A DNA stretch of 64,000 bases from Zingiber officinale (lineage: Eukaryota > Streptophyta > Magnoliopsida > Zingiberales > Zingiberaceae), in contig NC_056001.1 in NCBI RefSeq assembly GCF_018446385.1, positions 9,728,672 through 9,792,671 of the forward strand, in the 5' to 3' direction. The position numbers were made by a program, and so were the translations under genes. The notes beneath the pieces are model-generated. The model did not search any database. It saw nothing but the letters and a program-made list of their open reading frames with translations, and was not told the DNA's origin. Each line of letters begins with the position of its first letter. The stretch's first letter is position 1. Below are positions 1 through 64,000 of this stretch, one piece after another.

Positions 1-238
1 GCATGCAACAACTCTCTTCTTTTTCTTTTGATTTCATGCAAGATGGTGTTGTTTGGTAGAAACCAGCACCAAGGAGGTGCTGGCATCACCCACTTTGATG
101 TTGGTTATTTTTTTTTATCACCATCTGACCTAACTTTCATGTTGTATTTGTCAGAATGATAACTGCAGAAGTTGAATCATGCCCACTAAGTTCAATTTTG
201 ATTTGGGTGCAGGGGTCTTTTAGCGATCTTGTTCTTCA
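1..238 (+). other. upstream region / probable 5' leader intron end
   Basis: No coding potential was seen. A pyrimidine-rich stretch followed by GTGCAG just upstream of the ATG at 239 could be the 3' splice site of an intron in the 5' UTR of the kinase gene. The transcription start is not visible and may lie outside the window. Confidence 0.4.
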
Positions 239-3200
239 ATGGCAGCTGTTCTGGCTTCCTGTAGGTGTTATCAACGACAATTAGAATCCATAAATCAAGG
301 ACAATGCTTGGAAGATCTCAGTTTTTCAGGATCAATTTCCAATTTGAAATTTGCCAAGTTCACAACAACAATATATGAATCCTCAGCAACAAAGAAACTT
401 CCACGGGTCTTAGCAAAAGTGCAACAGGAACAAGCTGATAAGTTTGGAACTAATGGAAGGCCGACTAAAATGGTCTCCAACACTAACAGAAGGGAAACTA
501 AAATGGTTTCAACTAAGAATTTGGTGACACATAAGGACTCTTCTCGTCAAAAATCATTGTCAATGCATAATTCAAATGTGATGGTTAATGGTGTTAGTCT
601 GATTAAGAGGAATAGTACGGCAACTCTTAGTAAAACTGAAAAGAAAGATCCAAAAGTGATCCCTGATACAGATGAGTTAAAAGTTTTACCTTCAGATGAG
701 GGTTTTAGCTGGGCCAAGGAAAACTACAACTCTTTGCAAAGGACTATTGACATCTGGTCCTTTATTGTTTCCTTCCGATTGCGGGTTCTCTTTGACAATG
801 AAAAATGGGCATACTTTGAGGGATTTACGGAGGAAAAGCAGGTAAGTTCCTACTAACTTGAGTTGATGTTAATTTTTATAATCCAAGTGCAATTACTTTG
901 ATAAACCTTCCTTTGCAAAAGACCATATCAGTTTCTTGTTTGCTTCTGGTTCTTCAAAGCTTGTTTTGGTTCTTATCCACAAGTCATCATAGGAAAAATT
1001 CTTATATTCCTTAAAACAAAACATAATCTGTGCATGTCTACATTCTACATTCTATTAGTTGTTTAAAAATTAACTATCACACCACTCTAAAAGCCAATTT
1101 AGTCAATTGTACAACTCTCGCTCCCCCTGGTAGCTTTTCCTTGTTGAGGATAAGGCATAGTTGTCTGCTTTGAATTTTCTTATTGATTGAATTTTTCTGT
1201 TGAAAATTTTAAATTCTGTATATGTGTATTCATTTGAGTTAAACTTAATTTGATTGTACAGAAACTAAGAAGGAAAAAGACTGCTTCATGGTTGCGAGAA
1301 CAAGTTCTTCAACTTGGTCCAACTTTTATAAAACTAGGACAGTTATCTTCAACAAGATCCGATTTATTCCCAAGAGAGTTTGTAGATGAACTTGCTAAGT
1401 TACAGGTATTGAGTTTAATTAGTTTCTTAGTTTTTGGTGAAACCCTTCTAGCTGTTTGTGGCTGCCGACTTTCCTTTTTTTATGCTTTGTAAAATCACAT
1501 GAAATATTGGTCGTATTACCGCATGTACATTACTGTAAGAGTTGTTGCATATCTTTGTGCACTTATCATGAAAGTTCTACACATTTTATTATTCATTAGT
1601 ATTTTTTTAGCAAACTTTAGCTTTTGTTCCCTTGATTTATTACTAGTTTTTTTTTTTTAATTTTTTTTATATATCTTTCTTATTTTGGCATGTAGCCAAT
1701 GTCCAAATCCTTTTCGGAAAGATCATGGAGTTGAACTTTTTTATTTGATAGCTCAGTTCTTGTGAGTTTCAAGCAAAATGGACATTGTTTCTTTTGATGT
1801 GTCTTCTCTTGTCAGAAAGACTAAAATTCTTTACACAGCTTTATTCTTCTAGGTCTGACCTTGAATGTTGATTTCTTTTCACACAGGATAGAGTACCTGC
1901 ATTTTCACATGAAAAAGCAAAAGCATTTGTGCAGAGTGAATTGGGTTGCCCAATCGAAGTATTATTTAAGGAATTTGAAGACCGCCCAATTGCCGCTGCT
2001 AGTCTCGGTCAGGTGTTTATTATATTTTGGTTACTTTTTACATTGAATTCTATTATTGGGTCTTATTAATGGTTTGTAACTCATAAAAACTCCAGAGTAG
2101 CAGTTCAAACTTCAAAGATTCAATATATCCATCTTGTTTTTCTTTTTCTTATTTGTTTGCATATTCCAAAACGGAGACTTACATTATGCCTTTTTTTCTC
2201 TCACTTCATATAAACTCAAATTCTTCAGAGAAATAATAGGCAGAGGTTTTGTATTTCTGCTTAATTAACACTGTTCATTGTTTTTGTTAATTTTCTTATT
2301 GATTCATATTTTTGTTGATTCTTATCTCTTCATGATTTTACTGGCACAGTGGCACCAACCTTAAACCTTTATATTTGAAGTTATTGACATTGCCATCCAA
2401 GTTTCATTTGTTAGCTTTGTTCCCTATTTATTGAGGATGCTGAAATTGACATTCTACGTTTTTGTGTATACAATCTCATGGATCATGCTTACTCTATGTG
2501 GGTTGTTGTTTTTTGGTGGTTATTTAGAATGTGTAAACTGAAGATCCTCATATCTCTTATTTACTTTAATCATCTAGGTGCATCGAGCTATCCTTCATAG
2601 TGGTGAGCAAGTTGTTGTGAAAATTCAGAGGCCGGGCCTAAAGAAACTTTTCGACATTGATCTAAGTATGCTGCTTGTTGTATAATAGCCATAATTGAAT
2701 GCAAGATCATGCTAACTTATGCAAGATATCTTTCCGATGTCAACCTTCTTGTTTTAGTTATATTTGTAGTAGATCCTATTTTCATTTGTTTCTTGATGTA
2801 GGCAACTGAAGTTTTACAGTTATTGTTCCAGTGCTTCAGTTGTTTTGCATATTTCTTTACATCCATGCAAAACTGTTATTGTTATGGAATTTTATGAAGC
2901 CTGAAAGAAATAACTTACCCTCTTCAGTCATTTCTCAAAGGGAAGGTTCTATTCTCACACTAAAATTTTTCACATTACCTGATCTTAAAGCAACTAAATA
3001 GTTCCTTGAAGGAATAGTCTTAAGCTAAGTGCATTGCCTATGACTTGAAGTATGTGAATCATGATACCTAATTTTCTTTATACCTTTCCATAATATCACT
3101 TTAATGTTGAGGAAATTTGATGTGAACTTGATCCTTCATCCTTTTTGTAGGGACATAATTTTTATGCCAGGATAAATGTGCACAATGTTGTTGATCTTAT

Positions 3201-6200
3201 ATGGGTGCAGTTGAGTTTGAAAATGTCATATGAATGATGAAAAGCTATGATTTCTTGGCAGGAAACTTGAAGCTGGTTGCTGAATATTTTCAAAGAAGTG
3301 AGACGTTTGGAGGTCCTACAAGGGATTGGATTGGTATATATGATGAATGTGCAAAGTAAGCAATTAAATTGGGAAACATTTCCCTCCATTGGCTTCAATC
3401 AATTTCATAATGATATTTTTCATTGCCATTTGTAATGGGAAACAATAGTGTTCTCGTCATGCATAATTGCATATAGCATTTGGAGGACACAGAGACTAAC
3501 CATTTCCTTTTTGTGATACTTATCCACCTTTTGAAGAAAGAAAACTTTTTTATTTTATTTTTATGACAATAAAAAAGAAGGAAAACCTTTTCCAATCTAT
3601 TTTCCAATAAACAAGAAGGCAAGAAACTGCAATGTCCTACTCAATTCATCATATGCTCTAGATACCATTGCTACCCAAGCAAACTTGTGCAATTTGACAT
3701 TCTATCCTAATTGAGGTTTCTTTTTCTTTATTTTTTAAAAGAGGAATACATTGTAATGGATATATTACAGTGAAGCATAAAATGGGATCAACAGTTGGAC
3801 ACCTTGTTTAGTGTGACATTTCAGGTGTCTGGTTGATTGTGTTTGTTTATAAGGCCTATATGCAACTACTGACATTGAGTTGGGCCTAAACATGGTAGCC
3901 AAGTGATTCGAGCCTATCAAGTGATGGTTAGATGGGGATCATCCACGATCATGTCATCCTATTGTGTTCAAAACATGCAAAACTTGATGACTGGATCAAA
4001 TAGCTCAAGGATAAACCATGGATAGTGGAGCATTTACGTACCATCATTCCACTGACAAGGGATTCATTCTAGACTAACGTTTTTAGTTCATAGAAAAAGG
4101 GGTTACTTAATTATGTCAGGATGTGACTGAAATAACAAAGGGTCATACAGTGGCTTGATAAGCTTTAAACACTAGATTAGTCAGTCAATGAAGTCCTTAG
4201 TCATGATTATTTTTAGAAAAGTGTCACCTATTTTACATGTTGTGCAGATAAGCCTAGTATATTGATGAAAAAGGGGACACTCTCAGGTCAATAGAATTTG
4301 GACAATTATAGAACCAATTGCACTTGTGATGAAAATTGTTCTGATAATCTTTGTTTTTATGACTTTTATCTTTTCAAAATCTCTTTTCATACAGTTGTTC
4401 TTGACTTAATATATCATTTATTTCTAAATTAATATTGCAAATATATAATACTTTGAAATTATCAACAATATGTGAAAGTTTTTGTTTTTTGTTTTTTGAT
4501 TTAAGTGGCTGTTTTTTTTCTTCTAAATTCTTGTATCACTTTGCTTACTGTTTCAGTTGGGCCATCCCACGACTAGAAAGGTGGTATTTTTTCATCAGAA
4601 ATAAGAATTACATATTTGGATTTTTTTTTATAATCAAACCGTAAAGTCGCCTATATCCTTAATTGTGTCCCCTGGTTTGCCAAAACTCCATGGACTAGTG
4701 AAGCTGTGACCTTTGGATGCTTTTGTCCTTTCCAGTTATTTTCTCCTATGTGGTTAAATAGTTTCACTTATGCTTGTCTTCTAATACCTCGACTAATCTA
4801 GGTTTGCAATATTAAACTTCAGGATATTATACCAAGAAATTGACTATATCAATGAAGGAAAGAATGCTGACAGATTTTGTCGGGATTTTAGAAACATAAA
4901 GTGGGTCAGAGTACCTGTATGGTTCTTTCACTACTGAACTTTTTACATTTAGTCCGAGAAGTTTTAAATAGATTATTGTTTCAACTGACCTAGAGTATTG
5001 TTGAATTTGTAGCTTATCCGTTGGGATTACACCACTATGAAAGTTCTGACCATGGAGTATGTTCCTGGTATGTTTTTCTTGGTATGATGCTTGTAGTGAC
5101 TGTTATAGATTACTCTGTCATGTTTGAGATTGACATTGCTATGAAAGTATAGCATACAATTTTGCAATTCACTAAGGAATCTTTGTTGTAAATAGAACAT
5201 ATGACATTCAATGCTACATCTTGAGCAGGCACAAAAATAAATAACTTGGAACAGATAGATGCAAGAGGCTACAGCCGATCCATCATAGCTTCCCGTGCAA
5301 TAGAATCATACTTGATTCAGGTAAAAGGGTTTATTGAATTTTTCAGTTATTATTCTTGTGCAGTTTTATCGATTGTTTGCATTTGGTAACTAAAACTGCC
5401 CTTGTCATTTGAGGTCACAATGCTAAATACAGTTCTTCTGTAATTTTTTTGGGTTATTCTTTTCACATATTTGGAATGCCTGTTTTTGTTTCAGAATTTG
5501 TATCTCAGACACTGTAAATATAAAGATTATGGATTTAGCGCATAAGTAGGAAGCCCGTCTGATTTTAAAACGACAGCTACATATCTTATATTTGCCATAA
5601 AACATTTAGTCATATTATTTTGGATTCCATTTGAAATCTGTATGGCTTGATATCCAGTTGAACAATTATACAGTTATTTCTTCTATTAATATGTTACATA
5701 TTTTTCAAACTCAGATTTTAAAGACGGGTTTCTTTCATGCGGATCCCCATCCAGGCAATCTTGCTATTGACAAGGATGTGTCACTTATCTATTATGACTT
5801 TGGAATGATGGGTGAAATAAAATCTTTCACAAGAAAGAGATTACTTGATTTGTTTTATTCAGTCTACGAAAAGGATGCAAACAAGGTATTCCTATCTTTT
5901 AGGCAATGATTCCATGTTCTTTTGATCCAAACTGGTCTCAATTCTTGTACATGAGCCATCATATGGTATTTATTTCTCTGCTTATCCTTAGTACTGCATG
6001 GTTCTCATTTGGGTTTTATCTAACTACTTACTTTTTGTGTTTATGTGGATCTATATCACATTTATCAACACCATATGCTAAACAACAATAGTAAATCATG
6101 AAAATTTTATTTCAGAGTGTCAAACAAAAAAAATACCCAGGAATGTTTTGAGCTTAAAATACATACAATAATCAAAATAAAATGTTTGTCTTTATTAGCA

Positions 6201-9200
6201 ATTATAAAGCAACATAATAAATATAGACTCCTACTTGATGGATATTTCTTCCATAAGGACCCCCATATCTACAACATACGTATGAAACACTTTGGGCACT
6301 AAGCTTTAGTGAGTGCATCTGCCAATATGAAATTTGTGCTAAGGTGCTCTATCATCACCTGAACTCTTTCATTGATTACTAGAAACTTGATGTCGATGTG
6401 TTTGGACTTCGATGAACTGCGGTTGCTCTTGGCATAAAGTTTTGCAGCTTTATTATCACATTGATTCTCAGTAGTCTAGTAATGTCATCAATGATCTACA
6501 ACGCTGTGATAAAGTTTCGCAACTAAATCCCATGATGGGATGTTTCGTAACATGCTATTAGCTATACCTCCATATTAGAAGTGGCTATTAGCATCTACCT
6601 AATACTTTTCCATGATATAACCACCTCCAACAAGTATGAAAATATAGTCCAAAGTGGGCCTCTTGCTATAAAGCATCCAGCAAAATTGAAGTCTGAAGGT
6701 GACCAGATCTCCAATACGTGAGAATGTGATCTTTAGTTTTTTATAAATACTGTATCACTGTTACGTCACCGCAAGTGCACGGTTACGTCGTCAGTAATAC
6801 AAAAGCTTATCGATTCCACAGGGACTGTTGATTAAGTATTATTTAATTTCGCGCAGCGAATTATCTAGACTATCTAAAATGGTTCACAAACTTTAGCAAG
6901 AAAGAGAAAAGAGGAGAGAGAGTAAAGAGCGTAAGTGAATGAAGGGGGGATAGATACTAGGATTTGGGTTTCGTTGCGATGCTAGTTAATGTCCCTATGC
7001 ATTATTCATCTCCCTAACTCCATGCTTACACTCGTGTAGGAGTTCTAACTAGAGTTCGGTACAATCCCGCGAAGATCGCACAGAAGAGTTTAACCAAGTT
7101 CTAACGCTATTAAGTAGAAGAGGTAATTTAGAAAGTCCGATTATAGGGAGCATCCTTCTGTCACCAGGGCCCACGGTCTACATTCCTAGATTACACAGAT
7201 CACTTCCAAGCGGTAGATTAATGCAATTAAGTAGAAGAGATAATTTAGGAAGTCCAATTATAGGGAACATCCTTCTCACACAAGGATCCACGGTCCACGT
7301 TCCTAGATTACACAGATCACTTCCTAACATTAATTTGGGAGAACCCTCTAAACTCTAATTAATCTTTCTAACAAGAATTGATCCCTGTTTCAAGGAAATG
7401 TCTTAGAAAGTAAGGGATACCTTCTGTCACAAGGTCCTATGATCTTACAATCCAAGGCTCTTCCTCTACTCGGTGATCTAAACCCTGCATCTACATGGAT
7501 TGACCTCACACACATTTCGTCAAACACATACAAGGCACAACACACATAGATGATGATAGAAACACTTCACCGCATAGGAAAATGCCCAAATACATAGTTC
7601 ATACATCACAACACATCACAACTACTTCCTACATCCTAGATCTAGAGATTTACTCCATTGTAAGGAAATTTACAACCAAGAGACGATAAGTAAAGCAAAC
7701 CATGACTCAATACATGGAGATAGAGAGAAAAGAATGCTTATCTTTGAGGCATAGCGTCCTTGGAAGTCCTCCCTTGCTTCGAAGGAGGACGGATCAACGA
7801 AGATGAAGGAAATCTAGGGCCTCCCCAAAGGGGAGAACCCTTCCCCAAGCAATGGGGAAGAGCCCCAAGCCAAAGATGAGTGAAAAGGAAAGAAAAACCC
7901 TTTTTTTAAGCAGGGCATGGGCACCACACGACCCGTGACACAAACTAGGCGTTGTTTGGATATATATCCTAAACGCCTATGTCACAAACTAGAAAAATTC
8001 TCATCAGTCAATTTGCATTTCGCATCTATACTATGCATAATTACGTTGTCAACTATAGAAGTTAATGTGTTCAATTTATACAGTTTATCAATCAAGGAAT
8101 CATTATCAACCAATATTAAATTAAAGAAAATAATGAAAATTTCATTTCCAAATGAACAAGAATAATTTGATTTGTCCAAATAAGAATTTGAAATTAAATT
8201 CCATCTAAAAAATGGTACAATGAATGTATTTTCCAAATCATTAGTTCCTAAATAAAGCCTAAAGACACTTATGAACTCTACTTTAGCCTTATTTCGATTC
8301 TCCGTATAAATGTATCTTTCACCATCAAGCGGAAGACGACTAAAACCCTACATAGTGATACTTATGTGAGTAGTAGCACTGATATCTATCCACCAAGTGT
8401 TAGTGGGTACTATAGCTAAATTAACTTTCGAACTAACAAAGTTTAGAAGTTTATCTTTTTTAACATGCTGACATATTTGGGGCAGTCTTTCTTCATATGA
8501 CTTTTCTTCTTATAGAAGAAACAAGTGGATTCTTGTTTCTTATGCTCCTTAGGGTCATAACTCCAGAAGCTACAGTTTGTTTACCTTTACCCTTATTGTT
8601 GATCCTCTTGAGCTTCTTGCTCGAACTTGAGAACAAGATGCTAAGTGAGCACTCTTACATGTTCAATGTCCACTTTTTTTTTTTTTTTGAATATTATATG
8701 AGATCTTAAAAGGAGTGAACTATACAAGCAAAGACAACAAGACAAAAGGTACTAACATACTTTCAGACATTTTGAGTTTTAGTGCATTTAGACTTGTGAT
8801 GATATTAGACATCTCCATAATGTACTCCCTTATGTTTCCTTTGTCATTATACCGCATGGATACTAACTTTGAAAGGAGTGTGATAGTCTCGACCTTTTTG
8901 TTTGATGCAAATCGATCTGCCAATTGGTTTAGGAAACTCCTAGTATCTTCCTTTTCAGTTATTGAGCTCTTAATTGGTGCTGGAATTGAAAGCCTCATAA
9001 TACTTAGACTCATGCAGTTTGATCGCTTTCATTTTTCAAATTTAACCCTCTGCTATACAGTGTTGGCACTAGTCAGGAGTGTGGGGCGATCATATCTCAA
9101 TTCATAGTGTAAGATCATGCAACCCAAAACTATGATTACATACTCTTTCCATTTCGTAAAATTTGATCGTTAGTGTGGGGATGTTAATCTTGGCAGTTAC

Positions 9201-12200
9201 TGATTGCATTGAATTAGAAGAGAGACAACGTTATAAGCTTACTAAGCCAAGAACATAGGTTATTTAACATAAGTGTATGCAATATAAAATATGCATGTAA
9301 TGGGCTCTTAATAAGATACCAAATATGTAATGTTAATCTTTGGACTAAAATGTAATTTGTTAGCAGTACTCTAGTATATCTCAAATCTTAGTTAGTCACA
9401 TAACGTGTCTTCCTTTGAGCCGACATATTAAGCACATGATCTGTATAATCAAAATTATGTTCCTTAGTTAGTGGTAAGCTACACTTAAACATATATCTGG
9501 CCTAAAAGTAATTTTCTTTTGGCTAACTACTTTTAGCATAAATATATGTCTACCAGCACAAATATACTAAACCTACCTAAAGTGTCTTTTTTTTGGGGCC
9601 CACATGATAGTTCAATTTAGTGACACGTGTGTAGATAGACTCAAGAAAACCCTAGGAAACCAAATCAAATCGAAGTAATTTGCTCCACTAGTGATTACCA
9701 AGTGATCCTATGCGGAAACCCAAGCGGTGGAGCAACAACGTGACTTACAACACCTAACACGGCCTGACCATGTCAATAGGACACGATCGTGACAGAGCTT
9801 ATAGCCGCTGACACGACCTAGCCATGTCGGGCAACACAGTCGTGTCGGAGCTTACAGCTCCTGACACGACCTAGCTGTGTTGGGAAGCATGATCGTGCTA
9901 AGCAGCATGGCCATGTCGGGCACCCAACACACGGTCGTGTTGGCACATTCTACGCCTAACACGACCCGGATGTGTCATTTGACATCGCCATATTCGACCG
10001 CATGACGCTCAACACAGGCTAGTTGTGTTGGGCGACACGGACGTGGTGCATCAAGGTGAAATGCCCAACACATGACACGGCCTGGTAGTGTTGGGCACCA
10101 TGGTTGTGGCGCATTACGACGAAACCCTAAACACCTCTATTCGCGGATCAAATGTGACATTTTTCATGAAATGGAGGCAGTTTCTGCTGTTTTTCGTGTT
10201 CTTTGCGAAAATTATTACAGCTGGCATAGCAAATCCAAATCTAGCGTAGAACAACAAAATCGACGAAAACCTAAACCTTAATGCCATAGAAAATGACGAA
10301 ATAGCTATAGTTTTGATACTATTTGTTAGATATTTTGCTTCCTAACCTCATGAATTCTAAATAGAATGAACTTGAATAGAAGAAAACAAAATATACAAGA
10401 AGATATAGTTTCATCAACTTCTATAGCAGTAAAAATAAATGCCTGAGATAAGATGATAGACTTGAATGTAGCGGAAGAGCCATCGTCTCAATGTGTCGTC
10501 CTCTAAACCTTGAAATCCTATGGAGGAGGGAAGAAGAACGAAAAAAGGGGCTGGTCTTCCAGAGGAATTATGGTGACAACCCATAAACTTTTCACCAATG
10601 GGGAGCAAAGAGAAAAGTCAGATGCCCTAATCCATAGTTATTTAAGACGTGATGCGTCCAAAAGCGCATAGGTGTTATGGGGCCTGAGGTGTTAGGCATA
10701 AGGTGAGACACACACCTTACGGAAGTAAAGCGTTTTGGATATAAATTTATTCAATTCAAACATATATAGGAAATTTCTGCCAACGTATTTCATTAACAAA
10801 ATTATAATCCATAAACTATTAAATAATAATGTAAATATAAAATTCACTAACATTCAAATATTTAAATAGTTTATCTTCATAATCAAAATTAAATTTCAAA
10901 CTAAAGAGAAAACAAACTTAAAATATTGAAGAGCTGTGTAAAGAGAAATAAGTTTGCAAGGGAGGTTGATGTTCATTTTTTAGGGGAGAGAAAGAGTCAT
11001 GCAAGAAAAATGTGTCGCATGCATGCAACATAATGGTTGATGTTCATTTTCTAAGGGAGAGGAAGAGTCACTCAAGAAAAATGTGTAGTATGCATGCAAC
11101 CTGTTGATGTTCATTTTCTAGGGAGTGGAAGAGTCACTCAAGAAAAATGTGTCTTGTGCATGCAACCTAATTAATTTAAAGGGTAATTAAAGGTATGGGT
11201 TGAGCTTTAAATTTTTATTTTCACTTCAATAAGGCGAGGAAAATCGTGCCTTAAGCACGTCTTACCTCTCACAAGGTGCACGCTTAAGCGCGCTTCTTTC
11301 AAGTATTGCACCTGGGTCACTACCACGCACAAATGACGTTAGGCGTGTGCTTTTCACAACTATTCCCTAATCCAACAGGGACCAAACCCTATATATATGG
11401 TGGACCCGCTCCATTATCATCCCATCAATAAAAACGGAACAGACTAAAGGGTTCTATATATCTAAACTCATACCCATTACTCAAATCCGCTATAATAATA
11501 ATTTGATCACTTAATGGGTTTGGATTCTTAATGACATGAATCCGCATGTTAACCAATTCCCTGTTAGCCCACCAAAGAAGATTAAATCCAATAGTTGTTT
11601 CTGCTTTGTCTTGTATACCTAGTCTATTGGTAGTTTGCATTATGCTTGTGCTCTTCAGGTCATCATTGATAGAAAGGCTATGGTTCAGTATTAGGAAGAA
11701 TGTTGCAGATGGAAAATAATCTTTTGTGCTTGAATCCAAAAGTCGCTAAACAATCATTAGAATCACATCACTAGGGCTTTGGTATTCCAATGCCATAATG
11801 ACTTGAGGAAGCACAAAGAAGCCAGTAAGCCTATGTAGCAATGATCTGAGAAGGTATAGAGATCCAGCTACATACAAGTGACAGTGATCCAAGTTAGCAA
11901 TCTTGCATGAAATGATCCCACAAAGAACAAAATCCTAAGTATACATACCCACCCAGTAATAACACGGGGAATCTCAAAGACATTGGTGGGCTGGGGCTCA
12001 CATAGTAACCACTGGAGTGAGGGATGATGAGCTCCATTCAGGCATACTCCCAAGCATGCGGTAAAGTCACAGAAGATATCAGAAATCCTAACAAGGGTAA
12101 ATTGTCACACAACATCCAAAGTTTTCATCTTTGATCGCAACACTAGAGGGCTAGTTCCAGCCTTGGATGTCTCAAATTCTAAGTGTCTTCTTTCCTTACC

Positions 12201-15200
12201 CATTGCTTTGTCTAGAGGGCCCTTGGACTTTTTCAAACTCAAGAAGATAAAAATATATGTGAGAAGAAACTGAGCACTCTGTATTTGATAGGATGACACC
12301 GCTCGCCAAACTTTGGGTGCTTCTTCAACTCTAGCTCTGTCCTTGGATGGCATCAACTCCAACTCCACACGTCTCAGACTGAGACTTCGAGTGTCTCCAG
12401 CCTTAGTTCTAACCTTGGACATCATTGACCCCAAGCCTCTCCTACTTTAGGTGCCTTCATCTCTAGCTTGAACCTTAGTGTTATTGACTAAGAGTCTCCA
12501 ACTTTGGGCACCTTGACAGTTTTAAATGTTGTTTTAATGCTGAATATCACTGACTGGCAAAAACAGTTTCATTTTTGTGTCTATTGACTCAAAGCATCTC
12601 CAACTTCTGGCATCTCAACCAAGGTTTAGAATGTCATTCTGATGCCACATATCAACGGTTGCCCAAAACAATTCATTTTGGTGCCAATAGGCATATCATG
12701 TGTCAGTACATGTTGGTATCAATCAACACTAATTGACAAGAAGAAGCTCACTTGCCACTGGTAGGGTTCCATGAAGATCTTCTGATCTAAGCTGGATCAT
12801 GGTCTCAAGGTGCATCTGGAATCTTGGTCTGAACAGGGTGGTACTGACTTGTCTTCAACTGAAGCTCCAAACTTGGATGCCAAGATTTCAGCAGTCTCTG
12901 CCTTCAACTTCAGCCTTGATGATATTGATTCCAAGCATTATCTTTGCAAGTCATATTTGACTCCAACTCTGAACTTGGACGTTATTGATTATAAGCGCCT
13001 TTTATGTAGGACATATTTGAATCCAACTTTGACCTTGAACATCGTTAATTCTAAGTCTCTTAAATTGTGGGCATCTCAAATACCATCTCTGATCTGGAAT
13101 AATCTCTCCAGAAACTGAAGGATTGCCACTGAAGACTTCGTACGTTTTTTTTCTTGTTTTTTTCACAAACATGGCCAAATTCCAGACCAATGCCATTTCA
13201 ATGAGATATGAAGAAAACCTTTTGTTTTTGGATTCTGTAAAATCTTCATGTCCCTGTTGTTGTAACTTGGCTAAATTGAATAAGCTTCTAGTATCTGTTC
13301 ACAGGATTATTCATTAATTTGTGAAAATTATTATGTCATTTGGCATTGTTCTTGGTTCTAACAAGAAGTTTTATACAGGTCATGAAATCTCTGATTGATC
13401 TTGAAGCACTACAACCAACAGGAGACTTGTCACCAGTTAGTAGAACCTGTTCTTCTCTGTATGGAATTGTATTCTTAATCCACTAACCATTGATATCTTG
13501 TATTAATGCTTAACTACTTTATGATGATTTTTAGGTGAGGAGATCGATTCAATTTTTCTTGGATAATCTTTTGAGTCAAACACCTGATCAGCAACAGACT
13601 TTGGCAGCAATTGGCGAGGTGTGTTCATGCATCAATAAACAACCTTTTGGAGCAACCACAATAACTAATTGAGTGACACTTTACAAATTTATCTCTGTAG
13701 ATAATACTCTAATGCGGTTGATTTTGTAGGATTTGTTTGCAATAGCAACTGATCAGCCATTCCGCTTCCCATCTACCTTTACGTTTGTAATAAGAGCATT
13801 TTCAACTCTGGAAGGTGCAGAATTTGGATAATACCTATAACTTCTATCATATTCACTAAAGCTTTCTTTTCAATCTAAAATTTCTTATCAGTTTGTTTGG
13901 CATGAGATAAAAATGCTAGTCATATTCATGATAAGTTTCTGATGTATGTTTTGTTTTCTGAAACAATTCCTGCTATATGTTACATATTCTAGTCTGTTGA
14001 TTTATGTGAGTTAAGTTAGAAAAAGTTTGGAACTTCAACTAGGGAGAGTGGAAGCAGAATTCAAAAGCAAATTTATAAGTTAAAACAAGACTAAGGGTGC
14101 GTTTCATACAAGAGAAAGAAATTAGAAGGAAACAAGGTAACAAAGATTTTTCTAATGGCACTTTTTTCTTCATTTCCTTTTGCAGAAAATGCTGATGGGA
14201 AATAGACTACTGGAAAAATCTTTTTCCAATTTATTTTTCTATTTTGCTTCCGTCCAATTTGCAATAAAACTCATTTTCATGTACAATGATTCCAATATTA
14301 TGCTATTGTAGAGATATGTAAACATCCTTTGAGCACAACAGATTCAAACTTTAAAATTAAAAAAATCTTTTCAAATCTATTTTAGATTTTAATAATTTTT
14401 TAGTTGTTTGAAATAAAATTTTAAAATTTAAAGTTATCTTTTTTTCTTCCCTTCCATAAACACAATCAAAGTCAAAATATTTTATAATATTTTTCATGTG
14501 AGTTTTTTCTTTATCTTTTTCTTTTCTTAGTTATTTTTTTTCTTTTGTAGGAAAGAGGGCCTAGTTATTTCCAAGTCTATAAGGAACATTATCCCTCGTT
14601 ATGCTTGGTTAATTTTAGGTTCGGTTTATCTTAGCTTGGTTACCTTTTAAGTTTGAGCAATACGAAACTTGGTTTGTCTTGGCTCATTTATGACGCTACC
14701 TGTCACGATTGCTCAACTTGTCCAGCCTAATTGACTCAATTGGCCCGTCAAACCCACTAGACTTGACCTACCTTATAGGCACGACTAACCTCTCTGATTT
14801 GGCTATATTTTCTATGTTCTATAGTCTCTCATCTGATGCACTCTTAACTCTTGTTGATTAAATTGCTCCTAACTATATAATCTATTAGCTGTCTTTCTAT
14901 ATTTTATACCACTTAATGTTCTCTTGCTTTCTTAGTGCTACCTGATTGATTGGAGAAAAATAAGTTATTAATTTATCCTCCCCATAAATTCATTCTTACA
15001 TTTTTGCTACACTGTTTTTTTTTTAACACTTGACCTATAGTGAATGGTCACTCTTATTCCTCTTAACCTAGGAAACATGATGATCACACTACTACGTAAC
15101 CCTTTGTCAGTTTTAACCATTAGGGAACAAATATGGATGCTAGATCCCAGAAACATGAGTGTATTTCATTGATTTTGTTACTTGAGTTGACTTTCTTTGA

Positions 15201-18200
15201 AAGAACTATGCTTGATGATTGATTTGCCTTTTTTACTTAGCATTCTGAATTTCTAAATGAGAAGGGGAACAACGGTAAAATTGTTGTCTTGTGACCTTGT
15301 GGTCATGGGTTCGAGTCGTGGAAACAATCTCTTGTAATGCATGAGTAAACCTGTTTACAATAGACTCAATGTAGTCCAACCCTTCTCCGGGATCTCGTAT
15401 TGGTGGGAGCTTCATATACCGGATTGTTTTTTTTTGTTTTTAATTTTGAATCTTTAAATGAGAAAAATGTCTTGCTCTACAGTTGGTCCTCATCAACTCT
15501 ACCAACAATCAATAATTCTTATTAGAAGTTGACTTCCTATAATAGCATGAATTTCTGACATCTCGTGGCTGTTCTTGTTCAAGATTTCTTTTTATGGCTC
15601 TTAACGGTGGTTGGACATTTCATAGTTATTTGAAGTGCATAAATTTGTGACTAAATTTTGATGTGGTTGAGGTTTGGACATGGCATAAAATTTTCCATGA
15701 TTTTCTTATTTCTTCAGGTTGTCAATTTCTTTTTTTGGAATTTTGGAACATGTTGTAAAACCTTTGTTATTGTGATTTTCATATATCCCTTATGGGATTT
15801 TCCTCCTTTTCCATGTTTTTTATTGTCATCTAGCTAGCAATAAACTCCGACGGCACATTTATGCACTAGGCCTTCATACTAGATTATGTTCTTGCAGGTA
15901 TTGGGTATACGTTGGATCCTGACTTTTCCTTTGTGAAGATTGCTGCTCCATATGCTCAGGTCAAAATGGTTCATGCTTTTTTACTCGTCGGAGTCCTGAT
16001 TTTGGTTGCTAGTTGATGGTTTACTTTATTTTTCCCATCATTAATACTCACATCGCAAGCTATACATTATTGTCTTCAACACCATTCATGTTTCTGACCT
16101 TCTTCATTCAACATCTTTTGTGAAGTCAGGGCATCTTTCCTCAAAGAAATTTCTCATCCTTCGATTCATTGGTCTCATTTCTTTTAAATGATTTCTCACT
16201 TATATTTTTTTCATCGCCATCTGTATGAGAATCCTAAACCAACTCTATTTTGCTTTTAACACCCTTTTATTTTGCTTTCTAATTGTTAACTCCATATCCC
16301 TTGGCCATAGCTCACAACTGATAATTTTACTTCTAATGAAACCTTCAGGAACTACTTGACATACGACAGGAACAACGGGGTGGAGCTGAACTTGTTCAAG
16401 AGATACGTAAACAAGCTAATGATGTATGGGGAATATATCTTATTGGCTTTTCTTCCCATCTCTCAGTCTGATGGCTTGTTATATACAATTTGTTATTATA
16501 AGAGTTGCACTTGTATGCCTGACCATGCTAATGGCTTTTTCGGAGAATATTTCAGTTTTAGTTTAGCAATTTATGTTTTTTGATATTGCTATGCAGAACT
16601 TCTTGTCCATTTTATACTTTATTCACTAGCTTTTAATGGTAGCATAACATGAGCATGATCGACAATCTTACCTGATAAATTATTACAAATATTCACAAAC
16701 TTGAGATTATTGCTCCAAGCAACTTCCAATATTTTTTTTTAAATTTCAAAGTAATTGACTAGATTTCCCTTTTTCTTGATTTCATTTTCACTTCATTAAT
16801 TGCAGGCTCGGGATTCTACAATCTCAATGCCATACAGGATACAGAGAATAGAAGACATTGTGACCCAACTCGAGTCAGGAGATCTAAAACTCCGAGTTAG
16901 AGTGCTTGAGGTATCACTATGCACTACTGCACTTAACAATATTCCTATGTTTAAGCAACTGCATTTTGTCAAGGAGTCCTTTTGTAACTGAAGACATGGA
17001 TGACAAGGGAAATGGTCCATTGAAACAATATTGGAGCATTTGCTGAATGAGAAGCTTTTGCTCAAACCCTTTTCTCCAAAAAGAATACTTGTAGGATTTG
17101 ATCCATTTGACACAGTCGTTCCTGCTTCCTTATTCCTGCTGATTCAATATAGTTTGTTCCTTTCAATAGAATAATTATGACCAATATGACTACTCAGAAA
17201 GATTTGTTCTAGAATTACAGACTCATTTGCTGGAAAGGAATACTTGAGGGTTTCCTAGCTTTACTAAATCTTGATTAGGAATACTTGAAGGTTTCCTGGC
17301 ATTACTAAATCTTGACTAATCATGATCTACATAACCAATGCTGTAACCACCATCATCTCGTGATAAGGCTTCTTGAGACTATATTGGCAGAAATCTTGTG
17401 AATTGGTCTTCTCTTTGTGGAATTTATACAACCACGGCAAAGATGATCTGCTTTTTTCTCATAAATGAACCGTGATAATGTATTGGAAAGGCAAGAATGT
17501 AGCAAGTATTTGATTTTGTTTAACCTACAATGTCACGAGTCCCAAATACAGCTACATGGATCTTATGGGGCCATTGAACTTTCATAAGGCTATATTGATG
17601 GTAACCTCTGGATTATATATATCACATTAATTCTTTGAAATTATTTTCACTGGTCTCCTTTTGTCTCTCACATTTTCTATTCTAATCAATTCTAATAAAA
17701 ATTCAAGTTTGTCTTTGAACACATTCAAACCCTTATAACTTGTTTCTGTTCATTTTATTATCTATTAGGGTGTTGCACCTAATTAATCACACAGTAGCAT
17801 TTTGAGTTTTTCTAATAAGAGGGGGAAAAAGATTGTGAATTGTGATGGTATCAATATGTTGATTAGATTTTATAATTTGACATATTGAATTGATTATAAT
17901 TAAAAATGTGAGAGGCAAAGTAAAAGAAAATTTTAGTTGGAGTAACTAAAAGTGATAGAAGATCTAGGTGCTACTATTGATAAATTTGCATAAAGCTCAA
18001 TGGTTCAAAATGTGATATAAATAGTCTTTGCATAGGTGTTACTACTGATTTAGGTGCTATAATTAATGAATATCGTCAATAGGATATAAAGTGATTATGA
18101 AGAACTTGTAGGATTTCTGTGATTAATGTGCGTCTCAGATTATAAGTTATAAGACAGTGGTACAATTGGTCATACTTCTTGTGTCAACTATCTGGCAGTT

Positions 18201-19884
18201 AGGAAATAAAACATACAAAAATAAGTAGAGAGGAGACTAAGATGGATGTGTGAGGTTATTAGAAAATTTTTTTTCTAACATTTTATGTAAAATTCTTATG
18301 AATTTTTTTGTCCAACCGTCTTGACTATTCCTTAGCTTCTTTTCTATTTATTAATTTTTGAAATAATAGTGAAAATCATACCAATATTCTTACACTATGT
18401 AAAATTCTTAGGATTTTTTTTGTTCAGCCATTTTAAATATTCCTTTTTTTTTCTGTTCATTTTCGTTTGAAATAATAATGAATATCATACCAATTGTTTT
18501 GTGTACTTAAATAACCTGATTGTAAAAATGGAAGTAATATAATTAAATAATGAAATTGTTACTTTATGTACCTTTGTGGCTTTTATAGCTGTGCTGCTAA
18601 TTGACTGGCATTCTTTGTTCACTTACCATTCCCCTTTTTTCCTCTTGATTGCTACCATGTGTTAATATCCATGTCAAGATTTTAGAACTTAAATGTGATT
18701 CATGGATTCTTTATGATTTACTCATTCTCCAGTCAGAAAGAGCTGCAAGAAAAGCCTCAGTGTTGCAGATGGCTACCATTTATACTGCCGCAAGTGGAAC
18801 CTTACTGAATATTGGAGTCACACTGAGCAGTCTGGGAAACCAACTGATTGCAAATGGATCTTTTATTGGCGCTGGTGAGTGATTAGTCTAACATAGATAT
18901 TAACAAAACTGCAAATTTTGAACTTTGTTTGATTGAAGCAATCTATAGTCTTCACGGATGCAAACTCATCTTGCATAGTGAACATTTATTTTAAGTGCGG
19001 TGAGTACAGCTGAGTAGTCGATGATCCCCAGTTTCATTGTGGTGCTGTCACCTCCAGTGACATAGTAAGCTAATCAACATATTCACTGATCCAAACCGCC
19101 CCATTTTGTGGATTTTTTCTCCAGCACACAAGATTGGCGATCCACACAGTCATTGTCGGGTAAGCTTGAATCTTTAAAGATGGAGTAGCTTTAACTCTCC
19201 ATTTATTCTCTATTGATATAGGAATAACCCTTTATCATCAAAGAAAGGATGGCTTGCCCTTCTGCACCACTGTTTGCATCCTGCTTTACTCACCACCTCC
19301 TTGTCCAGGCAACTTAAGGTTTTTTAGTTGCAATTTTTGTTTCATGATCACCACCAGATTTCTGAGTGGTAGCAAAATAGTGACTATTCGTTTGTTTTTG
19401 AGTTGTGATATTTGTTCTGTCTAGCACAGCTAGTTCATGCAAGAGTGTTGCTGTCAATTGTCCTAGCTGGTGTAAAATATTCCGTTGATTGTCTCAATCC
19501 TTCCTTGCATGAGCTGCTATTGCTAGACTAAACCCCCGTGATTTACTTTCATTCCAGACAGTGGAGGGAACCAAGTGATGGTTCCACCTCTGCTGCCACT
19601 AGGATATCTCCACCTACCATGACATTTAATTCTGGTATAGCTCCTTAAACGAGATGAGGGACAATTAAACAATTTCTTCAGCTTTACTAACATTATTCCC
19701 TGCCTTTATTTTGTTTCTTTTGTGCACTCACAGATCAAGATGGTCTGTTAATTTTTTTAAAAAAAAATTCTGTAAACTTGGTAGTGTACTCACTCCTTAC
19801 AAACATGCAGGTGTCTTCCTGATTCTAGTACTCAGATCCATGCAAAGAGTTAAAAAGCTTGATAAATTCGAGAAGATGATCTGA
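239..19884 (+). CDS. ABC1K7: ABC1K7/SIA1-type plastid ABC1 atypical kinase, 17 exons
   Basis: Exons: 239-841, 1262-1405, 1887-2012, 2578-2665, 3262-3355, 4823-4916, 5013-5067, 5229-5320, 5715-5885, 13379-13435, 13535-13618, 13730-13814, 15898-15959, 16349-16423, 16806-16910, 18733-18874, 19811-19884. All have GT-AG borders and consistent phases, giving 716 residues. Seen: a Ser/Lys-rich N-terminus that fits a chloroplast transit peptide; the ABC1-specific KLGQ motif (about 225-228); the AAAS loop that replaces the kinase P-loop (285-288); a VVVK lysine (306); the catalytic HADPHPGN (440-447); DFG (460-462); and a hydrophobic C-terminal segment (about 660-702), possibly membrane-spanning. The family is known for atypical kinases of plastoglobules/envelope that affect prenyl-lipids and oxidative-stress responses. 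The C-terminal part matches my memory of Arabidopsis ABC1K7 (695 aa) better than ABC1K8. Intron 9 is 7.5 kb because of transposons, but all splice sites remain intact, so the gene is probably functional. Confidence 0.93.
3356..4822 (+). other. intron 5 of the ABC1K7-like gene
   Basis: This is a 1.47-kb AT-rich intron with many stops in all frames. I see no recognisable mobile element, RNA gene or repeat in it. Confidence 0.7.
6301..6765 (-). pseudogene. copia RT C-terminus / RNase H fragment
   Basis: The minus-strand translation contains a copia RNase H end: a [15 protein letters not shown] stretch, [10 protein letters not shown] (the usual R.KHIDI motif) and a closing [12 protein letters not shown] segment. 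Further upstream in the element it reads [17 protein letters not shown]. Frame breaks are present, so no intact protein can be made. Confidence 0.75.
6769..7945. mobile_element. LTR-like insertion (TGT...ACA) inside the copia remnant
   Basis: Copia similarity stops near 6768 and resumes near 7946. The segment between starts TGTTACGTCACCGCAAGTG and ends near CCCGTGACACA, so it has TG...CA ends. Its beginning resembles the outer ends of Ty3/Tat-type plant LTRs (constant text about a dry, repeated 'cell border' of cis elements is absent; only this terminal similarity is seen). It carries an internal duplication (7111-7324). No target duplication was found, perhaps because of the adjoining deletion. 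A solo LTR is the simplest reading. Confidence 0.4.
7111..7324. repeat. tandem duplication, 117-bp period
   Basis: Two about 97-bp copies (7111-7207 and 7228-7324) both start TAAGTAGAAGAG and end TTACACAGATCACTTCC, with roughly a dozen differences. They lie within the LTR-like insertion. Confidence 0.85.
7946..9200 (-). pseudogene. copia gag, protease and gag-pre-integrase remnant
   Basis: On the minus strand, gag (UBN2-like) is readable from about 9200 to 8710, including [17 protein letters not shown] and [12 protein letters not shown]. It then runs through a decayed zinc-knuckle region and a protease remnant with [10 protein letters not shown] near 8380, where the active-site DTGA/DSGA of the family is degraded. 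It ends with WNLIS and an LGYISKQ (gag-pre-integrase) near 7950. The related + strand copy at 52692-54800 shows the same order. Stops and frameshifts make it non-functional. Confidence 0.75.
9760..10110. repeat. array of ACACG..CGTGT dyad motifs
   Basis: This is a GC-richer island in AT-rich DNA with about ten degenerate copies of ACACGACC / GGTCGTGT-type half sites. Example pairs are GACACGAC with GTCGTGTC (about 9811-9858) and CCAACACACGGTCGTGTTGG near 9927-9946. In the orientation of the host copia element it lies between primer site and gag, i.e. in the 5' leader. Confidence 0.7.
10310..10321 (-). other. decayed tRNA-Met primer-binding site
   Basis: GTTTTGATACTA here corresponds to GCTCTGATACCA, the reverse complement of the usual copia primer site TGGTATCAGAGC, with three C-to-T changes. 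Two bases later (10324) the sequence TGTTAG begins, as expected for the LTR edge. Confidence 0.55.
10635..11364. mobile_element. MULE-like non-autonomous element, 730 bp, 10-bp TSD
   Basis: It is flanked by exact CCCTAATCCA copies at 10625-10634 and 11365-11374. The ends TAGTT... and ...AACTATT are only weakly inverted. A 9-10-bp duplication is typical of Mutator-like elements. There is no coding capacity. It includes three tandem copies of a 65-bp unit and an inverted GCTTAAGC-containing region near 11250-11300. Confidence 0.65.
10965..11166. repeat. three tandem copies of a ~65-bp unit
   Basis: Copies begin near 10965, 11036 and 11101. Each has TTGATGTTCATTTT, GAAGAGTCA and CAAGAAAAATGTGT, and ends in CATGCAAC. 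They lie within the MULE-like element. Confidence 0.8.
12100..13080. repeat. degenerate repeat region in intron 9
   Basis: Phrases such as CTCCAACTTTGG, CTTGGACATCATTGA and GATTCCAAGC recur every 60-80 bp. Copies near 12930-13060 align best (for example CATATTTGACTCCAACT and CATATTTGAATCCAACT). Short open frames here seem to be by-products. The origin is unknown. Confidence 0.35.
13815..15897 (+). other. intron 12 of the ABC1K7-like gene
   Basis: This 2.1-kb AT-rich intron holds a SINE (15264-15447). Apart from that and a weak possible MITE at 14095-14468, I see nothing recognisable. Confidence 0.7.
15264..15447 (+). mobile_element. tRNA-derived SINE, full length
   Basis: A 17-bp imperfect target duplication (GAATTTCTAAATGAGAA at 15247-15263; GAATCTTTAAATGAGAA at 15448-15464) flanks the element. 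Inside, GGGTTCGAGTC (about 15307-15317) is a good pol III B box. The 3' part GGGATCTCGTATTGGTGGGA, then CATATACCGGATTG and a T tract, has the layout of the Au-type plant SINE tail. It sits in sense orientation in an intron. Confidence 0.85.
16911..18732 (+). other. intron 15 of the ABC1K7-like gene
   Basis: This 1.8-kb AT-rich intron shows only a 41-bp tandem duplication at 17237-17318. Confidence 0.7.
17237..17318. repeat. 41-bp tandem duplication
   Basis: Copies at 17237-17277 and 17278-17318 both begin GGAATACTTGA and end TACTAAATCTTGA.TA, with four differences. Confidence 0.85.
18875..19810 (+). other. intron 16 of the ABC1K7-like gene
   Basis: This 0.94-kb intron splits a glycine codon (phase 1). 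I see no element or RNA gene in it. Confidence 0.7.
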
Positions 19885-19999
19885 CTGTTGGTCTGATAAA
19901 GTTACCAGTCCACATTTAGGTGTAATTGCATTAAATTTATACTGCATCGGGATGCACATTAAGCATCAAATATACAAGATGTAAAGATTTTGTTCTTCT

Positions 20000-20005
20000 A
20001 ATAAA
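20000..20005 (+). terminator. candidate polyadenylation signal of the kinase gene
   Basis: AATAAA lies 116 bp after the TGA stop at 19882-19884, in a T/A-rich 3' UTR context. Placement is plausible, but this hexamer is common in such DNA. Confidence 0.4.
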
Positions 20006-20671
20006 AACAAAGCAACTTATTTTTCAGCTCGTGTAGTGTTAAGTTTAAGAAAAATGATATGCATAAAGAAAGAATATTAGTGAAATGCTTAGGGACAGAT
20101 ACATCAAATGATGAACCTATAAAAAAATGAAAATGAAGTTTTATGGTTATCTCCACTTATGATCACATTTAAAAAAAAAAAAAAACTCGCGGAATTTATT
20201 TGAACTTATTTTTATGAAAAAAAAAGTTGAAAGATATTAGTAGGTCTAAAATCCATAAAACTAATATTTTTAGAAAATAATTTAAATACATTCCATTTGA
20301 TATTTATAATTAAAATCAATTGCAAAAATATACCTAGGCTTGTAATAGACATCTATTTTTGTTGATCGAAACTAACGCCAAATTGAGAAAAAATAAATTT
20401 TGAAATAGAACCAAACCAAAAATCAAGATCCGTTTTAATCTACTTCATTTTTTTCAAAACAAAAAAAATAAAAGAGTTTTAATTAACTAAACTCCTCTTC
20501 TTGGATGGCTATTTGTGTCTCCCGTTAATGGCGGCCTATCAACAGTTGTTACGGACTATAAACATGCCCCTCCTTTGACGTAAATCGTTGAACCATCTCC
20601 CTTTTGGTTTCTCTCCTCCTCCGCCGCCTCCCCTCCTCTTCATTTCCTCCTCTCGATTTCTCGAAAGGAGA

Positions 20672-21182
20672 ATGACTGTAAGTCTCGAGCGTTTATATTC
20701 AGCACCTTTTGTTTCAATAGTTTCTGGTTTCTTTTCCTCTCTTCTTTAACCTCGCTATTCAGCCAATGGATGATAGATCCAAACCTCTGTTTTCCAGTAT
20801 ATTTGCTCGTACAAAAAATCTTCATAATTCATGATATAAGTTTTAGAATTAATTATGTGTTTCTTTGACTTGGACAGGACAAGGGTCGTCCTCTGCCCAA
20901 ATTTGGCGAGTGGGATGTCAATGATCCTGCTTCTGCAGAGGGCTTCACTGTGATCTTTAACAAAGCTCGAGATGAGAGGAAAACAAGTGCCAAGACTAAC
21001 GAACAGAGGAAGTCTAGCAAGGAGGAGATGGCTTTTAAACAAGGACCTTATACTTCCAAGGCACATGCTGTAAGATAATTATTTACTCTTATAGATTTTC
21101 GTTTACATTTGATAATTAATTAATCATCTCATTGCGATAGCAGAAGAAATGGTTTTGCTGCATGGCACCGGCAGAACAATGA
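20672..21182 (+). CDS. RIN4/NOI-domain small protein, 3 exons
   Basis: Exons: 20672-20677 (only Met-Thr), 20878-21069 and 21144-21182 (or from 21141, adding one Gln). This gives 78-79 residues. The NOI signature is clear: LPKFGEWD (about residues 8-15) followed by [19 protein letters not shown]. It ends KKWFCC then six or seven residues; the CC pair is a likely S-acylation site. Family knowledge: NOI proteins are short relatives of the immune regulator RIN4, membrane-attached through C-terminal cysteines, and the PxFGxW core is the site recognised by effectors such as AvrRpt2. The 6-nt first coding exon is unusual but typical of this gene family. A TATA-like CTATAAAC occurs near 20548. Role in this plant is inferred. 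Confidence 0.88.
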
Positions 21183-22274
21183 GGAAGGAAGCCTGTGACG
21201 GTATTGGATATGCAGTCATGCTGGATTTATGTTATTTATAGCAAACAAATTAATATTGACAGATATTACAGCAGAAAGTAACCATTTGACAGTCTTCATT
21301 TGCAGATTTGCAGAAGCAGCTGAGTGAAGGCTAAATGGCATTTGAACGAAGAAGAAAAACTGGGATGAAGAAGAAAATCTGGATTACATGTTTGATATTT
21401 TTGTGTAGTTTTGTTTTCCATGGTTCAATCCTTTGTTTCTGTTAAACAATTTGCACTCATATGTATACATGTATGAATTAAGGGATGATGTGAATATGTA
21501 TTAATGTGTCTATTTACTGATCTTTGCTCTATTCTTATTCAACTATAGATTTAGCTAGTATAAATTAGAAAAACCAAAGGACTGGAATAATTTAAATTAT
21601 TTTATGAAAATTAAAAAGAGTTAATTATCTGTTTAATTCAATGTGTATTTGTTATGAAAATATAATTTATTTATTTTCTTCCTTAGATGACTAATTGGTC
21701 ATTCCCTTAATTAAAAAAATTAAGATTGTTTTTAACCATTTTTATATCAAAAATTAAGATTAAGATTTTATAATTTTTAACAAATAAAAAAGTGCATTTC
21801 ACATGTGAGAGTGATTTCTATATAAAAAAAATTAAAATGCGTTTAAGATGGTCATTAAGAATTAATTAATCTTTACAAATAAAAAACTAAAACTCATGGA
21901 TGTATATTTTTAACTAAAAATATAAATAAGTTTTTGAAACTCTAAGAATATTATTAATACTTTTTTAAAAAATAAATAAGTTATTTTTGGGTATGATTAA
22001 GGTTTTCATGAGTGTTTTCAAATCCCAAATCACTTATACAACTCAAGACAACTTTTTTCTCAATTAAAAAAGACCTTGGTATTCTAGAGGAAACTCCCAC
22101 AAATCTCTACATAATTTCTTATTTTCACAAAAATGGCAGTATCCATAAAAAATATCATAAAAAAACTAGAGACTAAAAATAAATTATTATTATTATTATT
22201 ATTATTATGATACACACACACACCAAATTCTGTCCTATAAAAAACATTTCAATTTTTAGTTAAAAATATTTTTA
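21183..22274. other. 3' UTR and AT-rich intergenic DNA
   Basis: The first 250 bp is probably the 3' UTR of the NOI gene and may contain a further intron (a TTTGCAG occurs near 21305). Then AT-rich sequence follows with an ATT microsatellite (about 22181-22208) and a short CA run (about 22213-22222). No gene was seen. Confidence 0.6.
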
Positions 22275-23161
22275 AAGTACATAATTATTTTTAAGGATTT
22301 AAAATAATTCATTTAAAAAAATACTTGGAGTTTCAAGGAATATTAAAAATTTTTGAGTTTAAAAATCTGTTTTTAGTTTAAAAAATCTAAAAAATAAGTG
22401 AGCCAAAATAATTTAAATTGTACTAAAGGCTCCATTTTAAAAGTACGTAATTATTTTTAAGGATTCAAAATAATTCAATTAACAAAAGACATGGGGTTTC
22501 AAGGAATATTTAAAATTTTTGAGTTTCAAAATATAGTTTTAGTTTAAAAAATCCAAAAAATAAGTGAGCCAAAATAATTTAAATTGTACTAAAGGCTCCG
22601 TTTTAAAAGTACATAATTATTTTTAAAGACTCAAAATTATTCATTTAACAAAAGACTTGGAGTTTCAAGGAATATTTAAAATTTTTTAGTGGATTCAAAA
22701 TAATTCAATTAACAAAAGACATGGGGTTTCAAGGAATATTTAAAAATTTTGAGTTTAAAATCTATTTTTAGTTTAAAAAATCCAAAAAATAAGTGAGCCA
22801 AAATAATTTAAATTGTACTAAAGGCTCCGTTTTAAAAGTACATAATTATTTTTAAGGATTCAAAATTATTCATTTAACAAAAGACTTGGAGTTTCAAGGA
22901 ATATTTAAAAAATTTTAGTTTAAAAATCTGTTTTTAGTTTATAAAATCCAAAAAGTAAGTGAGCCAAACTCATTTAAATTGTCCTAAGGCTCCGTTTTAA
23001 AAGTACGTAATTATTTTTAAGGAATCATAATAATTCATTTAAAAAAAGACTTCGAGTTTCAAGGAATATTTGAAAAATTTTAGTTTAAAAATCTGTTTTT
23101 AGTTTAAAAAATCCAAAAATAAGTGAGCCAAAATCGTTTAAACAGTACTACGGCTCCGTGT
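22275..23161. repeat. 166-bp tandem repeat array, about 5.4 copies
   Basis: Units start with AAGTAC(A/G)TAATTATTTTTAA at 22275, 22441, 22607, 22836 and 23001. Spacings are 166, 166, 229 and 165 bp; the long one contains an extra partial copy beginning near 22690. Each unit holds TTTCAAGGAATATT, AAGTGAGCCAAA and AAGGCTCCGTTTTAAAA. AT content is high. The size is in the range of plant satellite monomers, but the array is very short. Confidence 0.9.
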
Positions 23162-23600
23162 GAATTTCAAGAATAATCTTTTAAATTTTTTTATTTAAAA
23201 TCATTTATTGGGCAAATTGCACGGGGACATTATTTACATATGGTCAATTTCTGTAATGTGTCCTGGAATGGTGTAATTGGTACCTATATGGTATTATGAA
23301 TATTTAGTTTACTAGGTTTTGGAGTTAATTTATTAATGAATATAAAATATCTTGTTGGAATTTCTCAGGTAAAGGGTCGCTATTTTAGAATAAAATATTT
23401 TATTTAATTTATCTGTTTATATTTTACTATGAGATCGATAATATTAAATTACTTGTAGAATAATATCATCTTTTACTCCCATACATAAATTGTGGATGAT
23501 TTTTTTAAATATTTTTACTTACTTTTCAAATTGTGTCTAAAATATTTAAAAAATAACTAAATTTTGTAATGTCAAGAATATTTTAAACTTATTTGTAAGC
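23162..23600. other. AT-rich spacer
   Basis: There are no open frames of interest and no recognised repeats. Confidence 0.5.
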
Positions 23601-23699
23601 TTCATCTTATCTTAGTTAACTCACATTGATTATTGGTGGATTATAAGAGTTATACGGAGTTTATAGCGTCTTATTGTCTTTCTAATCATTCATGTGGCA

Positions 23700-23816
23700 T
23701 AGTATAGTCTCCACACTGGCAATGGAGAGGGGGTGGAATAAGTTTTTCAGAATTTTTAGCATAGTTTCCACACTGGCAATGGAGAGGGGATGGAATAAGT
23801 CTTTCATATTTTTTAA
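23700..23816. repeat. 57-bp tandem duplication in the LINE
   Basis: CCACACTGGCAATGGAGAGG occurs at 23711 and 23768, 57 bp apart. It is followed in each by GGTGGAATAAGT or GATGGAATAAGT. The length is a multiple of three, so the LINE frame is kept. Confidence 0.85.
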
Positions 23817-24001
23817 CATGTGGACGTTGCACGGTGGCTTTCAAGATTTGATAGAGGCCTTTCGGAGGGTATCAATTTATGGAAATGCCTAGGCTAAAGG
23901 CGAAATTCACATGTTGAAGGGTAAGCTATGATCTCTAGATAACAAACACTTCCAACACATTTCGAAAAAAGTAAAAAGGGCAAAGGAGTCTTCTCGCGCG
24001 C

Positions 24002-25373
24002 TGATAAGCCCGATTTTGTCGTGATTTGGGTATCAAATAATTTCACCGAACTCCTTTCTACACTAATGCAGTATAGGATGACTCGGATTGTCTCTCTCAA
24101 GGAATGTAAACAGTAGGATGATAGTCTTAGGATCAATTATTGTTGGCTTGGGTTTTCTAGACAAATTGGGATTTAAGAAATGACTTATGAACAAATAGAA
24201 GAAATAAGAACCAAAATTTATGCTACATTTGAAAATTCAATTCATGGAAAGTAACAAGAAAAGAATCTACTAATCTAAACTACTGCATTGAAAGAAATAA
24301 TAACCAAGAATAGCCTATTGCAACCATTAAGCAAACCTAAATTGCTTAGACATCAAGAACAGTACTCTTAACCGAAGGGTTCAAAGCAATAGCAAGAGAA
24401 TTTTGAATCAACTATGCATTGATCAACTACAACAAAACAACAATTCAATCAAAGATAAGGAAACTAATCAAACTAGGAAACCCTAGCTTGGATCTGATGT
24501 GTATCGGAGGAAGAACTCAGTGATGAAGATAACAGAGGAGATAAATTCGGCTGGAAATGGATCAAGATTAGAGGAAAAGAAGAAGCAACACTTATGATGG
24601 TTCAGATGGATGCGGAGCTTCAGGGAAGAAAGATCGTCGGCTGGAAGACAAAAGAATCGGCCGAGACCACCAGATTCTTCACCTTCTCTGCTTCTTCTTT
24701 CTCGCACAAAGTCGCGGCAGTGGGTTGAGATCAGATGATCGTGGCATCGCCGGTTGCTTGTGAAAGACCACCGCAGGAAGGGAAGTGCCCTTGACCTCGC
24801 TTGCTCGCCGGCGGTGGAGTGGATCAGAATCGCCGGAGAAGGATCACACCTCCTCTGTTTTTGACGCGAGGAATGTAGCAAATTGACGAAGGAAAAAGCA
24901 CTGTAGCTTCTCCCTTTTAAACCAGATCTGAGATCTGAATGGACGGATGAGATTTCTCAGAGTATAATCCAACGGTGAGATTTTATCTAAATCTGATCCA
25001 AAGGCTCAGATCTTCATCAAGGGTCCTGATCTACTCTCTCCTAGCTCGGATGGACCAAATCTTCAATGGATGGCTTAGATCTCTCTTAATCTTGAATGGA
25101 CAATCCAGATTGCTCCAGAGCTTGATCTCTTCATTTAAGCTTGGATTCGTGTTCAATCTGGTTTGGTCAACCTCGGATCCATGATCCCTTGATGCCTATA
25201 AAGAATATAACCAAATATTAGCATCAAATACCACAAATATGATATAATTTGCAATTAGGTCCATAAAATGGCTCTAACTCATGAAACATGATGTAAACAT
25301 GACTTTAACATATGAGAAGATTAAAATGTATACCTGTATGGATCAAAATATCATGATAAAATGATAGTTATCA
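24002..25373 (-). repeat. left LTR (3' LTR of the element), 1372 bp
   Basis: This copy is 11 bp longer than its partner because of an extra segment near 25290-25302. On + it begins TGATAAGCCCG and ends ATAGTTATCA. The minus-strand 132-codon frame at 24483-24881 recurs in the other LTR only because the LTRs are copies. Confidence 0.93.
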
Positions 25374-25387
25374 AATTCCCCCACACT
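25374..25387 (-). other. polypurine tract
   Basis: On the minus strand this reads AGTGTGGGGGAATT, directly abutting the LTR. This is the expected position for plus-strand priming. Confidence 0.8.
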
Positions 25388-28300
25388 TATTCTTGCACGT
25401 CCCGTGCAAGCAAACAAAACAAATAAACAACTAAAACAAACAACTCCACAATAATTCCCTAGCAATACCTAGAAGATAGTAATAGGAATTTAACTAAGAC
25501 CATCTAAAGATCACAAACAATCATGAATTCGATCCAAACAATAATCAGTAGGTATGGTAGTTTCAATCCAATTGAAAAATTAAGCAAATTGCAATCTCTC
25601 AAGGTATTCACCTATTCTAGCCCTCATATTAGTGGAGTTCAACTCAATGCAACTCACAACATTTCACTACCATAAGCTTGCTTATTTTCTAATTCTCCAC
25701 CACCATAAAACATAGCATACATGAATCAAAAGGATTTATTATCAAAAATTGAACATGGAATCAAGAAGAACAATTAAAGTGAATAAAATGGCAAAAGAAA
25801 AGAATTTAATGAAGAAAAATGAGAAGATAAGAGTATTGGAGGAATATACTTGATGAGTTGACCATTTTGATGTGTAAAAAGATGAATATCATTTGTTATT
25901 ACCATTTCAAAGTATCAAGCTAACCTCTCCTTCAATTTGAATACAAACACAGAATCTTGATACTCTATCTCCACATTTGATACTCTCTTTTTGATTTGCC
26001 ACTGTTTCTTCAATTTTTTTCTCTTTCTTTCACTGTTTTTCAACTTGTTTCCATCACTTGGAGACTAAAACAATCTCACAACAACTAATGAAGAACTCTC
26101 TCCTCCACACTTAAACCATTGGCCTTCTCGGACAATTCAAACACACATGTATCCAATGCCATGATATTCTTTTAGCCACTATTTTTCCTTTCTGCAGAAT
26201 TTCTTTTTACTTCCTTTCACTGTTTCTGATTTTTTTTTTTTAGATCCGAATTCATTATAAACAGGGTCCATTTGGTGGAATGGTTATTGCATGACTCTAA
26301 TGATTCAAGTAATGTAAACTTCCCTTTTCTTTAATTGATTTCCCACCTTGCAATTTCTACCACAGATTGTTTCAAATCCAATCTACAAGAATTTTCCAGA
26401 TTTCCAACTATTGAAACTTGAATACCATTTGTCAATGAGTAAACAAAAGATTAAACCAAACTCTTATTCAATTGAATAGCTATCCAATAACCTTGATACA
26501 ATGTGCCCTCAACTTAATACTCAACCTTTGTGTTACTAAATTCAGCTTCAAAACCTCACTGATCAGATTCTTCATTCTGAATTCTGTTTTGTGACCATCA
26601 ATCTAGAATTCAATACCAGCAAAATTCAGTTGCAATATGCATAGTCCCAACAACTCCAATCACAACAGCAGTTTCAGAATTCCGTTGCTAGAATATGAAT
26701 CAGAATTCAGCAGGAAATTAAAGAGTTGCAGCTCCAGAATTCCAGGAATCATTCTTCATATTAAGGCTCCAGATCAAAGAACTTTGCTGCCCAACTTTCA
26801 TCCTCTGATAACAGCACTGAATTCATATAAGAGATTCAACTTCAAATTTCCATGCATGACGGATAATTTAGTCCTCTGCAGAATTCAGAACAGCTTCATC
26901 TTCTTTGCACCAAATTAGAACTGGATTGAAAAGTTGGCACAAATCAGGGCTAGCAAAAAGAATCTAAGAAAGAAATAAAATTCAATAAATGCATAATTAC
27001 AGCATCAATTTCTCAGTTCCTGGACTGAATTTCAGAATCCACTTCTTGAAAATCAAGTTAAGTTCTCTTCGCCTACCTAACACACTGCAAAAATCCTGCA
27101 GATAGGTTTTACAACAGAATTCTCTGTTAATCAGACTTCAATAAGTAGGAGCTCATTGAATTGAGATACCTCAGGTTTCAATCTTGAAATCATAATGTTA
27201 CTCATTAAAAACAGCATATAGAACTGGCACTAAACTTGTACTTATTGATACATGTACTCAAATCCAGCAAAAATTCAGTTCATTACAGCTTTTCCTGATA
27301 AACAAATGTATTGAGAAGTTGGCATAACTGCACTACTGCACATTGTATCAAATCCAGAAATGGCAAAGACCAAGAACCCAGGACTGTATTAGACTCCACA
27401 CAATTCCATCTTGTGCCAAATAAAAATTGTTTCCTGATTAATGCAAGCTCTGAATTTATAGACATCTTCTTCTGCACTTGACTGGCATTCATACTTAACA
27501 TCTTCTCTTGCAATGGCACAAAATTTCAGCTCCATTTTGAGCTTTCTCATGCTGCAAACAGTCCAACACACAAGCTGCATATTTACTTTAATTTCAGTTT
27601 TCAGTTCCAGCTTTGTTTCTCTGTTAAGTATTAGATTTCTTGTCTTAAATCTTGTAAACTCTGGAGAAGAAAGATAATCATCTGTTAATCTGAATTAGCA
27701 ACTAAATTTCCAAAAATTTAATGAACCCATGGCTTCAAAATCCATTTTGCACAGCAACCTACTGATTTCAATTTCTGCTTCAACTCTTGACTTTGTATCA
27801 ATATGCCACGTTTAGTTACACAAAACTTCAATACTTCTTTCATCTTGTCTCTTAAGACCTTTTGCAATGAATAACTGAAAGAATTCTAAGTTTCATCAAT
27901 TCTAGCTCATCACAATTCATTTCCAAATTAATGCAACAAACATGTCCTTTGTTTTTTTTTTAACTGAAAGCAACTTGCTATTCCTTTAGTAGTGTCATAG
28001 AAATTGGCACGTGATAGACCAAGTTTTCAGAAATGATCTTTGCTGTGAATGAATTGCAGTTTCTGCAGATTTTTTTTCTTCTCTAAATTCAATCTCTATC
28101 CTCTTCCTCAAATTGGCACAGAAATGCCAAATTACTTCCGCAGAATCTACATTTCCTGGGTTACTGCTTCTCTGTTATTTCAAAATCCAGGAAATAAACT
28201 TGATACTTCAATATTTCAGAATTCTGATTTCAGAAATTAGGTTCTTAGGCATGATATGTTTTCAATCACAAAGTCATGGTAGAGAAAAGCCACTAATATG

Positions 28301-28966
28301 CTGCATCTCAACTTCAAAACTTTGAATCCACAGAAAATTCCAGCTCAAATTCCTTATTCAGAATTCAGTTCAATGAAAAATTCAAAATCTGTAATTCAAT
28401 TTCCATATAATTCCTACAGATATACACTCCCAAAACCTCCAACATCCTCATACATATTCCATTCCTCCCCCACACTAAACCTTTATCCTCATCTTGGTCA
28501 AGCTAACTCATCAAGAATTCAACCAAACTCTCAAAAGAATGAAGGCAAAGCAAATATGGTGGAAAGTAACAATGTTGAGTGAGTTTTTCAACTAGAATTT
28601 GGAAGGAATATAGATCAAAGAGTAGGTAAAGAGTTATGAGGAAACAAGAATGAAAAATATCCTTCATTTTCATGCATACATATGCTATTGTGACTTTGAA
28701 AAGAAACTAAGCAAGTTCTAGAGTTTCAATTATTGTGAGTGCATGCCACACAAAAGAATAATTAAGTGTAGGCTTAAAGTAGTCCTCTCTAGGTAATTTT
28801 TGACAATCAAACTCAATTAATCAACAATGAAATCCACCACCACACTAACCAATATCATGCAAGTAGAGTATTCAATCATGTAAAATAACCTAAACTTGAT
28901 GGTCAAACTTAAAGAACTTTTACCATTTTAAAAGTATTACTAGAACAATTTCATGGAGAGTTTTAT
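25388..28966. other. non-coding interior of the LARD-like element
   Basis: This is 3.6 kb of AT-rich sequence, low in G on the + strand, with no long open frame on the element strand and no recognised domain. Short CAGAATTC/GAATTCTG-like words recur between about 26370 and 28400. Confidence 0.6.
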
Positions 28967-29079
28967 TCAAAATGAAATGCTATGTAGACTAGACAAAGTG
29001 CAAAATATGGAGTCAAAATGCAAATGTAACGTATAAAAGTAAAAGAAAGTGGAAAGCAAAAAGAAAAAAAAAACAAGGA

Positions 29080-29290
29080 ACAAACTCCCCTTTATTCCGG
29101 GCGGTTGTAAACGATTTAGAAGTAGAATCCATGCCGGTATTGGAATGGTTCTTCCCGGTGGTTGGAGTTGGTTAAGAAGTAAAATCCAAGTTGGGAGTGG
29201 AATAATTGTAGTTGCGGTCAAGCCCACTTCATCCAACATTTTTCCTTTGAAAATTCCTCCTGGAGGTCGGAGGCGGTTTAGATGGAGCAA
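29080..29290 (-). repeat. imperfect ~66-bp repeats in the LARD interior
   Basis: On the minus strand, three related blocks encode variants of LLLNRLQPPG (about residues 43-52, 79-88 and 102-111 of the frame 28967-29416). Their bases include GGTCGGAGGCGGTTTAGA-like and GGTTGGAGTTGGTTAAGA. The frame may be incidental. Confidence 0.5.
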
Positions 29291-29569
29291 CAATTTTGGA
29301 AGCCTACGACGACCTACAAAGCCAAAGAAAAATAACACCTCTTGCAAGTATGGGAAAATATTAGTTTTTACATTACATGGTTCAAAAAATATATCACATC
29401 CAATAAAATCAATCAATGGTACCTTTATAAAATCTTCTAATGAATTACAAGAAATACTAACCTTGTCATGTTGAAAGGTACCTGGAAGTTCTGGAATGGT
29501 GACTGTGACCTCCTCCTCATCAAGTAATGGTTCAGGCTCTAGCTCAGGTGGTGTATCTAAGGAAAGTGA

Positions 29570-30304
29570 TTATTGGGGCTCTGCTTCTACAGCATAAGTC
29601 CCTACACTCTCATCATCAACATCTGGCTCAGGTGATTCTTGGGGTATTGCTTCCAATATGCAATCCCCTACACTTACATCATCATCTACATCAGTACCTG
29701 CATCATCAACAACATCTACAACAACAATATCAGTAGAATTAGAATTCCTTACAACTACAGAATCATAATAAGAAATATTAGAAGAGTCTTGTGGAGTATT
29801 GGAAACAATATCAGGTCTATCTAAAACACTACAATCCCTCTTCTCACTGAAGCATGGTGCTTGTTGCTGGCTAATGGACGATGCAAATTGGTCTACTTGT
29901 ATCTGAAAGTTTTGTATCTCTGCAAATTGTTGCTTTTGATACTCTATCATTTGCTGGATAATCTCTTTAAGGTCCTGTGTTGAATTAGGAGGAGCTTCAT
30001 CTTGAAATGTTCCCCATGGAGTTAGATCACTCTGATGGACTGGATGTGGCCAAGTAGGTGAGTAATCTCCCTGAAATCCCTGTGGACTCTGATATGCTGG
30101 ATATGGCTCAGCGAATTGTCCTTGTGTATCCTCATACCTATTTGGCTGCTCTATGGGTGGATAATATTGAGGTCTAGATTGATAGTACTGAGTCCGAGGA
30201 TGATAATACTGAGGCTCAGGATGATAGTATTGAGGTTGATTAGGCTGATAATACCGACTCTCCATCTCACCTCCAAAATGCTGATAATATGGATCCATGG
30301 TCAA
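29570..30304 (-). CDS. tyrosine/glutamine/proline-rich ORF of the LARD-like element
   Basis: This is a 244-codon frame read in element orientation, starting about 200 bp inside the primer site, where gag would be. The first about 70 residues carry repeated PQYY(H/Q)P units (PQYYHPE, PQYYHPR, TQYYQSR, PQYYPP). A Gln-rich stretch with possible coiled-coil character follows (about 110-150), then an acidic Asp/Val-rich tail (about 190-240). No zinc knuckle or known gag domain is visible. It may be a degenerate or novel gag-like protein. Whether it is expressed is unknown. Confidence 0.5.
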   Translation of the reverse strand: MTMDPYYQHFGGEMESRYYQPNQPQYYHPEPQYYHPRTQYYQSRPQYYPPIEQPNRYEDTQGQFAEPYPAYQSPQGFQGDYSPTWPHPVHQSDLTPWGTFQDEAPPNSTQDLKEIIQQMIEYQKQQFAEIQNFQIQVDQFASSISQQQAPCFSEKRDCSVLDRPDIVSNTPQDSSNISYYDSVVVRNSNSTDIVVVDVVDDAGTDVDDDVSVGDCILEAIPQESPEPDVDDESVGTYAVEAEPQ

Positions 30305-30479
30305 AGAAATTTCCTGCTCTTACACTGAAACACTAGCAAATAAAATCAGGAGACACAGGAACATATAAGATCAAACACATGGATATATGAACATGAAAGC
30401 AATTGAAACAATTTTTTTTCAAATTTTTATGTAAAAAGAAAAAAAAAAGCAATCCTAAGGTATCAAACACCGCTACATT

Positions 30480-30496
30480 CCCCGGCAACGGCGCCA
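30480..30496 (-). other. primer-binding site, tRNA-Asp type
   Basis: The + strand reads CCCCGGCAACGGCGCCA, identical to the 3' end of plant tRNA-Asp including CCA. The element strand TGGCGCCGTTGCCGGGG is therefore its complement. It lies 4 bp from the LTR. This primer is common in Athila/Tat-type Ty3 elements, suggesting which partners could mobilise it. Confidence 0.92.
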
Positions 30497-30500
30497 AATT

Positions 30501-31861
30501 TGATAAGCCCGATTTTGTCGTGATTTGGGTATCAAATAATTTCACCGAACTCCTTTCTACACTAATGCAGTATAGGATGACTCGGATTGTCTCTCTCAAG
30601 GAATGTAAACAGTAGGATGATAGTCTTAGGATCAATTATTGTTGGCTTGAGTTTTCTAGACAAATTGGGATTTAAGAAATGACTTATGAACAAATAGAAG
30701 AAATAAGAACCAAAATTTATGCTACATTTGAAAATTCAATTCATGGAAAGTAACAAGAAAAGAATCTACTAATCTAAACTACTGCATTGAAAGAAATAAT
30801 AACCAAGAATAGCCTATTGCAACCATTAAGCAAACCTAAATTGTTTAGACATCAAGAACAGTACTCTTAACCGAAGGGTTCAAAGCAATAGCAAGAGAAT
30901 TTTGAATCAACTATGCATTGATCAACTACAACAAAACAACAATTCAATCAAAGATAAGGAAACTAATCAAACTAGGAAACCCTAGCTTGGATCTGATGTG
31001 TATCGGAGGAAGAACTCAGTGATGAAGATAACAGAGGAGATAAATTCGGCTGGAAATGGATCAAGATTAGAGGAAAAGAAGAAGCAACACTTATGATGGT
31101 TCAGATGGATGCGGAGCTTCAGGGAAGAAAGATCGCCGGCTGGAAGACAAAAGAATCGGCCGAGACCACCAGATTCTTCACCTTCTCTGCTTCTTCTTTC
31201 TCGCACGAAGTCGCGGCAGTGGGTTGAGATCAGATGATCGTGGCATCGCCGGTTGCTTGTGAAAGACCACCGCAGGAAGGGAAGTGCCCTTGACCTCGCT
31301 TGCTCGCCGGCGGTGGAGTGGATCAGAATCGCCGGAGAAGGATCACACCTCCTCTGTTTTTGACGCGAGGACTGTAGCAAATTGACGAAGGAAAAAGCGC
31401 TGTAGCTTCTCCCTTTTAAACCAGATCTGAGATCTGAATGGACGGATGAGATTTCTCAGAGTATAATCCAACGGTGAGATTTGATCTAAATCTGATCCAA
31501 AGGCTCAGATCTTCATCAAGGGTCCTGATCTACTCTCTCCTAGCTCGGATGGACCAAATCTTCAATGGATGGCTTAGATCTCTCTTAATCTTTAATGGAC
31601 GATCTAGATTGCTCCAGAGCTTGATCTCTTCATTTAAGCTTGGATTCGTGTTCAATCTGGTTTGGTCAACCTCGGATCCATGATCCCTTGATGCCTACAA
31701 AGAATATAACCAAATATTAGCATCAAATACCACAAATATGATATAATTTGTAATTAGGTCCATAAAATGGCTCTAACTCATGAAACATGACTTTAACATA
31801 TGAGAAGATTAAAATGTATACCTGTATGGATCAAAATATGATGATAAAATGATAGTTATCA
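30501..31861 (-). repeat. right LTR (5' LTR of the element), 1361 bp
   Basis: It is about 99% identical to 24002-25373. It starts TGATAAGCCC and ends at 31861 with TTATCA, and is followed by the CGCGC target duplication. Confidence 0.93.
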
Positions 31862-31876
31862 CGCGCGCCGCCGAGG

Positions 31877-31881
<5 letters not shown>

Positions 31882-31907
<26 letters not shown>

Positions 31908-31915
31908 GGAACACT
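31882..31915. repeat. 34-base poly-G tract
   Basis: An uninterrupted run of G sits in the LINE just right of the LARD insertion. Length in an assembly is unreliable. It could form quadruplex DNA. Confidence 0.9.
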
Positions 31916-32049
31916 AAGGAAGAAAATTACACTACTTGTAGAGGTGGAGAAGACTTTTTATCAACAAAGAGTTAAGAGTGTTTATTTCAAGAATAGCAAC
32001 AAGTGTATCAAGTTTTCCTATGATTTAGTGAAGCACAACAACAAGAGGA

Positions 32050-33052
32050 TGTTGGAGCAATCTAGGTGCCCTAGGTTTTGATGTTTGGGCAAAGGTTTAA
32101 GTTAGGTTTATTGTTGTATTTGATATGCATTGTGAGTGTGCAGAATACAAGTACAACAAGAAAAGTCCAAGTGTGATCTTGGCAAAGGAGGAAAGTCCAA
32201 GAATGAGTCTTGGCGGTGTAAGTCCAAGCATGTAGTCTTGGCAACGTAAGTCCAAGTGTGACTTGGCAATGGATGAAGCCCCGGAGGTGAGGAGCCTCTT
32301 GGCAAAGGAAGACCCGACAATATGGACAAGGCCGAAGGAAGCTCCAGAAGGCAAGACGTGAAGGATGGGGAGACATCCGAGGGACGCGAGGCTGATGGAG
32401 GAGGCTAGAAGGCTAGGTCTAGGTTGGTCGGGCGAGAACGAGTGCTGAGTGAATGTACTCGAGGCAAAATTCTAAAATTAGGGTTTACTGTAGCGTTACT
32501 GTAGCAGTCGACTGATGCACTGTAGCAGAGAGCCGTTGAGATAGCCGTTGGCACCAGTCGACTGGTGCATTGACCAGTCGACTGGTAACGGGCAAATCAA
32601 CTTTCTGATTTGCTCCAAGCTCTATAAGAAGGAGCTTGGGTTGGCCAGCCAAGGTGACGAAATTAGACTTGGTTAAAGCCTAATTAGTAGTCACCAAAGT
32701 GCTCAAGAGATCTTTGTGTGCCAAGAGGTCTTGGTTGGAGTTGTGGTGAGGTTTCTCCACCCACAAGGAGGTTGAGCTAGCCGGAGTTTGCCGGGGACTA
32801 ATCCACCGACGGATTGAGGGATCGTCCACCTTACGGACACGCCGTGGAGTAGGAGCAAGTTATCTCCGAACCACGTACACGCCTTGTGTTAGGGTTTGTG
32901 TTTGGTTTGTTGTCTTCTTCCTTCTTGTTTTAGGTTAACTTTTGTATTTGTTAGTTTGCTTTTGTATTCCGCTGTGCACTAACATTATAGGAAGTAAAGT
33001 TTTGGGTGAGACGCTATTCACCCCCCCTCTAGCGGACGTCAAGGTCCCAACA
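32050..33052 (+). repeat. 5' LTR with paired CCAGTCGACTGG palindromes
   Basis: It ends with TTCACCCCCCCTCTAG then GTCCCAACA, a terminal motif shared with the solo LTR at 54486 and the LTR at 56733. ACCAGTCGACTGGT occurs at 32553-32566 and 32573-32586, exactly 20 bp apart. Confidence 0.94.
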
Positions 33053-33054
33053 AG

Positions 33055-33066
33055 TGGTATCAGAGC
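33055..33066 (+). other. primer-binding site, tRNA-iMet type
   Basis: TGGTATCAGAGC, two bases after the LTR, is the standard copia primer site. Confidence 0.95.
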
Positions 33067-33117
33067 GAGGTTAGCTCTTGTTGGACTAATCGCCAAGTGA
33101 GCGGCTAGAGGAAGAAG

Positions 33118-34770
33118 ATGGAGTCGGAGGGACCTCTCGGATGGGACATCCGAATCCCACCTCCATACGAGCGCGAGGACTTCGACTATTGGAGGAAGCG
33201 CATGGAGATGTGGTTCCAAATGAATTGGGACCAATGGATTGCGTTGGAGGAACCGTTTAAAACTCCAACTGACAAGAAGGGAAAACGTCTCCGACATCGA
33301 TATTGGACCAAGGAGCAAAGGGAGCAATCAGAGACGGACAAGGAGGTAACTAGAATTTTAATTAATTTATTACCTCCTAATGCGATATTGAATGTAGGTG
33401 AATACGAGAATGCAAGTGACCTTTGGAAAAAGGTAATTGCGCTTCATGAGAGTCCTACACAAATCCAAGAAGAGGAGGAACCCAAGGAGAAGGACTCATT
33501 GGTCCAAGAAGAGAAGGACCAATCGAATGTTGACACGAGCTCAACATCCGAGGAGGAGAAGGAAGATGAGGATGTATCATCCACATCTTCAAGGGAGGAA
33601 GAAGTGGAACCATCCACATCTTCAAGTGAAGAGGAAGAAGAGCAATCCAAGGAAGAGGAGATCTTGGAAGCTCAACCCTCCACCTCAACTACCAAGAAGA
33701 GCAAAAAGGACCACATCAAATGCTTTGAGTGTGGTAAGATGGGGCACTACAAGAGTAGGTGTCCTTCGCTCAAGAAGGTAAAGGAAGTAAACCCTAAACT
33801 CACTAAAGTTAATTTAGAAACTAATGTGAGTTGTAGGAAGAAGAAGGAGAAGAAGCACATTAGGTGCTTTACATGTGGTGAGTGGGGTCACTACCACACA
33901 AAGTGCCCAAGGAGAGGAGAGCTCAAGAAATTGGCGCACTTGAAGAAATGGGAAAAGAAGAGGAGCACAAGTCAAGGGGGAGCTTCAAAGGTAAAAGGGA
34001 AGGTAATCCCTATTTTGAAGCTTGATCCAAGCTCTAATTCTTATATGCTTGTTAGAAATAATGTAGATTATTTACCCAAGCATAATCATGGATTTAGGTA
34101 TAATGATAGGAATAGGGTTAACACGGTAGATAACCCTAAGAAATCATACACTAAGGGTAGACCTATTAAGACCCAAACCACTTTGCCTAAGGGAAGGAAA
34201 GTGGGTGAAAACCTAAGCATTAATCCCAAGAAAGGGAGACATATGCCTAGGAAGGTGGGTAGGTCTAGGCATGTCCAAGGTGGACATGTTGACTTTAGGG
34301 TTAGAACCCTAGAATTAGAAAATCAAGTCTTGAAGGGAAAGCTTGAGGAAATGGAGAAAGTCCTAGAGAGGTTCATTATTGGACCTAAAGGACTTGACAT
34401 GTATTTGGGTAGTCAAAAACCTAAAAATGTCAAATTAGGTCCCTCCAAGACCAAAAAGAGGTCAAGTGCTAAGGTAGCACATGACATTGGTAAGGGAGGT
34501 GTGACCAAGGATAAGGGAGAGTCATCTAAGGCCAATAAGAAGGAATATTCTAGGGTGGCATATAATTATGGCAAGGATGGGATGCCCAAGGTTAAGGACA
34601 AGAAGAAATTAACCAAAGACAATGTGTCTAAGGTTAAGAAGGTGAGTTTTGTAGGCCAAGTGTCACCCGAGGTGCACCGAAGTGACCTAGCCATAGTGGA
34701 TGAATCACCAAGGGAGGTGACTAAGGTTAAGATTCCTAAGGTTAGGAAGAGCCTTTGGGACCCATGGTAG
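33118..34770 (+). CDS. retrotransposon Gag polyprotein, two CCHC knuckles
   Basis: This is an intact 550-codon frame starting 51 bp after the primer site. The N-terminal part (about 1-120) is of the copia Gag type (YEREDFDYWRKRMEMWF; LINLLPPNAI; ASDLWKKV). A long acidic Ser/Glu region follows (about 115-190). Two zinc knuckles are complete: CFECGKMGHYKSRC and CFTCGEWGHYHTKC (about residues 201-215 and 249-262). The C-terminal half is Lys-rich and basic, suited to RNA binding. In the parent family Gag forms particles with element RNA in the cytoplasm. The open frame with no pol suggests selection or youth. Confidence 0.92.
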   Translation: MESEGPLGWDIRIPPPYEREDFDYWRKRMEMWFQMNWDQWIALEEPFKTPTDKKGKRLRHRYWTKEQREQSETDKEVTRILINLLPPNAILNVGEYENASDLWKKVIALHESPTQIQEEEEPKEKDSLVQEEKDQSNVDTSSTSEEEKEDEDVSSTSSREEEVEPSTSSSEEEEEQSKEEEILEAQPSTSTTKKSKKDHIKCFECGKMGHYKSRCPSLKKVKEVNPKLTKVNLETNVSCRKKKEKKHIRCFTCGEWGHYHTKCPRRGELKKLAHLKKWEKKRSTSQGGASKVKGKVIPILKLDPSSNSYMLVRNNVDYLPKHNHGFRYNDRNRVNTVDNPKKSYTKGRPIKTQTTLPKGRKVGENLSINPKKGRHMPRKVGRSRHVQGGHVDFRVRTLELENQVLKGKLEEMEKVLERFIIGPKGLDMYLGSQKPKNVKLGPSKTKKRSSAKVAHDIGKGGVTKDKGESSKANKKEYSRVAYNYGKDGMPKVKDKKKLTKDNVSKVKKVSFVGQVSPEVHRSDLAIVDESPREVTKVKIPKVRKSLWDPW

Positions 34771-35194
34771 ATGGGTTATCAAATGTGTCAAGTGGTTAGG
34801 AGACGGACTTAAGTCTCTAACATAGTGGGTTGGCACAATTGAGTTGAGTTTCATGCATAGAAATATGAATTGGGTTCATATTGCATGAAAATTAGTTTTT
34901 GATGTAGAGATGCCATATAAACTAATGCTAGTAATGCATTATGGTTTAGTATGGGCAGATACATCAAGAGGAAGCCAAAACTAGGACTTTAGGTCAAGGT
35001 TTAATTGAACCATTTAGCTAGTTTTGAATTTTGTGTCAATCTTGGTATCTGTGATAAATATATTTTTATATATATTTTTCCCAAGTAGACATGAGTACAA
35101 TAGACCTCTCCACAAAATTTGGGAAATTTTGGAGGTCTGTGGAATTTCTGGTGCATTTCTGAAGTTGGCCTGAAAAGGCTGATTTTTTCAGAAA

Positions 35195-35400
35195 TAGGGT
35201 ACCAGTCGACTGGTACAGATACCAGTCGACTGGTAACAGTGTTTTTGAGCACAGAATGTTTCTGTAAGCTCATTTTGTCGATACCAGTCGACTGGTGCCG
35301 ATACCAGTCGACTGGTAACAGTAGATTTCGACCACAGAATGTTTCTGTGAGGTTCTGTCGAAGGGGGCAGTCGACTGGTACCTAGTTCAGTCGACTGATA
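35195..35400. repeat. three pairs of CAGTCGACTG palindromes, 20-bp spacing
   Basis: ACCAGTCGACTGGT occurs at 35201 and 35221, then at 35283 and 35303. A shorter CAGTCGACTG pair starts at 35368 and 35388. In every pair the starts are exactly 20 bp apart. The pairs alternate with a GTTTCTGT-containing spacer. They lie between gag and the 3' LTR. Confidence 0.93.
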
Positions 35401-35544
35401 CCAGCCTAAAAGTGTTTTTCGACATTGTTCTTGACCGTGTCAACTCGTTTAAATGTATGAGATCAATGGGGGATAAATACATGAGTTTAGGGTCAATTTG
35501 GATGACATGTTTTCAACAATTGGGATATTTGGAGCTCTTTTTGA

Positions 35545-35835
35545 TGTATGACAAAGGGGGAGAAGTCTAGGTTTAAGTGGGAAACCTATACACCTTTGCA
35601 AGAAATCCTAACTCAAGGGGGAGCTTAGGTAAAGGGGAGCGATTGTTTAGGCAAAGGGGGAGAAGTTTACCTTTGCGAGAAATCCTAGCTCAAGGGGGAG
35701 CTTAGGTGAAGGGGGAGCCTAGGGATTTAGGTTCCATTATTTATGCATGAGTTGATTTGCATATTTATTTGCATATGTATTGCATTTATGTTTCCCTAAC
35801 TTAAACAGGTTGCCAAACATCAAAAAGGGGGAGAT
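35545..35835 (+). repeat. polypurine-tract-like array ending in the true PPT
   Basis: AAGGGGGAG or near variants occur about seven times (near 35552, 35617, 35634, 35656, 35692, 35709 and 35825). Some sit within duplicated phrases such as CTCAAGGGGGAGCTTAGGT. The last, CAAAAAGGGGGAGA (35821-35834), adjoins the 3' LTR and is the expected PPT. Confidence 0.85.
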
Positions 35836-36849
35836 TGTTGGAGCAATCTAGGTGCCCTAGGTTTTGATGTTTGGGCAAAAGTTTAAGTTAGGTTTATTGT
35901 TGTATTTGATATGCATTGTGAGTGTGCAGGATACAAGTACAACAAGAAAAGTCCAAGTGTGATCTTGGCAAAGGAGGAAAGTCCAAGAATGAGTCTTAGC
36001 GGTGTAAGTCCAAGCATGTAGTCTTGGCAACGTAAGTCCAAGTGTGACTTGGCAATGGATGAAGCCCCGGAGGTGAGGAGCCTCTTGGCAAAGGAAGACC
36101 CGACAATATGGACAAGGCCGAAGGAAGCTCCAGAAGGCAAGACGTGAAGGATGGGGAGACATCCGAGGGACGCGAGGCTGATGGAGGAGGCTAGAAGGCT
36201 AGGTCTAGGTTGGTCGGGAGAGAACGAGTGCTGAGTGAATGTACTCGAGGCAAAATCCTAAAATTAGGGTTCACTGTAGCGCTACTGTAGCAGTACTGTA
36301 GCAGTCGACTGATGCACTGTAGCAGAGAGCCGTTGAGATAGCCGTTGGCACCAGTCGACTGGTGCATTGACCAGTCGACTGGTAACGGGCAAATCAGCTT
36401 TCTGATTTGCTCCAAGCTCTATAAGAAGGAGCTTGGGTTGGCCGGCCAAGGTGACGAAATTAGACTTGGTTAAAGCCTAATTAGTAGTCACCAAAGTACT
36501 CAAGAGATCTTTGTGTGCCAAGAGGTCTTGGTTGGAGTTGTGGTGAGGTTTCTCCACCCACAAGGAGGTTGAGCTAGCCGGAGTTTGCCGGGGACTAATC
36601 CACCGACGGATTGAGGGATCGTCCACCTTACGGACACGCCGTGGAGTAGGAGCAAGTTATCTCCGAACCACGTACACGCCTTGTGTTAGGGTTTGTGTTT
36701 GGTTTGTTGTCTTCTTCCTTCTTGTTTTAGGTTAACTTTTGTATTTGTTAGTTTGCTTTTGTATTCCGCTGTGCACTAACATTATAGGAAGTAAAGTTTT
36801 GGGTGAGACGCTATTCACCCCCCCTCTAGCGGACGTCAAGGTCCCAATA
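35836..36849 (+). repeat. 3' LTR, 1014 bp
   Basis: It is a copy of the 5' LTR with an 11-bp extra GTAGCAGTACT-type repeat. ACCAGTCGACTGGT lies at 36350-36363 and 36370-36383. The final CA is mutated to TA. Confidence 0.94.
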
Positions 36850-37398
36850 GAGGAATGTCATCATCAAATAGTCCGGAGAACGAACATCTAGTTTGGAGAA
36901 GGTTGACAATGAGTTTTTGGTATATGTTCAAGGGTTGTTGGGCGCTAGCGAACCTTGTATTCCATTGGACAGTGGTAACATGGAAGGAAGGAAGCTGTCT
37001 GGCGGCCAAATGAAGAAGCTAACCATGCACATAGTCGATGAGGAGATTCGCCTTGCACTATTTGATATTGGGAAGGATAAAGCCCCCGATCCCGATGGGT
37101 TTAATGCCAAGTTCTTTACCTCAGCACGGGACACAGTACGAGCAAAATTTTTGGCTGCAATTTGTGAGTTTTTCTAGCATAGGCGGCTTCTCAAGCAATA
37201 GAATTACACCTAGATTGTGCAATATCCAAATCTAATCATTCACCACGGGGTTCGAACTTCCGGCCAATATTGTGTTGTACGTTCTTCTACAAGATCATCT
37301 CAAAGGTGTTGGCGAAGGTCATAGATGTTTTATTAGATCCGACGCAAGTGACTTTTATTTAAGGCTGTTCCATTGGGGAGAACATTAATCTTGCATAG

Positions 37399-37940
37399 TA
37401 TTGGGGTTCAATTAAAGTCACATATTGAAAAGATTTGGTAAAGATTATAAATTTAAAAGGATATAGGATATCTTCATTGACATGAGGCTTTTGGGAAGAG
37501 CCCAAGAGCAAAGTTATGAGGGCCTATGTTCAAAGTGGACAATATCATGTCATTATGGAGATATGTGGACATCCTTTGGGTACAACAAATGGTATCAAAA
37601 CCATAGTCCAGACCAGATGCCATGTGGGGTGGCCTTGAATATAGTTGAGGGTAGATCCAGAGTTTGTCAGAGTAACCGGATACTTGCATGGGGGTGAGTA
37701 GGTTAGGGTGACCGAATGTGGATGCTCGTGGAGAGGCCCGGACCAAGAGAGTAATTATGGTCCTTGTTTGAGGGGAGAATTGTTGGGGTTCAATTAAAGT
37801 CTCACATTGAAAAGATTTGGTAAAGATCATAAATTTAAAAGGATGTAGGATATCTTCATTGGCAAGCTATAAGGGTATAGTATTAAAGTGGATAATATCA
37901 TACCATTGTGGAGATATGTGGGCATCCTTCGGGTACAACA
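37399..37940 (+). mobile_element. TRIM element (miniature LTR retrotransposon)
   Basis: Short direct repeats lie at 37399-37587 (189 bp) and 37781-37940 (160 bp), both opening T(G/A)TTGGGGTTCAATTAAAGT and closing GGGTACAACA. The left repeat is followed by TGGTATCAAAACC, a tRNA-Met-like primer site. The right one is preceded by TTGAGGGGAGAAT, a purine tract. The 193-bp interior is non-coding. Flanks CATAG and CATAT are a near-perfect target duplication. The LINE frame resumes on the far side. The second LTR has lost about 29 bp. Confidence 0.85.
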
Positions 37941-38053
37941 CATATGAATTATTGAGGGAAGTATGCCCGCAAATGCATATCGGCAAGATGAATGATCAAG
38001 GTTGACTTGAAGAAGGCTTTTGATAGCGTAGATTGGGGTTTTCTTATATCGGC

Positions 38054-38242
38054 CAATGGCGGAGGCAGGTGTAAGCTTCCCCGGGCTGTAGCCTGGGTGG
38101 ACCAGCTAAAATGGGCTATATTTTAGCCCATTTTAGCTATTAATTTTTTATTGCTAAATATAAAAATATGGTCTTTAGGCCGGAGAACTATTTGGAGAAC
38201 ATTTATAGCCCGGGCGGGCTGGAAATCTTGGCTTCGCCAGTG
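38054..38242. mobile_element. hAT-type MITE, 189 bp, 8-bp TSD
   Basis: ATATCGGC is duplicated at 38046-38053 and 38243-38250. The inverted ends CAATGGCGGAGGCAGG and CACTGGCGAAGCCAAG (reverse complement of the right end) match at 12 of 16 positions. Subterminal CCCGGGC copies extend the symmetry. An 8-bp duplication is the hAT hallmark. Removing it restores LINE homology. Confidence 0.88.
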
Positions 38243-39238
38243 ATATCGGCGCTTGTTGGTTATGATTTTCCTCAGCAATTCCAAACTTGGATTCATGAAT
38301 GTGTCTCCACGGTCTCTTGCTCTGTAAGTATCAATGGTGGTATGCATGGGTTTTTTGGTGGGAGGCAAGATTTGAGGCAAGGAGATCAACTTTCACCCTT
38401 GTTTTTCGCACTATGCTTGGAGGTGTTTTTTAGAGAACTAAAGAATGTATCATGGCAGTCCGGTTTTCACTCTTTTTTTTTTATAAAGAGGTAAATAGGA
38501 TATCATTAGAAAAAGTCACATACCAGCCAATGGTAAGGTCGATCCCAATCACGTCATGTCCGAAAACAACTGTCAGATCATGTCTGGTTTTCACTTTAAT
38601 CCTATGTGTGGAGGTGTCTAAATTACATACCTAGCTTATGCTGATGATCTATTGATGTTTGCAAGAGCTGATATCTCTACTATCTCTATCTTAGCGGAGG
38701 TGTTCAGAGATTTTGGCGACAAGGTCGGACTCCGAGTTAATCCATTGAAGTTCAATATTTACATGGCCAGTGTCGATGATCAAGCTCGTAATAATATATA
38801 TACTTTAAATCATCTTATTTCAGTAGGGTACTTTCCTGTTTAAATATCTTGACATTCCCCTAGCGACAGAGAGGCTTCACATAGCTAACTACAGTTATTT
38901 ACTTGATGGGGTGGCGAAGAAGGTTGCAACATGGCCTAAACATATCTTATCTTATGCTGGCCGATTAGAGTTAATACGTTCTGTGCTTCAAGATGTTGAA
39001 TGTTACCAAGGCCTTGTGTGCTGATTGATAAACTCGATGGTATGTGTTGATCTTTCATTTGGTCTACTAAGTATCCACCAATCTCTTGAACAACAATATA
39101 TTTACTGAATGAAGAAGGGGGTTATGGTCTTAGGGATTTGTAAGCTTGGAACAACGCTCTATTATGCCAGACACTTTGGAATGTTCAAAATAAGATGCAT
39201 TCACTTTGGGTTGGATGAGTGAGCCACCACTACCTTAA

Positions 39239-40123
39239 GGCTACGTTTGGTTGAGTGTAATGTAATCGAACTTGTAATGTAATCAAATTTATAATGTAAT
39301 GTAATGTAATGTAATCTTGATTACATTACTACGTTTGGTAATATAATGTATGTAATCTTTGATTACAAGGGTGATTATATTCTTTTGTTTGGTATCCATT
39401 ATTTTTTATAAGGAATGTAATTCATATTATTATAAAATGACAAAAGTATCATGCGACTTCTATCGACGGATCGCCGCACCTCTGTTGGAGTTTACGTCCG
39501 GTGACCGATGACGGTCGACTGGCGACGGCCGACGATCGACGGCCGGCGACCGCGACAACGACGGCGGTCGGCGACGACCGGTGATCGGCGGTCGGCGACG
39601 GCCGGTGATCGGCGGTGGCGACGGTGGCGACTGACGACCGACGGCAACGGCGGCCGGCGACGACCGACGACGGCGGCGATGACCGACGACGACGACGGTG
39701 CCCGGCGACCGATGACCAGCGGCGACGACCGGGCGATCGGCGACGGCGGCGGTGGCGGTCGCCGCCGACCGGCGATGGCGGTCGGCGGCGGCGATGGCCG
39801 ACGACCGGCGGTGGCGGCCGGCGACTAGCGGCGGCGGCGACGATGGCCAACGGCGGCGGTCGGCGACCGGTGACCGGCGGCGACGGCCGACTGGCGGTCG
39901 ACTAACTAAGGGTATATTCGGCATTCAAATTTTGGTTAAACAGTAACATCGTATTGTAATCGGATTACATAGTATTTGCTTTGTAATCCAGATTACAAAA
40001 CTTCACTACCTTTTGTAATCGAGATTACATTACATTACAGGTTTAAAGTTAAAACAAACAAAATAATCAGCCTTGTAATCCTGATTACATTACAAGGCAG
40101 ATTACACCCTACTAAACGTAGTC
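39239..40123. mobile_element. Harbinger/Tourist-type element, 885 bp, TAA TSD
   Basis: TAA flanks the element (39236-39238 and 40124-40126). The ends GGCTACGTTTGGTTGAGTGT and, reverse complemented, GACTACGTTTAGTAGGGTGT are inverted repeats. Subterminal regions are full of TGTAATGTAATC / GATTACATTACA words. The middle (39460-39905) is a GC-rich simple-sequence core unlike the AT-rich arms. There is no transposase. Confidence 0.85.
39460..39905. repeat. GC-rich CGGCGAC-type core repeat
   Basis: About 450 bp is built from imperfect CGGCGAC / GGCGGTCGGCGACGA words. Frames of 95-154 codons stay open on both strands only because TA-containing stop codons are scarce in this composition. They should not be read as genes. 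Confidence 0.9.
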
Positions 40124-40699
40124 TAAAGGTGTAGATTTTTGGCATTGGCAAGGAAAGTTGTCAAATTCTCTTTTGACAAGCGCTTATTATAGATTCGTGA
40201 TAATTGATTGCAAAGAATGGGGAACTAAGGAGCGGTGAACATGAAGATGATAGAATGATTTGTAGGGGAAAAGAAGAGGGCGTCAACACATATGAATTGT
40301 TTAGACTACGTGCCACCATGGTTTATTGGTCATCGGTTATTTGGAGGACTAGTTTGCTACTTAAGCACTGACTCATCCTTTAGTTAGTGGTTCATGGATG
40401 ATTGAGGATAATGGATAGAATGTCATATGTAACCAACAAACTGTGTTCTTTATGCCAACAACAAGAGAAGTCCAATTTCCACATATGTTTCCGGTGCTCG
40501 ATTGTGAGGGGCTTTGGGACAAAGATTTTTTTAGTCCAGTGATTATTCAAGGCATGTAGAAGGCTATATCGAGACAACGAACAACTTACAAAGGCTCAAT
40601 ATTAATTGGCGGTTTCTGGTGTGGTTCTTCTTGTGTGTCTCAACTAATGCTATTTTGAGGATGATGTTCCTTGTGTTAGAGGTTATTTCACAAGGTTCA

Positions 40700-42479
40700 G
40701 ATTCATGTTTTTGTTTCATTGATATCTAGAGTAATAATAACTTCGTGATGTTACTTGTTAGTTTCGTAGACGTCTAGAGTGTAGTAGCTTTGCGATGAGA
40801 TCTTTCAAGTCATTTTATAAACTCCTAGAGTGGTAATAATTTTGTGATCTTGAAGAGAGAATATTTTAGATTAAATTTTAAAATTCCAGATATGTAAATT
40901 CAATGAAATATTGCAAAATAAATTTAAACAATACAAAATAATATCAGCACACGTAATCCGATTGCCAGTTTTGTTTTATTCTTCCCATCTATTGCTCGCC
41001 TCCAGGCTGCACCTATTTTGATTCGCATCTCTGTTTCCCTCTACGCCGGTTCTTCTATTATTGGGAGCCCCCTCTGCCTTGATCGGAGATGGAAGGAGGA
41101 TCGCCAGCGACGACATCGGCTTTAGATCGGGTAGCTTTATACGCTCCTCAGTCCTCACTGTTGGGAACCGTGATTCTTCGTGAAAAGAAGGTCCTTTATA
41201 TGGGTTTCTTGGTTTCCCAGCTGCGATACCTTGGTTGATTCGAGGTTGGGCGCAGATGGGCACCCTTACTCGACTGATTCGCCCGTATTGTTTGATTTTT
41301 TTTCGTGGGGATCAAATCATGCTCTCGTGTTGTGGTGAACTAATATCCGTGGTTGCTAATAAAACTATGTGGAAACTAATTTGCTTGATAATTTTTCTGT
41401 GAATCTGAGGAGAAAAGGCTCAATTTTTCCTTGAAACGGACAGGAAATTAACGAAAGACAGTCTAACGTGATTCGATTCTTAGTGAGCATATGATGGATT
41501 TGCGTGTAGGTATTTTTAATATGAAAATTTTGCCTTTCAATCCGTCAATGGTGTTATAACATATATCTTTATCAACATGAATATGCATATGCGAATTAAG
41601 TTTCTCATAGTGCATATTCCTTAATGCCCAAGATTTTGAAATAAATGATTTTCACAATATGATACTTAAAACATACCTTGGCTCATGATGACCTTAGAGT
41701 ATGAAGAAACTAGAGCCCCTTAATACAATTGTATTTCTCCCTCTTGACCTCTCTCCTTGCTTAGCCTCTTTGATGGAGCAAAGGCCTATATATTGGGTAT
41801 AGGGAGGACCATTTTGTAACCTTTCATTTACACATTCCGTCAATGTGTACATTCAAATGTCTTTTAATTCAATCTGTTCATTCTCATATTGCATGAATGT
41901 GAAAATAAATTTTTCTATCTTCTAAATTATTCATTCTTATATTGCATGAATATGAGAATTGTCTCTTCATTATAGCAAAAGGTAATTACGCTCACCCCAA
42001 GCTGTGAGGAGTTTTTTTTCCGAGGACATGTGTCCACCGGGAATTGATCTAGGCCCCATTGTAGCAAATTTACCACCCTCTAGCCAACTGGGCACCAAAC
42101 AAGAATTGTCTCTTCATTGACCAATATAATTATAGTCATTAATAAAAATTGTGGCTATTTAATCATAATAAAGTCAAGAAATATAAACACCAGAGAAGAA
42201 CCTGGCGTTACATTATTTTCTTCCTACCCCTGATGTTACACCAGAGAAGATCCTGCATCTTTGCTACATCCTGATTTCTTGAACCTCAGTTTATGACCTA
42301 ATGGATTTTCTTTTTTCAGATTCTAGTTTGATTGCATCTTGGGGTCTACCTTACTCGTGAGCTTGAACTACAATGCAATATAAAATGTGGAAAAGGTTGT
42401 TCTAGCAATATACGATGCTTTTCTATTTCCCCTAAAGTACCAGGAATACTTTAATTACTTTTGCCTTGTTAAATTACAG
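40700..42479 (+). other. upstream region and 5' leader of the CBL gene
   Basis: The pyrimidine-rich, GC-richer stretch at about 40977-41280 is a likely untranslated first exon (a possible donor is GGGTAGC near 41130). The intron that follows would end with TTACAG at 42479. A SINE sits within that intron. No clear TATA box was found. Exact transcript start is unknown. Confidence 0.4.
41972..42101 (-). mobile_element. short tRNA-derived SINE, 130 bp, minus strand
   Basis: An exact 17-bp duplication AGAATTGTCTCTTCATT lies at 41955-41971 and 42102-42118. On the minus strand the element opens TGTTTGGTGCCCAGTTGGCT followed by AGAGGGTGGTAAA (A-box-like). It then has GATCAATTCCCGG, a decayed B box (GATTCGATTCC type). 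No poly-A tail was seen. It lies in the CBL 5' leader intron. Confidence 0.65.
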
Positions 42480-42510
42480 GTATGGAGTGTGCTAACAGTC
42501 AGAAGATATC

Positions 42511-48784
<6,274 letters not shown>

Positions 48785-50435
48785 GGCCACGCTACATGTT
48801 TGGGAAGAAACGCTTCTCGTTGTCGGCTTGTACAGCTCGGCTGCATATGTTTCTTATTTTTCCATATGTAAATCATTTAAGAATAATGTCGATAAGTTGG
48901 AGTATTTGTCGCTTCGAGGAAATCTAGTATGGTGACATTTGTTTAGCGACTTCATTCATATGAGCCTATCCGCGGAGGCTGAGGTTTTGGTTCGTTACAA
49001 TGATTTGTTTTTTTAAACTCAGGATGCAGGTGCTTGCTTACATGAACATGATTAGGAATTTAGGATTGTGATTTAATGTAAGAAGAGAATATCGTTATTA
49101 TTATGACCTCAACAGACATGGTGTTAATTACTTGTATCCTTGATTAGATGTGGCTCTAGAATTGCTTTCATATTTCTTGAAAATAATGGCAGGCTTTCTG
49201 CATTGTTTTCAGTCATGTTATACAAAGAAACAAGCTTTTGCTAGAAGAACAGCATTGTTGATAATATTAAGATTATGAGGGTACTTTTGATAATATTAAG
49301 GTCTTCACTCTTCAGGTATTTTGAAAAAGCAGTTAAAACTTTGAGGGGCATGTCTCAAAGTAAAATTTATTTATTTGTTTTGACTGGTATAAGAAGCCGT
49401 ACTACCCCAACGTAGAAAACAGGCTCAATTTGGCATTATATGATCATTATATAAATTGACACGAGCTGACAATGTTGACCTGTTTCATTCGTTGAATTGG
49501 ATCTCTCTATACAATAATATGAAGAATCTAAGACGCTATATTCTACAGATACATGTCGGATGAAAACAGTTTGACTAACTGATAGTCGTACTTGGCGAAA
49601 AGTCTACGCGAGCGCAACTAGTTCAGCCTTAAAGTGCAGGACTTTCTATCGCTAGTTTGATGTATTAAAAGTGATCATAAATTTAATTAATGGCTAAACT
49701 TCGTACTTCTTCGAACTTTAAATTTAGTGATCGGTTAGCGATCCAATTTTTCGACTTAATATTATTAATTTTAATTATCGTTAAATAGTAATGAATGTGT
49801 TGATATCGACTCAGTTGGAATATTAGCTGACTACCTCAAGTCAATATTCACGGAAGGAGAAAACTTAATCGAGTCAATAATTGCTGCAGGTTAAATTGGA
49901 TATATATTATGACCTTTGTTTTGGATTCAGATGAACAGATCGAGGAAGTTAAGAGTGGAATTAATATTTATGACGGATCCTCTCTATATATATATAATCA
50001 TTCATTAATTTATCAAAATTAGAACTTGATCCTTAAATATTTAAAAAAAATAAAAAGATATTTTATCATTTGCACCATTACATCGGAGGCATATGATGGA
50101 TCCATTGTTGAACATGAAACTGCAAGGCATCCAAGGTTATGAAGTTGATTGGAATTGTTCTTTAAAAAACATCGAACCTGTCTTTCCATTCCTATACCTT
50201 TCTTTTTTTCTCTTCCCGATTTATTATAGCTTTTATAAAGTTCTTATGAATTCCAAAAACAAAATTTTGAATTTTTGTTAATTAAAACTTTTATGCTAAG
50301 TTCTAATAGTAGCTATAATTGAGAATTAATATTTTAAACGGATGAAAACACACTATGAGTCCTGTTGTCGTATATTTTAGAAATTTCCCGCCCATTGACT
50401 TGACTAGCAAATAAAACTAATGTATTTTGTAAAAT
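48785..50435. other. 3' UTR and intergenic DNA
   Basis: The first 300-400 bp is probably the CBL 3' UTR. The rest is AT-rich with no gene or recognised element. Confidence 0.55.
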
Positions 50436-51020
50436 TGTAATGGTAGGATTAAGTCCACATGGGTAGATTAGATCCAATTGAGTTCACATGAGTAGACTTA
50501 ATCTCTATAAAGTTGGGCTCATACTTGATTAATACATATATAACCAATTGCCAATAAAGTAATTAAACCCAATTAAGTAATCTAATGCTTTATGCATATA
50601 AAGAGAGTTTAGATTAAATGGATATAGATTTAATGTGTAGACCCTATAACCTGGTTCATTAATATTGATGGGCTATTAATGATGGATGGGATTTTATGAT
50701 GGATAGTCCTCATAGGTTGGGCCAAGTATAAAAGGGAAGAGATAGGGTTCATTAGGGTATGCTGAACCTAGCTCTTTCTTCTAGTTTCTTCTTCCCCATT
50801 TGAGAAGAAAAATGTTTGCTAGCTTAATCTTGTGGAAGATGTCCGCCGTACTCACAGGATACTACGGCGACAAGTAAGAAGCACTAACCTTTATGATGGA
50901 TTCAGGCCAGTCATCTAAAGAGTTATTGTTTTATTTTCTTGTGCTTTAGAATTGATGATAGTTAGATCCTTGGAAGAAATACATCTTTTAGATTGTTCTT
51001 GATGTATTGCAAGTCTTACA
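50436..51020 (+). repeat. 5' LTR of the copia element, 585 bp
   Basis: Boundaries follow from the TG start, CA end and the adjacent primer site. A TATA-like GTATAAAAGGG near 50727 fits a U3 promoter. The repeated phrases 'taagtccacat' and 'gagttcacat' lie near the start. Confidence 0.75.
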
Positions 51021-51021
51021 A

Positions 51022-51033
51022 TGATATCAGAGC
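51022..51033 (+). other. primer-binding site, tRNA-iMet type
   Basis: TGATATCAGAGC differs from the standard copia TGGTATCAGAGC at one base and lies 1 bp after the LTR end. Confidence 0.85.
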
Positions 51034-51269
51034 TTAGGGATTGCGTATTGTCAGTTTTAAGGTGTAAGGATTGGTTTTCAACGTTTATTTTGCATAAATT
51101 CATCAATTTCTGCATTTGATTCCATGTGGATGAGCGAAATTGATGTATATTCGTTGAATGTAGCATAAATAGATTAGGATTTAACCCTTGAATCGAGTTT
51201 TTCGCATTATTCGCGAGGAATGAGATTGGCGACGTGGTTTTAGGGCAGAAAATCGCGTTTCAGAAAATG

Positions 51270-52100
51270 GACGTTTTCTGATTTCAATCGATTGGGAAGG
51301 TTCCCAATCTATTGGGAGTCGCGAATTCATGAACAGAAGCAACTCGAATCGATCGCTTGATCGATTGGTGTTTACCAATCGATTGACATAAGGTTGGATC
51401 GATTGGGATGCTCAAGTTCGCAAACAGAACGGCTCTAAATCGATCGGTTAATCGATTGGTCTTCACCAATCGATTGGCATGAGGAATCAATTGATTCGGA
51501 CTGCAGTTCATGACAAGAATCATTCTAGATCGATCGGCTGATCGATTGGGGTCACCAATCGATCAGTCAATCGATTGAAAGTTGAAGGAATCAAACAGAA
51601 AGCTCCTGGATCGATCGACTAATCGATTGGGGTCACCAATCGATCAGCCAATCGATTGAAGTTAGAAAGAATCAAACAGAAAGCTCCTGGATCAATCAAT
51701 TGATCGATTGGGGTTACCAATCGATCGGCTAATCGATTGAAATTGGGAGAAGCCAACAGAGAGCTTCTGGATCGATCGACTAATCGATTGAAATTGGGAG
51801 AAGCCAACAGAGAGCTTCTGGATCGATCGACTAATCGATTGGATTTCATCAATCGATCAGCCAATCGATTGGAGTTCACTAGGTTGTCCACAGAAGGTTT
51901 CTGAATCGATCGGCTAATCGATTGACGTTGGTCAATCGATCAACTGATCGATTGGGGTGGATGAACAAGCGAACAGAAGCTTTCTGGATCGATCAATGGA
52001 TCGATTCATGTATGTTCAATCGATTGACACAGTGTGAATCGATTCACATCCATTCTTGATCAATTAAAAGGGTGTAAATCAATTGATATCCAATATCAAT
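51270..52100. repeat. array of ATCGAT hairpin units in the 5' leader
   Basis: About nine units of roughly 50-95 bp begin with (A)ACAGA.AG..T..TGG followed by ATCGATCG. Most contain ATCGATTGG, a 4-8-base loop and CCAATCGAT. Between primer site and gag, the palindrome CAATCGATTG or its half sites occur more than thirty times. Open frames across it on the minus strand are a consequence of the repeat. Confidence 0.92.
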
Positions 52101-52691
52101 TGATTGATAACTGAATTTAGCTTAGTTTTTAGCAATTTCTTCCTAGATTCTTTTTCGCTCTTGCTACCTAGTCGAATCAATACTATCGCCAAAGCGAGAA
52201 CTATTGAGGAGACTAGGAGTATTAGTGTAGAGGGATGTATGTCCATGCTAATGGTGATTGACCCAAAGGAAAATCATTCTTATGTCGGATATATGTTTAA
52301 GGAAACTCATAAATTAAGTTAAACTTCTTGATCATGCGCATGGTGTGTCGGCCCAACGGAAGGGGCATTGTGTGGCCGATTGGAAGTATTATGAGTGGCT
52401 AGAAAACATAAGCTAAATAAAGAAGTTCATGAATAAAGTATCATGCACATGATGCATCGACCCAAAGGAAGGCGAGTTATGTGGCAGATGAAGGTGATCA
52501 TGAGTTATTTAGAGAGTACCAATAGCAAGTTATAATTTAGTCCAAAGACTTAATGTAATGTTGCACTAGATATCTCTATATATGCCTATATAGATGCATG
52601 TTTTATTTATTGCTTTTGTTATTGTGCTAGATACATGTCTTATTTACTAAATTAAGCTATGTTCTTTGCATATGCTTATGTAGTGTTCTCA

Positions 52692-53543
52692 ATGTCTACT
52701 AATCTGAACAACATTCCCGTGCTTACTGGCACAAACTTTGGACCATGAAAAGAGCATATTACGATTTTATTGGGCTGCATGGATCTGGACTATGCCTTTA
52801 GGTATGATTGCCCTGCACCTTTGACTGATGATTCGACTACGGATCAAAAGGTGAACTTTGACAAGTGGGAGCGATTTAATCGCATGAGTCTAATGATCAT
52901 GAAAATGTCAATTCCGGAATCACTAAGGAGTTCGATAATTAAGAAGGAGAATGTTAAAACTTTCCTTAAGGAATTAGCGGACCGATTCGCCTTAAACGAA
53001 AAGGTCGAGACTTCTACACTTCTCACGAAGTTAGTATGCATGCGGTACACAGGGAAGGGTAACATTAGAGAGTACATTATGGAGATGTCTAACTTGGTTA
53101 CAAGGCTTAAATACTAAAGTTAGATATGTCTGAAAGTGTCCTTGTGAACCTCATCTTAATCTCTCTGCCTACACAGTTCACTCCTTTTAAGATTAGCTAT
53201 AATACTCAAAAAGAGAAATGGACACTAAATGAGCTCATAGCTTAGTGTGTATAAGAAAAAGAGAGGTTAAGGGGTGACACATCTCAAAGTGCTCACTATG
53301 CATCCTCATCTCAGTATTCGAACAAGAAAAGGAAGAAGAGTAACAGTAAGGGTAAGGGTAAACAACTTGCAGTGACTGGAGCTTCAGGGCATAAGGTGCA
53401 AAAGCAACAAGATCCGGACCTAACTTGTTTCTTTTCTAAAAAGAAAGGTCATCTGAAGAAGGATTGCCTTAGATACACCAACTGGCATGCAAAGAAAGAT
53501 ATACTTCTCAACTTTGTTAGTTCAGAAATCAACCTAGCTACAG
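52692..53543 (+). pseudogene. copia gag, broken
   Basis: The frame opens with ATG at 52692, but a TGA at 52746-52748 replaces an expected Trp codon. The UBN2-type core is clear from 52770 to 53110 ([34 protein letters not shown]). A stop and frameshift follow near 53115. The zinc knuckle (about 53420-53465) reads CFFSKKKGHLKKDC, with the second Cys changed to Ser, so zinc binding is lost. Confidence 0.85.
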
Positions 53544-54486
53544 TGTTGGACCCCGTGGTTGTTTTGATGTGATCAACCAAGTTAGGTTAGGTCATGCTTG
53601 TTATTTGATCCCTGTGTCTAAGTGTACAGGAGCTTAGGAGAACAAGAAGTCGAACGGAAGACGCAGCTAGCGAGAAGGACGACACGGGAAGGGAGCCGAC
53701 GGGTTTAGTGCGTCCGAAGGACGAGAGAGCTGCGGAAGAGTACACCGGTGGACGAGAAGAACATGCACGGCGTTCGAGAGACGAGAAGCCGGGTCGGAAG
53801 CCTGCTCGAGGAGAAGGTCAGAAATTGAGTTCGGGTGAGCCCTATTTCAGTTGGCCACAATCACCCAAGCAATCGGAGCCTCGAAAGAAGAAAATAAGTC
53901 AAAAGGAACTGGAAAAGCTAGTTGGAGGCACCTTCAACGAAGTGCTGAAGGCGCCTGCGCCGCTTGCAGACTTGGAGGTGCCTTCATTGCCTTGGAGGCG
54001 CCCTCAACCTTGTCCAGGGCACCTTCAAGGCCATTAGAGGCGCCTTCGACCTGGCCAAAGTGGCAATTTGTAATCGGATAGAGTTTTATTCGGTCAAATC
54101 CCTTGGAGGCGCCCTCAACCCCTTTGGAGACGTTCTCAAGACTCGAGATAGAGTTTCCAAGAGCTATATAAAGGCCCCTGGAGCTAGGAAATCCATGTAT
54201 CAACTAAGTATTCAATTCATAGCAACTTGTAAGAGCTTTTAGTGTGTAAAAGGCTTATCTGCCTTTAGAGAATGAGACTTTCTTAGTATGCATGTTCAAC
54301 CGTCTTGGTTTAACAACCTTCTTGGTTGTAACCAAGTCACATTGTTGAGTTCCTTTCTCTCTTTTCTGTTAGTCGATTTTGCTTTTACTATTATTGCACT
54401 ATTTTAGAGTTGAAAGTTTTGAGGAGAGTATTTTTATTTTACAGGCAATTCACCCCTCCCCTTTTGCCTGCCCCGCTGCATCAACA
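53544..54486 (+). mobile_element. solo LTR, SIRE-like, TSD TACAG
   Basis: TACAG lies at 53539-53543 and 54487-54491. The insert starts TGTTGGACCCCG and ends GCATCAACA. The near-terminal TTCACCCCTCCCCTTTTGCC resembles the 3' ends of the other SIRE-like LTRs here, giving + orientation. It holds an array of GGAGGCGCC(T/C)TC motifs (53915-54140). It formed by LTR-LTR recombination and separates gag from protease of the host element. Confidence 0.92.
53915..54140. repeat. array of GGCGCC-centred motifs in the solo LTR
   Basis: About eight variants of (G/A)GAGGCGCC(T/C)TCAA are spaced irregularly at 15-45 bp. Examples are GGAGGCACCTTCAA, GAAGGCGCCTGC, GGAGGCGCCCTCAACC (twice) and AGAGGCGCCTTCGACC. 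Centres are dyad-symmetric. Confidence 0.85.
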
Positions 54487-54491
54487 TACAG

Positions 54492-56732
54492 TACCTAATA
54501 ACACTTGGTTGATAGATACTGGTGCAACTACTCACATAAGTGAAACTATGCAGGGTTACCTCACGAGTCGAATGCTAATTGATGCCGAAAGATTCATCTA
54601 TACCGGAACGGGCAAGAAGACAAAAGTAGAGGCAATAGGTGTCTTTAGAGTTTGTTTGGGGAACAATGCACTTTTAAATTTGAAAAATACATTTGTAGTG
54701 TCGTCTTTTAAACGAAACTTAATTTCTATTTCATGTATGGACAAATTCGGACACACTTGTTCATTTGGAAATGGAAAGTTTAGTATTTTTTGAAATTCCA
54801 TTTTATGTGGTACTGGTTCCTTGATTGACAAGCTATATAGATTAGACACTGAAACTCATACGGATAATTTTGTGATGCATAGTATAGGTGCGAAGCGTGG
54901 TGTGACAAATGAGAATTCATCCAGGTTATGGCATATGCATTTAGGACATATCTCTAAACAATGCCTAGAAAGGTTAATGTCACTAGGAATTCTCAATTCT
55001 CTTGATATGTCAAATTTTGGAATCTGCATAGAGTGTATCAAGGGGAAAACAACTAACAAAAGTAATAAGGGCTCAATGCGGAGTAATAGAGTCTTGAAGC
55101 TTATATATATAGATATATGTGGACCATTCTCTAAGGTTTCTTGGAATGATCAATCATACTTTATAAGCTTTATAGATGATTATTCTCGATATGGATACTT
55201 GTATCTTATTTATGAGAAGTCGCAATCCCTGAACATGTTCAAAACCTTCAAAGTCGAAGTTGAAAATCAACTTGGTAAGAAGATTAAGGCCGTAAGATTA
55301 GACCGTGATGGTGAATACAATGGTAGGTCTGACGGATCAGGTGAACAACGTCCTGGGCCTTTTGCAGATTACCTTGCTAAGTGCGATATCGTAGTGCAAC
55401 ACACTATGCCTGGGGCACCTCAGCAGAATGGTGCAGCAGAGCAACGAAACCGAACCCTCAAGGGCATAGTGAGAAGTATGATTGCATTTTCCTCTCTACC
55501 GGAATCCTTGTGGGGTAAAGCACGCAAAACTGTAGTTTACCTATTCAACAGAATTCCTAGTAAGATAGTAACAAAAATCTCATACGAGTAATGGACAGGT
55601 AGAGCACCTAGTCTTAAGCATCTACATGTCTGGGGTTGTCCAGCTGAAGCTAGGCCCTATAAGACTAATGAAAGGAAATTGGACTCAATAACTGTTAGTT
55701 GTCATTTTGTAGGATACTCTGAAAACTCAAGAGGTTTCAAGTTCTATAACCTCTTGAGTAGATCCTTTTTCAAGACGAGTAAGGCCAAATTCATTGAGAA
55801 TGGTGGGAGTGATAAAGTTAGGGAAATATCATTTGAAAAAAACATTAGTAATCTTAATATGGTAACTACTAATGCAACTGATAGTGAAATGGTTCACATT
55901 CTACATATAGTTGAAGTTGCACAACCGGAAGGGGTAGTTGGCCATGATATTCTCATGCCACCTCCAATTCATTTGGAAGGTACATCATCTCAAATAGAGG
56001 AATTCCCTCCTATGGTTGAGAATGCCTCCCAACCACCTCAAGATCAAGTGCCACCAAAAAGATCCATTAGGGAGAGGAGATCAACGATGTCTCGTGATTA
56101 TGTTTATCTCCAAGAGCATGAGTTTGACATTGGGTTAGAATATGATCCCATATCATTCCAAGAAGTCAAACAATGCTCTCATCAAAAAAAATGGATCAAT
56201 GCCATGAAGGAAGAGATGAAGTCTATGGCAGACAACGACGTTTGGGAACTTGTAGAATTGCCTGAAGGTGTGAAACCCGTTGGTTATAAATGAATATTTA
56301 AAACCAAACGGGATTCACATGACAATGCCGAAAAGTATAAGACACGCATAATCACCAAGGGATTCACTCAAAAGGAGGACATTGATTACAAGGAGACTTT
56401 TTTTGTCGGTTTTGACGAAAGACTCCCTTAGGGTAATCATGGCACTTGTACGTCATTATGATCTTGAGCTACACCAAATGGACGTTAAGACTGTGTTTCT
56501 CAATGGAAACATTGAAGAGACTATATAAATGGTGCAATCGGAGAATTTTGAGTCGGATGACTCAAAGCACCTAATATGTAAACTAAGAAAGTCCATTTAT
56601 GGTTTGAAGCAGACATCTCGTCAGTAGTATCGAAAGTTTGATCAAGTGGTTTCTTTATATGGTTCCAAAGGGAATCCAGTTGATCAATGTTTATATATCA
56701 AGTTCAGTAGGAGCAAGTTCATTGTGTAGGAC
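54492..56732 (+). pseudogene. copia pol remnant: protease, integrase, partial RT
   Basis: Protease active site: IDTGATTHIS (about 54511-54540). The gag-pre-integrase zinc motif is visible as HLGH with CIECIKGK (about 54935-55047). Integrase follows with DICGPF (first D), DRDGEY (second D) and NGAAEQRNR (the E), from 55108 to 55455. A TAA interrupts at 55589-55591. A second open stretch (55679-56293) covers the C-terminal integrase and the start of RT (WINAMKEEMKSM; VWELVELPEGVKPVG). Further stops and shifts follow to 56732, including LYGFKQTSRQ. Non-functional. Confidence 0.88.
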
Positions 56733-57792
56733 TGTTAGATTCGATAGAGGGGGGGGGTGAATATCGATTCGAAAAGTCGAGTAAAAATACGCAGCGGAAA
56801 AGTAAATGAACACAGTTGTTTTTACTTCGTTCGGAGCCTGTGACGACTCCTACTCGAAGGCCCGTGGTCCTTGACCACTTTCGTTGGGCAATCACTAACA
56901 ATTCGAATATAATTACAAAATGAATACAGGGAATGCTAGTGAAACAAAGTAATACCGACAAGAAAATTAACTAAAAACCGAAGGAGCACTTTGTCGGAGC
57001 TTTGTTGGCGTCGCAGTAGAGCAGCAGGACCAACAATAGAAGAGTTCTCAGATTGATGATTGATTATCTGAAGCTCCTGCCTGGGGCTTCTTTTATATGT
57101 TGCTCCGGGCACCTGGATTCCTTCCGGGCGCCTGGAATGTGACGTAGCTGCTCAAACCGTGATGCTCCACGTGGCGACGATTTGGCTGGATATAATTTGC
57201 CTTCCGAGCGTCCGGACCACCTTGTTCCAGAAAACTCCCTTTTCCTGCAAAACAAAGTTAGTCCGAGGCAATATATATCCTGCAAGATAGATTGTTAGCA
57301 CATTTTATAATAGTATGAATTAGCACAAATAGTATGACTTAGATTCCGTCTTTCCGAGACCGGAATCTAGTCACGATCTCGACTTAGATATCCGAAATGG
57401 ATCTAAGCCGGATCGACGCCTAATGTTCCCTTCCCGGGAACGCGTCCTCGCAGTCACTCCCCTCCAGTGACTTACCTCACTTACCTGCCAGACGTCCGGT
57501 CAGCCCGTCGACCCGTCTGGACTTCTCGCCAAGCGTCCGGTCAGCCCGTCGACCCGCTTGGACTTCTCGCCAAGCGTCCGGTCAGCCCGTCGACCCGCTT
57601 GGACTTCTCGCCAGCTATCCGGTCAGCCCGTCGACCTAGCTGGACTTCGTGCCAGACATCCGGTCAGCCCGTCGACCTGTCTGGACTTCTCCTGCACACT
57701 CGATCAAAGTGTCAGATAACAACAAAACTAACTTAACCTATTTGTCATTCATCAAAACCTAGGTTAGACCGTTAGTGCTACCCGCACCAACA
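56733..57792 (-). repeat. 3' LTR of a minus-strand SIRE-like element
   Basis: On the minus strand it starts TGTTGGTGCGGG and ends ATTCACCCCCCCCTCTATCG...TCTAACA. The same CACCCCCCCTCT end occurs in the LTRs at 33052 and 36849. The adjacent 15 bases (57793-57807) are a purine tract identical to that of the gag-only element. The other LTR would lie to the right, beyond the window. Confidence 0.85.
57488..57684. repeat. five 41-bp units with covarying stems
   Basis: Unit starts are 57488, 57529, 57570, 57611 and 57652. Each has a 7-bp left arm, the near-constant loop TCCGGTCAGCCCGTCGACC, and a 7-bp right arm. Arms are CCAGACG/CGTCTGG, CCAAGCG/CGCTTGG (twice), CCAGCTA/TAGCTGG and CCAGACA/TGTCTGG. 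All are perfectly complementary. The loop has its own GGTC/GACC pairing. A spacer ACTTC(T/G)(C/T)G(C) follows each of the first four. Confidence 0.96.
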
Positions 57793-57807
57793 ATCTCCCC
57801 CTTTTTG
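57793..57807 (-). other. polypurine tract of the minus-strand element
   Basis: The minus strand reads CAAAAAGGGGGAGAT immediately before the LTR. It is the same 15 bases as at 35821-35835. Confidence 0.88.
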
Positions 57808-59689
57808 ATGGAATGACAACCTGGTTAAGTTAGTGAAAGAACGCAAAAACAGGTACATCGGTTTTAAAGTTAGTTTTAGTGTTTTCAATTTGGTTTATCT
57901 AACTTAACCGCCTAACCCTCCCCCTTTGGCATTCATAAAAAAAAACAAGGGTAAATAAGCATAGTGTAGAGTTACTGTAAAAATTTGTAAATTTAAGAGA
58001 CAGCTAAAAAAGATACTGATAAAAGTACAATTTTTTAAAACCAAGTTAAAAATAGTTAAGTTGACTTGGGGGATTTTAAACTTTTGAAAACTTGTTTAAA
58101 GTATTATCTTTTAGCTAAGTGTAGATAGTCTAATTTTCAAGCATAAGTGTATAAGTTCTAAATTTCAAGATCAAGTTTTAAATTTTCAAAACAGATTTCA
58201 ACTTTGAAACGCTTTTCAAACATAAGTTTTCAAAATCAAAATTCCAACATTAAGTTTGAAAAATCTATTTTTCAAAACTAATTGAAATTTATTTTTCAAC
58301 ACTAGGTTTGTAAAAGATTCAATTTTCAAAATTAAGGAAAATGATTTTGAGAAGTTTAGTTTGTGAACTTAAGTTTTGAAAAATCTAATTTCCACAATTT
58401 TCAATAACAAAGCAATTTTTTTTTAAAACTAATTTTTGTAAAATTTAACTTTCAAATCAAATTGTCAAAATTAAGTAAAATCAAATTTTAAGAACTAGAT
58501 TTTTAAATTTCAAGTGTAGATAGTCTAATTTTCAAAATCAATTTTCAATAAAAAGTAAAGCCCAATTCTTAAAAACAACTTAGTTTTATAAGAGTTAGTT
58601 TTCAAAAGAAATTTTTAAGAAAACATTTTTCAAACACAAATTTTAAAATATTTTAAATAAAGGGAAAAGTTTAATTAATTTCTCCCCCTGAACCTAACAT
58701 AAAATTTTGAAAATATATGCTAAAAATATTCAAAGTAAATTTTTTTTTTAAAAATGAGGTAGAATTTTCTAGAGAGATTTTAAAGAGAAGATTAAAAAAT
58801 AACGCTTAAGGAGATAATTAAAAAATAAACCTCCCTCTGAATTTGATATTCCTTTAATTTATTAATCCTCCTTATTTATTAATTTTTCTAGAGGATTAAA
58901 AAAAATTGAACCTCCCCCCCTGAATTGGTTACTCCCCTTAATTTAATATCTCCCCTTTAATACTAAGGTTTGGTTGTGTTAAATTTCAAAGCCCTAACAC
59001 ATTTGTCTAATTTAGTAATACATATATTATTATCTCTGTATCCTTGGTATAACTGTTTATTTGAATTTGATTAATCAATTATTAATTAATTTTAGATTCA
59101 GGTGCTTAACTTTAGTTTAAGGTTAAATAAGATAAGATTTTATTAATTCAATAACAGTTAAGCAATATCAAAAATTTATTGATTAGTTTTTACTTGATTT
59201 AATAATTTAATACTTAGTGAAATAATTTAAATTTCATATTGCTTATTGAGTTGGTCAATGGAAGTGTTAGTTATAATTATTATTATTATTTTTATTTATT
59301 TATTTAAATTTTTTTTTAAAGGGATTTCTAAAACAGCATTTAAAAGGAATTTAAAATGATTTTTATAATATGTTTTATGTCAATTAACATATGTTTGATT
59401 CAGTTTTGATTTTAGATTTAAATTAATATTAGTGGTTAATTTAAGTTTAAGTTTAATTTTAAGTTTAAGTTAAAATTTTTAATTTTAATTGTAATTTCAA
59501 TATTAAGTTTTAATTTAAGATTTAATTTTTAGTTAAGTTAAATTAAAAATTAATTTTAAGGTTAAACTGATGTTTAAGATAAAAAATGAGTTTAAAGTCA
59601 AAATAATAATTTTTAAAGTGAAAATAATCTATAGAAATAATTTATTATTACTATTTTTAAGTTAGCAAAATTTCATTATAGTGAAAAAA

Positions 59690-60700
59690 ATAAGAAGAAT
59701 TTTTCAAAATGATACATAATTTTTAAAATAGTTTTTAAAGAATTTTTAAAACAGTTTTTAAAGAATAATTTTTAAAGCATATTTAAAATAATTTTTAAAA
59801 TAGCTTTTAAAGAATTTTTAAAATAAATTTTTAAAGAATTTTTAAAATAGTTTTTAAAGAATTTTCAAAATAGATTTTAAAGAATTTTTAAAATAGTTTT
59901 TTTTTTAAAAAAAAAGAATTTTTAAAAGAGTTTTTAAAGGAATTTTTAAAAGAGTTTTTAAAGAATTTTTTAAAATAGTTTTTAAAGAATTTTTAAAAGA
60001 GTTTTTAAATAATTTTTAAAATAGTTTTTAAAGAATTTTTTTTTTCTAAATAGTTTTTAAAGAATTTTTAAAAGAGTTTTTAAAGAAATTTTTTTTAAAA
60101 AAATATTTTTTTTAAAGAATTTTTAAAATATTTTTTAAAGAATTTTTTTTTTAAAGACTTTTTAATGAATTTTTAAAATAATTTTTAAAAGAGTTTTTAA
60201 AGAATTTTTAAAAGAGTTTTTAAAATAGTTTTTAAAGATTTTTTTTTTTTAAAAGTTTTTAAAAGAATTTTTAAAAAAGTTTTTAAAGAATTTTTAAAAA
60301 AGTTTTTAAAAGAATTTTTTAAAAAAATTTTAAAGAATTTTTTAAATGATTTTTAAATGTTAAAAATATATTTTTTTTTAAAAAAAAATTTTAAAATAAG
60401 TTTTAAAAGAATTTTTAAAAGAAATTTTTTTTTAAAGGTTTTTTTTTAAAAAAAAAAAATTAAGTTAAAATAATTTTTAGGTTAAAATAAATTTTTAATT
60501 TAAAATCATTTTTAGGTTAAAATAAATAAAATTTTTAAGTAAAAAAAAATTAAGTTAAAATAAATTTTTAAGTTAAAAAAAATTAAGTTTTAAAATAAAT
60601 TTTTAAGTTAAAAAAATTAAGTTTTAAAATAAATTTTTAAGTTAAAAAAAATAAGTTTAATTTTTAAAATAGATTTTTAAAAAATTTAATTTTAATTAAT
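59690..60700. repeat. degenerate GAATTTTTAAAA / GTTTTTAAA array
   Basis: About 1 kb of alternating AGAATTTTTAAAA and TAGTTTTTAA words (period roughly 20-24 bp) is interrupted by homopolymer runs. TTTAAA dyads recur throughout. It probably arose by slippage. Confidence 0.85.
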
Positions 60701-61687
60701 TTTAATTTAATTTGAAATTCGAAATATAATTTTAATTTGAAATTCAAAATTTAATTTTAATTTCGTTTGAAAATTAATTAATTTAATCCTTATTCATCTC
60801 ACCCGATCTAGATTATGGGAATCTTATAATTTTGTGAGATGAATTAGATTTAATTACAGAGTTTGGTTTAACTTGTGTTAGATTCAGGTTTAGCTTTGGT
60901 CTCAACAAATAGGCATTCTTCGGATAAACTTCTAATCTTGGTGAGTCACTTGGACGTCATTAGAAGTAACCAACCTTTCGAGGTTTTCCGAATAGTCCTA
61001 TCCACGGAGCTTAGTATTAAACCTTGGTCTAACTAGTTAGGATCCAATTAAAGGTAGCTTCGGTCGGTTCCACTTGGCCAAATGCACCAGATTGAAGTCA
61101 TATCTTTCTAGACATGCGATGCCCAAGCTTCTCCAACGTACTATCATCAAAAAACTTCACCAGTACCATGATTCAAGTTAAACTTGAACCCTCTTTAACT
61201 AGTCCTAATTACCCTGTCGGGTAGGTTGGTTAGGGTTACCCTGTCGGGTAGGTTAGTTTTGGAGGTGCCAGCTAGTCTGGAGCCTCCCCTGAATTATTTG
61301 CCATAAATTTAAGATTTTTGTATAATTAGAGTTGGTTTTAGTTAAGTTTTAATGTTTAGTTTGTAATTTAAATTTAAGTTTTTAATTTTGAATTAATTAA
61401 ATTAGTCAAATTATCTTTCTTTAAGAGAGTGTATTTAATATTTGAATTTTCTTCCAATTTCAATTTTATTGGGTTAATTGAATTATCTTTCTTTAATAGC
61501 TTATTTTTAAAGTTTAAGTTTTTATTTATTTTTAAATTTGAATTAACTAAACTGTTTGAATTATATTTTCTTAACGGTTTATCTTTTAGCTTTTTATTAA
61601 TTGTTAATTTTGAAATTTCTAGATTATTTTTGTTTAATTTGTTATCTTTAACATTTAATTTTAAGTTTGTTAAATTCCGTTTTGATT

Positions 61688-62205
61688 TTATAAAGTGTTT
61701 GATTTTATCCTTTTATTTTCTTTGCCTTTTAAATTGATATGGTTAATTGAATTAGTTAGATTAGTTTTATCTTTAAAGTTTAAATTTTTATTAATTAAAT
61801 TATCTTGGTTTTGGATAGCATTTTCTAGACTGATTTTATCTTGATTATTAAATATTTTATCAAGGTATTTACTGATTTTATCCATTTTCTCATTTTTAGC
61901 ATTTAAATTCAAATTTATTTTAATGTTTGACTTATTTATGTCTAAATGCTCACCTAATTTTAAATTTTCTGAATTAATTAAATTATTTGAATTGATTTGG
62001 TCATTGTTCTGTTTGACCAAGTCAAGGTTGATGTCAAATTGATCAGAGTCCTGATTGACTTGATCAGAGTCTAGATTATTTTGTGATTTTGAATTTAAAT
62101 CATTTAAATCTAGATTATCATGCATCATACTTGGACTAATTTCATACTTATCATCATGCTGATTATTTAAGCTACTATTAGCAGGGGTATTTTGATAAAT
62201 ATTAC
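61688..62205 (-). CDS. Asn/Asp/Lys-rich open frame of unknown function
   Basis: The minus-strand frame remains open from 62251 to 61688 (187 codons), but its first about 15 codons come from the LTR at 62206, so the start is chimeric. The interior part is dominated by Asn, Asp, Lys, Leu and Ile with heptad-like spacing (e.g. DKISKYLDKIFNNQDKISLE). It might be a coiled-coil segment of the SIRE-like element or simply a consequence of AT-rich composition. I do not recognise it. Confidence 0.3.
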
Positions 62206-64000
62206 TGTCACGCCCCAGAGGAGTCCCTGTCCGAGAAAATTTCGGCAGCATCTCCCCTGTATGGTGGACAATCTGAAACTTTTCTACATCTCACAAATAC
62301 CTCAGCCACAGGCGGCTGGAATAACAACAGTAAATAAAATCAATCACCACGCAGTTTATATATGTATTCAGCCTCTGGCTGTCACAACCACGCAGTTAAT
62401 AAAAATAAACAACATAGTAATACTCTGACTCGAAATCAACCCTACTCAACTACACTCGTAAAGCCCAAATCCGATTTTTCTTACCTCTTCTGCCATCCAG
62501 GCAGGCATGTAGTAGAGTAAATCCAAATCATACTAAAAGTCCATCCAACGGAAAGATTCCATACAATATCCATATGTAAGTCCAAAACAAAACTAAAACA
62601 AAGTCTGATAGCGAAAAGCTAGAATGAAACAACAACTCAAAAAACCAGCAGAGGAGTAGCACTACGTGCAGTGGGGACTATCGACTGGAACTCCCTCCTG
62701 ACAGCATCAACCTGAAAATAACAACAATGGAGGCGGGGTGAGTCCAACACTCAGCAGGTACAATTGATATGCAAAGTAAAGAAATAACACCTAACACTAA
62801 TCATGCGTACAGTCTCCTGATATAAGAAAGATATAAATATGCATCTGAAGTAAACAGGAGAGAAACTGTACTAACCAGGACCTGAGTATAAGGACAAACA
62901 GTCCGAGTGGTATAGGAATCCTGTATGCATGTCAAACATAGGTATCCAAACAATATGCAGCATATAAATGCAACAACCACAAACACAAACAATAAATGCA
63001 TCATGCATATGATGCCAATGATGCGTCCTGGTCACCCCTGACGCCAGTCGATCATCTCATACAAAAGTGAGGCCGAGTGGGTAGGGCTGTGACAACCGTG
63101 CACTCTGTCGTCACTACTCCTGATGAGTGACCGAGTGGACGGGATGCTGTCGGAGTACACCTATCCTCCTACCCCAAATCATAAATGGGGGAGCGCAATG
63201 CTCTCATCTCCCGGTACTCAAAGACGGGGAGGAATCCCTGCCGGATAACACGTTGTGTCACACTACCCATGAGCGGACCAACGGTGCCTAACAGAGTCCC
63301 TGCTGCAACACACTCTGCCTGAATCGACCACTAACCCATGAGTGGTGGCGTGTGCAGATCCATGTAACTGGCGATGTGCTCAGCAATAATGGAGCGGACT
63401 ATCGCACAGCATGCAATCATGCAAATGATGCATGGCAATAACCATATAAACATCCTGACCTAATCCATATATATAGAAAAGTGCATCATAGGTCAACGAA
63501 TCCAAAACAATCCAAAGGTATACAGAAGGTATAAAACCTAGGTCCTGAACATGGTCAAGCATGGCATATCACTACCCCTATAAGCATGTATAGACAGGTA
63601 AAGTATACATGGGATGTAAAACAAATCAATCAATCAAACATGTACCAAGATTTGGGTAGTGATTAACCGGAATAGATAAGAAACATAATTAATGAAACAT
63701 GTTAATTCCATTACTAAGCATATCAAAGACAACAAAAGTCAAAAGTACCCGCCTCCAATAGAAATGGTCCAGTCCGACAAATCGAGATACTCGTCTCGCG
63801 TCAAGGTCCTGTATATCAAACATAATGTCTAGTTTAGCTATTTCTATCATACCACAATTAGCCAAACTACATTCTAATCCAATTTAATAAATTCTAAATT
63901 GGATCCAACTAATCCATCCAACACAATTAATGAACCCTAATCAACACATTAACCCTTGAGCATAAAACTCAAATCATGATCCATCATCTGAACAAACAAC
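62206..64000. mobile_element. LTR of a further element (probably Ty3/gypsy), runs off the end
   Basis: An abrupt junction at 62206 starts TGTCACGCCCCAGAGG, a common tip of chromovirus-type LTRs. The sequence changes from AT-rich to balanced composition. The phrase GGCGGGGTGAGTCCAACACT (about 62733-62752) and repeated CATGAGTGG/ATGAGTGACC words follow. No coding domain and no second boundary are in view, so orientation is undecided. Confidence 0.5.

Follow-up and report, generated by a model that had tools for sequence, protein, structure and literature searches.

Tandem bulged hairpins with covarying stems in the U3 region of a Sirevirus LTR family of Zingiber officinale

Introduction

Is the pairing of a row of hairpins in a plant LTR retrotransposon held as a structure, or are paired arms simply what remains when palindromic units are copied? 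The question is raised by five tandem units in a 64,000-nt stretch of the Zingiber officinale genome (the window; assembly GCF_018446385.1, NC_056001.1, positions 9,728,672 to 9,792,671), in which the loop is constant and the arms differ from unit to unit while matching within each. An original prediction, made from the letters of this stretch, held that the stem structure itself appears to be conserved.

The host element

Judged from its sequence marks, the array is hosted by the 3′ LTR of a SIRE/Maximus-type Sirevirus on the minus strand. The original prediction had placed it in a SIRE-like LTR, and the polypurine tract (PPT) octamer, the AT/TG site and further Sirevirus marks bear this out. 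The features of the LTR are as follows.

56725..57792, minus strand: 3′ LTR of a Sirevirus-type (SIRE) Ty1-copia element, ~1068 bp, U3 starting at 57792, with AGGGGGAG-AT/TG at its start and poly-C near its other end
57795..57802, minus strand: terminal PPT AGGGGGAG, then the AT/TG attachment site, identified by the sequence at the LTR start
57100..57219, minus strand: short imperfect GC-rich dyads beside the TATA box, read by eye, resembling published Sirevirus RM boxes
57090..57098, minus strand: TATA-like box ATATAAAAG, ~390 bp downstream of the array in the sense direction

The putative 3′ end of the LTR (56725) is placed by comparison with the CCTACA-AGTGG-TATCAGAGC junction of three related stretches, and the poly-C signal near this end starts at 56759 on the minus strand. 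Three exact copies of the PPT octamer AGGGGGAG occur within 1.5 kb, the terminal one and two more ahead of the 3′ LTR; the PPT/LTR junction is flanked by an inverted repeat (TTTGATGGAATGACAA versus TTTGATGAATGACAA). The 5′ LTR of the window copy falls outside the window, and the PBS mark is that of related stretches, where TATCAGAGC follows a poly-C stretch in three of the four searched, the fourth being only ~3 kb long. The terminal PPT octamer with AT/TG, multiple PPTs, the junction inverted repeat and the PBS are all marks of Sireviruses in the available text of the published description (PMC2829016).

Upstream of the LTR, three ORFs of at least 70 aa are present in 57800-64000, and a Pfam scan of the longest (187 aa), the sole ORF scanned, returned no match. 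AT-rich low-complexity tandem repeats fill much of 58000-62000, with no long ORF. The window copy may be non-autonomous or may have a very long linker; a copia gag fragment (PF14223) is found in one related stretch (L049). Immediately past the final hairpin the minus strand carries a consensus-like 5′ splice site at 57487 (CAG/GTAAGTGAGGTAAGT), and two 3′-splice-like TTGCAG/G sites lie ~200-230 nt beyond it, at 57290 and 57256. Among 37 related LTR copies, CAGGTAAG is present in 24, TTGCAGG in 29 and the TATA-like box in 27. By their sequence, these splice-like sites of U3 are a possible candidate intron.

Other mobile-element remains share the window. An array of ATCGAT-centred palindromes with a period near 81/51 (51347-52006) is close to the Tnd-1 RM box ACAATCGATTGT as given in the available text of PMC2829016, and is probably another Sirevirus-like LTR. 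A further palindromic array, of repeated ACCAGTCGACTGGT-type palindromes, lies at 35201-35404. Adjoining the hairpin LTR on the opposite (plus) strand, 54821-56293 contains Ty1-copia integrase-region fragments (gag_pre-integrs and SH3_retrovirus, with rve slightly under the curated cut-off), probably from a second, broken element. A 550-aa ORF with a CCHC zinc knuckle (33118-34770, plus strand), just past a TGGTATCAGAGC primer-binding-like site at 33055, is probably the gag of another copia element.

Five hairpins with one loop and four arm types

The five units recur with a period of 41 bp over 57488-57684, at LTR positions +108 to +304, the TATA-like box being at +695 of ~1068. In each of them the arms pair exactly over 7 bp.

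57652..57684, minus strand: hairpin unit of arm type A (sense CCAGACA...TGTCTGG), initial in sense order, 108 nt into the LTR
57611..57643, minus strand: hairpin unit of arm type B (sense CCAGCTA...TAGCTGG)
57570..57602, minus strand: hairpin unit of arm type C (sense CCAAGCG...CGCTTGG)
57529..57561, minus strand: hairpin unit of arm type C (sense CCAAGCG...CGCTTGG)
57488..57520, minus strand: hairpin unit of arm type D (sense CCAGACG...CGTCTGG), final in sense order

The 19-nt loop TCCGGTCAGCCCGTCGACC is identical in all five units. Allowing up to three mismatches, it has five matches in the 64,000-nt window, all within the array, against a maximum of 0 in 100 shuffles; the tandem-repeat score of the array is 284. 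Recomputation thus reproduced exactly the predicted five 41-bp units with a constant loop and matching arms. The predicted paired arm changes were confirmed within limits: every stem pairs and four of the seven stem positions vary, but the leading CCA of every arm is invariant and the five units represent four arm types (order on the minus strand A, B, C, C, D), not five.

The predicted fold of a unit consists of the 7-bp outer stem, a 3-nt GGA bulge on the 3′ side, an inner GGTC/GACC stem extended by G.U pairing, and a short loop, such that the "19-nt loop" itself contains the inner stem and the 3-nt bulge.

Copy number, array order and decay

In the genome (3,090,333,446 bases in 211 contigs) the exact loop TCCGGTCAGCCCGTCGACC has 41,825 occurrences, compared with 0 for its reversed control. 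With CC and GG ends required and the arms left free, 35,640 units were found. A hand count of the first 100 of these gave 34 perfect B, 29 C, 11 A and 9 D units, one compensated double change, and 16 units that are not fully Watson-Crick; these 16 include three clear arm-swap hybrids, and a fourth (D with A) that could equally be a point change. Sampled arrays are mostly ordered A-(BC)n-D, and neighbours share an arm type in 4 of 72 cases, where composition alone would give 20.5. This order looks like expansion in 82-bp dimers, and arm types are inherited.

Present-day copies do not hold their pairing. At pair 4 of B units the single forms G.U and A.C number 491 and 311, and the double form was found 18 times versus ~13 expected by independence (491 x 311 / ~12,100, where the total of perfect B units is scaled from the hand count of 34/100 to 35,640). 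Ongoing compensation in the genome is thus rejected at the one pair counted, and dead element copies appear to decay freely. As stated, the original prediction is not supported by present-day units, whose arms mutate independently, the finding that had been set beforehand as its refutation.

Given independent decay and inherited arm types, copy number is not independent evidence for a constraint on pairing, and the evidence rests on a few ancient arm types rather than on the five units. The free decay of dead copies leaves a constraint in the active lineage unrefuted.

The array is also not the sole hairpin site of its LTR. At 35 LTR-start sites, perfect hairpins of at least 6 bp outnumber those in block shuffles throughout the initial 1.3 kb (0.94-1.86 versus 0.21-0.41 per 100 nt), which makes the array part of a palindrome-rich LTR.

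A wider hairpin class and its covariation

Other Sirevirus-like LTRs of the same genome carry units with a 7-bp outer stem, an RGA bulge and a GGTC/GACC inner stem in which loops and stems differ, for example CCAAGTA-GGTCAAAGGGATTGACC-gga-TACTTGG. The pattern GTCC-N5-GGTCA-N3..9-TGACCGGA has 40,623 matches genome-wide, part of them mutated units of the window's own class, and 0 in the control. Around pattern matches we fetched 58 stretches, all from within the initial 9.9 Mb of contig C1 apart from the window itself, with 282 units, which were picked by their core and a CC or GG end, pairing not being a criterion. The forms of the inner stem are set by the search expression and their counts carry no evidential weight. 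By our own reading, five of the 17 units with GATC/GATC cores are false matches and not real units; the other 12 have a CCAGATG or TCAGATG arm.

The outer stem is perfect in 180 of the 282 units. Eight arm types have at least 10 copies, and for all eight the exact complement is the commonest partner; these types are separated by at least six paired changes, a minimum spanning tree giving 10. Five rarer 5′ arms (three copies each) lack the exact complement as commonest partner: a G.U form, a false unit, and three that look like decay or an inherited mismatch. All five outer pairs 3-7 are formed in 119 of 143 units, which are related by descent, compared with 0 of 50 chance IMG/VR matches of nearly the same core. 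A second tandem hairpin class, with the constant loop TGAGTGAAG and arms alternating between CCTAG and CCTGG, rarely CCCGG, was seen at L049 8711-8900 and L020 892-1340. Its forms CCTAG-TGAGTGAAG-CTAGG and CCTGG-TGAGTGAAG-CCAGG account for 60 and 58 of 165 units, and all five pairs are formed in 119 of the 165.

For covariation, a self-written R-scape-like test (not R-scape itself) was applied to 29 columns of 134 distinct units; it combines a G-test with average-product correction. The null was simulated on a FastTree tree, built from the same short unit sequences, with the parsimony changes per column kept equal; the way units were sampled conditions pairs o1 and o2. Of 406 column pairs, two reached E ≤0.05, both of them predicted stem pairs (o5, E 0.02; o7, E 0.01; 100 replicates), and with 300 replicates both stood at E 0.000. 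Pairs o6, o3, o4 and i2 rank 5th, 6th, 8th and 10th, above E 0.05; thus three of the five variable outer pairs (o3, o4 and o6) and every inner pair miss the threshold. Over the outer stem the scores add up to 357.8 when the arms are read in register, and no shifted register exceeds 35.0. When the window's class is taken by itself (79 rows), o5 and o7 have E 0.007 and 0.027, and in the other (beta-like) class by itself (55 rows) no pair reaches E 0.05, the best being o7 at E 0.057. Removal of the GATC-core units, false matches included, left 124 rows and both pairs at E 0.000.

Because the only significant column pairs are predicted stem pairs, pairing has probably been constrained or restored within the active Sirevirus lineage. 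Over the units collected, the covariation anticipated by the original prediction is thus found at two stem pairs with our own script, most stem pairs staying below threshold. Its claim that the stem is conserved as a structure gains from the tree-aware signal at o5 and o7, and not from the five units or their copy number, on which it had been built.

Which strand or molecule folds

The original prediction suggested that the hairpins may act in the element RNA. Since the arms are reverse complementary, neutral C>T change is expected to be equal on both sides, and an excess of G.U over A.C could be read as tolerance of G.U in RNA. The ratios are 491:311 in B units, 120:83 in C units and 40:16 in the second hairpin class. 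The loop control, an unpaired CpG in the same units, shows a sense C>T excess in the same direction (C>T versus G>A, 575:264) that the B and C ratios do not exceed, and RNA-specific selection via G.U tolerance was dropped as evidence. All of these counts, the control included, are inflated by variants common to LTR pairs and to neighbouring units. A local sample selected for at least four pairs is about even (21:28 and 14:11), and among unit sequences common to at least two stretches G.U exceeds A.C in numbers too small to count.

Folding was also predicted for both strands. Whole-array RNA folding is no better than shuffles in the sense strand (z -1.14), compared with z -3.61 in the antisense strand; single units are predicted to fold on both strands, as judged against mononucleotide shuffles only. 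Local outer-stem probabilities were computed for 34 arrays with at least three perfect units (21 of the window's class, 13 of the other). With RNA parameters the means for sense and antisense are 0.25 and 0.49 in the window's class and 0.70 and 0.93 in the other class, and with DNA parameters 0.51 and 0.79, and 0.87 and 0.91. The window's own array has 0.15 in sense and 0.42 in antisense. As predictions, these values make a simple array of sense-RNA hairpins less likely in the window's class and lean slightly towards the antisense strand or single-stranded cDNA. With G.U/A.C ratios of B and C units not above the loop control and a sense array that folds no better than shuffles, action in the element RNA, as originally proposed, gains no support from these tests.

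Relation to known palindromes and signals

Within the available text of Bousios et al. 2010 (PMC2829016), RM boxes are palindromic motifs of many copies that cluster within CpG islands of the upstream LTR half of Sireviruses, ahead of the TATA box; regulatory roles were suggested for them, and their clusters begin 200-400 bp after the junction. The window array likewise has many palindromic copies in the upper half of its LTR, upstream of the TATA-like box, and the published RM boxes CGGTCTGACCG and CGGTCGACCG also have a GGTC/GACC core. It lies nearer the LTR start (+108 to +304) than the published interval. In Table 3 of that paper, RM boxes have 10-20 bp, 0-4 intervening bases by our own reading, and one consensus per element, whereas the window array has 33-nt units with a bulge, a wide 19-nt interval containing an inner stem, four arm types, and outer arms that covary. 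Of the RM-type CGG-CCG core, units of the window's class have only a CGG-N5-CCG spanning loop and bulge (CGGGCTGACCG), out of the hairpin register, and the related GGTCAAAGGGATTGACCGGA core has no CGG ahead of its CCG. The window LTR also has its separate RM-like boxes, nearer the TATA box than the hairpins are, and boxes GGTCCGGGCGCCCGGA in related LTRs are similar to these dyads.

With no single short, closely spaced consensus, with CGG-CCG out of register and with RM-like boxes coexisting in the same LTR, the array is a distinct wide-loop, bulged variant of the known palindromic repeats of Sirevirus LTRs, with covarying stems. The original prediction knew of no described family with this exact array. 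Palindromic LTR repeats of Sireviruses are in fact described, and this particular hairpin does not appear in the available text of that description (PMC2829016). In a literature search over titles and the starts of abstracts, in which subscription papers are thinly covered, a description of the motif was not found among the matches listed. An Rfam covariance-model search of window positions 54000-61000 gave 0 matches at the curated score, and pattern scans of IMG/VR and GTDB gave single matches in 2, 50 and 10 contigs, read here as chance.

Two further systems invite comparison. Palindromes of maize Sirevirus LTRs with predicted strong secondary structure are reported to be hotspots of small-RNA mapping (Bousios et al. 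2016, via PMC10760457 and PMC5311732). They share with the window array the presence of LTR palindromes with predicted structure, but their motif (CACCGGACNNNGTCCGGTG, Copia elements) is different, and neither covarying arm types nor a bulged hairpin was found in the available portions of those sources. The kissing-loop dimerisation and packaging signals of Ty1 RNA are also structured RNA signals of a Ty1-copia-type element; in the accessible part of that account (PMC5454406) they sit at the RNA 5′ terminus, whereas the window array lies in U3 and, from the LTR layout, would be present only near the 3′ end of the genomic RNA.

What keeps the arms paired

The explanation that we place first, with about even confidence, takes the array for a tandem hairpin module with a conserved structure, seated in U3 of a Sirevirus LTR family. 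The outer 7-bp stem of such a unit would need pairing only, the GGTC/GACC inner stem would be conserved in its sequence, and the unit would be completed by a purine bulge of 3 nt (RGA) and a short loop rich in purines. Within the active element lineage a few hairpin types would have arisen and diverged through paired substitutions. The element would then have carried them along in arrays of the form A-(BC)n-D that grew and shrank in 41- and 82-bp steps; transposition would have produced the tens of thousands of unit copies, and in dead copies the module would now decay neutrally. The selected form would be a folded single strand (the genomic RNA 3′ end, an antisense transcript or minus-strand cDNA) that offers bulge and inner stem, unit after unit, to a binding partner. 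Recognition would probably fall on the constant parts, inner stem and RGA bulge, with the outer stem as scaffold.

Speaking for the module are the exact pairing of the five units, the loop (41,825 versus 0) and wider-class (40,623 versus 0) counts, the eight of eight arm types with the complement as main partner, the at least six paired changes, the pairing in 119/143 versus 0/50, the covariation at o5 and o7 that is lost in shifted registers, and the second class with its paired arm types. Against it stand independent decay, arm-swap hybrids, the values above E 0.05 for o3, o4, o6 and the inner pairs, G.U/A.C ratios in B and C units that do not exceed the loop control, the sense z of -1.14, the sense stem probability of 0.15 in the window, and the enrichment of perfect hairpins throughout the first 1.3 kb, beyond the array.

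Mutation alone could also maintain pairing without function, if a single strand folds back in the course of reverse transcription or replication, one arm then serving as template for the other (quasipalindrome correction). Stems would then stay perfect and drift together, the paired changes needing no selection, and the best prediction for the window's class, antisense hairpins with DNA parameters (mean 0.79 versus 0.25 for sense RNA, 21 arrays), fits minus-strand cDNA. We regard this as unlikely, as corrected double changes are without clear excess at the one pair counted, and fold-back copying fails to explain why the window's class conserves the sequence of inner stem, bulge and loop.

Two accounts are less probable still, to an equal degree. 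The units could be cis-regulatory dyads at the DNA level, inverted GGTC(A)/(T)GACC half-sites akin to RM boxes, with outer pairing as a by-product. Their position in U3 upstream of the TATA-like box, a CpG o/e of 1.18 in the array and 1.12 in the whole LTR, and a GGTC/GACC core resembling RM boxes such as CGGTCTGACCG in the available text of PMC2829016 would suit this account, but a protein reading double-stranded DNA would not need pairing, and the outer arms covary with free sequence. Pure inheritance, in which old palindromic units were duplicated and reshuffled and the paired arms are a founder effect without upkeep, accords with the handful of arm types, the A-(BC)n-D order with its scarce same-type neighbours, neutral unit decay and the mere two significant stem pairs, but sits poorly with at least six paired changes between eight arm types and with a tree-based null that, lacking a pairing constraint, fails to reproduce the top two pairs.

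Implications for Sirevirus biology

Going a step beyond the structure-conserved module, Sireviruses might carry an undescribed bulged-hairpin signal, active in a folded single strand (RNA 3′ end or minus-strand cDNA) and read by a protein of the element or the host that would recognise the GGTC/GACC stem together with the RGA bulge; we advance this joint reading tentatively, as a speculation that may well be wrong. If it is true, unlike stems in neighbouring units would let each hairpin fold independently. The outer arms conserve pairing and not sequence, which argues for a folded form. The motif also offers a simple handle for finding similar arrays in other plant genomes. It poses a testable question, namely why abundant retrotransposons would keep hairpins that may expose them to silencing.
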